This document shows, piece by piece, positions 1 to 64,000 of a stretch of DNA of 64,000 bases. The stretch's first letter is position 1, and each line of letters begins with the position of its first letter. The DNA lies in assembly GCF_030317145.1 (NCBI RefSeq), contig NZ_JASZYE010000003.1, positions 1 through 64,000 on the forward strand, in the 5' to 3' direction. Origin of the DNA: Variovorax flavidus (GTDB lineage: Bacteria > Pseudomonadota > Gammaproteobacteria > Burkholderiales > Burkholderiaceae_C). A program made the position numbers and the translations under genes. The notes below the pieces were generated by a model that had not been told where the DNA came from, ran no database searches, and was given only the letters and a program-made list of their open reading frames with translations.

Positions 1-100
1 TCGCCTTCAAACGCCCACGCTTATCGGCTGTATATTTTTAACGAACTACGCAAAACATCTACTGTCTTGCGTCTTGCTTGCTGCGATCAGCGAAGCCTTC
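1..100 (-). promoter_or_regulatory. rRNA operon leader with boxA-like antitermination element
   Basis: Read on the minus strand, this stretch is a typical beta-proteobacterial pre-16S leader. A boxA-like element (complement of 34-47, reading AGTTCGTTAAAAAT) is followed by a conserved stretch containing ACAGCCGATAAG and GTGGGCGTTTGA, which I recognise as the sequence just ahead of 16S rRNA genes in this group. The 16S gene itself would begin left of position 1, outside the window. Known role: boxA recruits the Nus antitermination complex to keep polymerase processive over rRNA. The element and its orientation are seen; the identity of the downstream rrn operon is inferred. Confidence 0.8.
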
Positions 101-101
101 G

Positions 102-131
102 ATTATGACACGTTTTTAGAAGAACATGCAA
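102..131 (-). promoter_or_regulatory. rRNA promoter closest to 16S (third in series)
   Basis: On the minus strand there is TTGCAT (complement of 126-131), an 18-base spacer, then CATAAT (complement of 102-107). An A-rich block with TGAAAAAAGT lies directly upstream of the -35 and resembles an UP element. The GTGTCATAATCGAAGGCT context around the -10 is shared with the next promoter upstream, which supports a functional copy. Confidence 0.72.
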
Positions 132-213
132 ACTTTTTTCATCCTCTCGCTTCGATTTGCACCTGACTTCTTTTCAGAAACTTCAGCACGCTTCGTTTTG
201 AGCGGAGCCTTCG

Positions 214-243
214 ATTATGACACGATTTTTTGAATCCCGTCAA
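214..243 (-). promoter_or_regulatory. rRNA promoter, middle of series
   Basis: On the minus strand TTGACG (complement of 238-243) is separated by 18 bases from CATAAT (complement of 214-219). This -35 is the closest to consensus of the three. The same TGAAAAAAGT A-tract sits upstream of the -35, and the same GAAGGCT follows the -10. Confidence 0.78.
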
Positions 244-332
244 GTCCGAAGGACTTTTTTCAACTTCTTCCGACTCACCCCTCGCAGCACCTTCCGGAGC
301 CACTCAGCGAGTCGTTTTCTGCTGAGCCTTGA

Positions 333-362
333 ATTATGACCTGCTTTTGGCGCCCCGGGCAA
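333..362 (-). promoter_or_regulatory. rRNA promoter, farthest upstream
   Basis: On the minus strand TTGCCC (complement of 357-362), an 18-base spacer and CATAAT (complement of 333-338). It lies only about 40 bases beyond the queF stop and has an A/T tract upstream of the -35. It has the same spacing and -10 as the other two but a weaker -35, so it is the least certain of the set. Confidence 0.62.
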
Positions 363-401
363 CTACCTATGAAAATTTTTTCGTGACGGCCGCCCTGCCC
401 C

Positions 402-1259
402 TCACTGGCGTGCCGTGCGCGTGTTCGCAGGAAGCGGTTGAGGCCAGCTGGTTCGAAACGGATTGATGTCCAAGCCACCCCTGCGGGTGTAGCGCGCATA
501 CACAGCCAGCTTGGTCGGCTGACAGCGGCGCCAAATGTCCGTGAACATGCGTTCAGCGCACGGCTCGTGGAACTCGTTGTGGTTGCGAAAGCTGACGATG
601 TAGGCAAGCAAACCCGCCTGGTCGATCGCGGGGCCGCTATAGCGAATCTGCACGCTGCCCCAGTCCGGCTGCCCTGTGACGAGGCAGTTGCTCTTGAGAA
701 GCCGACTGGTCAGCGTCTCTGTCACAGGCGCCTGCGTCGAATCGCTCGAGAGCAGTTCCGGTGCCGGCTGGTATTGCGTGCACTCGATATCGAGGCGGTC
801 GAGATCGAGGCCGTCGAGTTCATCCACGGGTTCGCGATCGAACTCTCCGGGAGCCAAGAGCTTGACGCCGATGCTGGCGGATCGATCGCTGCCCCGCCAC
901 GCCGCTTCGCTCAGATCAGCCTTCAGACGCTCGCGCACCGCTTCGACGTCGACGAACACAGTGCTGTTGAAGCTATTGAGGTAGAGCTTGAAGGACTTGC
1001 TCTCGATGATGTTGGGCGTCTCGCACGGGATCGTGAAGTGCGCGATGGCCAGTTGCGGCTTGCCGCGTGGATTGAGCCAGCTCAGCTCGAAGGCAGTCCA
1101 TAGATCCGCACCGAAGAACGGCAATGCGTTCCCCGCGATGCCCATGGCTTCACGCTGGGTCGAGCGCGGGATCGGGAACAGCAGACTGGCGTCGTAGTGA
1201 TCGGCATACGCCGAGGCACGGCCCAGTTGCGACTGTTCGGGGGTGTTATCGAGGCTCAT
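402..1259 (-). CDS. queF: NADPH-dependent 7-cyano-7-deazaguanine reductase QueF
   Basis: Reduces preQ0 to preQ1 with NADPH, the last free-base step of queuosine biosynthesis for tRNA wobble position 34; cytosolic. The 285-residue length fits the long, two-lobed (E. coli-type) QueF. Visible landmarks are ESKS at residues 86-89, the nucleophile Cys192 in a [11 protein letters not shown] context with Asp199 as partner, and the His231-Glu232 pair in [10 protein letters not shown]. The offset of two from E. coli Cys190/Asp197 is consistent. The ATG at 1259 was chosen because the family sequence begins there; the upstream open extension runs over the neighbouring gene. It overlaps the preceding hydrolase gene by 14 bases, which suggests translational coupling. 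Reading on, it meets the rRNA promoters. Confidence 0.95.
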
Positions 1260-2148
1260 GCGCGCTTTCGGCTGTCTGCAGGAAGGGAACCATGTGCTGC
1301 AGGAGGATGTCGACGACCTGCGGCGGCAGGTCATGCCCCATCCCGGGCACCGAGACGAAACGCGCGCCAGGGATGCGCCGCGCCGTGTCCTCGCCGCAAG
1401 CCATGGGGACCAGTGGATCGGCTTCGCCGTGCAGGACGAGTGCAGGACTGGCAATTTGCCCCAGAACCGACGCACGACCACTGTCAGCGCCGATCGCCAA
1501 CATCTGCCGCACAACGCCGGCGGGGCGGTACGCGCGCCGCAGTGCGCGCCTGATGCGCTCACTCAACACCTGTTCGTCCTGCGGATAGGCCGGGCTGGAA
1601 ATCAGGCGGACGAAGCCCAGGCCATGCGCCACGAGCGCCGCTTCCGTCCTGCTGGGGGGGCGTCGAATGAGCGCAGCCGCCACATCGGGTCGCGGACCGG
1701 GGAGATTGCGCGCACCGCTCGAACTCATGATGCTGACCAGACTCGCCAGCCGCTCCGGTGCGCTGGCGGCAAGGCGCTGGGCAATCATTCCGCCCATCGA
1801 GACGCCGACCACGTGGGCATGCTGGATACCCAAGGCGTCCAGCACGCCGAGCGCGTCGTTCGCCATGTCTTGCACGGTGTAGGCAGAACGCACCGGCAAG
1901 CCGATGCGCTGCCGAACGCTTTGCCAGACCAGATTGCCGGTTCCCGCCTCGTCGAAGCCCTGGCTCAGGCCGATGTCGCGGTTGTCATGGCACACCACGC
2001 GAAAGCCGGCGTCGACCAGCGCCTGCACGAACGCGGCGGGCCAGGCGATCAGTTGCATCCCGAGCCCCATGATGAGCAGGACCACCGGCCGGCCTTCGCC
2101 ACCGCTGTCCTCGACCTCGATCTGAATACCGTTGGCGATGATCTTCAT
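1246..2148 (-). CDS. alpha/beta-fold hydrolase
   Basis: A 300-residue alpha/beta hydrolase with no signal peptide, so probably cytosolic. The nucleophile elbow GVSMGG places Ser117. Asp244 in GEADPLVP and His272 in GMGHDLP complete a normal triad. The closest look is the esterase / haloperoxidase-like group of small hydrolases, and the substrate cannot be told from sequence. The ATG at 2148 starts directly before the first beta strand, whereas a longer open frame upstream reads as low-quality sequence. It sits between the oxygenase gene (25 bases upstream) and queF (overlapping) in one minus-strand unit. Confidence 0.85.
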
Positions 2149-2173
2149 GGGGCTGTTCGGATGCTGGTGTGTT

Positions 2174-3019
2174 TCAGATGAACTCGCGCTCGCGCAGCCA
2201 CTTGGTCGCGACCCACTTCTCACCCGCAAGCACGGGTGCTCCGCCGTGCAAGGTGCGCGTTGCGGGATCGGGCCGGTCATAGCTGAAGAAGACGCCGGTC
2301 CCGCGCTTGGGCGCGACTTCGAGGCCGACGTCGGGGAAGGTGGTCCCGCCGCCTTGTTCGGGCTCCTGCAGGTACATCACGAGCGTTGCGACGCGTTGGC
2401 CTCCACGGCGCAGGATGGTCGGGGTGCCCGGCTCGCCGGGATCGAAGTAATCGAAGTGCGGGCGGTATTGCGCCCCCGGCGAATAGCGCAGGATCTGCAG
2501 TCCTTCACCGAATTCGAGCGGCCATTGCAGCAGCGTTGCGATGCGCTGCTCCAGGCGGGCGACGACCGCGTTCTCGCCGCGTTCGAAAAACATGCCGTCG
2601 CTGGTCCGGTCGACGTTGAGCGCCTCCCCGCCGGTCTGCGTCTCGACGGTGAGCGAGCGCGCAAGCCGCAGGCGTGCGGCGGCGATCAGGGCCTCGCACT
2701 CCTCGTCGGAAACCAGGTCACCGAACACGATCACGCGCGGGTTTCGCATCGTCTGGAGCACCTGGACCCGGCGATCGCCGACATCTATATAGAGAGGCGA
2801 AGCCGACAGGTCCGGCCCCGGCATGTTCTTGCGCGGCTCCGCGACCGCGGCGATCCCGGCCGCCCTGGCTTCGATCTCGGCCAAGGCGACGTCCGCCACG
2901 TTGTCGTGCCAACCGGCGGCGCGCATCGAAGCGCGCAGGCTTGGCACGGAATGACCGGCAGCGAGTTGGGCGGCAACCCATTCGCGCAGTTCGGGACTGA
3001 TTTCCTGACCCAGGCTCAT
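2174..3019 (-). CDS. 2-oxoglutarate/Fe(II) oxygenase, prolyl 4-hydroxylase-like
   Basis: 281 residues. The C-terminal half is a double-stranded beta-helix dioxygenase of the prolyl-4-hydroxylase alpha-subunit type: iron ligands His188 and Asp190 (HFDYFDP) and His258 (TLHGG), with Lys268 (GEKWVATKW) placed to bind 2-oxoglutarate. Residues 1-60 form an extra alpha-helical segment. Known bacterial relatives hydroxylate prolines in proteins (for example EF-Tu in Pseudomonas), but the target here is unknown. The start ATG overlaps the yaaA stop as ATGA, so the two are probably coupled. Folding and cofactor use are well supported; the substrate is not. Confidence 0.88.
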
Positions 3020-3825
3020 GCGGATCTCCGGCGAAATACAAGACGTTCGGGCTTCGACACCGCAGCATCGAATGCGTAGCCCTCGAGGTCGAACCTTTCC
3101 AGTGCCTTCGGCGTTGCGGCCTTGTGCAACACGGCCCAGCGCGCCATCAGGCCACGCGCGCGCTTGGCAAAGAAGCTTACGATCTTGTAGCCGCCATGGT
3201 CGCCCTTGGCGCCGGTGGCCCCCTTCCATTCCTGGAATACGCATTCCACGACCCGGGCCTTGAGCACCGACTGGTCAACCGACTTGAAGTATTCCTGCGA
3301 GGCCAGATTGATCACGACCGGCGTGCGATCCGCGGCCAAACGCTCATTCAGATGCTCCGAAATCCTCGGACCCCAGAAGGCGTAGAGATCCTTGCCATGG
3401 CGGTTGGCGAGTTGCGTGCCCATCTCCAGGCGGTAGGGCTGCAGGAGGTCGAGCGGGCGCAACACGCCGTAGAGCCCACTCAATATGCAGATGTGTTCCT
3501 GCGCCCAGGCCAACTGCGCCGAGCTGAGCGTCTTTGCCTCGAGCCCCCCGTAGACATCGCCATCAAAGGCCAGCGCAGCCTGCTTGGCGTTCTTCTCGGT
3601 GCCCTTGGATGCCCATGCCGCATAGCGCGCCACATTGAGCGCGGAGAGCTTGTCTGACAGATGCATGAGTTCGGCGATCTGCTGGGGCGACTTGTCGCGC
3701 AGGATCTTGATGAGCTCGGCCGCTGGGCCCCTGGGGCCCTCGAAATGGGGGCGTGTGGCCGGCACCGCATCGGGCACCGCGGTCTCGTAGTCGAGTGACT
3801 TGGCGGGGGAAAGCAGAAAAAGCAT
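3016..3825 (-). CDS. yaaA: peroxide stress protein YaaA (DUF328/UPF0246)
   Basis: 269 residues, matching the UPF0246 family. It begins [14 protein letters not shown], the family's signature N-terminus, and carries [10 protein letters not shown] and NLASQEY blocks typical of YaaA. In E. coli YaaA lowers free intracellular iron during hydrogen peroxide stress and is reported to bind DNA; the exact chemistry is unsettled. It is first in the minus-strand unit and overlaps the oxygenase gene by four bases. The start was chosen at the family N-terminus, not at the far longer open frame that extends into the divergent valS gene. The 130-base gap to valS should hold both promoters. Confidence 0.93.
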
Positions 3826-3955
3826 CGGTGAATTATCTGCGGCCAGGGGGTCCGCGCCGGCGAACCGGACGACGCATTCCGCAGTCGAATAAAATCGTTG
3901 CCACCTCCACCCCACAAGCGGCATCCTGCGGGATGCCGTTCGTCTTTGTACCGCC

Positions 3956-6826
3956 ATGAGCGACACCTTGCCCCAACCCGGCCTCGAAAGCCTTTCCAAA
4001 TCCTTCGAACCCGTTGCCATCGAGGCGCACTGGGGCCCCGAGTGGGAGCGGCGCGGCTATTCGGCCGCGGGCTTCCGCGGCACGCAGAAGCCCAAGGATG
4101 GCGCGCCCTCCTTCGCGATCCAGCTGCCACCACCGAACGTCACTGGCACATTGCACATGGGCCACGCGTTCAATCAGACCATCATGGACAGCCTCACGCG
4201 CTACCACCGCATGGCCGGCGACAACACGCTCTGGCTGCCTGGCACCGACCACGCAGGCATCGCGACGCAGATCGTCGTCGAGCGGCAACTGCAGGAGCAG
4301 AAGCTCAGCCGCCACGATCTGGGCCGCAAGAACTTCGTCGCCCGGGTCTGGGAATGGAAGGAGAAGTCGGGCAACACCATCACGAACCAGATGCGCCGCA
4401 TGGGCGATACGGTCGACTGGGGCCGCGAATACTTCACGATGGACGACAAGCTCTCCAAGGTCGTCACCCAGACCTTCGTGCAGCTCTATGAGGAAGGCCT
4501 GATCTATCGCGGCAAGCGCCTGGTCAACTGGGACCCGGTGCTGAAGACCGCGGTGAGCGACCTCGAAGTCGAGAGCGAGGAGGAAGACGGCTTCCTCTGG
4601 CACATCGCCTATCCGCTGGAAGACGGTTCCGGCTCGCTCACGGTGGCAACCACCCGTCCCGAGACGATGCTCGGCGACGTGGCGGTGATGGTTCATCCTG
4701 AAGACGAGCGCTACAAGCACCTGATCGGACACCGCGTCCGGTTGCCGCTGGTCGACCGGCTGATCCCGGTGATCGCCGACGACTACGTCGACAAGGAGTT
4801 CGGCACGGGCGTGGTCAAGGTCACGCCGGCGCACGATCACAACGACTATGCCGTCGGCCTGCGGCACGGCCTGCAAATCATCGGCGTGCTGACGCTCGAC
4901 GCCGTCATCAACGACAACGCGCCTGAAAAGTACCGCGGCCTCGACCGATTCGTTGCGCGCAAGGCAGTGGTAGCCGATCTCGAAGCGCTGGGCCTGCTGA
5001 CCGAAACCAAGAAGCACAAGCTGATGGTGCCGCGCTGCGCGCGCACGGGCGCAGTGGTCGAACCCATGCTGACCGACCAGTGGTTCGTCGCCATGAGCAA
5101 ACCGGACGCCAGTGGCCAGTCGATCGCGCAGAAGGCCATCGACGCGGTCCGCTCGGGCGAGGTGAGCTTCGTTCCCGAGAACTGGGTCAACACCTACAAC
5201 CACTGGATGGAGAACATCCAGGACTGGACCATCTCCCGCCAGCTGTGGTGGGGCCACCAGATTCCCGCCTGGTACGACGAGGACGGCAAGGTCTACGTCG
5301 CGCAAAGCGAAGCCGAGGCGCAGGCCCAGGCGCCGGGCAAGACGCTCAGGCGCGACGAAGACGTGCTCGACACCTGGTATTCGTCGGCGCTGGTGCCCTT
5401 CTCCTCGCTGGGCTGGCCCGAGAAGACGCAGGATCTCGACCTGTATCTGCCGTCGACCGTGCTGGTCACGGGCTACGACATCATCTTCTTCTGGGTCGCC
5501 CGGATGATCATGATGACCAAGCACTTCACCGGCAAGGTGCCGTTCAAGCACGTCTACATCCACGGGCTGGTGCGCGATTCGCATGGCAAGAAGATGAGCA
5601 AGTCCGAGGGCAACGTGCTCGACCCGGTCGACCTGATCGACGGCATCGCCCTGCCCGAACTGCTCGACAAGCGCACCCAGGGCCTGCGCCGTCCCGAAAC
5701 GGCGCCGGCCGTGCGCAAGAACACGCAGAAGGAGTTCCCTGAAGGGATTCCCGCCTTCGGCGCCGACGCGCTGCGCTTTACCTTCGCATCGCTCGCATCG
5801 CTGGGCCGCAGCATCAACTTCGACTCCAAGCGCTGCGAGGGCTACCGCAACTTCTGCAACAAGCTGTGGAACGCCACCCGCTTCGTACTGATGAACTGCG
5901 AGGGTCAGGACTGCGGCCTGCGCGAGCACACCAAGGAAGAATGTGCCGTCGGCGGCCCCGCCCACGGCTACCTGAAGTTCAGCCAGGCCGACCGCTGGAT
6001 CGTCTCGCAACTCCAGCGCGTCGAGGCCGAAGTGACGAAGGGCTTCGAGGAATACCGCCTCGACAACGTTGCCAACGCCATCTACCAGTTCGCCTGGGAC
6101 GAATTCTGCGACTGGTACCTCGAGATCGCGAAGGTCCAGGTCCAGCAAGGCGACGATGCGCAGAAGCGCGCAACGCGCCGCACGCTGATCCGCACGCTCG
6201 AAACCTTGCTGCGCCTGGCGCACCCGGTCATTCCGTTCATCACCGAAGAGCTCTGGCAGAAGGTGGCGCCTGTCGCTGGCCGCGAGGGCGAGTCGATCAT
6301 GATCGCGGCGTACCCCAAGAGCCAGCCCGAGAGGATCGACGAGGCCGCCGAAGCCCACGTCGCGCGACTCAAGTCGCTCGTCGACGCATGCCGCACGCTG
6401 CGCGGCGAGATGAACGTCTCGCCGGCCACGCGCCTGCCGCTCTACGCGGTCGCTGACAACGCAGCCAGCAGCGATTTCCTGCGCGACGCGGCGCCTGTGC
6501 TCCAGGCGCTGGCCAAGCTCAAGGAAGTGAAGGTCTTCGACGACGAGGCCGCATGGTCTGCCGCCGCCGAGGCCGCGCCGGTGGCCGTGGTGGGCGATGT
6601 CCGCGTCTGCCTGCACATGGAAATCGACAAGGCCGCCGAGAAGGTCCGCATCGGCAAGGAGCTCGCACGCGTCGAGGGCGAGATCGTCAAGGTCAACGGC
6701 AAACTCGGCAACGAAGCCTTCGTTGCCAAGGCGCCGCCGGCAGTGATCGAGCAGGAGCGCAAGCGGCTGGCGGACTTCAGCGCCACCGTGGAGCGATTGC
6801 GCGACCAGCTTGTGCGCCTCGGCTGA
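3956..6826 (+). CDS. valS: valyl-tRNA synthetase
   Basis: Charges tRNA-Val; cytosolic class Ia synthetase of 956 residues, normal for the bacterial enzyme. The HIGH motif appears as HMGH at residues 67-70 after PPPNVTG. The KMSKS loop is at 546-550 followed by EGN. The editing domain lies between them, and the C-terminal 70 residues have the charged coiled-coil arm of ValRS. No strong Shine-Dalgarno is visible before the ATG, but the N-terminus is right for the family. It is divergent from yaaA; an AATAAAAT sequence near 3885 could serve as -10. Confidence 0.97.
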
Positions 6827-6861
6827 CATACGATGTGCGCGGTGGCCTTTAGTATTCGGGT

Positions 6862-6880
6862 GCGGCGTTCGGAACGCCGC
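6862..6880 (+). terminator. hairpin between valS and galU, possible weak terminator
   Basis: An eight-base stem (GCGGCGTT / AACGCCGC) with a three-base loop follows valS and precedes galU by about 40 bases. The following sequence is CCTTCTTC, not a clean T run. It could attenuate valS transcription or simply structure the galU leader. Confidence 0.4.
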
Positions 6881-6919
6881 CCTTCTTCGATTCAACTCCC
6901 TTGATCTGACGAAAAACCC

Positions 6920-7810
6920 ATGTCCAATTCCCCGACGCGCATTCGCAAAGCCGTGTTCCCCGTAGCCGGCTTTGGCACCCGATTCCTGCCGGCCACCAAG
7001 GCGCAGCCCAAGGAAATGCTCCCGGTGGTGGACAAGCCGCTGATCCAGTACGCGGTCGAGGAAGCCTACGCCGCCGGCATCCGCGACATGATTTTCGTGA
7101 CCGGACGCAACAAGCGCGCGATCGAAGACCACTACGACACCGCCTACGAGCTCGAGACGCAACTCGAAGCCAGCGGCAAGCGCGAACTGCTCAACATCGC
7201 CCGCTCCGTCATGCCCGACGACATGACCTGCTCCTACGTGCGGCAGCCTCGGATGCTGGGACTGGGACACGCCGTGCTGTGCGCGGAGCATCTGGTCGGC
7301 AACGAGCCCTTTGCGGTGCTGCTGGCGGACGACTTGATGGTCGGTCCGGACGGCGGTGAGCCGATCCTTGCGCAAATGACGCGCGTGTTCGGCAAGCTCG
7401 GCAGTTCGCTGCTGGCAGTGCAGGAGGTGCCTCTGGAGCACGTCAAGCGTTACGGCATCGTAGCCGGCGACGCGGTCGAGGACGGCCTGGTCAAGGTCAA
7501 TCGCATGGTCGAGAAGCCAAAGCCCGAGGACGCTCCTTCACGCCTTGGCGTTGCGGGCCGCTACATCCTCACGCCTGGCGTGTTCAGCGAAATCCGCAAT
7601 CAGCCCAAGGGCGCCGGCGGCGAAATCCAGCTGACCGACGGCATCGCCGCGCTGATGAAGAAGGAATCGGTCTACGCCTATTCGTACGAGGGTATCCGCT
7701 ACGACTGCGGCAGCAAGGAAGGCTTCCTGCAGGCCACCGTCGAGCTCGCCCTCGCCCACCCCGAAGTCGGCGGGCACTTCCGCGACTACCTCAAGAGCCT
7801 GGAGCTGTAG
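6920..7810 (+). CDS. galU: UTP--glucose-1-phosphate uridylyltransferase
   Basis: Makes UDP-glucose from UTP and glucose-1-phosphate for lipopolysaccharide, exopolysaccharide and osmolyte synthesis; cytosolic. 296 residues, the usual GalU length. The nucleotide-binding signature near the N-terminus ([18 protein letters not shown]) and the following [11 protein letters not shown] are diagnostic. LLADDLM is the metal/sugar-binding block, and the GGEIQLTDG motif also fits. Its last 20 bases overlap the end of the convergent SGNH hydrolase gene, so neither transcript has its own clear intergenic terminator here. Confidence 0.96.
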
Positions 7811-8900
7811 GCGGGTTGACCAGCGGATCGAGGAAGCGAAGCAGTTCCTCGTCGCTGACAGGCGTGAGCGGCAAGCCGAAGACGTCCTTCAGGTAGGCCA
7901 CCAGCGTCTGGGCCCACAAGGCGTTCGCGACCAATCCGACATGATGGTCTCCGAGCAGGAGGTTGCCGGGCTCGTCCCCGGCGGTGTTCGTGATGCGAAG
8001 CGTCGGGCCGAAGGCGAAAGACTTCTCCGAAGGATTGCCTGACGAATCGCGCGTGCCCCACCGGCTCTCGAACCACGCGAAATCGTCGAAGAAAGCTACG
8101 CGCGGATCGCCTGCGGCAATGGCGCGAATCGCCGAGTTGAAGTTGTCCAGCGCGCTCCTGATGCGGGTCGTGTCCCGGGCCGAGCGCCAACGATCGAAAT
8201 TGGCCGGATCGTCCGCTTCGTTGGGGATGCCGACCAGAAGAATCCGCGTGGATGGGTGCGAGGCATGGATCATCGCCACGGCCTTGCGGATCTCTCCTGC
8301 ACAGTAGGCGATGGTGGCGGGCAACTCCGCGGCAGTGGGATCGGCAACCTGGAGATCGAGCAGGCCGGCCCAGTTGTTGACCCCGATTCGAATCACCACC
8401 ACGCCGCGAGTCCAGCGCTCCGGATCCTCGTTCATCAATTCGACAAGGCGAGGCCCCTGGCGAAAACGGCCGCCCATGAGGTTCTTGCACGCCGCACCGG
8501 AATTCGCGAAGTTGTAGAGGTAGTCCTCCTTCTCGGGGGCTCGACCGCCGCTCAGGCCGATCCATTCGCGCCCACGGGCCACGACACCTGGCCGCCCCCA
8601 GCGAACCCACGGCCCCAGATCCAGCTCTTGCCCTCTCAGGCGGGCCAGCACTTCCGTCCATTGAAAAGTGCGTGCACGCAAGGGGCCGCCACGTTCATTC
8701 GAGGCAGCCGGAAACCACTGGTAGTCCTGATAGGATTGGCTGTTGGAATCCCCCAGCACCGCCAGAGGGATGGAGGCCGGGGGCGGGTTGGGATTTTCAG
8801 GGGCGGAACCCATGCCGTCGCTCCACATCGTCAAGGTGAGGACCGCTACGAGCCCGCCCAGGACGAGGGCCACGGCAGCGATGCGGTTGCGTCGCTTCAT
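7791..8900 (-). CDS. membrane-anchored or secreted SGNH/GDSL hydrolase
   Basis: 369 residues. An N-terminal MKRRNR followed by a hydrophobic stretch (residues 7-25) makes a signal anchor or signal peptide, so the catalytic part lies outside the cytoplasm. SGNH blocks are visible: GDSNS with Ser52, an NSG with Gly135, GVNN with Asn175 and a C-terminal GDHH (Asp318, His319/320). Relatives deacylate sugars or lipids, but no specific substrate can be named. It ends 20 bases inside galU and is last in the cysM-Nudix-tusA unit, 13 bases after the tusA-like stop. Confidence 0.8.
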
Positions 8901-8913
8901 GGCGCCGCGTCAC

Positions 8914-9141
8914 TCAGCGACGCCGCAGAACGTGAATGAAATCGGTCCCGATGGTCTGCTGCTCGACGAGATCGTTGCCCGTCTGGCGCGCGAACGCCTG
9001 GAAATCGCGCACCGAGCCGGCGTCGGTGGACACCACCTTCAGCAGCTCGCCGCTCTGCATCTCGTTGAGGGACTTCTTGGCCTTCAGGATGGGCAGCGGG
9101 CAATTGAGTCCGCGGGTGTCGATTTCTTTGTGGATGTGCAT
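8914..9141 (-). CDS. TusA-family sulfurtransferase / sulfur carrier
   Basis: 75 residues, the whole length of a TusA/SirA domain. The motif DTRGLNCPLP places the persulfide-carrying Cys14 exactly where TusA has it. A GGAGGA Shine-Dalgarno stands seven bases before the ATG at 9141 and decides the start over a longer frame. TusA proteins hand sulfur to tRNA 2-thiouridine or molybdenum-cofactor pathways; which one applies is not shown. It sits in one minus-strand run with cysM, which is consistent with sulfur metabolism. It could be a TusA paralog (YedF-like) rather than the tRNA-thiolation protein. Confidence 0.88.
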   Translation of the reverse strand: MHIHKEIDTRGLNCPLPILKAKKSLNEMQSGELLKVVSTDAGSVRDFQAFARQTGNDLVEQQTIGTDFIHVLRRR

Positions 9142-9167
9142 TGCGTGTTCCTCCGGCGGCAGGAATT

Positions 9168-9722
9168 CTAGGTGGCTGCCGCGTCGGGCATGGGTGCGGC
9201 CGGACGTGGCCACTCCATGAATCGGGGCTCATGGCCGCGTGTACGCAGCCAGTCGGCCAGGGCGTAGCCGGTTCCCGCCGGCCAACACCGGAGCGCATCC
9301 AGGTCGTAGAGCCGGTAGTCGACCAGTTCCGGCGAAAGTCGCACCTCGCCGTCGGCGACCGCATGGTAGGCAATGATCACCTGGTTCATTCGCTGGAAGT
9401 CATAGACGCCGACGAGGTTCAGTGCGCTCGCATCGAGGTTCGTTTCCTCCTTGATCTCGCGCGCGATGCCTTCCTGTGGCGTCTCGCCAGCCTCCATGAA
9501 GCCGGTGATCAAGGCGTACATCTTGTGCGGCCATGCGGCATTGCGCGCCAGGAGCACCTGTCCCCGGTATTCGATGATTGCGGCCAGCACGGGCGTCGGA
9601 TTGTTCCAATGCGTCCATCCGCAGGAGGGGCAGCGCAGACGCGCCTTCGGGCCGCCGTCTTCCTGAAGTTCGATGTGCGCGAGCGGTGTGGCGCACGCCG
9701 GGCAGAACTTGTGGTCGTTCAT
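9168..9722 (-). CDS. Nudix hydrolase with N-terminal zinc ribbon
   Basis: 184 residues. The N-terminus has two CxxC pairs (Cys7/Cys10 and Cys31/Cys34) forming a zinc ribbon. The Nudix box runs from about residue 74 to 96 (GFMEAGE ... REIKEETNL) and holds all the metal-binding glutamates. The architecture resembles NudC (NADH pyrophosphatase / NAD-cap remover), but the protein is shorter and the SQPWPFP-type motif that marks NudC is replaced by an AAWPHKMY stretch, so the substrate is open. It follows cysM by five bases. Confidence 0.87.
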   Translation of the reverse strand: MNDHKFCPACATPLAHIELQEDGGPKARLRCPSCGWTHWNNPTPVLAAIIEYRGQVLLARNAAWPHKMYALITGFMEAGETPQEGIAREIKEETNLDASALNLVGVYDFQRMNQVIIAYHAVADGEVRLSPELVDYRLYDLDALRCWPAGTGYALADWLRTRGHEPRFMEWPRPAAPMPDAAAT

Positions 9723-9727
9723 GGCGA

Positions 9728-10630
9728 TCAGGCGGGAAACACGCCGGTCGACAGATACCGGTCGCCTCGATCGCACACCACGAACACGATGGTCGCGTTC
9801 TCGACCGTCTTCGCAATCTCCAGCGCAACCCACAACGCGCCCGCAGCGGAAATGCCGCCGAAGATGCCTTCCTCGCGGGCCAGCCTGCGGCACATCTCCT
9901 CGGCGTTGTCCTGGCTCACGTTCACGACCTGATCGACCCGACTGGGATCGTAGATCTTGGGCAGGTATTCCTGCGGCCACTTGCGGATGCCCGGGATGCG
10001 CGAGCCTTCGTCCGGCTGCGCGCCGACGATACGCACGGACGGATTCTTTTCCTTGAGGAACCGTGAGACGCCCGTGATGGTCCCCGTGGTTCCCATGGCA
10101 CTCACGAAATGCGTGATGCGGCCCTTCGTGTCGGCCCAGATCTCGGGGCCGGTGGTTTCGTAGTGGATTCGGGGGTTGTCGGGGTTGGCGAACTGATCGA
10201 GCACCCTTCCCTTGCCCTGCTGCACCATCTGCTCGGCAAGGTCGCGCGCGTACTCCATGCCGCCGCTCTTCGGCGTGAGCACCAGTTCGGCGCCGAAAGC
10301 CTTCATGGTCTGAGCGCGCTCGACCGAGAGGTCCTCCGGCATGATCAGGACCATGCGGTAGCCCTTGATGGCCGCCGCCATGGCGAGCGCGATGCCGGTA
10401 TTGCCGGAGGTCGCCTCGATCAGGGTGTCGCCAGGCTTGATCTCGCCGCGCTCCTCGGCGCGCTTGATCATCGAGAGGGCCGGCCGGTCCTTGACGGAGC
10501 CTGCGGGATTGTTGCCTTCGAGCTTGCCAAGAATCACGTTGCCGCGCTTCGCGTTGGCGTCCGCATCGATGCGCTGCAGTGCGACCAAGGGTGTCTTTCC
10601 AATCGCGTCTTCAATCGTCGGGTATTGCAT
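9728..10630 (-). CDS. cysM: cysteine synthase B (O-acetylserine sulfhydrylase)
   Basis: PLP enzyme that makes cysteine from O-acetylserine and sulfide or thiosulfate. 300 residues, the CysM length. PLP Lys47 lies in NPAGSVKDRP; the phosphate-binding loop EATSGNTG follows, then a GTTGT glycine-rich stretch. The N-terminus MQYPTIEDAIGKTPLV is typical of CysM rather than CysK. It is first in a minus-strand unit with Nudix, tusA-like and SGNH genes. The start lies 40 bases from tRNA-Leu on the other strand. Confidence 0.94.
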   Translation of the reverse strand: MQYPTIEDAIGKTPLVALQRIDADANAKRGNVILGKLEGNNPAGSVKDRPALSMIKRAEERGEIKPGDTLIEATSGNTGIALAMAAAIKGYRMVLIMPEDLSVERAQTMKAFGAELVLTPKSGGMEYARDLAEQMVQQGKGRVLDQFANPDNPRIHYETTGPEIWADTKGRITHFVSAMGTTGTITGVSRFLKEKNPSVRIVGAQPDEGSRIPGIRKWPQEYLPKIYDPSRVDQVVNVSQDNAEEMCRRLAREEGIFGGISAAGALWVALEIAKTVENATIVFVVCDRGDRYLSTGVFPA

Positions 10631-10670
10631 GGAGCCACTGTGCCATAATTTTGGGCTGCCTTCCTTCCGT

Positions 10671-10755
10671 GCCCGGGTGGTGAAATTGGTAGACGCAGGG
10701 GACTCAAAATCCCCCGCCGCAAGGCGTGCCGGTTCGATTCCGGCCCCGGGCACCA
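10671..10755 (+). tRNA. tRNA-Leu, anticodon CAA
   Basis: An 85-base class II tRNA with CCA encoded. Acceptor stem GCCCGGG pairs with CCCGGGC. The anticodon arm GGGGA-CTCAAAA-TCCCC gives anticodon CAA, which reads TTG leucine codons. The T arm contains GGTTCGATTCC, and the variable arm is long as expected for leucine. A CATAAT -10 candidate sits at 10643-10648. The gene lies between the divergent cysM and the GAF-protein gene. Confidence 0.97.
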
Positions 10756-10865
10756 CGGTTCTCATGCCGTGTCTCCAGGAAGTATTTCGCGCAAAGTGCG
10801 AGTCGCATGCCGGCTCGACGGCGCGGCGCACCCTCTCGAACTGCGCGCAAATTTACAATCGGCCG

Positions 10866-11456
10866 ATGGTTTTTCACGATCCCGATTACGCAGCCGACGC
10901 GTTCGAAGTCAAGATTTCCGAGCTTCTGGTCGCCACCCCCGAGGCCAGCGACGCACTCATCGACGAGTCGGTCTCCGAGGTCCTGCGTCTGCTGCGCGAG
11001 CATTTGAAGATGGACGTGGTGTTCGTCTCGGAATTCGCCGACGGACGACGCGTTTTCCGTCGCGTCGACACCGGCCCGGACGCTCGGGTGATCGAGCCGG
11101 GCCAGTCCTCCCCCCTGGAAGAATCCTTTTGCCAGCGTGTCATCGACGGCCGCCTGCCGCGCCTTGTCCAGGACGTGGCTGCGCTGCCGACCTTCGGCGA
11201 ACTCCCACCGACCGCCTTTCCGGTGGGCGCCCATCTGAGCACTCCCATCGTCCTCAACGATGGGCGCGTCTACGGCACGCTGTGCTGTTTCAGCTTTGCC
11301 GCCAACGAGCAATTGACGCAGCGCGATCTCAAGAAGCTGGAAATGTCCGCTCAGCTCACAGCCAAGAAGATCAACGAGCGCCGCGCGCGTGAAGCAGACA
11401 AGGTCATGGCCGACTGGTCGCTGCAACCGCAGGACGGATCAGTTCGCAAGCGCTGA
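10866..11456 (+). CDS. GAF domain protein
   Basis: 196 residues, essentially one GAF domain from about residue 20 to 180. Recognisable features are the helix with EVLRLLREHLKMDVVFVSEF, the central VQDVAALP and VGAHLSTPIVLNDGRVYGTLCCFS, the last being the standard GAF core strands. There is no output domain, so it either binds a small ligand or acts through a partner. No signal peptide. It starts 110 bases after the tRNA and ends convergently against the epimerase-like gene. No clear Shine-Dalgarno is visible. Confidence 0.8.
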   Translation: MVFHDPDYAADAFEVKISELLVATPEASDALIDESVSEVLRLLREHLKMDVVFVSEFADGRRVFRRVDTGPDARVIEPGQSSPLEESFCQRVIDGRLPRLVQDVAALPTFGELPPTAFPVGAHLSTPIVLNDGRVYGTLCCFSFAANEQLTQRDLKKLEMSAQLTAKKINERRAREADKVMADWSLQPQDGSVRKR

Positions 11457-11458
11457 TT

Positions 11459-11478
11459 CGCCCCGCGGCCGCGGGGCG
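11459..11478. terminator. perfect 20-base GC palindrome between convergent genes
   Basis: CGCCCCGCGG followed at once by its exact complement lies three bases after the GAF-gene stop and 17 bases before the stop of the convergent epimerase-like gene. It lacks a T run on either strand, so it is a stable hairpin that may protect or halt transcripts rather than a textbook terminator. Confidence 0.45.
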
Positions 11479-11495
11479 CGAGCGTCCGCGCTTGA

Positions 11496-12425
11496 TCAGG
11501 CGCCAGAGCGAAGTCCGGTCTCCACTGTCGGATGGCGCAGGCGCACGCGCAACTCGCGCTTGAGCCGCGTGTTGTCGAGGCGCCGAGACTCCCCCATGAA
11601 GCTCAGCAGCGACAACGGAAGCTGTGCCTGCGCATCCTCGCGCGCGATGCGTGGCGGCCGCGGAAGGCCGTACAGGCGGGCGGCGAGATCGACGTAGTCG
11701 CCCATCTTGAGTTCACTGTCGTCGCTCGCGTGGAACACGCGCTGCGGCCCGCCGCGCCACAACGCCGCCACACAGGCACGGGCCAGGTCATCCGCGTGGA
11801 TGTGATTCGTGTAGACGTCGTCCTCCGAGCGCAACACCGGCGTACCCTTCTGGAGCCGTTCGCGCGGCGTGCCTCCTTCGCGATCGGGCGCGTAGATGCC
11901 TGGGATGCGCAGGATGCGGGCCGATACGCCCGCCCGGCCGAGCCAGCGGACGGTGCGCTCGGCATCGACACGGCGATGCGCGCGGGGCGTGCCGGGCCTC
12001 GGCGCACGCGTTTCGCTGATCAGCGCGCCGCCGCAGTCGCCATAGACACCACTGGTCGAGCCATAGACGAATGTGGAGGGCAGCGAACGCAAGCGCATCG
12101 CACGCGCCAGCGCCAGGGTTCGCGCGTCACGCCACCATTGCGGACCTTCCACGCGCGCAGGGGGCGCGAGGTGCAGCACGCGGGTCGCGAGCCCCGAGAG
12201 GCGCCGCAAGGTCGCCGGGGTGTCGAGATTCGCAACGATGGGCGTGGCGCCCGCTTGGCGCAACAGCGGCGCGCGCTCGGGCGAAGAAGTCAACGCCATC
12301 AAGCGCACGCGCCCCCGAAGAAGGCCGGCAGCCCGCAGGCCCACGTCACCGCAACCGACGATGAGCACGCGCTCGCGCCGGAAGCGCGAGGGCATCGCGC
12401 CGAGAGGGCTGTTGATTGAGGGCAA
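11496..12425 (-). CDS. NAD(P)-binding epimerase/dehydratase-like protein (atypical SDR)
   Basis: 309 residues with an N-terminal Rossmann motif VLIVGCGDVG and an extended-SDR core (FVYGSTSGVYGD). The usual YxxxK pair is not evident: the expected place reads HRRVDAE, so catalysis may be lost or changed, as in YeeZ-type proteins. The start is uncertain. A TTG at 12425 has GGGAG seven bases upstream, whereas an in-frame ATG at 12395 gives a protein ten residues shorter and has no ribosome site. The gene is divergent from the flavoreductase with under 40 bases between starts. Confidence 0.75.
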   Translation of the reverse strand: MPSINSPLGAMPSRFRRERVLIVGCGDVGLRAAGLLRGRVRLMALTSSPERAPLLRQAGATPIVANLDTPATLRRLSGLATRVLHLAPPARVEGPQWWRDARTLALARAMRLRSLPSTFVYGSTSGVYGDCGGALISETRAPRPGTPRAHRRVDAERTVRWLGRAGVSARILRIPGIYAPDREGGTPRERLQKGTPVLRSEDDVYTNHIHADDLARACVAALWRGGPQRVFHASDDSELKMGDYVDLAARLYGLPRPPRIAREDAQAQLPLSLLSFMGESRRLDNTRLKRELRVRLRHPTVETGLRSGA

Positions 12426-12463
12426 AATCCATCTCCCTTTTGAAGCAGATTCGAAGAATAACC

Positions 12464-13528
12464 ATGACCAGCGCAGCGCCGAGCGAAGCGGGCTTTCACA
12501 TCACGGTAGAGCCCAGCGGGCGCCATTTCACCGCTCACGCAGACGAAACGATTCTCGCGGCTGGCATCCGCCAGGGCATCGGTCTTCCCTATGGCTGCAA
12601 GGACGGCGCCTGTGGTTCGTGCAAATGCAAGAAGCTGTCGGGCACCGTGACGCTGGGCCTGCACCAGAGCAAGGCACTGAGCGCCGATGAAGAACTGGCA
12701 GGTTATGTGCTGACCTGCTGCGCGCGCGCAGAGAGCGATGTGGTGCTGGAGTCGCGCCAGGTCACCGAGGCCGGCGCATTCCCGATCCGCAAGATGCCGG
12801 TCCGCGTGCTCGCTATCACGCGGCAGTCGCACGACGTCGTGATGCTGCGCCTGCAACTGCCGGCCGGCGAGCCTTTGCAGTTCCATGCCGGCCAGTACAT
12901 CGAGTTCATTCTTCGCGATGGCACGCGTCGCAGCTATTCGATGGCCAACGCGCCGCACACGCTGCTGGAGCCCGGCACCGGCATCGAACTGCACATTCGG
13001 CATCTGCCCGGCGGCAAGTTCACCGACCACGTCTTCGGCGCAATGAAGGAGAAGGAGATCCTCCGCGTCGAAGGCCCCTATGGGAGCTTCTTCCTGCGCG
13101 AGGAATCCGACAAGCCGTTGGTCCTGCTGGCGTCGGGAACCGGCTTCGCGCCAATCAAGGCCCTGCTGGAGCACATGAAGCTCAAGGGCATCGAGCGGCC
13201 TGCGACCTTGTACTGGGGCGGTCGGCGGCCCGAGGATCTCTACATGGACGACTGGGTCCGAGTGCAACTCGCGGAGATGCCCAATCTGCGCTACGTGCCC
13301 GTGGTGTCGAATGCGGTGCCGGAGGACAACTGGCGGGGCCGAACCGGCTTCGTTCACCGCGCAGTGATGGAAGATTTCGACGATCTGTCGGGCTATCAGG
13401 TGTACGCCTGCGGGGCTCCCATCGTGGTCGATTCCGCCAAGCGGGACTACGTGGCCGAGCGCGACCTGCCCGAGGAAGAGTTCTTTGCCGACGCGTTCAC
13501 GACGGAAGCGGACAAGGCCTTGCCCTGA
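12464..13528 (+). CDS. 2Fe-2S ferredoxin/NAD(P)H flavin reductase (CDP-6-deoxy-delta-3,4-glucoseen reductase-like)
   Basis: 354 residues in two parts. The first 100 residues are a plant-type ferredoxin with Cys45, Cys50, Cys53 and Cys85. The rest is a ferredoxin-NADP reductase module with FAD-binding RSYSMAN and NAD-binding GTGFAPIKA. Proteins with this order are commonly labelled CDP-6-deoxy-delta-3,4-glucoseen reductase, but in beta-proteobacteria no ascarylose pathway is attached and none is seen here. It therefore probably passes electrons from NAD(P)H to an unknown oxygenase or dehydratase. Confidence 0.88.
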   Translation: MTSAAPSEAGFHITVEPSGRHFTAHADETILAAGIRQGIGLPYGCKDGACGSCKCKKLSGTVTLGLHQSKALSADEELAGYVLTCCARAESDVVLESRQVTEAGAFPIRKMPVRVLAITRQSHDVVMLRLQLPAGEPLQFHAGQYIEFILRDGTRRSYSMANAPHTLLEPGTGIELHIRHLPGGKFTDHVFGAMKEKEILRVEGPYGSFFLREESDKPLVLLASGTGFAPIKALLEHMKLKGIERPATLYWGGRRPEDLYMDDWVRVQLAEMPNLRYVPVVSNAVPEDNWRGRTGFVHRAVMEDFDDLSGYQVYACGAPIVVDSAKRDYVAERDLPEEEFFADAFTTEADKALP

Positions 13529-13593
13529 CATCGCGGTCAAGCTCAGGGATAGCCATCGGCGCGACCGGGACCTCACGAAGCACAATTGGAAAC

Positions 13594-14565
13594 ATGAACG
13601 CCAGACATTTCCTCCTCAGCCTCGTCTCCACCGCCACTGTTCTCCTCACCGCCCCGGCGCTTGCCCAGCAGCGCCCTATTCGACTTGTCGTTCCATACGC
13701 CCCGGGCGGCCCCATCGACGTCACGGCCCGCGTCCTGGCCGAGCGCGTGAAGGATTCGCTGGGCACGGTCATCATCGACAACAAGCCCGGCGCCGGCGGC
13801 AACATCGGCGCGGATGCCGTGGCGAAGGCTTCACCGGACGGCCTCACGATCGGCATCGCGGCGACGGCGACGAACGCGGTCAATCCCTGGCTCTACGCCA
13901 AGATGCCCTTCAACGCCGCGACGGATTTCGCGCCGATCACGCAGATGGTGCGCGTGCCCAATGTGCTGGTGATGAACGCCGATACCGCCCAGCGCCTGAA
14001 GATCAATTCACTGCCCGACCTCATCGCCTACGCCAAGGCGAATCCTGCCAAGCTCAACTACGGCAGCGGCGGTAACGGCAGCGCAGGACACCTTGCAGGC
14101 GAGCTGTTCAAGAAGGAAGCGGGCATCTTCGCGGTGCACATCCCGTACAACGGCGGCAACCCCGCGCAACTCGCGCTGCTGTCGGGCCAGGTCGATTTCA
14201 ACTTCGACAATCTCGCGACCGCGGCGCCGAACATCCGATCAGGGAAGCTCAAGGCCATCGCAGTGACGACCGCGGAGCGCAGCAGCACGCTGCCTGACGT
14301 GCCGACCGTCGCGGCCACCCTGAAGGGCTTCTCCATCGATACGTGGTGGGGTCTCGTGGCGCCGGCCGGCACGCCGCCTGACGTGGTGGCCAAGCTCAAT
14401 CACGCCTTTGTCGCTGCGCTCAACACGCCGGAGACGAAAACGCGATTCGCGTCGCTGCTTGCGGAACCGGTCGCCAGCTCGCCCGAGCAGTTCGGAGCGT
14501 TCATGAAGAGCGAGCTCTCCAAGTACGAGAAAGTCGTCAAGGCCACTGGCGCGAAAGTGGACTGA
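13594..14565 (+). CDS. Bug-family tripartite tricarboxylate carrier receptor (periplasmic)
   Basis: 323 residues. A signal peptide (NARHFLLSLVSTATVLLTAPALA) is followed by RPIRLVVPYAPGGPIDVTAR, the hallmark ligand-loop start of the Bug/TctC family, then IIDNKPGAGGNIG and YGSGGNGSAGHL. Family members bind carboxylates or small amides in the periplasm and feed TctA/TctB, though many Bug genes are solitary, as here. No membrane components lie beside it; tctAB is about 36 kb away. The gene ends against the convergent liv operon with the repeated hairpin element between. Confidence 0.9.
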   Translation: MNARHFLLSLVSTATVLLTAPALAQQRPIRLVVPYAPGGPIDVTARVLAERVKDSLGTVIIDNKPGAGGNIGADAVAKASPDGLTIGIAATATNAVNPWLYAKMPFNAATDFAPITQMVRVPNVLVMNADTAQRLKINSLPDLIAYAKANPAKLNYGSGGNGSAGHLAGELFKKEAGIFAVHIPYNGGNPAQLALLSGQVDFNFDNLATAAPNIRSGKLKAIAVTTAERSSTLPDVPTVAATLKGFSIDTWWGLVAPAGTPPDVVAKLNHAFVAALNTPETKTRFASLLAEPVASSPEQFGAFMKSELSKYEKVVKATGAKVD

Positions 14566-14624
14566 CCCCCAGGCTTCCAGGGGGCAATACCTGCGGCCCG
14601 GCGAAGCCGGTTCCGCGGTATTTC
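14566..14624. repeat. repeated two-hairpin element, copy 1
   Basis: Directly after the Bug stop there is CCCCC-AGGCTTCCA-GGGGG, then AATACC-TGCGG paired with CCGC-GGTATT enclosing CCGGC-GAA-GCCGG. A second copy with the same arms lies at 42289-42376. Both lie between convergent gene ends, so a terminator or REP-like role is inferred. Confidence 0.65.
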
Positions 14625-14632
14625 TCGACTGA

Positions 14633-15349
14633 TCACTCTCCCAGGTATGCGGCCCTTACCTTCGGGTCGCTCAGCATCACCTTGGCGTCGCCACTCATGG
14701 TGATCAGGCCCGATTCCATCACGTAGCCGCGATCGGCCAGTTGCAGCGCGCGGCTGGCGTTCTGTTCGACCAGCAAGACGGTGACGCCTTGGTCGTAGAC
14801 CTGCTTCACCACTTCGAAGATCTTGTCGACCATGATGGGCGACAGGCCCATGGACGGCTCGTCCAGCAGCAGCACCTTGGGGCGAGCCATCAGTGCGCGG
14901 CCCATCGCAAGCATCTGCTGCTCGCCGCCGGACATGGTCCCGGCCAGCTGCGTCGCGCGCTCCTTCAGGCGAGGAAAGGTCGCAAAGACACGTTCGACGT
15001 CCTTGGCAATCTCGGCCTTGTCCTTGCGGATGTAGGCGCCGATCTGCAAGTTCTCGGTGATGGTCATGCGCGTGAAGACACCACGGCCTTCGGGCACCAT
15101 CACCAGGCCTTCGGCGACCAGATCCCAGGCACCGCGGCCCTTGATGCTCTTGCCGAGAAATTCGATGTCGCCGCCCAGGAAGGGCTGCGTGCCGGTGATG
15201 GCCTTCATCGTCGTGGTCTTGCCGGCGCCATTGGAGCCGATCAGCGAGACGAGTTCGCCTTCGCGCACCTCGAAGTCCACGCCCTTGACGGCCTGGATGC
15301 CGCCGTAGGCCACCTTGAGGCCAGTGACTTTCAAAAGAGTTTGTGCCAT
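14633..15349 (-). CDS. livF: branched-chain amino acid ABC transporter ATP-binding protein LivF
   Basis: 238 residues, the LivF size. Walker A GSNGAGKTT, the signature MSGGEQQ, and Walker B VLLLDEPSMGLSP are present, together with the GRGVF block typical of LivF (EGRGVFTRMT). It is last in the livH-livM-livG-livF unit and lies one base past the livG stop. It powers import of leucine/isoleucine/valine or related amides. The exact substrate depends on a periplasmic binding protein that is not in this cluster. Confidence 0.93.
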   Translation of the reverse strand: MAQTLLKVTGLKVAYGGIQAVKGVDFEVREGELVSLIGSNGAGKTTTMKAITGTQPFLGGDIEFLGKSIKGRGAWDLVAEGLVMVPEGRGVFTRMTITENLQIGAYIRKDKAEIAKDVERVFATFPRLKERATQLAGTMSGGEQQMLAMGRALMARPKVLLLDEPSMGLSPIMVDKIFEVVKQVYDQGVTVLLVEQNASRALQLADRGYVMESGLITMSGDAKVMLSDPKVRAAYLGE

Positions 15350-15350
15350 C

Positions 15351-16121
15351 TCAGTGTGCTCCCGTGCCGAGGTAGGCCTCGATCACCTTTTCATTCCGCT
15401 GCACGTCCGCTGGCGTGCCTTCCGCAATCTGCTTGCCATAGTCCAACACCGTCACGCGGTCGCACAGCCCCATCACGAGCTTCACGTCATGCTCGATCAG
15501 CAGGATGGTGCGATCGTCCTTGCGGATGCGGTCGATCAGTTCGCGCAGGAGCACTTTCTCGGTGGCATTCATGCCGGCCGCGGGCTCGTCGAGCGCGATG
15601 AGCTGCGGGTCGGTCGCCAGCGCGCGGGCGATCTCGAGGCGGCGTTGGTCGCCATAGCTCAGCGTGCGCGCCTTGTAGTCGGCAAACTTGCCGATGCCAA
15701 CGTAGTCGAGCAGTTGATGGGCACGGTCGGCGATTGCCGCTTCTTCGGCCTTGAAGCCGCCTGTGCGGAAGATCGCGCCGAACACGCCCGAATGCGTGCG
15801 GATGTGGCGCCCGACCATCACGTTCTCGAGCGCCGTCATTTCCGAGAAAAGCCGGATGTTCTGGAACGTACGCGCGATGCCGGCCTTGGCGACTTCATGC
15901 ACCGCCGTCGGCTGGTAGGGCTTGCCGGCCAGCTCGAAGGTGCCGCTGTCGGGCGTGTAGAGCCCCGTGATCACGTTGAAGAAGGTGGTCTTGCCAGCGC
16001 CGTTGGGGCCGATCAGTCCGTAGACCTGGCCGCGCTGGATCTTGATGCCGACATCGGACAGCGCCTGCAGGCCGCCGAAGCGCTTGGAGATGCCGTGAAC
16101 GTTGAGGATGGTTTCAGTCAT
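15351..16121 (-). CDS. livG: branched-chain amino acid ABC transporter ATP-binding protein LivG
   Basis: 256 residues. Walker A GPNGAGKTT, signature LSYGDQRRLEIARAL and Walker B LIALDEPAAGMN are all present; YGDQ and AAGMN are characteristic of LivG. I chose the ATG at 16121 because GGAGAG lies a few bases before it; a GTG seven codons earlier (16142) would run into the livM stop region and has poorer support. It pairs with LivF as the ATPase dimer on the cytoplasmic face. Confidence 0.93.
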   Translation of the reverse strand: MTETILNVHGISKRFGGLQALSDVGIKIQRGQVYGLIGPNGAGKTTFFNVITGLYTPDSGTFELAGKPYQPTAVHEVAKAGIARTFQNIRLFSEMTALENVMVGRHIRTHSGVFGAIFRTGGFKAEEAAIADRAHQLLDYVGIGKFADYKARTLSYGDQRRLEIARALATDPQLIALDEPAAGMNATEKVLLRELIDRIRKDDRTILLIEHDVKLVMGLCDRVTVLDYGKQIAEGTPADVQRNEKVIEAYLGTGAH

Positions 16122-16138
16122 TGTCGTGCTCTCCTCGC

Positions 16139-17320
<1,182 letters not shown>

Positions 17321-17330
17321 GGTGCGCTCC

Positions 17331-18260
17331 TCAAGCCCGGTCCGCCACGCGCTCGCCGAGCAGGCCAGAAGGCCGCAAGGTGAGCATGATGATCAGAACG
17401 ATGAACGCGAAGATGTCGCTGTAATGGCTGCCCAGCACATCGCCCGTGAGCGCGCCGATGTAGCCCGAGCCGATGGCTTCGATGAGCCCCAGCAAAATGC
17501 CACCGACCACTGCACCGGCGAGGTTGCCGATGCCGCCGAACACTGCCGCTGTGAAGGCCTTGAGGCCGGGGATGAAGCCCATGGCATGTTGTGCGATGCC
17601 ATAGTTGGAGGCGTACATGACACCCGCCACTGCGGCGAGCACCGCGCCGATGATGAAGGTGGCCGAGATGACCATGTCGGGCCGGATGCCCATCAGCGCC
17701 GCCACCCGCGGGTTCTCGGCGGTGGCGCGCATCGCGCGGCCCAGCTTCGTGTAGTTGACCAGCCACGTCAGGATGGCAAGGCAGATGGCCGTGACGCTCA
17801 GGATCATCACTTGCGTCGGCGAAATCACGGCGCCGCCCACGTGGATGGGCGTCGTCGGCAGCAGGTTGGGATAGGCCTTGTTGGTGGGCTTCCAGATGAT
17901 CATCGCGAGCGTCTGGAGCAGGATCGACATGCCGATCGCGGTGATCAGGGGCGCCAGCTTGGGGCTGTTGCGCAGCGGCCGGTAGGCCACCTTCTCGATG
18001 ACGAAGTTGAGCGTCGCGGCGACCACGCAGGCGATGAGCAAGGCAATGATCAGGACGATCCAGCCCGGCGTCCCCGGCATCGACTCCTGCATGAGGCCGA
18101 TGATCGTCCAACTGGTGAGCGCTCCGACCATGAGCACTTCACCGTGCGCGAAATTGATGAGATTGATAATGCCGTACACCATCGTATAGCCTAAGGCTAT
18201 CAAGGCATACATGCTGCCTAGAACCAGACCGTTGATGATCTGCTGCAGCAAGGTGTCCAT
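17331..18260 (-). CDS. livH: branched-chain amino acid ABC transporter permease LivH
   Basis: 309 residues, strongly hydrophobic. The N-terminus MDTLLQQIINGLVLGSMYALIALGYTMVYGI, cut here for length, and the following NLINFAHGEV mark LivH. It is first of the operon, with GGGAA upstream of the ATG. The 80 bases ahead of it up to the rarA terminator must hold the operon promoter, but I see no confident -10/-35 pair. No livJ/livK binding-protein gene accompanies it. Confidence 0.93.
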   Translation of the reverse strand: MDTLLQQIINGLVLGSMYALIALGYTMVYGIINLINFAHGEVLMVGALTSWTIIGLMQESMPGTPGWIVLIIALLIACVVAATLNFVIEKVAYRPLRNSPKLAPLITAIGMSILLQTLAMIIWKPTNKAYPNLLPTTPIHVGGAVISPTQVMILSVTAICLAILTWLVNYTKLGRAMRATAENPRVAALMGIRPDMVISATFIIGAVLAAVAGVMYASNYGIAQHAMGFIPGLKAFTAAVFGGIGNLAGAVVGGILLGLIEAIGSGYIGALTGDVLGSHYSDIFAFIVLIIMLTLRPSGLLGERVADRA

Positions 18261-18344
18261 ATCGAGAGTTCCCTAATTTTGTGGCAGCACCCTTGAGAGG
18301 TGCCTCGACCCGGCGTACCGGATTGACGCCTTGGTTTCACTTAG

Positions 18345-18379
18345 CAAAAAACCCGCCAGCATGTGACGACGGCGGGTTT
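18345..18379 (-). terminator. rho-independent terminator downstream of rarA
   Basis: On the minus strand a GC stem (AAACCCGCC ... GGCGGGTTT) with a 13-base loop ends in a run of six T. It lies about 100 bases past the rarA stop and before the livH promoter region, so it separates the two minus-strand operons. The rest of 18380-18483 shows no gene. Confidence 0.8.
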
Positions 18380-18483
18380 GTGGGCGGGATTGTAGTCACG
18401 CACGGACGCCAATCTGGTGCGTTTTGCGGCGGGGTTTTCCCGCTGGCGTGCGGGGGAAGGCAGGCGTGGAAAACCAGCCGCTC

Positions 18484-19776
18484 TTATTCGGAAACTTCTT
18501 GGTTTCGTTTCCGCAATTCGCGCAGCTTTTCCGCAATGCGGATCTCGAGACCACGCTCCACCGGCCGGTAGAACGGCGGCGGGTTCAGACCTTCAGGCAT
18601 GTAGCTTTCGCCGGCCGCGAAACCGCCCTCTTCGTCGTGGGCGTAGCGATAACCTTTTCCATAGTCCAACTGCTTCATGAGCTTGGTCGGCGCATTGCGC
18701 AGATGCATCGGCACGGGCCGCGTACCGTCCGACTTGATGAAGGCGCGAACCTCGTTGTAAGCCTTGTAGACCGCGTTCGACTTCGGCGCGATCGCGAGAT
18801 ACACCACGCATTCGGCCAAGGCCAGTTCGCCTTCGGGTGAGCCGAGCCGCTCGTAGACCTCGGCGGCATCGAGCGCGAGACGCAGCGCGCGGGGGTCCGC
18901 CAACCCGATGTCTTCGCTGGCCATGCGCACCAGCCGGCGCGCCATGTAGCGCGGGTCGGCGCCGCCGTCGAGCATGCGCACGAACCAATAGAGAGACGCG
19001 TCCGGATCGCTTCCACGCACCGATTTGTGCAACGCGGAGATCGTGTCGTAGAACTGCTCGCCGCCCTTGTCGTAGCGCCGCATGCGCTCGCCAAGAACAC
19101 GCAGCAGCCACTCGTCGGTGATGTTGTCGAGCTTCTCCGCACGCGCGGCGACAGCCAGCGTTTCAAGGGTGTTGAGGAGTCGCCTGGCGTCGCCGTCGGC
19201 GTAGGCCACGAGACGGTCCACGGCTTTGGCCTCGATGGCCGGCACCGCCTGGATGTCCTGCGCGCGCGCCACGATCTGCTTGAGATCGTCCTCGCCCAGT
19301 GGCTGCAGCACATAGACCGCCGCCCGGGACAGCAGCGCCGAGTTCACCTCGAACGAGGGATTCTCGGTGGTCGCGCCGATGAAGGTGAAGAGTCCGGACT
19401 CCACGTGCGGCAGGAACGCGTCCTGCTGGCTCTTGTTGAAGCGATGAACTTCGTCGACGAAGACGATGGTGCGACGCTGCTCGAGACCGTCACGCGCCAT
19501 CGTCGCGCGATCGACCGCATCGCGGATGTCCTTCACGCCGCCAAGGACGGCGCTGATGCTCAGGAACTGCGCATCGAACGCATCGGCCATGAGCCGCGCG
19601 ATGGTGGTCTTGCCCACGCCCGGCGGGCCCCAGAGCATGCACGAGTGCGGCTGGCCCGATTCGAACGCAATGCGCAATGGCATCCCGGGGCCCAGCAGAT
19701 GTTGTTGGCCGATGACCTCGCCCAGGTTCTTGGGTCGCAGGCGTTCGGCAAGGGGTTGGTGAGTAGTGGTTGCCAT
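18484..19776 (-). CDS. rarA: replication-associated recombination protein A (MgsA/RarA AAA ATPase)
   Basis: 430 residues. Walker A GPPGVGKT at 50-57, Walker [17 protein letters not shown] and sensor 1 IGATTENPS are all intact. The C-terminal MgsA tetramerisation domain includes [13 protein letters not shown] and [10 protein letters not shown]. RarA acts at stalled replication forks, with clamp-loader-like ATPase activity. The usual chromosomal order ftsK-lolA-rarA is kept, but here a small gene on the opposite strand separates lolA from rarA. Confidence 0.96.
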
Positions 19777-19860
19777 CGGAAGCGCATAGTGTCGCCCAAC
19801 ATCCTAAGCCGCGCGGAACAAGCCCTTGACACGAAGCCCCAACAGGCCGAAGGTGCGCGC

Positions 19861-20229
19861 ATGCGTCAAGGCAAGCAGCTCCCCGCAAGTTTCAAGGACT
19901 ACGAGGCTGGCAAGCATCGGCGCTATGGGCTGCTCTTCTCGGTCAACGGCGGTGCCTTCGCGATTGCGAAGCTCTTTGCCGACACCAAGGCGGCCGCAGT
20001 GCTCGGCGCACTGACGTTGCACCATCTCTCCGTCGGCATGATCCTGTTCACCGTGCTCATGACCGTGGACATCTTCCTGTTCGGCCGGAACCTGCGCAGC
20101 ACGCTGCCGCCCGACGCATTCGAGGACAACGGCAATACCGTGGCGATCTTTGGCAGGCCAGGCCAATGCGTTCTGGCATTGACCGGCTTGCTGATCTGCG
20201 CCGGCTGGTATCTGGTGGCTTGGGGCTAG
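19861..20229 (+). CDS. small membrane protein of unknown function
   Basis: 122 residues, unrecognised. Residues about 40-78 contain a long hydrophobic stretch (two close helices or one helix with an amphipathic part), and about 102-120 another (LALTGLLICAGWYLVAW). The N-terminus is basic (KQLPASFKDYEAGKHRRYG). GAAGG lies eight bases before the ATG. It sits on the plus strand in the gap between lolA and rarA, both read the other way, so transcription from lolA to rarA would run antisense through it. The coding character (hydrophobic segments with well-placed charges) favours a real gene. Confidence 0.65.
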   Translation: MRQGKQLPASFKDYEAGKHRRYGLLFSVNGGAFAIAKLFADTKAAAVLGALTLHHLSVGMILFTVLMTVDIFLFGRNLRSTLPPDAFEDNGNTVAIFGRPGQCVLALTGLLICAGWYLVAWG

Positions 20230-20248
20230 CCGAAACCGAATCGCCAGG

Positions 20249-20887
20249 CTACTGCCGGATCACGTCGGCGCCAGCGGGCGTCTTGAACACGAAGGTGCTG
20301 GCAGGAAGTGCGGGATTGACCTCGACCTTGCCGAACTTCAACACGGAGCTTTGGCCAAAACTATCCAGGATTTCAAGCGATGCCAGCGCCTCGCCCTGGA
20401 AACCGATCTGCACGCTCTGCAACTGCCCGTCCTTGTTCCGGGGACTTGCCTTGACCCACTGCAGGCCATCACGCTCGGGCGCGCCTTCCAGCGTGAAATC
20501 GGCCTGCAAGGCCCGCAGATCCGGAGCCGCGGCAATCAACGCTGCCGGCGTCGACCCGAGCGCCTGCGCCTGCTTGCGCTGCGTGACCTGGTTCAGATCG
20601 GCGTCGTAGAGCCACAGCGTCTCGCCGTCGGCGACGATGGTCTGCGCGAACGGCTTCTTGTAGTCGAACCTGAATTTCCCCGGCCGTTGGAACTCGAAGG
20701 TGCCCGTCGATACCTTGGCGCGCGAGGTCTGTCCATCCTTGGGCGGCGAAGTCACTGTCTGCGTGAACTCGGCGCGGCCCGATTTCACTGACTTGAGGAA
20801 GGCCTCGAGGCTTTCCATGCCGCCAGCCCAGACAGTCCCCATACCCAGCGCCAGCAGGCCACTCACAAGCAGTCTCTTCATCACCAT
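20249..20887 (-). CDS. lolA: outer-membrane lipoprotein carrier protein LolA
   Basis: Periplasmic chaperone that takes lipoproteins from LolCDE to LolB. 212 residues with a signal peptide (VMKRLLVSGLLALGMGTVWA). RAEFTQTV and the FEFQRPGKFRFDYKKPF block are LolA hallmarks, and ETLWLYDADLNQVT follows. The ATG at 20887 has GGAG seven bases upstream; a second ATG two codons on is possible. It follows ftsK by about 30 bases. Confidence 0.94.
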   Translation of the reverse strand: MVMKRLLVSGLLALGMGTVWAGGMESLEAFLKSVKSGRAEFTQTVTSPPKDGQTSRAKVSTGTFEFQRPGKFRFDYKKPFAQTIVADGETLWLYDADLNQVTQRKQAQALGSTPAALIAAAPDLRALQADFTLEGAPERDGLQWVKASPRNKDGQLQSVQIGFQGEALASLEILDSFGQSSVLKFGKVEVNPALPASTFVFKTPAGADVIRQ

Positions 20888-20921
20888 CTCATTTCTCCGT
20901 GGCCTGCAAAGCCAGGCCCGT

Positions 20922-23306
20922 TCACTCGGTTCGCGCCGGCACCAGGATTTCGCGCTGGCCGCTGCCGCTCATCGCACTGACCAGGCCTGCGTTCTCCATG
21001 TCCTCGACCAGGCGCGCGGCGCGGTTGTAGCCGATCTTCAAGTGGCGCTGAACCAGCGAAATGCTGGCCTTGCGGTTCTTGAGCACCACTTCGACCGCCT
21101 GGTCGTACATCGGATCCTTTTCGCCGCCCTCGCCGCCGCCTTCGCCAAGCAGGTCGCCGTCGCCATCGACAGTACCGCCTTCGAGCACCCCTTCGATGTA
21201 GTCCGGTTCCCCTTGTGACTTGAGGTACGCCACGACACGGTGCACTTCCTCATCGCTCACGAAGGCGCCGTGCACGCGAACCGGCAGGCCGGTGCCGCTC
21301 GGCATGTAAAGCATGTCACCCATGCCCAGCAGCGCCTCGGCGCCCATCTGGTCGAGGATGGTTCGCGAATCGATCTTGCTCGACACCTGGAAGGCGATAC
21401 GGGTCGGAATGTTGGCCTTGATGAGACCAGTGATCACGTCCACGCTGGGGCGCTGCGTCGCCAGGATCAGGTGAATGCCGGCCGCGCGCGCCTTCTGCGC
21501 GAGGCGGGCGATCAGTTCTTCGATCTTCTTGCCGACGACCATCATCAGGTCGGCGAGTTCGTCGATAACCACGACGATGTGCGGTTCGCGCGCAAGCGGC
21601 TCGGGGCTGTCGGGCGTGAGGCTGAAGGGGTTGTAGATGAACTCCTCGCGCGCCTTCGCCTCGTCGATCTTGGTGTTGTAGCCCGCCAGATTGCGCACAC
21701 CCAGCTTGCTCATGAGCTTGTAGCGGCGCTCCATCTCGGCCACGCACCAGTTGAGGCCGTGCGCCGCTTGGCGCATGTCGGTCACGACCGGCGCCAGCAG
21801 GTGCGGGATGCCCTCGTAGACCGACATTTCGAGCATCTTCGGGTCGATCATCAGCAGCCGAACATCGCGCGCCTCGGCCTTGTAGAGAAGGCTCAGGATC
21901 ATCGCGTTGATACCCACCGACTTGCCCGAACCGGTCGTACCCGCCACCAGCACGTGCGGCATCTTGGCCAGGTCGGCCACCACCGGATTGCCGACGATGT
22001 CCTTGCCCAGGCCCATCGTGAGCATCGACTTGCCTTCGTTGTAGATCTGCGACCCGAGGATTTCGCTGAGCTTGATCGATTGGCGCTTGGCGTTCGGCAA
22101 CTCGAGCGCCATGTAGTTCTTGCCGGGGATCGTCTCGACCACGCGGATCGACACCAGCGACAGCGAGCGCGCCAGGTCCTTCGCGAGATTGACGATCTGC
22201 GAACCCTTCACGCCGGTGGCCGGTTCGATCTCGTAGCGCGTGATGACCGGGCCGGGCGAAGCCAGCACGACGCGCACCTCGACGCCGAAGTCCTTCAGCT
22301 TCTTCTCGATCAGGCGGGACGTCATCTCGAGCGTGTCGGCGGAGACGGTTTCCTGGCGTGCCTGGGCCGCATCGAGGAGGTCGACCTGCGGCAGCTTGCT
22401 GTCCGGCAGTTCGCGGAACAGGGGTTTCTGGCGCTCCTTGGCGACCCGATCGCTGCGTGGCACTTCGGCCAGGGCGGGTTCGATCTGCACCGGTGGAGAA
22501 GGCGCCCGGCGCTTCGGGCGCGGGATGATGCGGATTTCCTCGTCCGGAGCTTCGAGTTCAGGCTCCTGCTCGTTGGACGCCAGTTCCTCGCGTTCGCGCA
22601 CGGCCTGCTTGCCCATGGCGATGTCTTGCGCGATCTCGCGCTTTTCGCGGCGGGATTCGAACAGCGAATACAAACGCGAGCCGATGCGCTCGGCAATCTG
22701 GCCCCACGAAAAGCGGAACACGAGCGCCGAACCAATGACGCCGGCCGCAATGGCAATCAAGGCCGATCCGGTGAAGCCCATCCACTTCACGCTTGCGGGG
22801 CCCACGAGATAGCCGAGTATTCCGCCGCCGTGCCCCGGCAAGCGAAATTCGAGGCGATACAGACGCGACCATTCGAGCATGGCGCTGGCGCACAGAAGCA
22901 GGATCAGGCCGAACCAGAATGCCAGCCGGCTGCGATTGAACGGACCGCGGGGGGGCTGCTCGGCCGAGCTTGCCTCGCCGCCGCGCATCCACCCGGCAAG
23001 TGACGACAACCAGACGCGAAGTCCGGCCGCCAGGCACCACCAGACCGAATAGCCGGCCAGGAAATAGCTCGCGTCCGCCAGCCAGGCGCCGATGCGGCCA
23101 CCCCAGTTCTTGACCTCTCCGCCCGTCCCCGACGTCGACCATGCGGCATCGGAGGGCGTGAAGCTCAGCATCGAGAGCAGCCAGAACAACAGGACGACGA
23201 AGCCGGCAATCAGGGTGATCTCGTGCGCAAAGCGCATGGCGCGAAGACGCACCGGCTGCGCTTCGTTCGACGAAGACGATTGAAGGGTGTTGAGCGAATA
23301 AGTCAT
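20922..23306 (-). CDS. ftsK: DNA translocase FtsK
   Basis: 794 residues. Residues about 20-190 carry four or five membrane helices. A linker of about 130 residues follows, then the RecA-like motor with Walker [12 protein letters not shown] near residue 455 and Walker [14 protein letters not shown]. The last 65 residues are the winged-helix gamma domain ([19 protein letters not shown]) that reads KOPS. The linker is short compared with E. coli FtsK (1329 residues), as in most beta-proteobacteria. It couples chromosome dimer resolution to division at the septum. An in-frame GTG three codons earlier is less likely than this ATG. Confidence 0.96.
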
Positions 23307-23436
23307 GAACGGCACAACGACCGGTCCGCAGCAGCGGGCCGGTGGTCCAGAGAAACTACAACGAAAAACATCGCGGCCGCGTTGTCAGGGCCGGCGACGT
23401 GGAGGCCAGTGCGCGGCAGCGCGCCCGGCCAGACGG

Positions 23437-25234
<1,798 letters not shown>

Positions 25235-25255
25235 GCCGCCGCGGGGCGAAAAGGC

Positions 25256-25411
25256 TATAATCCAAGGCTTTGCCGAATCTGCCCCTCCAATCTGGAGCAG
25301 GGTTCTTGCGGCAAGCCGGGGTACCGCCACCCGTTTCTGGCGAGGTCAAGCTGCAAACCACCCCGCAATTTCATTGCGCCAGGTGCCAGCTGTTCAAGAA
25401 AGAGTGTCCAC
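25256..25411 (+). promoter_or_regulatory. rpmB-rpmG promoter -10 and structured leader
   Basis: A perfect TATAAT at 25256-25261 lies just after the trxB stop. The -35 at 17-18 bases is poor (TAAGCC). The leader of about 150 bases before rpmB can fold: TTGCCG (25270-25275) pairs with CGGCAA (25309-25314) around a CTCC-AATCT-GGAG hairpin (25285-25297). A long folded leader ahead of ribosomal protein genes could be a feedback site, but none is known to me for L28. Confidence 0.55.
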
Positions 25412-25645
25412 ATGGCACGCGTATGCGAAGTAACGGGCAAAGGCCCGATGGTCGGAAACAACGTTTCCCACGCCAACAACAAAACCAAGCGCCGGTTCCT
25501 GCCGAACCTGCAATACCGTCGTTTCTGGGTCGAAACGGAAAACCGTTGGGTTCGCCTGCGTGTTTCGAGCGCTGCCCTGCGCCTGATCGACAAGAACGGC
25601 ATCGACGCCGTGCTCGCAGACCTGCGCGCACGCGGCCAAGCTTAA
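25412..25645 (+). CDS. rpmB: 50S ribosomal protein L28
   Basis: 77 residues, standard L28 (bL28). The N-terminus [20 protein letters not shown] and the following [10 protein letters not shown] are unmistakable. It binds 23S rRNA in the large subunit. It is co-transcribed with rpmG, which starts 11 bases after its stop. Confidence 0.97.
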
Positions 25646-25656
25646 GGAGCTGAATC

Positions 25657-25830
25657 ATGGCAACGAGCAAAGGCGGACGCGAAAAGATCAAGCTGGAATC
25701 CACCGCGGGTACCGGCCACTTCTACACGACCAGCAAGAACAAGAAGACGATGCCTGAAAAGATGTCGATCATGAAGTTCGACCCCAAGGCGCGCAAGCAC
25801 GTCGAGTACAAGGAAATCAAGCTGAAGTAA
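25657..25830 (+). CDS. rpmG: 50S ribosomal protein L33
   Basis: 57 residues, translated directly from the sequence because it is too short for a standard ORF cut-off. It reads [16 protein letters not shown], then [11 protein letters not shown] and [18 protein letters not shown], the bL33 sequence. It lacks the two CxxC pairs, so it is the zinc-independent form. AAGGAG stands seven bases before the ATG. A clear terminator follows. Confidence 0.97.
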
Positions 25831-25860
25831 TTCGGCCCAGGTCTCCTGGACTCACAAGAA

Positions 25861-25886
25861 ACCCGCTGCGATCCAGCGGGTTTTTT
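25861..25886 (+). terminator. rho-independent terminator after rpmG
   Basis: CCCGCTG-CGATC-CAGCGGG stem-loop followed by TTTTTT, 30 bases after the rpmG stop. Confidence 0.9.
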
Positions 25887-25921
25887 GTTGCCCACGTTAT
25901 CGGAAGCCTCGTCGCAGACGC

Positions 25922-25952
25922 AAAAAAAGCCGGCTCAAGAGCCGGCTTTTTG
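25922..25952. terminator. bidirectional terminator before the desaturase stop
   Basis: A-run, AGCCGGCTC-AA-GAGCCGGCT hairpin, then TTTTT. With T runs on both strands it can end the rpmB-rpmG read-through and the desaturase transcript, whose stop lies 27 bases to the right. Confidence 0.88.
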
Positions 25953-25978
25953 TGTGGCGAGAACGGGGGATCTGCGCG

Positions 25979-27193
25979 TCAGGCGCGAGCCGCACGCAGG
26001 CGGGTCGAAAACTCGCGCAGGCCTGCAATGCCGCTGGCCTCTGCCCGATGGCACCACGCAGCCAGATCGGCAGCCAACTGTTCGCGCGACTGCGACGTGT
26101 TGAGCCACAACTGGCGCAGCTCTTCGCGCATCGTCACCATCTTGTCCAGCACCGGGTGCGCAGCACGAGCCTGCACCAACTGCGAACGGGCAGCCGCAGG
26201 CACCTTGTCGTCGTCGCGATGCAGCCAGCGCTTGGAAGCCTTGAGAACCGACAGATCCGCGCCCTTGGCCTTCATTTGCGCGAGTTCGTCGCGGGTCGCA
26301 CGGCGCATTTCGCGAGCGTAGCCCGCCATGACTTCATAGCGGTTGGCGATCAGGGCCTCGAGCGTTTTCTCATTGGCAACGGGCACCACATCACCCATTT
26401 GCAGCTTCGGCGGTAGCTTCTTCACCTTGGCCCAGCCGATCTTCTGCATCAGGCTGATGTAGACCCAGCCGATGTCGAACTCGTACTTCTTGACCGAGAA
26501 CTTGGCCGAGGTCGGATAGGTATGGTGGTTGTTGTGCAGCTCTTCGCCGCCGATGATGATGCCCCAGGGGATCAGGTTCGTGCTGGCGTCAGTGGCTTCG
26601 AAATTGCGATAGCCCCAGAAATGGCCGATGCCGTTGACGACGCCTGCGGCCCAGAACGGGATCCACAGCATCTGGACTGCCCAGACCGTCAAGCCCAGGC
26701 CGCCGAACAGCGCGACATTGATGATCAGCATCAGGCCAACGCCTTGCCAGCTGAAGCGCGTGTACAGGTTGCGCTCGAGCCAGTCGTTGGGCGTGCCGTG
26801 GCCGAAACGCTCCATCGTTTCCTTGTTCTTCGATTCCTTGCGGTACAGCTCGGCGCCGCGCCACATGACCTCGTCGATGCCCTTGACCTGCGGGCTGTGC
26901 GGGTCTTCTTCGGTTTCGCACTTGGCGTGGTGCTTGCGGTGGATGGCCACCCACTCCTTGGTCACCATACCGGTGCCGAGCCACAGCCAGAAGCGGAAGA
27001 AATGCGACGGGATCGGGCCCAGATCCATGGCCCGGTGCGTTTGCGTCCGGTGCAGGAAAATCGTGACCGCCGCGATCGTGATGTGCGTGGTGACGAGCGT
27101 GTACAGCACGACTTGCCACCACGTGAGGTCCCACAAGCCGTGTCCGAGCCAGTCGATGGCCGCGCTCAGTACGGCAGAGTCAGGAAGCAACAT
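25979..27193 (-). CDS. acyl-CoA/fatty acid desaturase (membrane, stearoyl-CoA type)
   Basis: 404 residues. Three histidine boxes bind the di-iron centre: HRTQTH 48-53, HRKHH 85-89 and HNNHH 220-224. Hydrophobic pairs lie at about 25-47, 65-80 and 150-190. After the catalytic core there is a helical, charged C-terminal extension of about 150 residues that is not part of the desaturase fold. It introduces a double bond into membrane fatty acids. I prefer the ATG at 27193; a GTG 17 codons earlier has no better ribosome site. Confidence 0.9.
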   Translation of the reverse strand: MLLPDSAVLSAAIDWLGHGLWDLTWWQVVLYTLVTTHITIAAVTIFLHRTQTHRAMDLGPIPSHFFRFWLWLGTGMVTKEWVAIHRKHHAKCETEEDPHSPQVKGIDEVMWRGAELYRKESKNKETMERFGHGTPNDWLERNLYTRFSWQGVGLMLIINVALFGGLGLTVWAVQMLWIPFWAAGVVNGIGHFWGYRNFEATDASTNLIPWGIIIGGEELHNNHHTYPTSAKFSVKKYEFDIGWVYISLMQKIGWAKVKKLPPKLQMGDVVPVANEKTLEALIANRYEVMAGYAREMRRATRDELAQMKAKGADLSVLKASKRWLHRDDDKVPAAARSQLVQARAAHPVLDKMVTMREELRQLWLNTSQSREQLAADLAAWCHRAEASGIAGLREFSTRLRAARA

Positions 27194-27323
27194 TGAGTTC
27201 GGTACTCCATGGCCACACGAAGGTGCAGCCTTCAGGTAATCCACGATTTTAAAGGTTTGACCCCCAAAAGGGGGCTAAATCCTTGATATATCGCAAGTTT
27301 CCCCGTTCTTTGGAGCCTCGTCC

Positions 27324-28595
27324 CTACTTCCGGTTCCACACTGCAGCAAAGAAGCCGTCGGTCGCATGGCGATGCGGCCAGAGCCGCAGGTAGCGCTTGC
27401 CACCGTCCCCGCCCGCACAAAGTGCCTCGGCGCCGGGGACTTTCAGCGCGTCGAGCACGTCTGCGGCGTCCAACGGCTCGAAATCCGGATTGGCGGCGCC
27501 AAAGGCCTCGGCAATGGCCTCGTTTTCCTCCGGCAGCACACTGCAGGTCGCATAGATCAACCGGCCGCCCGATTTCACCAGGCGCGATGCGCTCTGCAGG
27601 ATCGCGGTCTGCTTGGCGGTGAGTTCCTGGACCGATTGAGGCGACTGGCGCCATTTCAGGTCGGGATTCCGCCGGAGCGTGCCGAGGCCCGAGCAGGGGG
27701 CGTCCACCAGCACCCGGTCGATCTTGCCGGCGAGCCGCTTGATGCGGTCGTCGCGTTCATGGGCGATGGCCGCCGGGTGCACGTTCGACAGCTTGCTGCG
27801 TGCGAGCCGCGGCTTGAGGGCGTCGAGGCGGTGCGCCGAAGTGTCGAACGCGTAGAGACGGCCCGTGTTGCGCATCGTGGCGCCTATGGCCAGGGTCTTT
27901 CCGCCGGCGCCGGCGCAGAAATCGACCACCATCTCGCCGCGCTTGGCGTCGAGCAGCAAGGCCAGCAGTTGCGAGCCTTCGTCCTGCACCTCGACCGCGC
28001 CGCGAGCGAATGCGTCGAGCTTGGTGAGTGCCGGCTTCCCGTCGATCCGCAGCCCCCAGGGCGAAAACGGCGTGGGCGCGGCCTTGATCGCAGCCTTGGC
28101 CAGTTCCTTTTGCACTTCCGGCCGCTTGTCCGTGAAGGCATTGACCCGCAGGTCCAGCGGCGCCGGCTGCTGCAGGCTTTCGACCAGCGGCCAGAACTGG
28201 TCGCCGAGCTGCGCCTTGAGGGGCGCGACCAGCCATTCCGGCAGGTTGTGACGGTGGCGTTCGAGCAGATCGTCCTGCTTGACGGCGTCGCAGTTGTCGA
28301 GCCAGCGTTTTTCGGTGTCGTTGAGCGCGCTCTTCAGGAAGTCACGGGGGCCATGGAATCCGAGGATCGCCATTCGCCGCTCCTTCGACCCGCTGCCCGA
28401 AGGGGACAGATGGTCGAACAACAGCTTCTTGCGCAACACGGTGTAGACCGTCTCGGCCAGCGTCGCGCGCTCGCGTGGCCCCAACTCGCGATGGTCGCGG
28501 AAGAAGCGGGAAACGACCTGGTCGGCCGGGTGATCGAATTTCAGGACGAGGCCGACCAGGTCGGCGCTGGCCTCAAGAAGGGCTTTGGGGTGCAT
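27324..28595 (-). CDS. rsmB: 16S rRNA (cytosine-967-C5)-methyltransferase RsmB
   Basis: 423 residues. An N-terminal NusB-like helical RNA-binding part (residues about 1-130) precedes the Rossmann methyltransferase with FCAGAGGKT for SAM, DAPCSGLG (general-base cysteine) and YATCSVLPEEN (catalytic cysteine). RsmB makes m5C967 in 16S rRNA. No fmt or def neighbours are present, unlike in E. coli. The gene stands between the M48 peptidase and the desaturase, and a CCCCC-AAAA-GGGGG hairpin at 27261-27274 lies past its stop. Confidence 0.92.
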   Translation of the reverse strand: MHPKALLEASADLVGLVLKFDHPADQVVSRFFRDHRELGPRERATLAETVYTVLRKKLLFDHLSPSGSGSKERRMAILGFHGPRDFLKSALNDTEKRWLDNCDAVKQDDLLERHRHNLPEWLVAPLKAQLGDQFWPLVESLQQPAPLDLRVNAFTDKRPEVQKELAKAAIKAAPTPFSPWGLRIDGKPALTKLDAFARGAVEVQDEGSQLLALLLDAKRGEMVVDFCAGAGGKTLAIGATMRNTGRLYAFDTSAHRLDALKPRLARSKLSNVHPAAIAHERDDRIKRLAGKIDRVLVDAPCSGLGTLRRNPDLKWRQSPQSVQELTAKQTAILQSASRLVKSGGRLIYATCSVLPEENEAIAEAFGAANPDFEPLDAADVLDALKVPGAEALCAGGDGGKRYLRLWPHRHATDGFFAAVWNRK

Positions 28596-28622
28596 CCCCC
28601 ATTGTCTCAGCCGCCGGCCGCT

Positions 28623-30482
28623 CTAGGCGGCGGTGCGTGTCCAGATCGGGCCGAAGGCCTGGCGCTCGATCTCCGCGAGCGTTGGCGAGTGGCCCGCCCA
28701 CAGCACGAGCGCCGCGCCGGGAAGGCTCAAGGTGTGCTCGAGCTGTCGGCAAAGATTCCAGCGCTCTTCATCGGCCAGCATGGGCAATTCGAGAAACACC
28801 ACATAGGCGCGGCGCCACGGAAATTCGCGAAGGTTCTTGCGAACCACCCACGCCCGGGAAATCGCGCTGCAGCGCACCAGGTCGGCGCGCAGTTCGCCCA
28901 ACTCGAATTCGCTCAGGTCGTGGCGGGCGATCTGGCTGAAGAAGGGAGTTTCAGTGATCTCTTCCCATGCGCGTTGCTCGGCCTCCTCCGCCGTTTTCGC
29001 TCGTTCGCGCCAGAGCTTGAGCGCCCGCTCGTCGTGCGCGCCGGTATCCGGGTCCTCCAGCAACGAGACCGCCGTCTTGGCGGCCCACCAGCGGCTGGCC
29101 GTGCTCGACTCGTGCAATTTCTCCAACACCGCGAGGCGTGCTGGCCGGTCGTTGGCCGGCAGCATCTGGGCGAGCCCTCGCAATGCGCCAGGGTGATTCG
29201 CGGTCATCTGCAAGGCGCGTTCGTAGATGCCGCGCACGTCGGCTGCCGCGTCGACGCGGCGCGCGCAGTCGGCCCACTCGACCATTTCGTCGGCATTGTT
29301 GCGGCCGGCGCTGGCCGTGAGCGCGGCCACCCGCTCGCGCACACGCACGAGGTAGGCGTGATGCTGCTTCCAGTCGTTGGCATGGGCGCGGCACCATTCC
29401 GCGTCGAAATGGGCCGTCCACTTCGGTGCGTCATCCAGGAGTGCGAGCGCCGATTTCTCGGACCAGGAAGGCAACGCCGCCTTTTCGTCGAGCGCTTCCA
29501 GCCGGTCGCGAAGGACGGGGTGGGTGTCATCGACGTCGCTGACGCTGCGGAGCGCACCGCGCAGCGCGGTTCGCGCAAAGTCGGCATTGACCGGCGCACA
29601 GAGCTTCTGCGCCATGGCCGAGAAGGGGCCGGCGGGCAACGGTTCGTCGACCGCGCGCGACCAATGCGACGGCCAGAATTCCTCCGCGTACCAGGAGCCC
29701 TTGACGGCGATTTCCGTCAATGCGCCAGCGACGACGCGTGTGCCGAGGAGGCGCGCGGCGACGCGATCGGCCTCGTATTCGTCCTGCCGCGCCAACGCAA
29801 AGGTCTTGGCGGCAAAGCGCGGGAAGTACCAGCGAAAGAAGGCTTGCGACGCGAACGCCATCACGCCCTCGTCGCGCTGGAAGCTCGCATCCAGCTTGAG
29901 CCATGAAAGGCGGGTGCGGTAGATCCAGGCGCTCAGCTTCCCGTGGTTGCCGCGCAGGTGGCCGTACTCGTGCGCGAGCACCGACAGCAGGCGACGCCGG
30001 TCGAGCGCCATGAGAAGCGGCAATCCGACGCTGAGATAGTTGACCGCCCCGCCGAACAGCCCGAAGCGCGGCAACTGGCGGATGCTCGCGTTGAAATCGC
30101 TGTCGAGATAGACGCGGTGGACCGGCGGACCGTCGATCTTGGCGCGGATCCGGTCGAGCGCCTCGAACAGTGCGGGCGCGTCCTCGCGCTCCAGCGCCAT
30201 GCCTTCGGGTTCATCGAACCGAACCCAAAGCGCGCGCAGCGTCGCCCACAGCAGGCCAAGAGCAAAAAGCAGGAGCCAACCCCGTGCCACGCTGAAACGC
30301 GTTCCCTGCCCCAGGGAGACCACAACCCAGGCGATGATGCCGACCGCCAGCGCGAGACAGGCGACCACCCACAGGTAGCCCAATGCGGCAAAGGCCGCGA
30401 CTCCGCGCCGATAGCCCGTGCTGTCGTCTGCGCTGGCGTGCTCGCTCAGCCGTACGAGATGAACAAAATCCGCACGATCCAT
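28623..30482 (-). CDS. M48-family membrane metallopeptidase
   Basis: 619 residues. Two close transmembrane helices (about 32-58 and 68-88) are followed by a zinc protease domain with HEYGH at 171-175 and the third ligand in DEYEADRVAA near residue 235. The C-terminal 350 residues are helical and tetratricopeptide-like (LKLWRERAKTAEEAEQRAWEE). This is the M48 (Ste24/HtpX-like) arrangement with a long C-terminal helical repeat part. The substrate is unknown. It starts divergently from the DUF1653 gene with 35 bases between. Confidence 0.83.
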   Translation of the reverse strand: MDRADFVHLVRLSEHASADDSTGYRRGVAAFAALGYLWVVACLALAVGIIAWVVVSLGQGTRFSVARGWLLLFALGLLWATLRALWVRFDEPEGMALEREDAPALFEALDRIRAKIDGPPVHRVYLDSDFNASIRQLPRFGLFGGAVNYLSVGLPLLMALDRRRLLSVLAHEYGHLRGNHGKLSAWIYRTRLSWLKLDASFQRDEGVMAFASQAFFRWYFPRFAAKTFALARQDEYEADRVAARLLGTRVVAGALTEIAVKGSWYAEEFWPSHWSRAVDEPLPAGPFSAMAQKLCAPVNADFARTALRGALRSVSDVDDTHPVLRDRLEALDEKAALPSWSEKSALALLDDAPKWTAHFDAEWCRAHANDWKQHHAYLVRVRERVAALTASAGRNNADEMVEWADCARRVDAAADVRGIYERALQMTANHPGALRGLAQMLPANDRPARLAVLEKLHESSTASRWWAAKTAVSLLEDPDTGAHDERALKLWRERAKTAEEAEQRAWEEITETPFFSQIARHDLSEFELGELRADLVRCSAISRAWVVRKNLREFPWRRAYVVFLELPMLADEERWNLCRQLEHTLSLPGAALVLWAGHSPTLAEIERQAFGPIWTRTAA

Positions 30483-30517
30483 CCCGACCTTTCACCCTAT
30501 TGAAGGAAAAACCCAAC

Positions 30518-30754
30518 ATGGCAGACAACGACCTCCCACCCCTGATCGAAACGCCGCCAGGCCGCTACCGCCACTACAAGGGCGGCGAGTACGAGGTGCT
30601 CGGCACGGCGCGCCACAGCGAAACGCTGGAGCCGATGACGCTCTACCGGGCGCTCTACGGCCAGCGCGGCTTGTGGGTGCGACCCGCTGCGATGTTCGGG
30701 GAGACCGTTGAGATCGGAGGCTCTTCACAGTTGCGCTTCGTCAAACTCGACTAG
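30518..30754 (+). CDS. DUF1653 protein
   Basis: 78 residues, a single DUF1653 domain: PPGRYRHYKGGEYEVLGTARHSET, cut here, then YRALYGQRGLWVRPAAMF. GAAGGA stands before the ATG. The fold is a small beta barrel of unknown function and probably cytosolic. It is convergent with purN, with 22 bases between. Confidence 0.85.
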   Translation: MADNDLPPLIETPPGRYRHYKGGEYEVLGTARHSETLEPMTLYRALYGQRGLWVRPAAMFGETVEIGGSSQLRFVKLD

Positions 30755-30776
30755 AGGTATCGAAGCGCAGATTGTG

Positions 30777-31361
30777 TCAGTTTGTTTCCAAGAGCCATCC
30801 CGCAATGGCCTGAGGGTAAACCCTATGCTCCTGTGCCAAAACTCGCGCTGCGAGCGTTTCTTCGGTGTCGTCGGCCAGGACGGGCACCGCGGCCTGCGCC
30901 AGGATCGGCCCATGGTCGAGCTCGACCGTGACCTCATGCACCGTCACGCCGGCCACGCGGCATCCCGCCTCGATGGCGCGCCGATGGGTGTGGAGCCCAG
31001 GAAAGGCTGGCAGGAGCGAAGGATGGATATTCAGGAGCCGGCGTTCATAGCGCGTCACGAAGCCAGGCGTCAGGATGCGCATGAACCCCGCGAGCACCAC
31101 GAGCGTCGGCGCATGCACATCGATAGCGCTGGCCAGCGCCGCATCGAAATCCTCTCGCGTCGAGAAGTCCTTGTGCGAAACCACCGCGGTCGCGATGCCG
31201 TGCTCGCGTGCAATTGCCAGCCCCTGCGCGTCCGCCTTGTTGCTGATGACCGCGGCGACGCGCGCACCGAACCGCTCGGCCCATCGCTCTTTCTGGGCAG
31301 CCCGAATGATGGCAGCCATGTTCGAGCCACTGCCGGAGATCAGGATCACAATGTTTTTCAT
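30777..31361 (-). CDS. purN: phosphoribosylglycinamide formyltransferase PurN
   Basis: Transfers a formyl group from 10-formyl-THF to GAR in purine biosynthesis. 194 residues. The N-terminus MKNIVILISGSGSNM binds the phosphate. The catalytic NIHPSLLPAFPGLHTH motif and the later VELDHGPILAQ give the Asn-His-Asp triad. The start at 31361 matches the family; the upstream open extension is ignored. Confidence 0.95.
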   Translation of the reverse strand: MKNIVILISGSGSNMAAIIRAAQKERWAERFGARVAAVISNKADAQGLAIAREHGIATAVVSHKDFSTREDFDAALASAIDVHAPTLVVLAGFMRILTPGFVTRYERRLLNIHPSLLPAFPGLHTHRRAIEAGCRVAGVTVHEVTVELDHGPILAQAAVPVLADDTEETLAARVLAQEHRVYPQAIAGWLLETN

Positions 31362-31427
31362 GGGACGCGGGATTATCTGTGCTCGTTTCCCCGAGGCCGG
31401 CTTTGTCGCCGCGCGGACACCTTGAAC

Positions 31428-31443
31428 TAGCACGACCGTGCTA
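31428..31443. promoter_or_regulatory. perfect 7+2+7 palindrome upstream of acyl-CoA dehydrogenase operon
   Basis: TAGCACG-AC-CGTGCTA starts directly after a TTGAAC (31422-31427) that could be a -35. It lies about 60 bases before the first acyl-CoA dehydrogenase start and 67 bases from the divergent purN start. The size and symmetry fit a TetR-type operator; no regulator gene is adjacent. Confidence 0.55.
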
Positions 31444-31504
31444 AAACTGCCGTTTCCGAAGACACGCCGCGCCCGCGGCGCTCGATCAACACAGCGAGGC
31501 ACGC

Positions 31505-32686
31505 ATGGATTTGAGCTTCACGCCCGAAGAACAGAAGTTCCGCGAAGAGATTCGCGCCTGGGTCAAAGAGAACCTTCCCGCAGAAATTTCCCACAAGGTG
31601 CACAACGCACTCGAGCTCACGCGCGACGATCTGCAGCGCTGGGCCAAGATCCTGGGCAAGAAGGGCTGGCTGGGCTACGGATGGCCAAAGGAATTCGGCG
31701 GCCCGGGCTGGACGGCCGTCGAGAAACACCTGTTCGAGGAAGAAGCCGCCCTCGCCGGCGCGCCCCGCATCATCCCCTTCGGCCCGGTGATGGTCGCCCC
31801 GGTGATCATGGCCTACGGCAACGCCGAGCAGCAGAAGCGCTTCCTCCCGGGCATCGCGAGCGGCGAGGTCTGGTGGAGCCAGGGCTACAGCGAACCGGGC
31901 TCCGGTTCCGACCTGGCCTCGGTCAAGACCAAGGCCGAACGCAAGGGCGACAAGTACATCGTCAACGGCCAGAAAACCTGGACCACGCTCGGCCAGTACG
32001 GCGAATGGATCTTCTGCCTGGTGCGCACCAGCAATGAAGGCAAGCCGCAGACCGGCATCAGCTTCCTGCTGATCGACATGAAGTCGCCCGGCGTCACGGT
32101 GCGTCCGATCAAGCTGCTCGACGGCGGCCACGAAGTCAACGAAGTCTGGTTCGACAACGTCGAAGTGCCGGCCGAAAACCTCATCGGCGAAGAAAACAAG
32201 GGCTGGACCTATGCCAAGCACCTGCTTTCGCACGAACGCACCAACATCGCGGACGTGAACCGCGCCAAGCGCGAGCTGGAGCGCCTCAAGCGCCTGGCCA
32301 AGAGCGAAGGCGTGTGGGAGGACCAGCGCTTCCGCGACGAGATCGCCAAGCTCGAGGTCGACGTCGTCGCGCTCGAAATGCTGGTGCTGCGCGTGCTCTC
32401 GGCCGCCACTTCGGGCAAGAACTCGCTCGACATCGCCGGCCTCCTGAAGATCAAGGGCAGCGAGATCCAGCAGCGCTATTCCGAACTCATGATGCTGGCT
32501 GGCGGTCCCTACTCCCTGCCGCTGATCCGCGAGGCGATGGAAGCCGGCTGGCAAGGCGACTTCCCGGGCGGCCATCCGCAACTGGCCCCGCTGTCGTCGA
32601 CCTACTTCAACATGCGCAAGACCACCATCTACGGTGGCAGCAACGAAGTCCAACGCAACATCGTCGCCCAGACGGTCTTGGGCTGA
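31505..32686 (+). CDS. acyl-CoA dehydrogenase, large subunit of a heteromeric (pimeloyl-CoA type) enzyme
   Basis: 393 residues with the usual three parts: N-terminal helices, a middle beta domain (QGYSEPGSGSDLAS, FAD/substrate region) and a C-terminal helical bundle. The C-terminus has IYGGSNEVQ, where most homologues read YEG; so the usual catalytic Glu position is Gly. GAGG stands six bases before the ATG. The second dehydrogenase gene follows after 24 bases. Paired genes of these sizes resemble pimC/pimD of pimeloyl-CoA degradation, but substrate choice is an inference. Confidence 0.87.
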   Translation: MDLSFTPEEQKFREEIRAWVKENLPAEISHKVHNALELTRDDLQRWAKILGKKGWLGYGWPKEFGGPGWTAVEKHLFEEEAALAGAPRIIPFGPVMVAPVIMAYGNAEQQKRFLPGIASGEVWWSQGYSEPGSGSDLASVKTKAERKGDKYIVNGQKTWTTLGQYGEWIFCLVRTSNEGKPQTGISFLLIDMKSPGVTVRPIKLLDGGHEVNEVWFDNVEVPAENLIGEENKGWTYAKHLLSHERTNIADVNRAKRELERLKRLAKSEGVWEDQRFRDEIAKLEVDVVALEMLVLRVLSAATSGKNSLDIAGLLKIKGSEIQQRYSELMMLAGGPYSLPLIREAMEAGWQGDFPGGHPQLAPLSSTYFNMRKTTIYGGSNEVQRNIVAQTVLG

Positions 32687-32710
32687 GCGCAGGCAAACAA
32701 GGATCAAGCA

Positions 32711-33826
32711 ATGGACTTCAATTTCAGCGACGACCAGCAACAACTTCGCGACGCGGTCGCCAAGTGGGTCGAAAAGGGCTACAGCTTCGAGCGCCGCCAG
32801 GCCACCGAGGCAGCGGGCGGCTTCTCGCGCGAAGCGTGGGACGAACTGGCTGAACTCGGCCTGGGCGGCCTGTATATCCCCGAAGACGAAGGCGGGCTGG
32901 GCATGGGCCCCGTCGAAGGCATGGTCGTGATGGAAGAGCTTGGCCGCGGCATCGTGCTCGAGCCGCTCGCGCAATCCTTCATCGCGGGCGCAGTGCTCGC
33001 CGGGCATGCCGATGCCGACACCAAGGACAACTGGCTGCCGCGCATCGCAGGCGGACAGGCGATGGTGGTGCTCGCCTTCCAGGAGCGGAAGGCGCGCTAC
33101 CGCCTCGACGTATGCGAAGCCAAGGCGGCCAAGGCCGGCGACGGCTGGGCATTGAGCGGCATCAAGAGCCTCGTGCCGGCCGGTGACGAGGCGGATGCCT
33201 TCATCGTTCCTGCACAGGTCGACGGCAAGATTGCCCTCTTCCTGGTGGAGCGCGCTGCCGACGGCGTCGCCGCACGGGGCTACGGCACCCAGGACGGCAG
33301 CCGCGCAGCCGAGGTCGTTTTCGACAAGGCGGCCGCGACGCTCGTCACCCTCGACGGCCTGCCGGCACTCGAGCATGCCGTCGACATCGGCATCGCCGCG
33401 ACCTGCGCCGAAGCCGTGGGCGTGATGGACAAGACGCTCGCGATCACCGTCGAATACATGAACACGCGCAAGCAGTTCGGCGTGGCGATCGCCACCTTCC
33501 AGGCGCTGCGCCACCGCGTCGCCGACATGAAGATGCAGCTCGAACTCGCCCGGTCGATGAGCTACTACGCGAGCCTGAAGCTCAACGCACCGGCCGCCGA
33601 ACGTCGCCAGGCATTGGCACGCGCGAAGTACCAGCTGGGCGTGTCAATGCGCTTCGTCGGCCAGCAGGCCGTGCAGCTGCACGGGGGCATCGGCGTGACC
33701 GACGAGTACATCGTGAGCCACTACTTCAAGAAGTTGACGCAGTTGGAGATCAGCTTCGGCGACACCCTGCACCATCTGGGCGAGGTGTCGGCGCGGATGC
33801 AGGACACCGCAGGGGTCTTCGCCTGA
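32711..33826 (+). CDS. acyl-CoA dehydrogenase, small subunit of the pair
   Basis: 371 residues, acyl-CoA dehydrogenase fold. The middle domain is more divergent than in the large subunit. Conserved C-terminal blocks are RKQFGVAIATFQALRHRVADM (cut at FQALRHRV) and QLHGGIGVTDEY. It probably forms a heteromer with the upstream product, as in ChsE1/ChsE2-like or PimCD enzymes. The start has AAGGATC in front. A terminator follows 30 bases after the stop, so this is a two-gene operon. Confidence 0.87.
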   Translation: MDFNFSDDQQQLRDAVAKWVEKGYSFERRQATEAAGGFSREAWDELAELGLGGLYIPEDEGGLGMGPVEGMVVMEELGRGIVLEPLAQSFIAGAVLAGHADADTKDNWLPRIAGGQAMVVLAFQERKARYRLDVCEAKAAKAGDGWALSGIKSLVPAGDEADAFIVPAQVDGKIALFLVERAADGVAARGYGTQDGSRAAEVVFDKAAATLVTLDGLPALEHAVDIGIAATCAEAVGVMDKTLAITVEYMNTRKQFGVAIATFQALRHRVADMKMQLELARSMSYYASLKLNAPAAERRQALARAKYQLGVSMRFVGQQAVQLHGGIGVTDEYIVSHYFKKLTQLEISFGDTLHHLGEVSARMQDTAGVFA

Positions 33827-33858
33827 CGCCGACCCGCTGTCACTACCGATAGCACGCA

Positions 33859-33892
33859 ACGCCCGCCAGCCTCGAGCTGGCGGGCGTTTTTC
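33859..33892 (+). terminator. rho-independent terminator after acyl-CoA dehydrogenase pair
   Basis: ACGCCCGCCAGC-CTCGA-GCTGGCGGGCGT with TTTTT: a 12-base GC-rich stem directly followed by T. Confidence 0.92.
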
Positions 33893-33908
33893 TTGAAACG
33901 GAATTGCC

Positions 33909-35285
33909 ATGCCCACTCGCCGCCACCTGATCGCCGCTGGCCTCGCCACCTCCATGCTCGCGGCCTGCGCCACCGGGCCGCTAACCCAAGAGCGCCCGCC
34001 GATCGTTTTCGTGCATGGCAACGGTGACTCGGCAGCGCTGTGGCAGACGACGATCTGGCGTTTCGAGTCCAACGGCTGGCCGCGCGAGCGGCTCATCGCG
34101 ATCGACCAGCCCTTTCCCCTGGCCCGGGATGACGACACGGTCGCCCAGCCTGGGCGCAGCTCGACCTCGGAGTCGCTGGCTTTCCTGAAGGCGGAAGTCG
34201 ACCGGGTGATGAAGGCCACCGGCGCGAGCAAGGTCATCCTGGTCGGCAATTCGCGCGGCGGCAACACCATCCGCAACTACGTGCAGAACGGGGGCGGGGA
34301 CCAGGTCGTGAGCCATGTCGTGCTCGGCGGCAACCCGGCGCATGGCATCTGGGCGGTGAAAGGCCTGCACGAGCGCAACGAGTTTTCCGGGCTGAGCCCG
34401 TTCATGCAGCAGCTCAACGCACCCAAGAACGGCAATGGAGACGAGGTGACGCCCGGCGTGAAGTGGCTGACCCTGCGCTCGGACAACAACGACAAGTATG
34501 CGCAGCCGGACGGCCTCTGGATCGGCGCCAAGGGCACCGCGACGCACATAGGGTTCGACGGACCGGCGCTCAAGGGCGCGACCAACGCGGTGCTGCCGCG
34601 TGTCGACCACCGCGAGACGTCGTTTTCACCCGCCGCCTTCGACGCCACCTGGCGCTTCCTGACGGGCGAAGCGCCGCGCACGCTCCAACCGATTCCCGAA
34701 GCGCAAATCGTCCTGTCGGGGCAAGTCACCGGCCTGGGGCTCGACCCTCTCGATCCGGCCAGCGGCGCATTCGTCAACAACCTGCCACTGACCGGCGGCC
34801 GCCTCGCGATTTTCGCCGTGGACGCCAGTGGCGCGCGACGCGGCCCTCCGGCATGGGAGCAGACCATTGCGCGGGACGGTCGCTGGGGGCCATTCACCGC
34901 GCAGCCGAACACATCCTACGAATTCGTCCTGAGTGCGCCGGGCTACGCCACCACGCACATCTATCGCAGCCCCTTTCCACGCTCCAGCAGCGTGGTCCAG
35001 CTTCGGCCCGAACGCATTCCCGAGGCGGATCGCGATGCCCGCGCGCTGGTGATCCTCACCCGGCCGCGCGGCTACTTCGACGCCGAGCGAGACACGATGC
35101 GCTTTGACGGTCTCTCCGCCCTGCCGGGCGTCCCGCCCAAGGGCTCGGGCGTGTCGAGTTCGAAGATCAAGCTGCAGAGCGATGCTCCGCGTCCCGTGGC
35201 GTCGGAATTCAATGGGGAGCGCGTGACCGGCCAGACCTGGCCCGCCGCGCAAGGTGACGTCAGCGTCCTGGAACTGACCTACTGA
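33909..35285 (+). CDS. alpha/beta hydrolase lipoprotein with twin-arginine-like signal
   Basis: 458 residues. The signal reads TRRHLIAAGLATSMLAAC with lipobox Cys20, so the mature protein should be lipid-anchored; the RR pair hints at Tat export but is short of the full motif. The first half is an alpha/beta hydrolase (PIVFVHGNGDS oxyanion region, nucleophile GNSRGG). The second half, after about residue 260, is beta-rich with carbohydrate/lipid-binding-like repeats. A lipase or polyester depolymerase is plausible; the substrate is unknown. It starts 17 bases past the previous terminator. Confidence 0.8.
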   Translation: MPTRRHLIAAGLATSMLAACATGPLTQERPPIVFVHGNGDSAALWQTTIWRFESNGWPRERLIAIDQPFPLARDDDTVAQPGRSSTSESLAFLKAEVDRVMKATGASKVILVGNSRGGNTIRNYVQNGGGDQVVSHVVLGGNPAHGIWAVKGLHERNEFSGLSPFMQQLNAPKNGNGDEVTPGVKWLTLRSDNNDKYAQPDGLWIGAKGTATHIGFDGPALKGATNAVLPRVDHRETSFSPAAFDATWRFLTGEAPRTLQPIPEAQIVLSGQVTGLGLDPLDPASGAFVNNLPLTGGRLAIFAVDASGARRGPPAWEQTIARDGRWGPFTAQPNTSYEFVLSAPGYATTHIYRSPFPRSSSVVQLRPERIPEADRDARALVILTRPRGYFDAERDTMRFDGLSALPGVPPKGSGVSSSKIKLQSDAPRPVASEFNGERVTGQTWPAAQGDVSVLELTY

Positions 35286-35318
35286 GCCGAACCTGGCCGT
35301 GCGCCAGATGAGATCGAT

Positions 35319-35340
35319 CTTCTCTGTTTGATAAGAGAAG
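35319..35340. terminator. short hairpin between esterase and HNH gene
   Basis: CTTCTCT-GTTTGATA-AGAGAAG, seven-base stem, lies between two convergent stops. There is no T run on the plus strand. It is the only structure seen in this 80-base gap. Confidence 0.35.
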
Positions 35341-35366
35341 AAGCCCTCGGGGGCCCATCACCGCCG

Positions 35367-35927
35367 CTAGTGAATCAGCAACCTCGACGATCTCGGCAGG
35401 CCTCGGCTCAGGAACTCCATCTGGTCCGCCAGGATCCGGCGATTGCGCAGGATGAAGTCCTCCCACAGGCTGGGTACGTAGGGCGCATACAGCAAAGGCA
35501 TGCCGGCCTGCTCCGGCGTGCGGCTGCTCTTGCGGTGGTTGCAGGGCCGGCAGGCCGTGACCACGTTCATCCAGGTGTCGATGCCCTTCTGCGCAAACGG
35601 AATGATGTGCTCGCGCGTCAGATCTTCCTCGTGGAAGTGACCGCCGCAATAGGCGCACACATTCCGATCACGCGCGAACAGCTTGCTGTTCGTGAGCCCC
35701 GGCCGCTGCGTGAAGGGATTGATGCGCGGCACGCCCTTGGTGCCGATGATGCTGTTGATGGCAATCTGCGACTGCTGGCCGGTGACGGCGTTGTGACCGC
35801 CCCTGAACACCGCGACCTGCGCGCCCACCTCCCAGCGAACCTCGTCGGAGGCGTAGTGGATCACCGCTTGTTCGAGCGAAATCCACGATTGGGGCAGCCC
35901 TTGGGCCGACAGCTTCAAGACCTTCAC
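35367..35927 (-). CDS. HNH endonuclease
   Basis: 186 residues. The HNH nuclease core has zinc-ribbon-like CAYCGGHF and CRPCNHRK pairs around REHIIPFAQKG. The start is not ATG: tandem GTG codons at 35930 and 35927 follow GAGGAGG, and I choose the second because the spacing is six bases and it gives the family N-terminus (KVLKLSAQGLPQSW). This HNH family is a solitary core gene in many beta-proteobacteria; its DNA target is unknown. It is divergent from ribF. Confidence 0.87.
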   Translation of the reverse strand: MKVLKLSAQGLPQSWISLEQAVIHYASDEVRWEVGAQVAVFRGGHNAVTGQQSQIAINSIIGTKGVPRINPFTQRPGLTNSKLFARDRNVCAYCGGHFHEEDLTREHIIPFAQKGIDTWMNVVTACRPCNHRKSSRTPEQAGMPLLYAPYVPSLWEDFILRNRRILADQMEFLSRGLPRSSRLLIH

Positions 35928-36008
35928 CACACGCCTCCTCGAGAAAAGAGAACCACGGAAAGACCAGGACATGATGCTCGCCCGAAGGGCTTGCACACGA
36001 CGCACTGA

Positions 36009-36064
36009 GTCACAATATACCGGCTTTGTGACAAAACGCCCTGATGTGCCCATTCCGTGGGCAC
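36009..36064. promoter_or_regulatory. HNH/ribF divergent control region: inverted repeat and leader hairpin
   Basis: GTCACAA (36009-36015) and TTGTGAC (36026-36032) form a perfect seven-base inverted repeat with a ten-base spacer that contains TATAC. Then GTGCCCA-TTCCG-TGGGCAC makes a hairpin (36046-36064) 28 bases before ribF. The half-site order is the reverse of a CRP box. No FMN riboswitch is recognisable here. Confidence 0.45.
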
Positions 36065-36091
36065 GAAGTGCTATCAAAAAGATACCAACCC

Positions 36092-37129
36092 ATGCAGGTC
36101 TTTCGGGGATTTCGGCATCCGGGCGTGGCTCCCGCCTGCGCCCTGACCATTGGCAACTTCGACGGTGTGCATCGCGGCCACCAGGCCATGCTGGGCCTGC
36201 TCAACACCGAGGCGCGCCTGCGCGGCCTGCCCAGTTGCGTACTGACCTTCGAGCCGCATCCGCGTGACTACTTCGCGGCGCTGACCAAGCGCCCCGAACT
36301 GGCGCCGGCCCGCATCGGCACGCTGCGCGACAAGCTCACTGAACTCGCCGCAGGCGGCGTGGCCCAGACCATCGTCCTGCCTTTCGATGCACGGCTCGCT
36401 TCGCAGACGCCGGATGAGTTCATCCAGAACGTGCTGATCGAAGGTCTCGGAGCGCGTTACGTGCTGGTCGGCGACGACTTCCGCTTCGGCGCCAAGCGCG
36501 CCGGCGACTACGCGATGCTCGACCGCGCCGGCGACAAGCACGGATTCGACGTCGCCCGGATGAACAGCTACGAGGTCCATGGGCTGCGCGTGTCGAGCTC
36601 CGCCGTGCGCGAGGCGCTGGCCGAAGGCCGGATGAACGACGTGCACGCCCTGCTCGGCCGCCCCTACGCCATCTCGGGCCACGTGGTGCACGGCCGCAAG
36701 CTCGGCCGCGCGCTGGGCGCCTCGTCACCCGGCCGAAACGACGGCTTTCGCACGCTCAATCTGCGCTTCAAACACTGGAAACCTGCCGCCAGCGGCATCT
36801 TCGCGGTGCTCGTGCACGGCTTGACTGACGCTCCGCTGCACGGCGTCGCCAACCTGGGTGTGCGGCCATCGCTGGACGCCAACGACGTCAATGGCGGACG
36901 GGTGCTGCTGGAGACCCATTGCCTCGATTGGCCCGCCAACCTCGGCGCCGAAGGGGCCTACGGTAAAATCGTCCGCGTGGAACTGCTGCACAAACTGCAC
37001 GACGAATTGCGCTACACCAGCCTCGAGGCCCTGACTGCGGGCATCGCGAAGGATGGCCGCGACGCGCGTGCGTTCTTTGCCTCCACCCACGCCGAGACCC
37101 ATCGCCAGACCACGCGCGACCGAATTTAG
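36092..37129 (+). CDS. ribF: bifunctional riboflavin kinase / FAD synthetase
   Basis: 345 residues. The N-terminal FAD synthetase half has LTIGNFDGVHRGHQAML and the VGDDFRFGAKRAGD block, and the C-terminal half is riboflavin kinase with GRKLGRALG. In place of the usual direct G-FPTAN-type motif there is an insert of about eight residues (ASSPGRND) before GFRTLNLRF. It makes FMN and FAD. It is followed by ileS and lspA on the same strand. Confidence 0.93.
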   Translation: MQVFRGFRHPGVAPACALTIGNFDGVHRGHQAMLGLLNTEARLRGLPSCVLTFEPHPRDYFAALTKRPELAPARIGTLRDKLTELAAGGVAQTIVLPFDARLASQTPDEFIQNVLIEGLGARYVLVGDDFRFGAKRAGDYAMLDRAGDKHGFDVARMNSYEVHGLRVSSSAVREALAEGRMNDVHALLGRPYAISGHVVHGRKLGRALGASSPGRNDGFRTLNLRFKHWKPAASGIFAVLVHGLTDAPLHGVANLGVRPSLDANDVNGGRVLLETHCLDWPANLGAEGAYGKIVRVELLHKLHDELRYTSLEALTAGIAKDGRDARAFFASTHAETHRQTTRDRI

Positions 37130-37237
37130 AGCGGAATCTTCGCTTTCCGCCGCGTCCGGCCGCACCTTGTCCGCAAGGCCGCACGCCCCATCGATCCCTC
37201 GAGCGTTGCAAGGCAGCGCAGATTTCTGGAACCCTCC

Positions 37238-40081
37238 ATGGCCGACAACAAGACTGACAGCGGTACCGACTACCGCGCCACGCTGAACCTGCCCGACACC
37301 CCCTTCCCGATGCGGGGCGACTTGCCCAAGCGCGAGCCGGGCTGGGTCAAGGAATGGAACGACGAAGGCCTCTACCACCGCCTTCGCGATGCGCGCCACG
37401 GCGCACCCAAGTTCATCCTGCACGACGGCCCGCCCTATGCCAACGGGCAGATCCACATGGGTCACGCGGTCAACAAGATCCTGAAGGACATGATCACGAA
37501 GGCGCGCCAGCTCGAAGGCTTCGACGCACTCTACGTGCCCGGCTGGGACTGCCACGGCCTGCCGATCGAGAACGCGATCGAAAAGAAGTACGGCCGCAAC
37601 CTGAGCCGCGACGAGATGCAGGCCAAGAGCCGCGCCTACGCGACCGAGCAGATCGCCCAGCAGATGAGCGACTTCCAGCGCCTGGGCGTGCTGGGCGAAT
37701 GGGACCATCCCTACAAGACGATGGACTTCGCCAACGAGGCCGGCGAAATCCGGGCCTTCAAGCGCGTGATCGAGCGCGGCTTTGTCTACCGCGGCCTGAA
37801 GCCGGTGTACTGGTGCTTCGACTGCGGTTCCTCGCTCGCCGAATTCGAGATCGAATACGCCGACAAGAAGTCGCAGACCCTCGACGTGGCCTTCAAGGCG
37901 CACGAGCCGGCAAAGCTCGCGGCCGCCTTCGGCCTGCCTGCGCTCACCAAAGATGCCTTCGCAGTCATCTGGACCACCACCGCGTGGACCATCCCGGCCA
38001 ACCAGGCGATCAACCTGAACCCGGAACTCGACTACGCGCTGGTCGACACCGAGCGCGGGCTGCTCGTGCTGGCCGCCTCGCTGGTCGAGATGTGCATGAA
38101 CCGCTATGCGCTCGACGGCAAGGTGCTCGCCACCGTCAAGGGCGAGAAGCTGGGCGGCCTCGAGTTCGAGCATCCGCTGTACGACGTCGATGCCGGCTAC
38201 CGCCGCCTGTCGCCCATCTATCTGGCCGACTACGCCACCGCCGACGACGGCACCGGCCTGGTCCATTCCTCGCCCGCCTACGGCGTGGATGACTTCAACT
38301 CCTGCGTGGCGCATGGGCTGTCCTACGACGACATCCTCAACCCGGTGCAAGGCAACGGTTCGTACGCGCCCGACTTCCCGCTCTTCGGCGGGCAGAACAT
38401 CTGGAAGGCCGTCCCGGTCATCATCCAGGCACTGCGCGACGCCGGGCGGCTGATGACGACCGAGACGATCACCCACAGCTACCCGCACTGCTGGCGCCAC
38501 AAGACGCCGGTGATCTACCGTGCCGCGGCCCAGTGGTTCATCCGCATGGACGAGGGCGAAGGCGTGTTCACCAAGGACAAGGCGCCCCAGACCCTGCGCC
38601 AGACCGCGCTGCAGGCCATCGAGCAGACGAGCTTCTATCCGGAGAACGGCAAGGCGCGCCTGCACGACATGATCGCCAACCGGCCCGACTGGTGCATCAG
38701 CCGCCAGCGCAGCTGGGGCGTGCCGATCCCCTTCTTCCTGCACAAGGATTCGGGCGAACTGCATCCGCGCACGATGGAGATCCTCGACCAGGCGGCGGAC
38801 ATCGTCGAGAAGGGCGGCATCGAGGCCTGGAGCCGGGTGACCACCGAGGAGATCCTCGGCGCTGCCGACGCCCCGCACTACACGAAGAGCACGGACATCC
38901 TCGAAGTGTGGTTCGACTCCGGCTCGACCTTCTTCCACGTGCTGCGCGGCACCCACCCCAACGTGCACCACGAAACCGGCCCCGAAGCCGACCTCTACCT
39001 CGAAGGCCACGACCAGCACCGCGGATGGTTCCATTCGTCGCTGCTGATCGCCTCCGCGCTCGAAGGCCGCGCGCCCTACCGCGGCCTGCTCACGCACGGC
39101 TTCACCGTGGACAGCCAGGGCCGCAAGATGAGCAAGTCGCTCGGCAACGGCATCGATCCGCAGGACGTGAACAAGAAGCTCGGCGCCGAGATCACCCGCC
39201 TCTGGGTGGCCGCGAGCGACTACTCGGGCGACATCGCGGGCGACGACAAGATCCTGGCGCGCGTGGTGGACGCCTATCGCCGCATCCGCAACACCCTGCG
39301 CTTCCTGCTGGCCAACACCAGCGACTTCGACATCGCGAAGGACGCGGTGCCGCTCGACCAGCTGCTCGAGATCGACCGCTACGCGTTGAGCCGTGCCGCG
39401 CAATTCCAGGCCGAGGTGCTCGCGCACTACAAGGTCTACGAGTTCCACCCGGTGGTGGCCAAGCTCCAGGTGTATTGCTCGGAAGACCTGGGCGCCTTCT
39501 ACCTCGACGTGCTGAAGGACCGGCTCTACACGACCGCGCCCGGTTCGCATGCGCGCCGCAGTGCCCAGACGGCGCTCTGGCACATCACCCAGGCGATGTT
39601 GCGCTGGATGGCGCCGTTCCTGAGCTTCACGGCCGAGGAGGCGTGGAAGTTCTGCGGCGACGGCCAGTCGATCTTCGTCCAGACCTACAGCGATCTCGGC
39701 ACGCCCGACGAAGCGCTGCTCGGCAAGTGGACCCGCCTCCGCGAGATCCGCGACGCCGTCAACAAGGAGATCGAGACCGTGCGCACGGCCGGTCAGGTCG
39801 GCTCGTCGCTGCAGGCCAACGTGACCCTCGGCGCGCCGGCCGAGGACCACGCGCTCCTCGCATCGCTGGGTGACGACCTCAAGTTCGTCTTCATCACGTC
39901 GGCAGTGGAACTGGTCGCCGGCGAGGCGCTGTCTGCAACCGTGACGGCGAGCGCGGCGACGAAGTGCGAGCGTTGCTGGCACTGGCGCGACGACGTGGGG
40001 CATGACCCGGCGCATCCGGCCATCTGCGGCCGTTGCACGAGCAACCTCTACGGTGCCGGCGAAGCAAGGACTGTCGCCTGA
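37238..40081 (+). CDS. ileS: isoleucyl-tRNA synthetase
   Basis: 947 residues, class Ia. HIGH appears as HMGH after [14 protein letters not shown] as [10 protein letters not shown], and the C-terminal zinc finger CERC...CGRC ([14 protein letters not shown], then [10 protein letters not shown]) is present, so it is the bacterial type expected to be mupirocin-sensitive. It follows ribF by about 110 bases and overlaps lspA by one base (TGATG). Confidence 0.97.
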
Positions 40082-40578
40082 TGGCCCGCCGTTCCTCTGC
40101 CTCGGGCCTCGGCATCTGGCCCTGGCTCGGCCTTGCGCTGGTGATCGTCATCGTCGACCAGTTCACGAAGACGCTGATCCTCGGCTACTACAAGCTCGGT
40201 GACGCGACCTACGTCACGAGCTTCTTCAACGTCGTGCGGGCTCACAACACCGGCGCGGCCTTTTCCTTCCTCGCCGATGCGGCGGGATGGCAGCGCTGGT
40301 TCTTCATGGCCATCGGCATCGCAGCTGCGATCTTCATCGTCTGGATGCTCAAGTCCCATGCGGGGCAGAAGCTGTTCTGCTTCTCGATGGCCGCGATCCT
40401 CGGCGGCGCGATCGGCAACGTCATCGACCGGATGATGCATGGCTACGTGGTGGACTTCCTCGACTTTCACCTGGCAGGCCGGCACTTCCCGGCCTTCAAC
40501 GTGGCAGACAGCGCGATCACGATCGGGGCGGTCTGCCTCATCCTCGATGAACTGAGGCGAGTCAAGCGAGGCAAGTAA
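40081..40578 (+). CDS. lspA: prolipoprotein signal peptidase (signal peptidase II)
   Basis: 165 residues with four transmembrane segments. Catalytic aspartates are Asp116 (GNVIDR) and Asp143 (FNVADS). NTGAAFSFL is the conserved first-box region. It cleaves lipoprotein signal peptides after lipid attachment. The start is coupled to ileS through TGATG, the usual ileS-lspA pairing. Confidence 0.96.
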
Positions 40579-40625
40579 GTCCCCGGCCGCGTGAGGGGCC
40601 TATGGCTATATAGTGCTTCTCTTCC

Positions 40626-42284
40626 ATGAAGCACTTGTTGAATCTGCTGGCAGCGATCGCGCTGCTGGTGTGGGGCACCCATCTCGTTCGCACAGGCGTG
40701 TTGCGCGTCTTCGGCGCGAACCTGCGCAGGATTCTCGTGCACAGCATGCGCAACCGCTTCACGGCGGCCCTGTCGGGCATCGGGGTGACGGCGCTGGTGC
40801 AGTCGAGCACGGCCACCTCGCTCATGACTTCGTCGTTCGTCGGACAGGGCCTGGTGACCCTGCCGGCGGCGCTCGCGGTCATGCGCGGGGCGGACATCGG
40901 CACCGCGCTGATGTCGGTGCTGTTCTCGGCCGATCTTTCATGGCTGTCGCCGCTGTTCATCTTCGTCGGGGTCGTGCTGTTCATCACGCGGCCGTCCAGC
41001 GCGGCCGGCCGTGTCGGGCGTGTGTTGATCGGCCTCGGGCTGATGCTTCTCGCGCTGCAGCTCGTGGTCGAGGCCACCGGCCCGTTGTTCGACAGCCCGG
41101 CGATGCGCGCGGTGCTCGGGTCGCTCAACAGCGACGTGCTGCTGGAGATCACCATCGGTGCCGGGCTCGCCATCCTGGCCTATTCCAGCCTCGCCGTCGT
41201 GCTGCTGGTCGCCGCCATGGCGAGCTCCAACGTCGTGCCGCTCGACGTGGCGCTGGGCCTGGTGCTCGGTGCCAACCTCGGTAGCGGGCTGCTCGCGGTG
41301 CTGACCACGGCGAAGTCAACCGTCGCGGTCCGGCAGGTCACCCTCGGCAATCTCGTCTTCAAGCTGCTCGGCGTGGCCATCGCGGCACCCTTCGTCGGCC
41401 TGTGGCTGCGCGAGGTCAAGCCCTACATCACGGACGCGACCCAAGTGGTCGTGCTCTACCACCTGGCTTTCAACGTGATCGTGAGCATCGGCTTCATCGG
41501 CCTCACCAATGCGGTGGCCCGGCTGGTGACGCGACTGCTGCCGGAGCCTGAAGAACCCGCGGCCACGCGGAGGCCGCAACATCTGGATCCCTCAGCGCTG
41601 TCAACGCCCACTCTGGCCATCTCGAACGCCGCGCGCGAGGCACTCCACCAGGCGGACGTGGTCGAGACGATGCTGATCGGCATGCTCAACGTGATCCGGA
41701 ACAACGACCTACGGCTAGCGCAGGAGCTGCGGAATCTCGATGACACGGTCGACGAGCTGTACTCCGCCATCAAGTACTACCTGACCAAGATCTCGCGCGA
41801 AGCGCTCGGCGAGGAAGAGAGCCGCCGCTGGACCGACATCATCAGCTTCACCATCAACATGGAGCAGATCGGCGACATCATCGAGCGGGTGATCATCGAC
41901 ATCGAGGACAAGAAGATCAAGCCGCAGCGCAACTTCTCCGAAGCCGGCACGCGCGAGATCGTGGAACTGCACGAGCGGCTGGTCGCGAACCTGCGGCTGA
42001 GCATGAGCGTGTTCCTGAACGGCAACGTGCGCGACGCGCAGAAGCTGCTGGAAGAAAAGGCGCGCTTCCGCGACCTGGAGCGGGCGTATGCCACGACCCA
42101 CCTCGGGCGACTCTCGGACCAGACCACGCTGAGCATCGAGACCAGTTCGCTGCACATCGACCTGATCAGCGAACTCAAGCGCATCAACTCGCACATCTGC
42201 TCGATCGCGTATCCGATCCTGGAATCGGCCGGAGCCCTGGCGCCCACCCGGATGCGCGAATCACGACTCAGCGCGTTGCAATAG
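40626..42284 (+). CDS. Na/Pi-cotransporter family protein with PhoU-like C-terminus
   Basis: 552 residues. The first 300 are two inverted hydrophobic repeats of the Na/Pi-II type; repeat one has the QSSTATS motif. In repeat two the corresponding site reads AYSSLAVV, so the first Gln of QSS is missing. Residues about 340-530 are helical and PhoU-like (NMEQIGDIIERVI). It is expected to move phosphate across the inner membrane, probably as an exporter like YjbB. It ends just before the second hairpin repeat. Confidence 0.86.
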   Translation: MKHLLNLLAAIALLVWGTHLVRTGVLRVFGANLRRILVHSMRNRFTAALSGIGVTALVQSSTATSLMTSSFVGQGLVTLPAALAVMRGADIGTALMSVLFSADLSWLSPLFIFVGVVLFITRPSSAAGRVGRVLIGLGLMLLALQLVVEATGPLFDSPAMRAVLGSLNSDVLLEITIGAGLAILAYSSLAVVLLVAAMASSNVVPLDVALGLVLGANLGSGLLAVLTTAKSTVAVRQVTLGNLVFKLLGVAIAAPFVGLWLREVKPYITDATQVVVLYHLAFNVIVSIGFIGLTNAVARLVTRLLPEPEEPAATRRPQHLDPSALSTPTLAISNAAREALHQADVVETMLIGMLNVIRNNDLRLAQELRNLDDTVDELYSAIKYYLTKISREALGEEESRRWTDIISFTINMEQIGDIIERVIIDIEDKKIKPQRNFSEAGTREIVELHERLVANLRLSMSVFLNGNVRDAQKLLEEKARFRDLERAYATTHLGRLSDQTTLSIETSSLHIDLISELKRINSHICSIAYPILESAGALAPTRMRESRLSALQ

Positions 42285-42288
42285 CTCG

Positions 42289-42376
42289 CCCCCAGGCTTC
42301 GCGCACTTCGTGTCGCTTCGCCTTCCCCCTGCCGGGGGCAATACCGGCGGACCGGCGGAGCCGGATCCGCGGTATT
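42289..42376. repeat. repeated two-hairpin element, copy 2
   Basis: Same arms as the copy at 14566-14624: CCCCCAGGCTTC, GGGGGCAATACC, GCGG, CCGG...CCGG and GCGGTATT. Here about 30 extra bases lie inside the first hairpin loop (GCGCACTTCGTGTCGCTTCG and more). It lies between the stops of two convergent genes. Confidence 0.65.
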
Positions 42377-42404
42377 CCTGGCATGGGGCACGGCAGGCGC
42401 GGGG

Positions 42405-43385
42405 CTACAAGGTCAGGATGGTGCAACCGGTGGTCTTGCGCGCTTCGAGGTCTCGGTGCGCCTGCTGCACGTCGGCCAGTGCATAGCGCTGGTCGATCGG
42501 GATCTTCACCGCGCCGCTCTCCACGACCGCGAACAGGTCGTCCGCCATCGCCTGTGTGCTCTCGCGGGTCGAAATGTGCGAGAACAAGGTGGGCCGGGTC
42601 ACGTAGTACGAGCCCTTGGCCAAGGTGCCGAGGTTGAAGGCGGCCACCGGTCCCGAACCATTGCCGAAGACAGCGAGCAGGCCGAAGGGCCGCAGGCTCG
42701 CCAGCGAGCCCTCGAAGGTGTCCTTGCCCACCGAGTCGTAGGCCACCTTCACGCCCTTTCCGCCGGTGATTTCCTTGACGCGTTCGGCGAAGTTCTCGGT
42801 GCTGTAGTTGATGGCGTGGGCCGCGCCATGGTCCAGCGCGATCTTGCACTTGGCATCGGTCCCCGCGGTGCCGATGAGTTGCAGCCCCAACGCCTTGGCC
42901 CATTGGCATGCGATCAGCCCCACACCACCCGCCGCGGCATGGAACAGGATGAAATCACCGGGCTGCAGGCCTTCGGCCGGCAAGGTCTTCTTCAGCAGGT
43001 ACTGCGCGGTAAGGCCCTTGAGCATCATGGCGGCGCCGGTCTCGAACGAGATCGCATCCGGCAGCTTGCAGACGCACTTGGCGGGCATCACGCGCAGCTC
43101 GCTGTATGCACCGGGGGGCTGGCTCGCATAGGCCGCGCGGTCGCCGACCTTCAGGTGCGAGACACCCTCGCCCACCGCCTCGATGACGCCGGAGGCTTCC
43201 ATGCCCAGCTGCAGTGGCATGGGAAAAGGGTACAGGCCACTGCGCTGGTAGGTATCGATGAAGTTGAGACCCACGGCCTTGTGGCGGATGCGGATCTCGC
43301 CCGGCCCCGGATCGCCGACTTCGACGTCGACGATCTTCAGTTCCTCGGGACCGCCGTGGCGGTCGATGCGGACGGCTTTGCTCAT
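42405..43385 (-). CDS. NADPH:quinone oxidoreductase (zinc-independent MDR family)
   Basis: 326 residues. The N-terminal GroES-like part starts MSKAVRIDRHGGPEELKIVDV. The Rossmann motif is HAAAGGVGLIACQWAK, the quinone-oxidoreductase form of GxGxxG, and no zinc cysteines are seen. AGGAG stands nine bases before the ATG. It likely reduces small quinones or enones with NADPH. It is divergent from the following EamA gene. Confidence 0.92.
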   Translation of the reverse strand: MSKAVRIDRHGGPEELKIVDVEVGDPGPGEIRIRHKAVGLNFIDTYQRSGLYPFPMPLQLGMEASGVIEAVGEGVSHLKVGDRAAYASQPPGAYSELRVMPAKCVCKLPDAISFETGAAMMLKGLTAQYLLKKTLPAEGLQPGDFILFHAAAGGVGLIACQWAKALGLQLIGTAGTDAKCKIALDHGAAHAINYSTENFAERVKEITGGKGVKVAYDSVGKDTFEGSLASLRPFGLLAVFGNGSGPVAAFNLGTLAKGSYYVTRPTLFSHISTRESTQAMADDLFAVVESGAVKIPIDQRYALADVQQAHRDLEARKTTGCTILTL

Positions 43386-43512
43386 GAATCGTGGCTCCTT
43401 GTGTTGAATATGCGACTCGGCTGGATCGAATCGAGGCGCCTATGCTGCCACGGACTTGAATTCATGGCCCGCTCCCCGGAATGCGGCTTGCGGCCCGGTA
43501 AAGTCCAGCCCC

Positions 43513-44412
43513 ATGCAGCAGCGACTTACTCCGGGCACCGCCCTTCTTCTCACGGTGCCTCCTCTGCTGTGGGCCGGCAATGCGGTCGTCGGCCGGGTGG
43601 TGCGCGATCTCGTCTCGCCCATGTCGCTGAACTTCATCCGATGGCTGCTGGCCTTCATGGTGCTGCTTCCCTTCGCGATGTCCGTGCTGCGCCGCGAGAG
43701 TCCGTTGTGGATGCACTGGAAGCGATTCGCCGTGCTCGGGCTTCTGGGCATCGGCTGCTACAACGCGTTCCAGTACCTGGCGCTGCAGACCTCGACGCCG
43801 ATCAACGTCACGCTGGTCGGCTCCAGCATGCCGCTGTGGATGCTGGCGACCGGGGCCTTGTTCTTCGGCGCGAAGATCACCGGGCGCGCGTTGCTCGGCG
43901 CGGCGCTCTCGATGATCGGCGTGCTGCTGGTGCTCAGCCGCGGCCAATGGGCGCAGCTGCTCGCGATGCGGCTGGTGGCCGGCGATCTCTACATGATGCT
44001 CGCCACGATCTCGTGGGCGTTCTACAGCTGGATGCTGTCGCGCACCCATGAGCCTTCCGAGGTGCGGCGCGACTGGGCGTCGCTGCTGATGGCGCAGATG
44101 GTGTTCGGGCTGGCGTGGTCCGGCGTGTTCGCCGCCGGCGAATGGGCGCTGACCGACGCGCACGTCGACTGGGGTTGGCCACTGGCCGCGGCGCTCGTCT
44201 TCATCACGCTCGGCCCGGCGCTGCTGGCCTATCGATGCTGGGGCGCTGGCGTTCAGCGGGCGGGCCCGCAGACCGCCGGATTCTTCACCAACCTCACGCC
44301 GCTATTTGCCGCATTGCTGTCGGCGGCGTTCCTCGGTGACATGCCGCAGTGGTATCACGGGGCGGCGTTCGTGTTGATCGTGGGCGGGATCTGGGTGTCC
44401 TCGCGCCCATAG
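43513..44412 (+). CDS. EamA/DMT-family exporter
   Basis: 299 residues with ten hydrophobic segments in two EamA repeats (the first with PPLLWAGNAVVGR, the second with LATISWAFYSWML). These proteins export amino acids or metabolites; no specific substrate can be named. The ATG at 43513 follows CCAGCCCC and gives the proper first helix. It ends against the GNAT gene. Confidence 0.9.
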   Translation: MQQRLTPGTALLLTVPPLLWAGNAVVGRVVRDLVSPMSLNFIRWLLAFMVLLPFAMSVLRRESPLWMHWKRFAVLGLLGIGCYNAFQYLALQTSTPINVTLVGSSMPLWMLATGALFFGAKITGRALLGAALSMIGVLLVLSRGQWAQLLAMRLVAGDLYMMLATISWAFYSWMLSRTHEPSEVRRDWASLLMAQMVFGLAWSGVFAAGEWALTDAHVDWGWPLAAALVFITLGPALLAYRCWGAGVQRAGPQTAGFFTNLTPLFAALLSAAFLGDMPQWYHGAAFVLIVGGIWVSSRP

Positions 44413-44416
44413 CGCG

Positions 44417-44908
44417 TCAGCCCGGCAGTGCCACGGCCTGCAAGGACACCAGCTTTTCGCTGGCGCCGACACGCTGGGCGCCGATCTCCCGGAAGCCGAA
44501 GCGTTCGTGAAAACGCCGCGAAGCCTCGTTGGGTGGATCGACGTCGAATTCGCAGGTCACCTGCACAGCCCCGTTGCGCGCCGCGAACGCGAACAGATCC
44601 TGGTAGAGCAACTCCCCGATGCCCCGGTTCCGGCATTCAGCGGAGACCACGACGCGGTCGATGTAGACGAAGCGCTCGCAGTTCGCCGCGAACCAGCGGT
44701 AGTTGGGGCTGTCGTAGGCCGCCCCTTCCGCGAAGGCAAGCAGGAATGCGGCGACCGCTCCGTCGCATTCCACGACGCGGTGGTACGCAGCTTCGGCATG
44801 CAGGTGCTCCAGGCGGTCCCGCGTGAGCGGGGCCAGGAAATGCACCCATGCCTCGTTGAGTTCGAGAATGCGGGGAAAGTCCGCTGGTGTCGCGTCCCGA
44901 ATCACCAT
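44417..44908 (-). CDS. GNAT-family N-acetyltransferase
   Basis: 163 residues. It starts MVIRDATPADFPRILELNEAWV. The acetyl-CoA loop is RNRGIGELLYQDL, and SRRFHERFGFREIG closes the fold. Cytosolic. Last of the five-gene minus-strand unit, 12 bases after the SDR stop. The substrate is unknown, but the context suggests an amine or amino acid. Confidence 0.87.
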   Translation of the reverse strand: MVIRDATPADFPRILELNEAWVHFLAPLTRDRLEHLHAEAAYHRVVECDGAVAAFLLAFAEGAAYDSPNYRWFAANCERFVYIDRVVVSAECRNRGIGELLYQDLFAFAARNGAVQVTCEFDVDPPNEASRRFHERFGFREIGAQRVGASEKLVSLQAVALPG

Positions 44909-44920
44909 CGGCGCATCACC

Positions 44921-45721
44921 TCAGTAGGTCCCAGGATAGGCCCCGCCGTCGGCCAGCACGTTCTGACCCGTCATGTACCCCGCCTGCACGCTGCACAGGA
45001 ACGCGCAGATCGCGCCGAACTCCGCCGACGTGCCGAAGCGGCCCGCAGGAATGCTCTTTTCGCGTGCGGCCCGGACGGTGTTGACGTCCTGGCCCGACTT
45101 CTTGGCGGCGCCGGCCATCGTGCCCTTGAGGCGGTCGGTATCGAAGGAGCCGGGCAGCAGGTTGTTGATCGTGACGCCCTTGCCGGCAATCTCCGAGCGG
45201 GCCACGCCTGCGACGAAGCCGGTCAAGCCGCTGCGTGCGCCGTTGCTCAGCCCCAGGATGCCGATCGGCGCCTTCACCGAGCTGGACGTGATGTTGACGA
45301 TGCGGCCGAATCCGCGTGCGGCCATGCCATCGACCGTGGCCTTGATCAGCTCGATCGGCGTGAGCATGTTCGCATCGACCGCCTTGATCCACGCCTCACG
45401 GTCCCATTCGCGGAAGTCGCCAGGGGGCGGTCCGCCGGCGTTGGTCACCACGATGTCGAAATCCTTGTGCAGCGCGAAGGCTGCAGCGCGACCCTCGGGG
45501 GTCGTGATGTCGGCCGCCACGTGCTTCACGAAAGGCTTGGCGCCGCTCACACCGGCCGCCTCGGCCTGCAGGGTCTTCGCCGCGGCTTCCAGCGCCTCGG
45601 CGCCGCGCGCGACGATCACCACGTTCACGCCCTCGCGCACCAGCGCTTCCGCGCAGCCGTAACCCAGGCCCTTGCTCGCGCCGCACACCAGCGCGGTCTT
45701 GCCTGCAATTCCAAAATCCAT
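44921..45721 (-). CDS. SDR-family oxidoreductase lacking the usual Tyr/Lys pair
   Basis: 266 residues. The cofactor site GASKGLG (14-20) and NAGG (94-97) are intact, and Ser146 sits in NITSSS. Counting on, the catalytic Tyr and Lys places are Ser159 and Arg163 (LSNGAR). This is a recognised atypical SDR subgroup, but catalysis must differ from the standard mechanism or be absent. The gene follows the EamA gene by 16 bases and precedes the GNAT gene. Confidence 0.86.
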   Translation of the reverse strand: MDFGIAGKTALVCGASKGLGYGCAEALVREGVNVVIVARGAEALEAAAKTLQAEAAGVSGAKPFVKHVAADITTPEGRAAAFALHKDFDIVVTNAGGPPPGDFREWDREAWIKAVDANMLTPIELIKATVDGMAARGFGRIVNITSSSVKAPIGILGLSNGARSGLTGFVAGVARSEIAGKGVTINNLLPGSFDTDRLKGTMAGAAKKSGQDVNTVRAAREKSIPAGRFGTSAEFGAICAFLCSVQAGYMTGQNVLADGGAYPGTY

Positions 45722-45737
45722 GTTCTTTCCTTCGGGC

Positions 45738-46658
45738 TCAGCGCCCCATGCGTGTGAATACGAAGATGCCGGCGATCACCAGCGCCGTCCCGGCCGCAAT
45801 CCAAGCGGTGAAGGGTTCGCCAAGGATCACCACACCCATCAGGATGGTCGAGATCGGCCCGACCATACCCGTTTGTGCCGCCATCGCGGGCCCGATGCGT
45901 TCGATCGCCATCATGACGGCAAGGACGGGAACCGCGGTGCACAGCGTGGCGTTGAGGATCGACAGCCAGATCACCTGCGGCGCCACGTCGAAGGCCGCGC
46001 TCATCGGCCGCAAAAGCATGAACTGCACGATGCACAGCAAGCAGGCCACGCTGGTCGCCAGCCCGACGAGCCGCAACGATCCCAGTCGCTTGACGAACTC
46101 GCCGCTCGCGACGAGATAGATGGCATAGCTCACAGCGCTCAGGAACACCAGCAGTGCGCCCCAGGCCGCGGAAGCACTCTGGCCCAGTTGCACTTCATGG
46201 CCGAACACGAGCAGCACGCCCGCGTAGCTGATGGTCATGCCAGCGAACTGCCAGCGGGTGATGCGCCGGCGATAGACGATCCAGCCGAACAGCAGCACCA
46301 GCGTGGGGTTGAGGTACAGGATCAGCCGCTCCAGGCTGGCCGTGATGTAGGCCAGGCCCGCGAAATCGAGAAAGCTCGACAGGTAGTAGCCCGAAAACCC
46401 CAGGCCCAAGACGCCGATCCAGTCCCGCCGCGTGAGCGCCGGCTTGCCGCGCCCGGCCCACCAGGCCATCAGCGCGAACAGCGGCAACGCAAACAGCATG
46501 CGCAGCATGATGAGCGTGACCGCGTCCACGCCGTGGCGGTAGGCCAGCTTGACGATGATCGCCTTGCCGCTGAATGCGATAGCGCCCAGCGTGGCAAGAA
46601 CGAGACCCGGCGCGAGACTCTTGTGAGCTTGTTGCTCCGACGTCGCCTGCAGTGGCAT
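45738..46658 (-). CDS. EamA/DMT-family exporter (in ggt unit)
   Basis: 306 residues, about ten transmembrane helices in two EamA halves (LATLGAIAFSGKAIIVKLAY first, ASAAWGALLVFLSAVSYAIYL second). The ATG at 46658 gives MPLQATSEQQAHKSLAP. It begins eight bases past the ggt stop, so co-transcription is likely. Together with GGT it could move a gamma-glutamyl compound or its cleavage product. This is an inference from position. Confidence 0.88.
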   Translation of the reverse strand: MPLQATSEQQAHKSLAPGLVLATLGAIAFSGKAIIVKLAYRHGVDAVTLIMLRMLFALPLFALMAWWAGRGKPALTRRDWIGVLGLGFSGYYLSSFLDFAGLAYITASLERLILYLNPTLVLLFGWIVYRRRITRWQFAGMTISYAGVLLVFGHEVQLGQSASAAWGALLVFLSAVSYAIYLVASGEFVKRLGSLRLVGLATSVACLLCIVQFMLLRPMSAAFDVAPQVIWLSILNATLCTAVPVLAVMMAIERIGPAMAAQTGMVGPISTILMGVVILGEPFTAWIAAGTALVIAGIFVFTRMGR

Positions 46659-46666
46659 CGAGCGAA

Positions 46667-48280
46667 TCAGAACCCGGCCGCGAGGCCGTCGCGGCGCGCG
46701 TCGCTCGCGGCCACATAGCCTTCGACCGCCGGATCGCCCGCGCGCCAGATGAACTGGCCCGCACCGAAGTCCTGGTAGGAGTCGTTGATGACGTCGACCT
46801 TGTGGCCGAGCGAGCTCAGGCCCTCGACCGTCTTCGGATCCATGGCCGCCTCGACGTTGATCTCCAGGCCCGAGTTGAAGCGCCAGCGCGGTGCGTCGCA
46901 CGCGGCCTGCGGGTTCTGCTTGTAGTCGAGCATGCGCACCAGCGTCTGCATGTGGCCCTGCGGTTGCATGTTGCCGCCCATCACGCCGAAGCTCATCACC
47001 GGGGCACCGTCCTTCGTGAGGAACGCCGGGATGATGGTGTGGAAGGGGCGCTTGCCGGGCGCCACCACGTTCGGGCTCTTGGCGTCGAGGCTGAAGCCGT
47101 GGCCGCGGTTCTGCAGGCTGATGCCGAAGTCAGGCTCCACGCAACCCGAGCCGAAGCCCATGTAGTTGCTCTGGATGAAGCTCACCATCATTCCGCTCTC
47201 GTCGGCCGCGGTGAGGTAGATGGTGCCGCCCTTGACCGGGTTGCCCGCCTTGAAGTCCTGCGCCTTGTTCACATCGATGAGTTTGGCACGCGATGCGAGG
47301 TACGCGCTATCGAGCATCTGCAGGGGCGTCACCTCCATCGACGATGGGTCGGACACATAGCGATAGGTATCGGCGAAGGCGAGCTTCATGGCCTCGATCT
47401 GCAGATGCTGCGAGGCGACCGAGTCGACCGGAATGGAGCCGATGTCGAAGTGCTCGAGGATGCCCAGCGCGATCAGCGCGGCAATGCCCTGCCCGTTCGG
47501 CGGGATCTCGTGCAGCGTATGGCCCCGGTAGTTCTGGGCGATCGGCTCCACCCACTCGGGCTTCCAGCTGGCGAGGTCGCGTACCTTGAGGCTGCCGCCA
47601 TTCGCGCTGGAGAACTTCTCGAGCGCCTCGGCGATCTCGCCGCTGTAGAACGCATCACCCTTGGTCGCCGCGATGGCCTTCAGCGCGCGCGCCGCGGCCT
47701 GGAAGCGGAAGAGTTCGCCGACTTCGGGCGCACGCCCCCACGGCAGGAAGCCCTGCGCAAAGCCCGGCTGCGATTGCAGGATCGGCGTGGCAGCGGCCCA
47801 CTTCTGCTGCACCACCGGGGGCATCAGGTAGCCGCGTTCTGCGATCTCGATGGCCGGGGCCATGAGGTCCGCGAAGGGCAGCTTGCCGAAGCGCTCGGAC
47901 ATCGCGACCCAGCTGCCGACGGCACCCGGCACGGTGACCGAATCGATGCCGCGCTGCGGCGGGGTCCGCGCGTCGGCGCCGTACTTGCGGCTGAAGTAGT
48001 CAGGCGTCCAGGCCTGTGGCGCAGCGCCGGAGCCATTCAGGCCGTGCAGCTTCTTGCCGTCCCACAGGATGCAGAAGGCATCGCTGCCCAGGCCATTGCT
48101 GACGGGCTCGAGGACCGTCATGGCAGCCGCCGTCGCGATCGCGGCATCGACGGCATTGCCGCCCTGGTACAGGATGCGCAGGCCCGCCTGCGCGGCCTGC
48201 GGATGCGATGTCGACACGACATTGCGCGCGAAGACCGGGATGCGAGTCGAGGTGTAGGGGTTTGCGTAGTCGAATTTCAT
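46667..48280 (-). CDS. ggt: gamma-glutamyltransferase family protein
   Basis: 537 residues, N-terminal nucleophile hydrolase made as one chain that cuts itself. The nucleophile is Thr353 in VKGGTIYLTAADESG. Other landmarks are QGGNAVDAAIA and the C-terminal SFGVMGGNMQPQGH. There is no obvious signal peptide, unlike the periplasmic E. coli enzyme, so the mature enzyme may be cytosolic and import may precede cleavage. It cleaves or transfers gamma-glutamyl groups. It starts two bases after the Bug stop. Confidence 0.9.
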   Translation of the reverse strand: MKFDYANPYTSTRIPVFARNVVSTSHPQAAQAGLRILYQGGNAVDAAIATAAAMTVLEPVSNGLGSDAFCILWDGKKLHGLNGSGAAPQAWTPDYFSRKYGADARTPPQRGIDSVTVPGAVGSWVAMSERFGKLPFADLMAPAIEIAERGYLMPPVVQQKWAAATPILQSQPGFAQGFLPWGRAPEVGELFRFQAAARALKAIAATKGDAFYSGEIAEALEKFSSANGGSLKVRDLASWKPEWVEPIAQNYRGHTLHEIPPNGQGIAALIALGILEHFDIGSIPVDSVASQHLQIEAMKLAFADTYRYVSDPSSMEVTPLQMLDSAYLASRAKLIDVNKAQDFKAGNPVKGGTIYLTAADESGMMVSFIQSNYMGFGSGCVEPDFGISLQNRGHGFSLDAKSPNVVAPGKRPFHTIIPAFLTKDGAPVMSFGVMGGNMQPQGHMQTLVRMLDYKQNPQAACDAPRWRFNSGLEINVEAAMDPKTVEGLSSLGHKVDVINDSYQDFGAGQFIWRAGDPAVEGYVAASDARRDGLAAGF

Positions 48281-48282
48281 GC

Positions 48283-49254
48283 TCAGTCCCCTGTGATTTT
48301 TCGTTCAGCGATGATCTTTTTCCACTTGGCAGCATCCTCGGCCACCATGCTCGCGAGTTGTGCCGGCGTGCTCTGGGTGGGCGAGATGCCCAGCCGCGCG
48401 AGCTTGTCGCGCACCTCGGGATCGGCCAGTGCCTGGTTGGCCGCCGTGTTGATGCGCGTGACCATCTCGGCCGCAAGGCCCTTGGGGCCATAGAGGCCGA
48501 ACCAGGTGTTCGATTCGAAGCCCGGCAGGGTGTCGGCAATCGGCGGCAGTTCGGGCGCCAGCGGGCTGCGCTTGAGCGAGGTCACGCCCAATGCGCGCAA
48601 CCGGCCGTCGCGCACATGCGGCATGCCGGTGGGCAGCGAGTCGAACAGCACGTCGACCTTGCCGCTGATCAGGTCGGGAATCGCGAGCGCCGTGCCCTTG
48701 TACGGGATGTGCGTGACGAAGATGCCGGCCTGCGACTTGAAGAGTTCCGCCGTCAGCTGGACGATCGTGCCGTTGCCGCTCGACGCGTAGTTGAGCTTGC
48801 CGGGGTTCTTCCTTGCGTAGTCGATCCATTCGCGCACCGTCTTGGCCGGCGAGCTGTTGGGCACCAGCATGATGCTGGGTGCGTCGCCGACGTGGGCGAT
48901 CGGCGTGAAGTCGTGGACCGTGTCGTAGGGCAGCTTGGGATTGATCCAGGGGCCGATCGAATGCGTGCTCGTGGTCGCCAGCAGCAGCGTGTAGCCGTCG
49001 GGCGCAGCCTTGGCCGCCATGTCGGAACCGATCGCGCCGCCGGCGCCGGGCTTGTTGTCGATGACCAGCGTCGTGCCGAGCTTCTCGCCCATCTTCTGAG
49101 ACAGCGTGCGCGCAAACAGGTCCGTGGCGCCACCGGCCGGGAAAGGAACGATGAGGCGGATCGGCTTGGTTGGATAGCCTTGCGCCAGGCTGGCGGACGT
49201 CGCGGCCAGGCAAAGGGTGGCGGCGATGGCCTGTAGGAACTGGATTCGTTTCAT
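48283..49254 (-). CDS. Bug-family tripartite tricarboxylate receptor (first in ggt unit)
   Basis: 323 residues with a signal peptide (KRIQFLQAIAATLCLAATSASLA). The ligand loop begins YPTKPIRLIVPFPAGGATD; VIDNKPGAGGAIGSD and NYASSGNGT follow. It should bind a small acid in the periplasm. It is first in the unit Bug-ggt-EamA-SDR-GNAT and divergent from a LysR gene. The membrane proteins TctB-TctA lie just beyond that LysR gene in the same orientation. Confidence 0.92.
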   Translation of the reverse strand: MKRIQFLQAIAATLCLAATSASLAQGYPTKPIRLIVPFPAGGATDLFARTLSQKMGEKLGTTLVIDNKPGAGGAIGSDMAAKAAPDGYTLLLATTSTHSIGPWINPKLPYDTVHDFTPIAHVGDAPSIMLVPNSSPAKTVREWIDYARKNPGKLNYASSGNGTIVQLTAELFKSQAGIFVTHIPYKGTALAIPDLISGKVDVLFDSLPTGMPHVRDGRLRALGVTSLKRSPLAPELPPIADTLPGFESNTWFGLYGPKGLAAEMVTRINTAANQALADPEVRDKLARLGISPTQSTPAQLASMVAEDAAKWKKIIAERKITGD

Positions 49255-49315
49255 TTGCTGGATTTTGTCCCCATGGAGAAGCTCGAATGCTATGCAGGGG
49301 CTGAGTATCAAGCCA

Positions 49316-49331
49316 GATAATTTAGCTTATC
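49316..49331. promoter_or_regulatory. LysR-type binding site candidate between Bug and lysR genes
   Basis: GATAA (49316-49320), six bases, TTATC (49327-49331) lies in the 95-base divergent gap, 19 bases before the LysR start. Short AT-rich interrupted palindromes of this kind fit the T-N11-A rule for LysR regulators. No confident promoter could be assigned. Confidence 0.5.
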
Positions 49332-49349
49332 GAACTATGAGCGATTCTT

Positions 49350-50276
49350 ATGCCAAAGTCCGGCACTGAAGAGATCTCCCTGCAGCAGCTCCGGGCCCTC
49401 GCGGCCGTTGCCGAATCGGGCAGTTTCACGCTGGCGGCGGAGAGCCTGCAGCTCACGCAACCCGCGATCAGCCACCTGATCAAGCGCATGGAGCACGAAC
49501 TCGGTCAGCCCCTGGTGGTGCGCGGCCGCCGCATCCGCATGACCAACGCGGGCGAGATGATGGTCGACACGGCCGTGCGCGCGCTTCGGCTGATCGATGA
49601 ATCGGTCGACGCGTGCCGGTCGCAATCGCAGCTTCGGGAGGGACGCGTGGTGCTGGCGGTGGGCCACCTCACGGCGGGCGCGCTGCTGCCGCCATTGCTG
49701 AGCCGCTTCTCGCAACAGCATCCCTCGCTGGCGACCGCGCTGCTCGACAGCACGGCGGAACAGATGATCTCGCGGATCCTCTCGCAAGAGGCCGACCTGG
49801 GCTTCGGGTCGGACATCGGGCAGAAGCATTCCGAGTTGGCGACAGAGCCGTTGTTCACCGAGCGCATGAGCCTTTTCGTGCGCGACGACCATCCGCTGGC
49901 GCAGCGGGTGGTGATCGATGCAAAGCACCTGGACGCGCTGCCCTTCATCCACGTGAACCCGGACGCCAACATCTGGCGCTCCGTCAGCCGGCAGTTGTCG
50001 AGCGTGGCCAACGTGTACCCGCGCGTGGTGCATCACGTGTCGATGCTGTCGACGGCCTTCGGGCTCATCCAGTCGGGTGCGGGCGTCTCGCTGCTGCCAC
50101 GCTACGTGGAGGTGCTGATGCCCGGCAACCTGCGGGCGGTGGCGGTGACGCGCCCCACGCTCGAATACCCGGTCGTCGCCGTAAGGCTGGCGAAGCATCC
50201 GCTCAACCCTGCCGCCAGGGCATTCCTGGCCATGGCCCGGCAGCACATGAAGCCAACCCGCATCTCCAGGCCCTGA
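49350..50276 (+). CDS. LysR-family transcription regulator
   Basis: 308 residues. The N-terminal winged helix is LQQLRALAAVAESGSFTLAAESLQ (cut here) with the recognition helix TQPAISHLIKRME. The remainder is the periplasmic-binding-like effector domain. It faces the Bug-ggt unit and most likely controls it and itself. The convergent tctA terminator lies right after its stop. Confidence 0.92.
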   Translation: MPKSGTEEISLQQLRALAAVAESGSFTLAAESLQLTQPAISHLIKRMEHELGQPLVVRGRRIRMTNAGEMMVDTAVRALRLIDESVDACRSQSQLREGRVVLAVGHLTAGALLPPLLSRFSQQHPSLATALLDSTAEQMISRILSQEADLGFGSDIGQKHSELATEPLFTERMSLFVRDDHPLAQRVVIDAKHLDALPFIHVNPDANIWRSVSRQLSSVANVYPRVVHHVSMLSTAFGLIQSGAGVSLLPRYVEVLMPGNLRAVAVTRPTLEYPVVAVRLAKHPLNPAARAFLAMARQHMKPTRISRP

Positions 50277-50278
50277 AT

Positions 50279-50304
50279 GAAAAACGGCACCCGAAGGTGC
50301 CGTT
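50279..50304 (-). terminator. rho-independent terminator for tctB-tctA
   Basis: On the minus strand AACGGCACC-TTCG-GGTGCCGTT is followed by TTTTC. It lies about 27 bases past the tctA stop and just after the convergent lysR stop; no T run exists on the plus strand. Confidence 0.85.
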
Positions 50305-50330
50305 GAGAGAGCGAGGGGTGCGCCTGGCGA

Positions 50331-51848
50331 TCAGGCCTCTTCCTCGTGGAAGGCTTCCTCGCGCTTGGACTTCACGGCCGGCAGCAGCACGATGATCAAC
50401 AGCAGCAGCGCAGCAGCCAGCAGGCCTGCCGAGATCGGACGGGTGACGAACACGATCCAGTCGCCGCGCGACAGCAGCAGCGCACGGCGCAGGTTCTCTT
50501 CCATCATCGGCCCCAGGATGAAGCCCAGCAGCAGCGGCGCAGGTTCGCATCCCAGCTTGAAGAAGCTGTAGCCGATGAAACCGAAGATCGCCACCATCCA
50601 GATGTCGAAGGTGTTGTTGTTGGTCGAGTACACCCCGATCGCGCAGAACAGCACGATGGCCGGGAACAGGAACTTGTAGGGCACCGACAGCAGCTTGATC
50701 CACATGCCGATCAGCGGCAGGTTCAGGATGATGAGCATCGCATTGCCGATCCACATCGAGGCGATCAGGCCCCAGAAGAGTTCGGGGTTGCTGGTCATCA
50801 CCTGCGGGCCGGGCTGGATGTTGTGGATGGTCATCGCACCCACCATCAGCGCCATCACCGCGTTGGGCGGAATGCCCAGCGTCAGCAGCGGGATGAAGGA
50901 GGTCTGCGCGCCGGCGTTGTTGGCCGACTCGGGTGCTGCGACGCCGCGGATGTTGCCCTTGCCGAAGGGCACTTCGCCCGGATGCAGCTTGGTCTTCTTC
51001 TCGATGGTGTAGGCCGCGAAGGCCGCCAGCAGCGCACCGCCGCCGGGCAGGATGCCGAGCGCCGCGCCGAGGGAGGTACCGCGCAGCACCGCAGGCAGCA
51101 TGCGCTTGAAGTCTTCCTTGGTCGGGAACAGGCCGGACACCTTGGCGGTGAACACTTCCCGCTCGTGCTCGGGGCGCGACAGGTTGGCGATGATTTCGCC
51201 GTAGCCGAACACACCCATGGCGATGGTCACGAAGCCGATGCCGTCGGTGAGTTCAGGGATGTCGAAGCTGAAGCGCGCGACGCCCGAGTTCACGTCGGTG
51301 CCGACCAGACCCATCAGCAGGCCCAGCACGATCATCGCGATGGCCTTGAGCAGCGAGCCCGAAGCCAGCACCACGGCGCCGATCAGGCCCAGGATCATCA
51401 GCGAGAAGTATTCGGCCGGACCGAACTTGAAGGCCAGTTCGGTCAGCGGCGGTGCGAAGGCCGCCAGGATCAGCGTGCCGACGCAACCTGCGAAGAACGA
51501 ACCCAGGCCGGCAGCTGCCAGCGCCGGGCCGGCCCGCCCCTTCCGGGCCATCTGGTAGCCGTCGATGACGGTCACCACGGACGACGATTCACCGGGCAGG
51601 TTGACCAGGATGGCGGTGGTGGAACCGCCGTACTGCGCGCCGTAGTAGATGCCGGCCAGCATGATCAGCGCCGACACGGGGGGCAGCGCGTAGGTGGCGG
51701 GCAGCAGCATCGCGATGGTCGCGACGGGGCCGATGCCCGGCAGCACGCCGATCAGCGTGCCCAGAATACAACCGACCAGGCAGTACAGCAGGTTGGTGAA
51801 GGTGAAGGCGACGCCAAAACCCAGCGAGAGATTGGTAATGAGATCCAT
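50331..51848 (-). CDS. tctA: tripartite tricarboxylate transporter large membrane subunit TctA
   Basis: 505 residues, about 12 hydrophobic segments. The conserved GVLPGIGPVATIAMLLPATY (TctA motif) and YGGSTTAILVNLPGE are diagnostic. GAGGA stands before the ATG. It forms the secondary transporter with TctB and a Bug receptor. It follows tctB by ten bases. No receptor gene is in its own operon. Confidence 0.94.
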   Translation of the reverse strand: MDLITNLSLGFGVAFTFTNLLYCLVGCILGTLIGVLPGIGPVATIAMLLPATYALPPVSALIMLAGIYYGAQYGGSTTAILVNLPGESSSVVTVIDGYQMARKGRAGPALAAAGLGSFFAGCVGTLILAAFAPPLTELAFKFGPAEYFSLMILGLIGAVVLASGSLLKAIAMIVLGLLMGLVGTDVNSGVARFSFDIPELTDGIGFVTIAMGVFGYGEIIANLSRPEHEREVFTAKVSGLFPTKEDFKRMLPAVLRGTSLGAALGILPGGGALLAAFAAYTIEKKTKLHPGEVPFGKGNIRGVAAPESANNAGAQTSFIPLLTLGIPPNAVMALMVGAMTIHNIQPGPQVMTSNPELFWGLIASMWIGNAMLIILNLPLIGMWIKLLSVPYKFLFPAIVLFCAIGVYSTNNNTFDIWMVAIFGFIGYSFFKLGCEPAPLLLGFILGPMMEENLRRALLLSRGDWIVFVTRPISAGLLAAALLLLIIVLLPAVKSKREEAFHEEEA

Positions 51849-51858
51849 GGTGTCGTCC

Positions 51859-52347
51859 TCAGCCCGTGATGAAGGTAGGCCAGACCTGGATCTGCAGCTT
51901 CAGTGCCCAGATGAAGGCGATGTAGCTGCCGACAGCCAGAACCGTGGCAAGAATCAGCACGTTGCGCAGGTTGAACTCACTGCCCGCCAGGCTGGAGATG
52001 ATCACCAGCGCATAGATCGCGATGATCATGCCCATGGCCGGCACGCCGATGCTCGGCAGACCGCCGAGCAGCAGGCCGAAGGCAAGGTTGGCGCCGATGA
52101 TGTAGACCACCTGCTTCCAGGCCCATTTGCCGATCGGCTCGCCGTCCTCGGTCTCGACCGTGAGGCCGGTGAACATGATGGCGAGGCCGATGATGGCCAT
52201 CAGGATGCCGAGCATGAGCGGGAAGTATCCCGGCCCCATGCGGGCGCCGTTGCCGACGTTGTACGTCGTCGCGCCCCATGCGAATGCGACTCCGACGACG
52301 GTGAACATCACCCCCGAGAAGAAGTCTTTTTGACTCTTGATTTTCAC
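51859..52347 (-). CDS. tctB: tripartite tricarboxylate transporter small membrane subunit TctB
   Basis: 162 residues, four transmembrane segments, starting KIKSQKDFFSGVMF as TctB does. A GTG at 52347 with GGAGA seven bases before it is favoured over a GTG four codons earlier at 52359, because the family begins there. The MGPGYFPLMLG motif is typical. The 120-base region to the gspE-like stop on the right should hold the promoter. Confidence 0.9.
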   Translation of the reverse strand: MKIKSQKDFFSGVMFTVVGVAFAWGATTYNVGNGARMGPGYFPLMLGILMAIIGLAIMFTGLTVETEDGEPIGKWAWKQVVYIIGANLAFGLLLGGLPSIGVPAMGMIIAIYALVIISSLAGSEFNLRNVLILATVLAVGSYIAFIWALKLQIQVWPTFITG

Positions 52348-52467
52348 GAACGTCTCCACGAAGAAATTTCGATCGGAGATTGTGTGGTCAGGCAGAAGTC
52401 AGGCGAATGTGGATTCCACTAACCGGCGGATCAGGGTATTCCCGGGACCTGGCAGCGCCAACCCCGG

Positions 52468-54255
52468 CTACTCCAGGGGGGGCGTTGCGCTCAAGACCTC
52501 TTCGATCGTGGTGACACCCTCTGCGACGCGGAGCGCGCCGGCCAAGCGCAGGGGCCGCATGCCGTCGGCGACGGCTTGCCGCCTGAGCGAGACCATGTTC
52601 GGCTCCTTGGTGACCTCGCCCTTGAACGCCTCGGTGATGCTGAGCAGTTCGTACAGGCCCATGCGGCCCATGTAGCCCGTCATGCGGCAGTCGACGCAGC
52701 CAACGGGCTTGTAGGCGCGCACCGAACCGTTGATCTGCCACGGCGAGACGAACTCGGCGAGCTTCTCCCGCGTCACCGACTCGTCGGGTTCCTTGCAATG
52801 CGCGCACAGCGTACGCACCAGACGCTGGGCGAGCACGCCGAGCATCACCGCGTTGATCAGGTATGACGGCACGCCCAGCTCCATCAGCCGCGTGATCGCG
52901 CTGGGGGCGTCGTTGGTGTGCAGCGTGCTGAAGACGAGGTGGCCCGTCAGTGCCGACTGCACCGCCATCTCGGCAGTCGCGAGGTCGCGGATTTCGCCGA
53001 CCATGATGATGTCCGGGTCCTGGCGCATCAGCGCTCGCAGGCCCTCCGTGAATCCGAAGTCGAGTTGCGGCTGCACCTGCGTCTGATTGAACGAGGGTTC
53101 GATCATTTCGATCGGATCCTCGATCGTGCTCACGTTGACCTCTTCGGTCGCGACACGCTTGAGCGTCGAATACAGGGTGGTCGTCTTGCCCGAGCCCGTC
53201 GGGCCGGTCACCAGGATGATGCCGTGCGGCCGCGTCACGAGTTGCTCCCAGCGCCGCGCATCGTGCTGCGCGAAGCCGAGCGCGTCCAGGTCCTTCACCG
53301 CCGTGTCCGGATCGAAGATCCGCATCACCATCTTTTCGCCGAAGGCCGTCGGCAATGTCGACAGCCGCATTTCGACCTCGTCGCCGCGCATGTTGCGGGT
53401 CTTGATACGGCCATCGAGCGGCCGGCGCTTCTCGACCACGTCCATGCGGCCGAGCAGCTTGATGCGCGCGACCATCGCGTTCATCACGCCCATCGGCATC
53501 TGGTAGGCGGGATGCAGCACGCCGTCGATGCGGAACCGGATCACGCCCTGGTCGCGGCGCGGCTCGAGGTGGATGTCGCTGGCGCGCTGGTCGAAGGCGT
53601 ACTGCCAGAGCCAGTCGACCACCTGCACGACGCTCTGGTCGTTGGCGTCGAGCTGCTTGTTGCTCTTGCCGAGCTCGACGAGCTGTTCGAAGCTGGCCCC
53701 GCCCGTGTTGCCGCCCGCTTTCTGCGCGGCCCGCACCGACTTGGCCAGCGCGAAGAACTCGGCCGTGTAGCGCTGGATGTCCGTGGGGTTCGCGACCACG
53801 CGACGCACCGACCGGCGCGACTGGCGCTCGACCTCGGCGATCCAGTCGGTGAGGAAGGGCTCGGCCGTCGCGACCACGACTTCGCTCGGCGTGACCTGCA
53901 CCGGCAGCACCTTGTGGCGCTCGGCATAGGCCGCGCTCATGGTGTCGGCCACCTTGCCCACGTCGACCTTGAGCGGATCGATGCGCAGGTAGGTCAGCCC
54001 CGCGCGGCCGGCCAGCCACTGCGTGAGCATCTCGAGATCGAGAGGCTTGCCGTCGCTCTCGCGCGTCATCGCGACGTTCGCCAGCCGCACCAGCGGGGCC
54101 TGCCGGCTCTCGGCCTGGGCGCAGCGCGCCAGCGTGCGCTTGGCTTCCACCGGCGAGATCACCCCGTCCTTCGCCAGCCATTCGATCAGGTGGCGCAGGT
54201 CGAGCGGTCCCTCGTGGCGGGAAGCGGCAGATGCGGCGACGGAGACAGCGCTCAT
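52468..54255 (-). CDS. GspE/PilB-family secretion or pilus ATPase
   Basis: 595 residues. The N-terminal half (to about residue 200) is the GspE N-domain. The motor has Walker A GPTGSGKTT near residue 350, an aspartate box (STIEDPIEM) and Walker B DIIMVGEIRD near 415. A C-terminal zinc-binding stretch CAHC...CVDC separates the two lobes. It powers type II secretion or type IV pilus assembly. No other gsp or pil genes are in the window, so the partner machine is elsewhere. It starts eight bases after the upstream gene. Confidence 0.9.
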   Translation of the reverse strand: MSAVSVAASAASRHEGPLDLRHLIEWLAKDGVISPVEAKRTLARCAQAESRQAPLVRLANVAMTRESDGKPLDLEMLTQWLAGRAGLTYLRIDPLKVDVGKVADTMSAAYAERHKVLPVQVTPSEVVVATAEPFLTDWIAEVERQSRRSVRRVVANPTDIQRYTAEFFALAKSVRAAQKAGGNTGGASFEQLVELGKSNKQLDANDQSVVQVVDWLWQYAFDQRASDIHLEPRRDQGVIRFRIDGVLHPAYQMPMGVMNAMVARIKLLGRMDVVEKRRPLDGRIKTRNMRGDEVEMRLSTLPTAFGEKMVMRIFDPDTAVKDLDALGFAQHDARRWEQLVTRPHGIILVTGPTGSGKTTTLYSTLKRVATEEVNVSTIEDPIEMIEPSFNQTQVQPQLDFGFTEGLRALMRQDPDIIMVGEIRDLATAEMAVQSALTGHLVFSTLHTNDAPSAITRLMELGVPSYLINAVMLGVLAQRLVRTLCAHCKEPDESVTREKLAEFVSPWQINGSVRAYKPVGCVDCRMTGYMGRMGLYELLSITEAFKGEVTKEPNMVSLRRQAVADGMRPLRLAGALRVAEGVTTIEEVLSATPPLE

Positions 54256-54263
54256 GGATGGAA

Positions 54264-55007
54264 TCAGGTCTGAGGTTTGAACACTCGCAACCACTTGGGT
54301 GCAGGGAGGCCCCAGCGAGTCTGGATGGTTTGAGCGCGGTCGGCAAGCGCCGGGCGCTTGGGGCGGCTGGCGGTGCGCTGGCCGACCACCACGGTGTTGC
54401 CCTCGCGCGTCGGCTTGAAAGCCCAGACCGCTTCCTCGCCGAACGCGGCGGAGATCTTCTCCAGGCTGCGCTCGTAGCTGGACGACCGCCCGAACAGGTT
54501 GACCGTCATGCAGCCGTCGTCGGTCAGCAGTGCGCGGCAGTCTGCATAGAAATCCTCGCTGTCGAGTACGGGCGCGGCGGCCTCGTGGTCGTACAGGTCG
54601 ACCTGCAGCGCATCGACCGTGCCCAGCCACTGCGCCTTGCGGATCTCCGCGGCCGCATCGGCCACCACCACCTGAAGCTTTCCGTCATCGGCCGGCAGCT
54701 TGAACCAGCCCCGGCATGCGGCGACCACCTGCGGATTGAGCTCGATCGCCGTCGTGCGCATGCGCAGCGTCTTGCGGCAGAACTTGGTGAGGCTCGCCGC
54801 GCCCAGCCCCAGCTGCATTGCGTGGCGCTTGGGGACGCTGGCGGCATCGACGAACAAGAGCCACGCCATCATGCGCTGCACATATTCGAGTTCGATCTCG
54901 AAGGGCGCATCGAGCTTCATCGAGCCCTGCACCCACTCGGTGCCCAGATGCAGATAGCGCACGTCTCCCCAATCGGAGAAGTTGACCTCGGGAAGGGAGA
55001 CCTTCAT
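54264..55007 (-). CDS. spermidine synthase-like methyltransferase-fold protein
   Basis: 247 residues. It has the Rossmann-like core of polyamine aminopropyltransferases: MQLGLGAASL in place of the GGGDG cofactor motif, TAIELNPQVV, DALQVDLYDHE and DDGCMTVNLFG. The changed glycine loop and short C-terminus suggest it is not a classic SpeE. It overlaps the deoxyinosine-glycosylase gene by four bases (ATGA). Confidence 0.82.
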   Translation of the reverse strand: MKVSLPEVNFSDWGDVRYLHLGTEWVQGSMKLDAPFEIELEYVQRMMAWLLFVDAASVPKRHAMQLGLGAASLTKFCRKTLRMRTTAIELNPQVVAACRGWFKLPADDGKLQVVVADAAAEIRKAQWLGTVDALQVDLYDHEAAAPVLDSEDFYADCRALLTDDGCMTVNLFGRSSSYERSLEKISAAFGEEAVWAFKPTREGNTVVVGQRTASRPKRPALADRAQTIQTRWGLPAPKWLRVFKPQT

Positions 55008-55537
55008 GGAATGACCAGATACCTTTCAAACACCTCACGCCACGCCTGGACCTTGCGCTCGAAGCTCCACGACGCGTTGGCCGGGCTCGACGAAGGCAAG
55101 CGATGGACCGGCACACCCAGCGTGCGCGTGTGTCGCGCATGCCGGAAACTCTCGCCGCCGTTGTGGGCGATCGCCGCCAGCTTCGGCAGATGAAGGCTCG
55201 CGATGTCGTTGACCACCGCGTCGCGGATCGCGGAATCGAGACTGCCCTCCCGCTCGCAACTGGCGTACACGTCCCACACGCCCAGACCGCGGTCCAGCAA
55301 CCACTTGCTACGCTTTTGATAGCTGCCTTCGCCCGCTGGAAGCGGGTTTCCGGGCCACAGGGCCTGCAATATTTTCCAGAAGTGGTTCTGCGGGTGCGCA
55401 TAATACTGCTGCTGCGCGATCGACCGGGCTCCTGGAAAGCTGCCGAGTATCAACAAGGCGGTGTTGCCAGAAACGATTGGCGCAAGCCCCGTGAGCACAG
55501 CCTTCGCGTCGCCTGGGCGCAAAGCTGGCTTATCCAT
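55004..55537 (-). CDS. DNA-deoxyinosine glycosylase / uracil-DNA glycosylase superfamily
   Basis: 177 residues. Motif one LGSFPGARS (31-39) and HPQNHFW (48-54, with Asn51) and motif two LPSSSPAN near residue 148 match the small hypoxanthine/uracil glycosylase family. It removes deaminated bases from DNA. First of a three-gene minus-strand unit ending in the GspE-like ATPase; the functional link is unclear. The start is taken at the first ATG, divergent from the MscS gene. Confidence 0.88.
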   Translation of the reverse strand: MDKPALRPGDAKAVLTGLAPIVSGNTALLILGSFPGARSIAQQQYYAHPQNHFWKILQALWPGNPLPAGEGSYQKRSKWLLDRGLGVWDVYASCEREGSLDSAIRDAVVNDIASLHLPKLAAIAHNGGESFRHARHTRTLGVPVHRLPSSSPANASWSFERKVQAWREVFERYLVIP

Positions 55538-55584
55538 AACGCTTGCCGGTTCGCAGAAAAGCCGGCACCTGTGAGGAGAAGATC

Positions 55585-56412
55585 ATGAATACGGAAGCGA
55601 TCTGGATTTTCCTGACGACGCAAGGGGTGGATTTTGGCCTGAAAGTGATCGGCGCCCTGATCGCCTGGGGCATCGGCCGATGGCTCATCGGCCTCGCGCA
55701 GCGACTCGTGGGCAAGGCGCTCGAGCGCGGCAAGCGCATGGACCCGACGCTGAGCAACTACCTGGTATCAATCCTCGGCGTGGTGCTCAACATCGTCCTG
55801 ATCCTCGCGATCCTGGACATGTTCGGCGTCAAGACGACTTCGTTCGCGGTGCTGCTGGCCGGCGCCGGGCTGGCGATCGGCACGGCCTGGGGCGGCCTGC
55901 TCACGCACTTCGCGGCGGGCGTGTTCCTCCAGGTGCTGCGGCCCTACAAGGTCGGCGACTACGTGACGGTGGGCGGAGGCGTCAACGGCACCGTCAAGGA
56001 GCTGGGCCTGTTCGGCACGACGCTGGTCACGCCGGACAACGTCATCGCCACGGTGGGCAACAACAAGGTGCTGTCGGAAACGATCCAGAACTTCAGCCAC
56101 CTGCCATTCCGGCGGGTCGACACCACCGCGAAGGTGGCCAACGGCGTCGACGTGAACCAGGCCATCGAGTTGCTCAGGGCCGAGGTGAGCAAGATCCCCA
56201 ACGTCTCGACCGAGCAGCCGCCCGACATCGAGATCCTGCAGTTCACGCCCGAAGGCCCCCTGCTCGCCGTACGGCCCTACACGCACACGGACCACTACTG
56301 GCAGGTGTACTTCGACACCCATCGCGCGGTCGTCAAGACCTTTGGCGCGGCGGGCTACCCGACACCAGAAACACCGCTCGTGCGCCGGGCGGTCGGACCG
56401 GCAACCGCATAG
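55585..56412 (+). CDS. small-conductance mechanosensitive channel (MscS family)
   Basis: 275 residues. Three N-terminal transmembrane helices end in the pore helix FAVLLAGAGLAIGTAWGGLL, followed by the beta domain (PYKVGDYVTVGG, TTLVTPDNV). The length equals minimal MscS (286 in E. coli). It opens under membrane tension to release solutes. GAGGAG stands before the ATG. A bidirectional terminator follows at once. Confidence 0.93.
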   Translation: MNTEAIWIFLTTQGVDFGLKVIGALIAWGIGRWLIGLAQRLVGKALERGKRMDPTLSNYLVSILGVVLNIVLILAILDMFGVKTTSFAVLLAGAGLAIGTAWGGLLTHFAAGVFLQVLRPYKVGDYVTVGGGVNGTVKELGLFGTTLVTPDNVIATVGNNKVLSETIQNFSHLPFRRVDTTAKVANGVDVNQAIELLRAEVSKIPNVSTEQPPDIEILQFTPEGPLLAVRPYTHTDHYWQVYFDTHRAVVKTFGAAGYPTPETPLVRRAVGPATA

Positions 56413-56414
56413 CA

Positions 56415-56438
56415 AAAAACCCGCCGAGGCGGGTTTTT
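56415..56438. terminator. bidirectional terminator between MscS and 11-mer protein
   Basis: AAAAACCCGCC-GA-GGCGGGTTTTT lies between two convergent stops and has T runs on both strands. Confidence 0.92.
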
Positions 56439-56460
56439 CGTTTCGGCATGGAGCCGAAAG

Positions 56461-56805
56461 TCAGGGCTTCTCGCCCTTCTTGACGGCCTCGTTCTGGGCG
56501 GTGCCGGGGATCTTCTCGCCGATCTTGTCGCCGACCTTGCGCGTGCCCGCGGCGGCGTCGCTGGCCACGTTGTCGACGGCCTTGCCGGTCGCCTTGGCAC
56601 CCTTCTCGGTGGCCTTCACGGCCTTCTTGGTGCCGCTCTTGGTCGCGTCCCAAGCCTTCTCGGTGCCGCTCTTGGTGGCATCCCACGCCTTTTCGCCGGC
56701 GTTTTCGGCCTTTTGGGTGGTGCTTTGCGCACCTGCCGATCCGCCAATGCAGGCGAAGGCCAGGGCCACTGCGGCCGACAGGATGCGAACGTTGGATGAG
56801 GTCAT
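56461..56805 (-). CDS. exported protein with 11-residue LEA-like repeats
   Basis: 114 residues. A signal peptide (about 1-26, ending AGA-Q) is followed by seven tandem 11-residue units. The first two are identical, EKAWDATKSGT, and then they drift (KKAVKATEKGA, KATGKAVDNVA). Repeats of this length, rich in Lys/Glu/Ala, are typical of group 3 LEA (late embryogenesis) proteins, which fold into amphipathic helices on drying or stress. No cysteines remain after the signal. The ATG at 56805 has AAGGAGC upstream. Function here is not known. Confidence 0.7.
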   Translation of the reverse strand: MTSSNVRILSAAVALAFACIGGSAGAQSTTQKAENAGEKAWDATKSGTEKAWDATKSGTKKAVKATEKGAKATGKAVDNVASDAAAGTRKVGDKIGEKIPGTAQNEAVKKGEKP

Positions 56806-56929
56806 TGGAAAGCTCCTTGTATGAGTTGGAGTGACTGGCTCGCCACTGTGATGCAACGACTGCACAAGGTCAAAGGATGACACCAAAAACCGTTGCGCCG
56901 CATGCATGAATCCAAGTCGGGCGCTTTGC

Positions 56930-57790
56930 CTACGCCGGGCGCGGGCGTTCGGCCGACACGCCGATCAGCGCCGACAGACGAGGCAGGGCCGCGACGGCGT
57001 TGCGAGTGGTCGCTTCGGCCAGCGCTGCCGCGTCGATTCCGCGCAGGCCGGCCACCACATCGGCGATTCGGGGCAACTCGCCCGGTTCGTTGCGCCCCTG
57101 CGGCTCGCCCGCATCGCGCTCGGCCTGCGTCCGGTAGAGCCAGTGCGGCTGGATATCGGGCGAATCCGTTTCCATCACCATCGCCTCCAGCGGCAAGGTC
57201 GCCGCGAGCCGGCGCAACTGCAGTGCGCGTTCGAAGGTCACTGCCCCGCCGAAGCCCAGCTTGAGGCCGAGGTCGATGCAGGCCTGCGCCTGCTGCGCGC
57301 TCCCGTTGAAGGCATGCGCGATGCCGCGCCACTTTTGCCCCGGTGCCACTTGCCGCAGGTGCTTCAACACCTTGTCGACCGAGCGCCGCACATGAATGAT
57401 CACCGGCAGTTCGTGCTTGCGCGCAAGTTGCAACTGAGTGTGAAAAAAATGCTCCTGCTTGTCCGCGTCGAGCCCTTCGACGAAGAAGTCCAGGCCGATT
57501 TCCCCGACCGCCACCAGGCGGGGGTCATCGCGCCGCCGGGCGAGTTCCGCGTCGAGCAGGGAGAGGTGCTCGTCCAGCGCATCGCCCGTGCACATCGGAT
57601 GGATCCCGAGCGCGTAGGCATCGCCCTGAAGATGCGCGAGCTCCCGCACCGCCGCAAAGTTGGAGGCGGCCACCGCGGGAATCACGCAAAGCGCCACGCC
57701 CCGAAGCTGCGCACGGGCCCGGACCTGGGGCATTTCGGCGCCGAATTCGGGCGCATCGAGGTGGCAATGGGTATCGACGAAGACGGCCAT
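56930..57790 (-). CDS. tatD: TatD-family metal-dependent DNase
   Basis: 286 residues. The metal site starts DTHCHLD at the N-terminus; GEIGLDF, IIHVRRS, HAFNGS and ETDSPDIQP carry the other ligands. TatD proteins are 3'-5' exonucleases with roles in DNA repair or apoptosis-like turnover; this one could also be the YcfH/YjjV-type paralog. It starts divergently from the protease gene, 87 bases apart. Confidence 0.92.
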   Translation of the reverse strand: MAVFVDTHCHLDAPEFGAEMPQVRARAQLRGVALCVIPAVAASNFAAVRELAHLQGDAYALGIHPMCTGDALDEHLSLLDAELARRRDDPRLVAVGEIGLDFFVEGLDADKQEHFFHTQLQLARKHELPVIIHVRRSVDKVLKHLRQVAPGQKWRGIAHAFNGSAQQAQACIDLGLKLGFGGAVTFERALQLRRLAATLPLEAMVMETDSPDIQPHWLYRTQAERDAGEPQGRNEPGELPRIADVVAGLRGIDAAALAEATTRNAVAALPRLSALIGVSAERPRPA

Positions 57791-57876
57791 CGACCGATGA
57801 TGCCCGAACGGATGCACAGCCGCGGAAAGCGTGCTACCGTGCCTCCTCAAGCGTTCTCTTTTGCCGGAGGTGCCCG

Positions 57877-58872
57877 ATGCGCAGGCCAGCTTTCTACAGC
57901 CGCTCGCCCCGAGGGCCGCAGGATGCGGCCGAACCCGGTGCGCCCGATGCATCCGGCGCTCCGGACGCGCCCGCGGCGACGCCGGCGGCCGTTGCCGAGC
58001 CACGCTGGCAACCCGGCCGCCGCAGCTTCGGACTGCTGCTCGCCCTCGTTGTCGCGATGGGCGCCACCGGCGTCGTGATGTGGCCCAAGCAGGGTACGCA
58101 CACGCTCACCCAGAAGGACATCGACTCGGCCGTCCTGCGCACATTGCAGACCGCCACCCTGCCCTCGCCGGCTGCCAAGGCAGCCGACATCATCCGGCCG
58201 TCCGTCGTGCGCGTGGTGGGCTACGGCACCGAGAAGACCACGCCCGAAGCCAAGACCGAGAAGCGCGGCCGCAATCTCGCCAAGGGCAAGCCACCGGAGG
58301 CACCGCCGGACGCGGTGGCGCCCGGCCAGCAGGTGGAGCGCGGCGTCGGCACCGGCGTGGTGATCGTGGACAAGGGCATCATCCTCACCAACCTGCACGT
58401 CGTGGCCGGCGCGGAGACCATCAAGGTCACCTTTGCCGACGGGCTCGAGGCCCCTGCCACCGTCACCGGCGTGCAGCCCGAAAACGACCTGGCCGTGCTG
58501 CAGGCGCAAAAGCTGCCCGACGACCTCATCCCCGCGACCATGCGTTCGACGGCCGACCTCCAGCCGGGCGATCAGGTGGTGGCCGTGGGCTTTCCATTCG
58601 GCATCGGACCTTCCGTCTCGGCCGGCGTGGTGTCGGGCCTCAAGCGCTCCTTCCGCTCGCCCGAAGGCAAGCAGGAACTCGGCAACCTGATCCAGTTCGA
58701 TGCCGCCGCCAATCCCGGCAACTCGGGCGGTCCTCTCATCAATATGAATGGCGAAGTGCTGGGCATCGTGACCGCCATCCTCAACCCGACCCAGCAGCGC
58801 ACCTTCATCGGCATCGGATTCGCCGTGCCGATCGAGAACGCCGCCACGGCCGCCGGCTCACCGCCGTTCTGA
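57877..58872 (+). CDS. membrane-anchored trypsin-like serine protease without PDZ domain
   Basis: 331 residues. A Pro/Ala-rich cytoplasmic N-terminus, one transmembrane helix (about 50-68), then an HtrA-like protease domain with His174 (TNLHVVAGA), Asp204 (ENDLAVL) and Ser283 (NPGNSGGPL). The chain ends a few residues after the domain, so the PDZ domains found in DegP/DegS are absent. A KPPEAPPD-rich loop lies between helix and domain. GGAGGT stands before the ATG. The MoxR gene follows after 28 bases. Confidence 0.87.
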   Translation: MRRPAFYSRSPRGPQDAAEPGAPDASGAPDAPAATPAAVAEPRWQPGRRSFGLLLALVVAMGATGVVMWPKQGTHTLTQKDIDSAVLRTLQTATLPSPAAKAADIIRPSVVRVVGYGTEKTTPEAKTEKRGRNLAKGKPPEAPPDAVAPGQQVERGVGTGVVIVDKGIILTNLHVVAGAETIKVTFADGLEAPATVTGVQPENDLAVLQAQKLPDDLIPATMRSTADLQPGDQVVAVGFPFGIGPSVSAGVVSGLKRSFRSPEGKQELGNLIQFDAAANPGNSGGPLINMNGEVLGIVTAILNPTQQRTFIGIGFAVPIENAATAAGSPPF

Positions 58873-58900
58873 TTCCACCGATCCAACGAAGGCACTCCGC

Positions 58901-59917
58901 ATGAGCACAGAGACCGAATCGCCTGCCGCCGCCACTGCCACCGCCGAACTGATGGAGCAGATCCTCTACCAGGTCAAGCGGGTTGTCGTCGGCCAGGACC
59001 GCTTTCTCGAAAGAGTCATGGTCGCGATGCTCGCGGGCGGGCACCTGCTGGTCGAAGGGGTGCCCGGCCTGGCCAAGACGCTCACGGTGCGGACGCTCGC
59101 CGATACGGTGCGCGGACAGTTCAAGCGCATCCAGTTCACGCCCGACCTCGTGCCGGCCGACCTCGTCGGCACGCGCATCTACAACCAGAAGACCGGTGAC
59201 TTCAGCACCTCGCTCGGGCCCGTCTTCTGCAATTTGCTGCTGGCCGACGAAATCAACCGCGCGCCAGCCAAGGTGCAGAGCGCGCTGCTCGAAGTGATGC
59301 AGGAGCGCCAGGTCACCATCGCCGGCGAGACGCACAAGGTGCCTCGCCCCTTTCTCGTGATGGCAACGCAGAACCCGATCGAGACCGAAGGCACCTACCC
59401 GCTGCCGGAGGCGCAGGTGGACCGCTTCATGATGAAGGTGCTGGTCGACTACCCGACCGACGAGGAGGAATTCGTCATCGTCGAGCGCGTCATCGGCCCG
59501 CCGGTCGAGGCCGCCCCGGTCGCAACCACCGACCAGCTCGCCGCCTTGCAGGCCGAGGCGCGTCGCGTCTACGTCGATCCTTCGCTGATCCAGTACGCCG
59601 TCAAACTCGTCTCGGCCACCCGCACGCCCGAGAAGCACGGCCTGAAGGACATGCGCCGCTTCATCACTTTCGGCGCCAGCCCACGCGCCAGCATCAACCT
59701 GACCGAAGGCGCACGCGCGCTGGCCCTTCTGCGGGGCCGCAGCTACGCGCTGCCAGAAGACATGACCGCGCTGGTGCCTGACGTGCTGCGCCACCGCGTG
59801 ACGCTCTCCTACGAAGGCCTGTCCGAAGGGCTCACCCCCGACAGCCTCGTCGACAGGATCATGCGGGCCGTGCCCGCTCCAGCCAAACCACTCGAACATG
59901 AAAAGCTGGTGGCCTAG
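58901..59917 (+). CDS. MoxR-family AAA ATPase
   Basis: 338 residues. Walker A is GVPGLAKT and Walker B LLLADEINRAPAKVQSALLE. MATQNPIETEGTYPLPEAQ, cut here, is a MoxR hallmark with sensor 1. It acts as a chaperone-like ATPase for a VWA partner. It overlaps the DUF58 gene by 20 bases, and the VWA gene follows, giving the MoxR-DUF58-VWA order. Confidence 0.93.
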   Translation: MSTETESPAAATATAELMEQILYQVKRVVVGQDRFLERVMVAMLAGGHLLVEGVPGLAKTLTVRTLADTVRGQFKRIQFTPDLVPADLVGTRIYNQKTGDFSTSLGPVFCNLLLADEINRAPAKVQSALLEVMQERQVTIAGETHKVPRPFLVMATQNPIETEGTYPLPEAQVDRFMMKVLVDYPTDEEEFVIVERVIGPPVEAAPVATTDQLAALQAEARRVYVDPSLIQYAVKLVSATRTPEKHGLKDMRRFITFGASPRASINLTEGARALALLRGRSYALPEDMTALVPDVLRHRVTLSYEGLSEGLTPDSLVDRIMRAVPAPAKPLEHEKLVA

Positions 59918-60890
59918 ACGCGCGAAGGCAGCGAACGACGAACAGCTCGCCGCGGCAGAAGCCGCGGCGAGTGGGGTCGAGCGCGCCTTGCGCCGCCTTG
60001 AGTGGACCGTGATCCGCCGGCTCGACGGCCTCCTGCAAGGCGATTACCGCACGCTCATGCGCGGCACCGGACTCGACCTGGCCGATCTGCGCGAATACCA
60101 GCACCACGACGACGTTCGCCACATCGACTGGAACGTCACCGCACGCCTGCAGACGCCGCACGTGCGTGTGTTCACCGAAGACCGGGAGATGGCCGCGTGG
60201 TTCGTGCTCGACCTGAGCCGCTCGGTCGACTTCGGCTCCGGCACCCGGGCCAAGCGCGAGATCTCGGCCGGCTTCGTCGGCGTCATAGCCCGTCTGCTGA
60301 CGCGGCATGGCAACCGGGTCGGTGCGATGGTCTACGGCAACGACGTGGAAGCCGTGATTCCGCCGCGCAGCGGGCGTCGCCACGTGCTGCATTTGCTGCA
60401 TGCGATGGAGCGCCGCGCGGACAAGGGCGCGCCCAACCAGAAAGGCATGACCCGCCTCGCGGACCTGCTCAAGTCGGCCGCGATGCTGATGCCGCGCCGC
60501 TCGACCGTGTTCGTGGTGTCCGACTTCATGAGCGAACCCGGCTGGGAACGCCCCCTCGCGCACCTGGTTCAACGGCACGACGTCGTCGCCGTGCGCCTCT
60601 TCGACCCGCTCGAACTCGAACTCCCCGACCTGGGCCTGGTTCCGCTGCGCGACGCCGAGACCGGCGAGCAGCTCTGGGTCGACACACACGATGCGGGCTT
60701 CCGCAAGCGCTTCGCACGCATCGCCGCGGAACGCGAGACCGCCTTGCGCGAGACGCTGGCCAGGATCGGCGTCGACGCGCTTGAACTTTCGACAGACGAC
60801 GACCTGGTGGAAGCCATCGTGCGCTTTGCCGACATGCGCAAGCGCCGCGTGCGCGCCGGGCCGGCGAATCCCAAGGCGGTGGCAGCATGA
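59898..60890 (+). CDS. DUF58 protein (VWA-like fold)
   Basis: 330 residues. DUF58 core: RDIDWN-like HIDWNVTARL, and TVFVVSDFMSEPGWE, followed by RHDVVAVRLFDPLELELP (cut at DPLELE). DUF58 proteins resemble a degenerate VWA and link MoxR to its partner. No transmembrane segment. The start overlaps the MoxR gene; 55 bases with a hairpin separate it from the VWA gene. Confidence 0.9.
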   Translation: MKSWWPRRAKAANDEQLAAAEAAASGVERALRRLEWTVIRRLDGLLQGDYRTLMRGTGLDLADLREYQHHDDVRHIDWNVTARLQTPHVRVFTEDREMAAWFVLDLSRSVDFGSGTRAKREISAGFVGVIARLLTRHGNRVGAMVYGNDVEAVIPPRSGRRHVLHLLHAMERRADKGAPNQKGMTRLADLLKSAAMLMPRRSTVFVVSDFMSEPGWERPLAHLVQRHDVVAVRLFDPLELELPDLGLVPLRDAETGEQLWVDTHDAGFRKRFARIAAERETALRETLARIGVDALELSTDDDLVEAIVRFADMRKRRVRAGPANPKAVAA

Positions 60891-60945
60891 GCCGCCCAGC
60901 CGCTTCGAAGGCGAATACCGCAGCGCGTAGCGCGGAGGTTGTCGA

Positions 60946-61986
60946 ATGACCTTTCTCTGGCCCCAATTCCTCTGGCTGCTGGCAGCGATACCGCTGCTGG
61001 TGCTGCTGTATCTCTGGCTGATGCGCCGCAAGAAGAAGCTGGCGCTGCGCTACGCCAGCCTCTCGATCGTGCGCGAGGCGATGGGTGCCGGCCAGACCGT
61101 GCGGCGGCACATCCCGCCCTTCCTTTTCATGCTCGCGCTCGTCGCGATGCTGATCGCGGCAGCGCGGCCGATGGCGGTGGTGGTGCTGCCCTCGAACCAG
61201 CAGACAATCATCCTGGCGATGGACGTCTCCGGCAGCATGCGTGCGGCCGACGTGCAACCCAACCGCCTGGTCGCCGCGCAGGAAGCGGCCAAGAGCTTCA
61301 TCAAGGAACTGCCGCGCACCGTGAAGGTCGGCATCGTCGCCTTCGCAGGCAGCGCCCAGGTCGCGCAACTGCCGACCACCAACCGCGAGGACCTCGTCAC
61401 CGCGATCGACTCGTTCCAGCTACAGCGCGCGACCGCCACCGGCAACGCCATCGTCGTCTCGCTCGCCACGCTGTTCCCCGACGCGGGCATCGACATCTCC
61501 GACTTCGGGCCGCAAACCCGCGAACGCGGGGTGTCGATCGATCGCATCGGCAAGCCGCCACCGAAGGAATTCACGCCGGTCCCGCCGGGCTCCTACACCT
61601 CGGCCGCGATCATCATGCTGACCGATGGCCAGCGCACCACGGGCGTCGACCCGCTCGACGCGGCCAAGGTGGCGGCCGAGCGCGGCGTGCGCGTGTACAC
61701 CGTAGGCATCGGCACCGTCGACGGCGAGACCATCGGCTTCGAGGGTTGGTCGATGCGCGTGCGGCTCGACGAGGAAACGCTCAAGGCCATCGCCAACAAG
61801 ACGCAGGCCGAATACTTCTATGCTGGCACCGCGAACGACCTGAAGAAGGTCTACAACACGCTGAGCTCGCGTCTGACCGTCGAGAAGAAGGAAACCGAGA
61901 TCTCCGCCCTCTTCGCGATGGGCGCCGCTGCGCTGGCGCTTCTCTCGGCAGGACTGTCGCTGCTCTGGTTCAACCGCATCCTGTAG
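60946..61986 (+). CDS. VWA-domain membrane protein (BatA-like)
   Basis: 346 residues. Two N-terminal transmembrane helices (about 6-25 and 62-80), then a periplasmic-side VWA domain with MIDAS motif DVSGSM and LTDGQRTTG, and a C-terminal transmembrane helix (about 322-342). This is the Bat/aerotolerance type of membrane protein. GGAGGT stands seven bases before the ATG. Only one VWA gene is present; no BatB or BatD follows. Confidence 0.9.
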   Translation: MTFLWPQFLWLLAAIPLLVLLYLWLMRRKKKLALRYASLSIVREAMGAGQTVRRHIPPFLFMLALVAMLIAAARPMAVVVLPSNQQTIILAMDVSGSMRAADVQPNRLVAAQEAAKSFIKELPRTVKVGIVAFAGSAQVAQLPTTNREDLVTAIDSFQLQRATATGNAIVVSLATLFPDAGIDISDFGPQTRERGVSIDRIGKPPPKEFTPVPPGSYTSAAIIMLTDGQRTTGVDPLDAAKVAAERGVRVYTVGIGTVDGETIGFEGWSMRVRLDEETLKAIANKTQAEYFYAGTANDLKKVYNTLSSRLTVEKKETEISALFAMGAAALALLSAGLSLLWFNRIL

Positions 61987-62145
61987 TCCCGCGGCGCACG
62001 GCCCTCTTGCACTTTGGTGCAACGAGGGCTGCCCCATGAGCAGGTAGGCGCCGCGCCCCACCCCCGCAATAATTCCGAGCGTCTCGGCGATCCCGAGGCA
62101 AGGGAGCCACGGCCGCGACACAGCGGCGGCGAGGGGAGCAGATTC

Positions 62146-63858
62146 GTGTTCAGTGAGCTCGTCGACATCCTGCGAACGCATCCGGAAATCGCGCTCTTCC
62201 TGGTGCTCGCCCTCGGCTACGCCTTCGGCCAGATCCGCTTCGGCCCGATCCAGCTCGGAGGGGTCTGCGGCACCCTCATCGTTGCGCTGCTCGTCGGCCA
62301 GCTGGGCATCACGCTGGCCGACAGCGTGAAGAACACCTTCTTCATGCTCTTCATCTTCGCGCTCGGCTATGCCGGCGGCCCCCAGTTCTTCGCGAACCTG
62401 GATGCCAAAGGGCTTCGGATGGGCCTGCTCTGCCTCGTCGAGGTCGTCACCGTGATCGCGCTGGTGGTTGGCGCCAGCAGCATGTTCGGATTCGACCAGG
62501 GCACGGCCGCGGGCCTGATGGCCGGCGCGGCAACCGAATCGGCGGTCGTGGGCACTGCCACCGACGCGATCTCCAAGCTGGCGCTGCCCGCCGCCGAGAT
62601 CCAGCAACTGCAGGCCAACGTCGTCACGGCCTACTCGATCACCTACGTGTTCGGCCTGATCGCGATCGTGGTGCTGACGAGCCAGGTCTTCCCCTTGGTG
62701 CTCCGCATCAATCTTCGCCAGGAGGCCGACAAGCTCTGGCGCTCGATGGGCGGCAGCGAAGACAACGGGGCCACCGCGCCGGCCACACCCGAAATGGTCG
62801 GCCGCGTGTTCGAAGTGACGACGGGCCAGGGCCGCACGGTGGCGGAGCTGATGGGCCCTCTCGATCGGCATGCAGGCATCGAGCGCGTCAAGCGCAATGG
62901 GAAGGACCAGGCGATCACGGCGTCGCTGCGCCTCGAAGCAGGAGACCAGGTGCTGGTGATCGGCCAGCGCAGCGCGTTGGTGAATCTCGGCGATCAGCTC
63001 GGCCGTGAATTCGCGGACACCACCGCATTCGACGTGGTGGTCGAGACCGCCGAGGTCGTCCTCAACAAGCCGGAGTGGTTCGATGCCGAGTTGCGCGACC
63101 TGAAGACACCCCGCGCCGGCAGCACGCTCACGCGCCTGCCGCAGAACGTCCACGTCGTCGGCGTGATCCGGGACGGGCATGCGATGCCGCTGCTTCCCGA
63201 CCTCCAGTTGAAGAAGCGCGATGTCCTGAAACTCTTCGGCCCCGCCGCCGACATGACGAAGGTGGTGCCGCGCTTCGGCGACCGCGTCATCCGCTCGGTG
63301 CGCAGCAACATCAGCTACATGGCCGCCGGCATCCTGCTGGGCGTGTTCATCGGCGGCTTCAGCATCAAGCTGGGCGGCATTCCCTTCTCCCTCGGCACCG
63401 GCGGCGGCGCGCTGCTGACCGGCCTGGCCTTCGGCTGGTACCAGGCGCGCAACCCCCACCGCCTGAGCATTCCCGAAGACGCCCTCGCGCTGATGAAAGA
63501 CATCGGGCTCGCCACCTTCATCGCCTGCGTCGGCCTGGCTTCGGGACCGCAGGCGCTGACGCTCATCCGCAAGTTCGGCGTGGCGCTGCCGCTGCTCGGG
63601 GTCGCGATCGCGGTGATCCCGGCGTGCATCTCGCTGGTCATCGGGCGTCACCTGCTCAAGATCCCGACGCCGGTGCTGCTGGGCGCCATCGCGGGTCAGC
63701 AATGCAGCACGCCGGCGCTCAGCGCGATCCAGAACGTGGCGGGCAATACCACCCCGCTGCTGGGCTACACCATCACCTACGCCATTTCGAACGTCGTGTT
63801 GCCGCTGATGGGCCCATTGATCGTGGGCATCGTCGGCGCCATGCAGGTGGCGAAATGA
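62146..63858 (+). CDS. AspT-type aspartate/alanine exchanger family protein
   Basis: 570 residues. Hydrophobic helices occur in two blocks (1-190 and 395-565), with a cytoplasmic middle part of about 200 residues containing two RCK_C/TrkA-C-like modules (GRVFEVTTGQGRTVAELM and LPQNVHVVGVIRDGHAM). This is the AspT (aspartate-alanine antiporter) layout. The start is a GTG at 62146 with GAGGGGAG seven bases upstream. A paralog begins 35 bases after its stop. Confidence 0.87.
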   Translation: MFSELVDILRTHPEIALFLVLALGYAFGQIRFGPIQLGGVCGTLIVALLVGQLGITLADSVKNTFFMLFIFALGYAGGPQFFANLDAKGLRMGLLCLVEVVTVIALVVGASSMFGFDQGTAAGLMAGAATESAVVGTATDAISKLALPAAEIQQLQANVVTAYSITYVFGLIAIVVLTSQVFPLVLRINLRQEADKLWRSMGGSEDNGATAPATPEMVGRVFEVTTGQGRTVAELMGPLDRHAGIERVKRNGKDQAITASLRLEAGDQVLVIGQRSALVNLGDQLGREFADTTAFDVVVETAEVVLNKPEWFDAELRDLKTPRAGSTLTRLPQNVHVVGVIRDGHAMPLLPDLQLKKRDVLKLFGPAADMTKVVPRFGDRVIRSVRSNISYMAAGILLGVFIGGFSIKLGGIPFSLGTGGGALLTGLAFGWYQARNPHRLSIPEDALALMKDIGLATFIACVGLASGPQALTLIRKFGVALPLLGVAIAVIPACISLVIGRHLLKIPTPVLLGAIAGQQCSTPALSAIQNVAGNTTPLLGYTITYAISNVVLPLMGPLIVGIVGAMQVAK

Positions 63859-63893
63859 CGCCGACACCCTGATTCACAGAAAGGAGCCGGACC

Positions 63894-64000
63894 ATGGAGT
63901 GGTTGCACGATCTCTTCAAGAGGTCGCCAGAGATGGCGCTCTTTCTCTCGCTGTCCGTCGGCTATGCCATCGGCAAGATCAAGTTCGGCAAGTTCCAGCT
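63894..64000 (+). CDS. second AspT-type antiporter, N-terminal fragment (cut by window end)
   Basis: Reads MEWLHDLFKRSPEMALFLSLSVGYAIGKIKFGKFQ over the last 107 bases (cut here as motif SVGYAIGKIKFG), parallel to the start of the preceding gene. AAGGAG stands seven bases before the ATG. The rest lies outside the window. Confidence 0.85.
   Translation, partial: MEWLHDLFKRSPEMALFLSLSVGYAIGKIKFGKFQ

Follow-up and report, generated by a model that had tools for sequence, protein, structure and literature searches.

A conserved gene unit was found in Variovorax flavidus, and its membership differs from the five-gene set first proposed at positions 44,417–49,254 of contig NZ_JASZYE010000003.1, of which a stretch of 64,000 nt (the window) was analysed. 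On balance, the unit is considered to serve the import of a small carboxylate with an amide (or similar acyl) bond, followed by its hydrolysis in the cytosol by a Ggt-fold enzyme. The gamma-glutamate pocket of this enzyme was lost and a complete importer adjoined its gene; hence, the genes probably import and split an amide of another kind. This reading draws on the observed gene order, its conservation, the pocket residues and the recurrence of the enzyme beside different importers. TctB–TctA and Bug would together form a secondary TTT importer, with a carboxylated amide as the putative cargo and inward movement as the presumed direction. The Ggt-fold enzyme, which is predicted to remain in the cytosol, would cleave itself before Thr353, and this residue would then hydrolyse the imported compound, a putative amide, with release of an acid together with ammonia or an amine. 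The Bug–ggt–EamA–SDR transcript may be controlled by LysR from the conserved divergent promoter, and EamA and SDR may remove or process a product.

Table 1. Features of the locus, with positions in the window.
Feature	Positions	Strand	Basis
TctB, small TTT membrane subunit	51859..52359	-	PF07331 8.7e-16
TctA, large TTT permease subunit	50331..51848	-	PF01970 2.8e-158
LysR regulator, divergent from Bug	49350..50276	+	PF00126/PF03466
LysR–Bug intergenic region with conserved dyad/promoter-like blocks	49255..49349	.	alignment, 47 sequences including the window
Bug/TctC periplasmic binding protein, signal-peptide-like N-terminus	48283..49254	-	PF03401
ggt, Ggt-fold hydrolase of YwrD/2nlz type, predicted nucleophile Thr353	46667..48280	-	PF01019 492 bits; pocket residues
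EamA/DMT-family transporter, half of the EamA–SDR pair	45738..46658	-	PF00892
SDR, dinucleotide motif present, N160-GAR-S164 replaces YxxxK	44921..45721	-	closest chains; aligned residues
GNAT acetyltransferase, probable lineage-specific passenger	44417..44908	-	PF00583

Gene order and conservation of the locus

The five genes of the original prediction were confirmed from the open reading frames and starts read in the sequence; all were on the minus strand, with gaps of 2, 8, 16 and 12 bases in the order Bug–ggt–EamA–SDR–GNAT. Their family assignments matched the Pfam searches, and the set had an operonic appearance. The promoter and terminator scan returned signals no more commonly than in shuffled sequences. 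TctA and TctB were located past the divergent LysR gene, likewise on the minus strand.

TctB, TctA, Bug, ggt, EamA and SDR occurred together in all 20 same-genus loci examined. The order Bug–ggt–EamA–SDR was identical in each of them, and such an arrangement exceeds chance. According to this constant association, which in eight loci had no intervening LysR, TctB–TctA is likely the membrane partner of Bug, as had been suggested. In the named loci with full flanks (n = 65), TctB, TctA, Bug, EamA and SDR were each present in 59–64, with TctB near ggt in 59 and TctA in 62. TctB–TctA–ggt also occurred without a recognised Bug, which counts against the unit. Of 100 genomes from the genus, 98 had a match to the ggt-type gene (E 1e-60); in the family, 110 of 150 genomes had one (E 1e-140). 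Also against the unit, no TctA, EamA or SDR was within 8 kb in 33 of the 99 family genomes with ggt. Moreover, 15 family genomes had TctA beside EamA/SDR with the ggt orthologue absent, and 10 of these carried a 51–56% identical ggt elsewhere.

The GNAT gene was present in 1/20 same-genus and 1/65 full-flank named loci, the same genome both times, and among the loci examined it was confined to the window and its nearest relative. The expected conservation of the gene set thus held for Bug–ggt–EamA–SDR with TctB–TctA and failed for GNAT, which was rejected as a member of the unit and as a pathway gene. It is probably a lineage-specific passenger outside the conserved unit and looks like a chance neighbour.

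EamA and SDR were within 8 kb of each other in 93 of the 111 family genomes possessing both; the Fisher values for these family genomes are uncorrected for kinship. They were found without ggt or TctBA in stretches from four small genomes, and outside the family EamA was beside SDR with ggt absent in 5 of 20 loci. EamA–SDR is a separate conserved pair, often without ggt, which shares the locus in this family, and the single five-gene pathway was not upheld. The closest solved chains of the SDR were 5vps, 5idx and 5va8. Its glycine-rich dinucleotide and NAG motifs were present (S16, G18, L19, G20, N94 and A95 invariant in 121 sequences, G96 in 120). The classical YxxxK motif was replaced, with N160 in 121/121 and, at position 164, S in 118 sequences and T in the other 3, in agreement with the degenerate SDR of the original prediction.

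The independent occurrence of EamA–SDR would also be expected of an old syntenic block, in which TctBA, Bug–ggt and EamA–SDR were co-inherited and had unrelated functions. The great abundance of Bug genes, with 116 matches in the genome, is in line with such a block, whereas the link between Ggt and an importer recurred with other importers in other lineages, above a canonical GGT control. For the locus as a whole this explanation is rather unlikely; it is probably right for EamA–SDR and not for TctCBA–Ggt.

Ggt-type genes beside importers in other lineages

In lineages beyond the family, genes for this type of enzyme adjoined distant TctCBA importers (TctA 32–37% identical) or dipeptide-type ABC importers. 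The YwrD-type ggt was beside a distant TctCBA in Oceanisphaera and beside dipeptide-type ABC importers in Paraburkholderia and Deinococcus, and the TctA and Ggt genes overlapped by 17 and 1 bases in Sulfitobacter and Dinoroseobacter, respectively. Binding proteins or permeases of the TTT or Dpp type were found within 1.5 kb at 21 of 40 loci, which were hand-picked (20 at order level, 20 at class/phylum level) and included related, non-independent genomes; none of the 24 loci with a canonical GGT had one (Fisher p 4e-6). The corresponding values were 18/40 vs 0/24 for same-strand partners within 1.5 kb (p 3.5e-5) and 17/40 vs 0/24 for partners within 1 kb (p 8e-5). Three of the 40 loci were counted on the opposite strand only, and three had an ABC ATPase match only. 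An importer part was absent within 1.5 kb at 6 of the 20 order-level and 10 of the 20 class/phylum-level loci; neither a TTT nor a Dpp match was found within this distance at the Erwinia, S. alexandrii and Ketogulonicigenium loci.

In the V. flavidus locus, the TctA, TctB and TctC subunits of a TTT importer were all present, with Bug (N-terminal hydropathy 2.29) as the receptor. The genome contained only 4 TctA (PF01970) matches vs the 116 of Bug, as would be expected if the TctBA of the locus were a membrane unit common to many Bug proteins and its proximity to ggt were meaningless. Within the genus, the conservation of TctA mostly exceeded that of Bug, which favours this idea, and a passage of PMC5994714 puts it forward for Bordetella; however, the Roseobacteraceae have a separate TctCBA with TctA overlapping the Ggt gene, which is hard to reconcile with a general-purpose permease, and the sharing of TctBA in this manner is improbable. 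In the available part of a Variovorax TctC paper (PMC8102459), binding proteins were picked by likeness to AdpC and "glutamyl" is mentioned 0 times. Literature searches for a link between Ggt and TTT transporters returned unrelated subjects only (Paulownia, corneal cells, ryegrass). The recurrent importer link gives YwrD-type proteins a testable role, and the locus offers a handle on the cargo of one of the few TctA permeases in this Bug-rich genome.

Active site and location of the Ggt-fold enzyme

The enzyme was aligned with 165 non-identical homologues more than 40% identical to it (n = 166 with the query). Thr353, at the position of E. coli T391, was T in 166/166 sequences. A loss of the Thr nucleophile, seen in a hand alignment, was due to a one-residue shift and was ruled out by the HMMER and MAFFT alignments. 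R114, N411, Q430, D433, S462 and S463, the gamma-glutamyl contacts of E. coli Ggt, corresponded to S84, Y373, R392, G395, H414 and T415. Arg392 was invariant in 166/166, and the position of the lid-loop Y444 was a gap in 166/166. The score was 330.7 bits, below the TIGR00066 equivalog cut-off of 357.85, and the PF01019 domain was matched at 492 bits. A common annotation of such genes in the plasmid records examined is gamma-glutamyltransferase family protein. The second GGT of the genome was canonical, with R, N, D and S kept, E at Q430 and a signal-like N-terminus.

Most Gram-negative GGTs are exported to the periplasm. No signal peptide was seen in the locus enzyme by simple hydropathy, the only measure applied (1.13, compared with 1.97 for E. 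coli Ggt and 2.17 for the canonical GGT of the same genome). The homologues had a median of 1.13 and a highest value of 2.02 (Deinococcus), as measured from the start of the tblastn match and not from the true gene start, and are therefore of little weight. The reading frame had 545 open codons, of which 537 were used, and just 8 open codons lay above the start.

The gamma-glutamyl substrate of the original prediction, with Bug binding a gamma-glutamyl compound such as a peptide or glutathione and Ggt removing glutamate, accords with the PF01019 match and with the peptide-type importers beside some Ggt homologues. It also accords with the closest solved Bug chain by E-value, 2dvz (E 2.1e-71), the glutamate binder BugE. 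The replaced contacts, the lost lid loop and the score under the TIGR00066 cut-off argue against this substrate, as does the presence of a second GGT with canonical residues. Furthermore, the related B. subtilis YwrD, an intracellular protein, is left without an assigned role in the available part of a 2021 review (PMC8062742). Such a pathway has a low probability. The name gamma-glutamyltransferase implies glutathione chemistry, which the pocket does not support.

Relation to known enzymes and importers

The best solved chain for the locus Ggt was 2nlz (E 8.6e-157), a B. halodurans protein with which YwrD groups and which carries the PDB name cephalosporin acylase. Both have a Thr nucleophile and Ser replacing Arg114, and the locus enzyme was assigned to the YwrD/2nlz type by closest sequence, this Ser and Tyr for Asn411. 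The S462 position was His in our alignment vs Ile mapped for the "B h" protein in an excerpt of PMC4568574, where S88 and Y378 are also listed.

Among named enzymes, HpxW had the small subunit closest to that of the locus Ggt, with FIQS.Y..FGSG, QNRG..FSLD, GK.PFHT and MGG..QPQ in common. HpxW, an oxamate amidohydrolase (5hft, called gamma-glutamyltranspeptidase in the PDB table), converts oxamate to oxalate. Its likeness was lower than that of canonical GGTs in the segment around Arg114 (33 vs 49 bits) and in the large chain (122 bits vs 147). This small-subunit likeness and a passage proposing the Ggt-annotated LmbA as the cause of oxalate loss are thin hints of oxalyl chemistry. YwrD-type Ggt would be the cytosolic half of import-and-cleave systems with a swappable importer (TTT or dipeptide ABC), acting on oxalyl-type amides, with Arg392 holding the carboxylate and Thr carrying the oxalyl group. 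This specific proposal is very doubtful, and the LmbA passage, which invokes glutamyl transfer and not an oxalyl enzyme, slightly lowers its odds. If true, it would provide a ligand class for one of the four TctBA sets and the first role for a protein type called unassigned in the consulted part of the 2021 review (PMC8062742). YwrD has no role there; the locus ggt, by contrast, is tied to an importer.

The importer has three subunits, as in other TctCBA systems of the TTT type, and here LysR separates TctA from Bug in 12/20 same-genus loci. A parallel to ggt beside an importer is found in E. coli, where iaaA, encoding an isoaspartyl dipeptidase proenzyme of a hydrolase family different from Ggt, directly precedes the glutathione importer gsiABCD. 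The E. coli importer is an ABC system, whereas that of the locus is a TTT system.

Gene layout and conservation of the locus

Re-reading of the open reading frames bore out the five minus-strand genes of the original prediction, with gaps of 2, 8, 16 and 12 bases. By Pfam, they encode a Bug/TctC binding protein, a Ggt-fold enzyme, an EamA transporter, a short-chain dehydrogenase/reductase (SDR) and a GNAT acetyltransferase, with a divergent LysR gene and, past it, TctA and TctB of a tripartite tricarboxylate transporter (TTT). The ggt gene was 98% identical to that of Variovorax sp. J22R24, the best named record among the matches listed.

Genes of the locus and its flank (positions in the window)
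Feature	Position	Strand
qor-like oxidoreductase	42405-43385	
EamA2, second DMT transporter gene	43456-44412	convergent
GNAT	44417-44908	minus
SDR	44921-45721	minus
EamA	45738-46658	minus
ggt	46667-48280	minus
Bug	48283-49254	minus
LysR	49350-50276	plus
TctA	50331-51848	minus
TctB	51859-52359	minus

The expected conservation of the gene set in relatives held for Bug, ggt, EamA and SDR, all of which were present with TctB and TctA in 20 of 20 same-genus loci chosen from ggt matches, but not for GNAT, which occurred in 1/20 same-genus and 1/65 named loci, both from the same genome. In 12 of the 20, a LysR gene separated TctA from Bug, and TctB-TctA-Bug-ggt-EamA-SDR were collinear in the remaining 8. 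Among 80 named loci taken, 65 had enough flank, and these carried TctB (59), TctA (62), Bug (60), EamA (64), SDR (62) and any LysR (47). EamA2 was a neighbour in 36/65 and the qor-like gene in 52/65. When 20 loci from the family but outside the genus were compared over this stretch, TctA was present in 13, EamA in 14 and SDR in 12. Footprinting of the LysR-Bug spacer over 47 aligned sequences gave the consensus cATAGTTgaATAAgc.g.ATTATCTGGcTTGATGc, with TGCaTAGCAT later in the alignment (upper case at least 90%, lower case at least 60%, case partly simplified), which fits a predicted LysR-controlled divergent promoter.

The ggt query matched 98/100 genomes of the genus (E 1e-60), 110/150 of the family and 68/200 of the order (E 1e-140), and 62/398 of the phylum (E 1e-120). 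Canonical GGT was rarer in the order (23/200 at E 1e-120) than this YwrD-type enzyme. A second Ggt-like match (28-30%) lay downstream of the main ggt in three loci (L058, L151, L166), and in three others (L083, L085, L088) such a paralogue (28-30% identical) likewise adjoined a Bug gene.

Pocket and relatives of the Ggt-fold enzyme

The enzyme and 165 non-identical homologues of more than 40% identity, drawn from the retrieved loci, were aligned with E. coli Ggt. The nucleophile Thr353 was kept in 166/166 sequences. The positions of R114, N411, Q430, D433, S462 and Tyr444, the gamma-glutamyl pocket and lid-loop residues of E. coli Ggt, held Ser (164/166), Tyr or Phe (166/166), Arg (166/166), Gly (141/166), His (156/166) and a gap (166/166), respectively. 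Because these residues are replaced and the lid-loop tyrosine is gapped, the product, as judged by its predicted pocket, is not a gamma-glutamyltransferase. The genome also encodes a second Ggt, in which the corresponding positions read R, T, N, D, S, S (with E at Q430) and the N-terminus is signal-like. No such N-terminus was seen in the query sequence of the window enzyme, and there is no room for one since the open frame extends only 8 codons above the start. The best solved chain was 2nlz (E 8.6e-157). The small subunit resembled 5hft chain B (HpxW), scoring 107 bits where the highest-scoring canonical GGT reached 66, but no preference for HpxW was seen in the large subunit. Excerpts of a 2021 review (PMC8062742) describe YwrD, a Ggt-like protein of B. 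subtilis, as intracellular and without an assigned role. The 'B h' protein in excerpts of PMC4568574 shows the clade differences R114 to S88 and N411 to Y378; its S462 position is Ile, whereas the present alignment has His.

Importers beside the enzyme and a separate EamA-SDR pair

The order Bug-TctB-TctA-Ggt was found in annotated plasmid records of Sulfitobacter sp. SK025 and Dinoroseobacter shibae, in which TctA and Ggt overlap by 17 bases and 1 base, respectively, and also in Oceanisphaera. Their TctA proteins shared 32-37% identity with the window TctA, and those of loci L205, L207 and L215 shared 33-36%. Bug-Ggt pairs occurred on plasmids from Comamonas (two) and from a member of the Comamonadaceae (one). 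In Paraburkholderia and Deinococcus deserti, the genes of a dipeptide-type ABC importer precede the ggt-type gene; in Rhizobium and Pseudosulfitobacter, other ABC importers precede genes for more distant relatives. An amino-acid ABC set faces the Ggt gene in Shinella, and in Roseivivax the distance to a Dpp set is just under 2 kb. No TTT or Dpp part was matched within 1.5 kb in Erwinia, S. alexandrii or Ketogulonicigenium (the last has TctBA at about 5 kb), and no importer is annotated next to the gene in the Halorussus record. Among loci L179, L182 and L225, oxoprolinase/hydantoinase-type genes lie near the Ggt gene in Ketogulonicigenium and S. alexandrii, and an acetamidase/formamidase gene in Deinococcus; these neighbours hint at amide or lactam substrates. 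No paper linking YwrD-type enzymes to TTT importers was found in searches of the open-licence PMC literature.

A TTT or ABC part lay within 1.5 kb in 14/20 order-level and 10/20 class/phylum-level loci and in 2/24 canonical GGT loci, both with an ABC ATPase alone; flanks were shorter than 1.5 kb in 13/24 control loci (about 1.39 kb or more, save one of 0.85 kb) and one test locus. With ATPase-only matches dropped, the counts were 21/40 versus 0/24 (Fisher p 4e-6), 3 of the 21 being on the opposite strand only; they were 18/40 versus 0/24 on the same strand (p 3.5e-5) and 17/40 versus 0/24 at 1 kb (p 8e-5), and these p values are a guide only because the controls were order-only, the loci were hand-picked from match lists and kinship was uncorrected.

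Presence and distance were counted in 150 family genomes after removal of 15 ggt rows of 49-56% identity, giving ggt in 99, TctA in 114, EamA in 126 and SDR in 123. EamA-SDR was the tightest pair, within 8 kb in 93/111 genomes with both, against 49/87 for ggt-TctA, 58/92 for ggt-EamA and 51/91 for ggt-SDR; broken contigs may hide closeness in these counts. The ggt gene was near all three in 39/99 genomes and near none in 33/99. TctA stood beside EamA or SDR without a ggt orthologue in 15 genomes, 10 of which carry a removed, more distant ggt elsewhere. Stretches from four small genomes (L184-L187, 2.4-2.8 Mb) had EamA and SDR together without TctBA or ggt, followed in 3/4 by a second DMT gene and qor, and EamA adjoined SDR without ggt in 5/20 loci sampled outside the family. 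Hence, EamA-SDR acts as a separate pair, and its nearness to ggt may be mere inheritance. The SDR retains its dinucleotide motif and has N160 and S164 at the expected YxxxK; N160 was invariant (121/121), and position 164 was Ser in 118 and Thr in 3. This near-invariance argues for constraint on the SDR and against decay. Among solved chains, the nearest to the SDR were 5vps, 5idx and 5va8.

Proposed function and known systems

The best reading is that TctBA-Bug would take up a carboxylated amide, which the N-terminal Thr of the Ggt-fold enzyme would then hydrolyse in the cytosol. Oxalyl amides are the boldest option for the substrate and a very improbable one. HpxW converts oxamate to oxalate. 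In excerpts of PMC4780272, LmbA is proposed to cause oxalate loss by glutamyl transfer. The whole genome had 116 Bug/TctC matches versus 4 TctA permease matches, the window TctA being one of the 4. This excess is of the same kind as in Bordetella, for which excerpts of PMC5994714 describe orphan Bug proteins with at most four membrane parts. The hydrolase-plus-importer arrangement is paralleled by iaaA-gsiABCD of E. coli.
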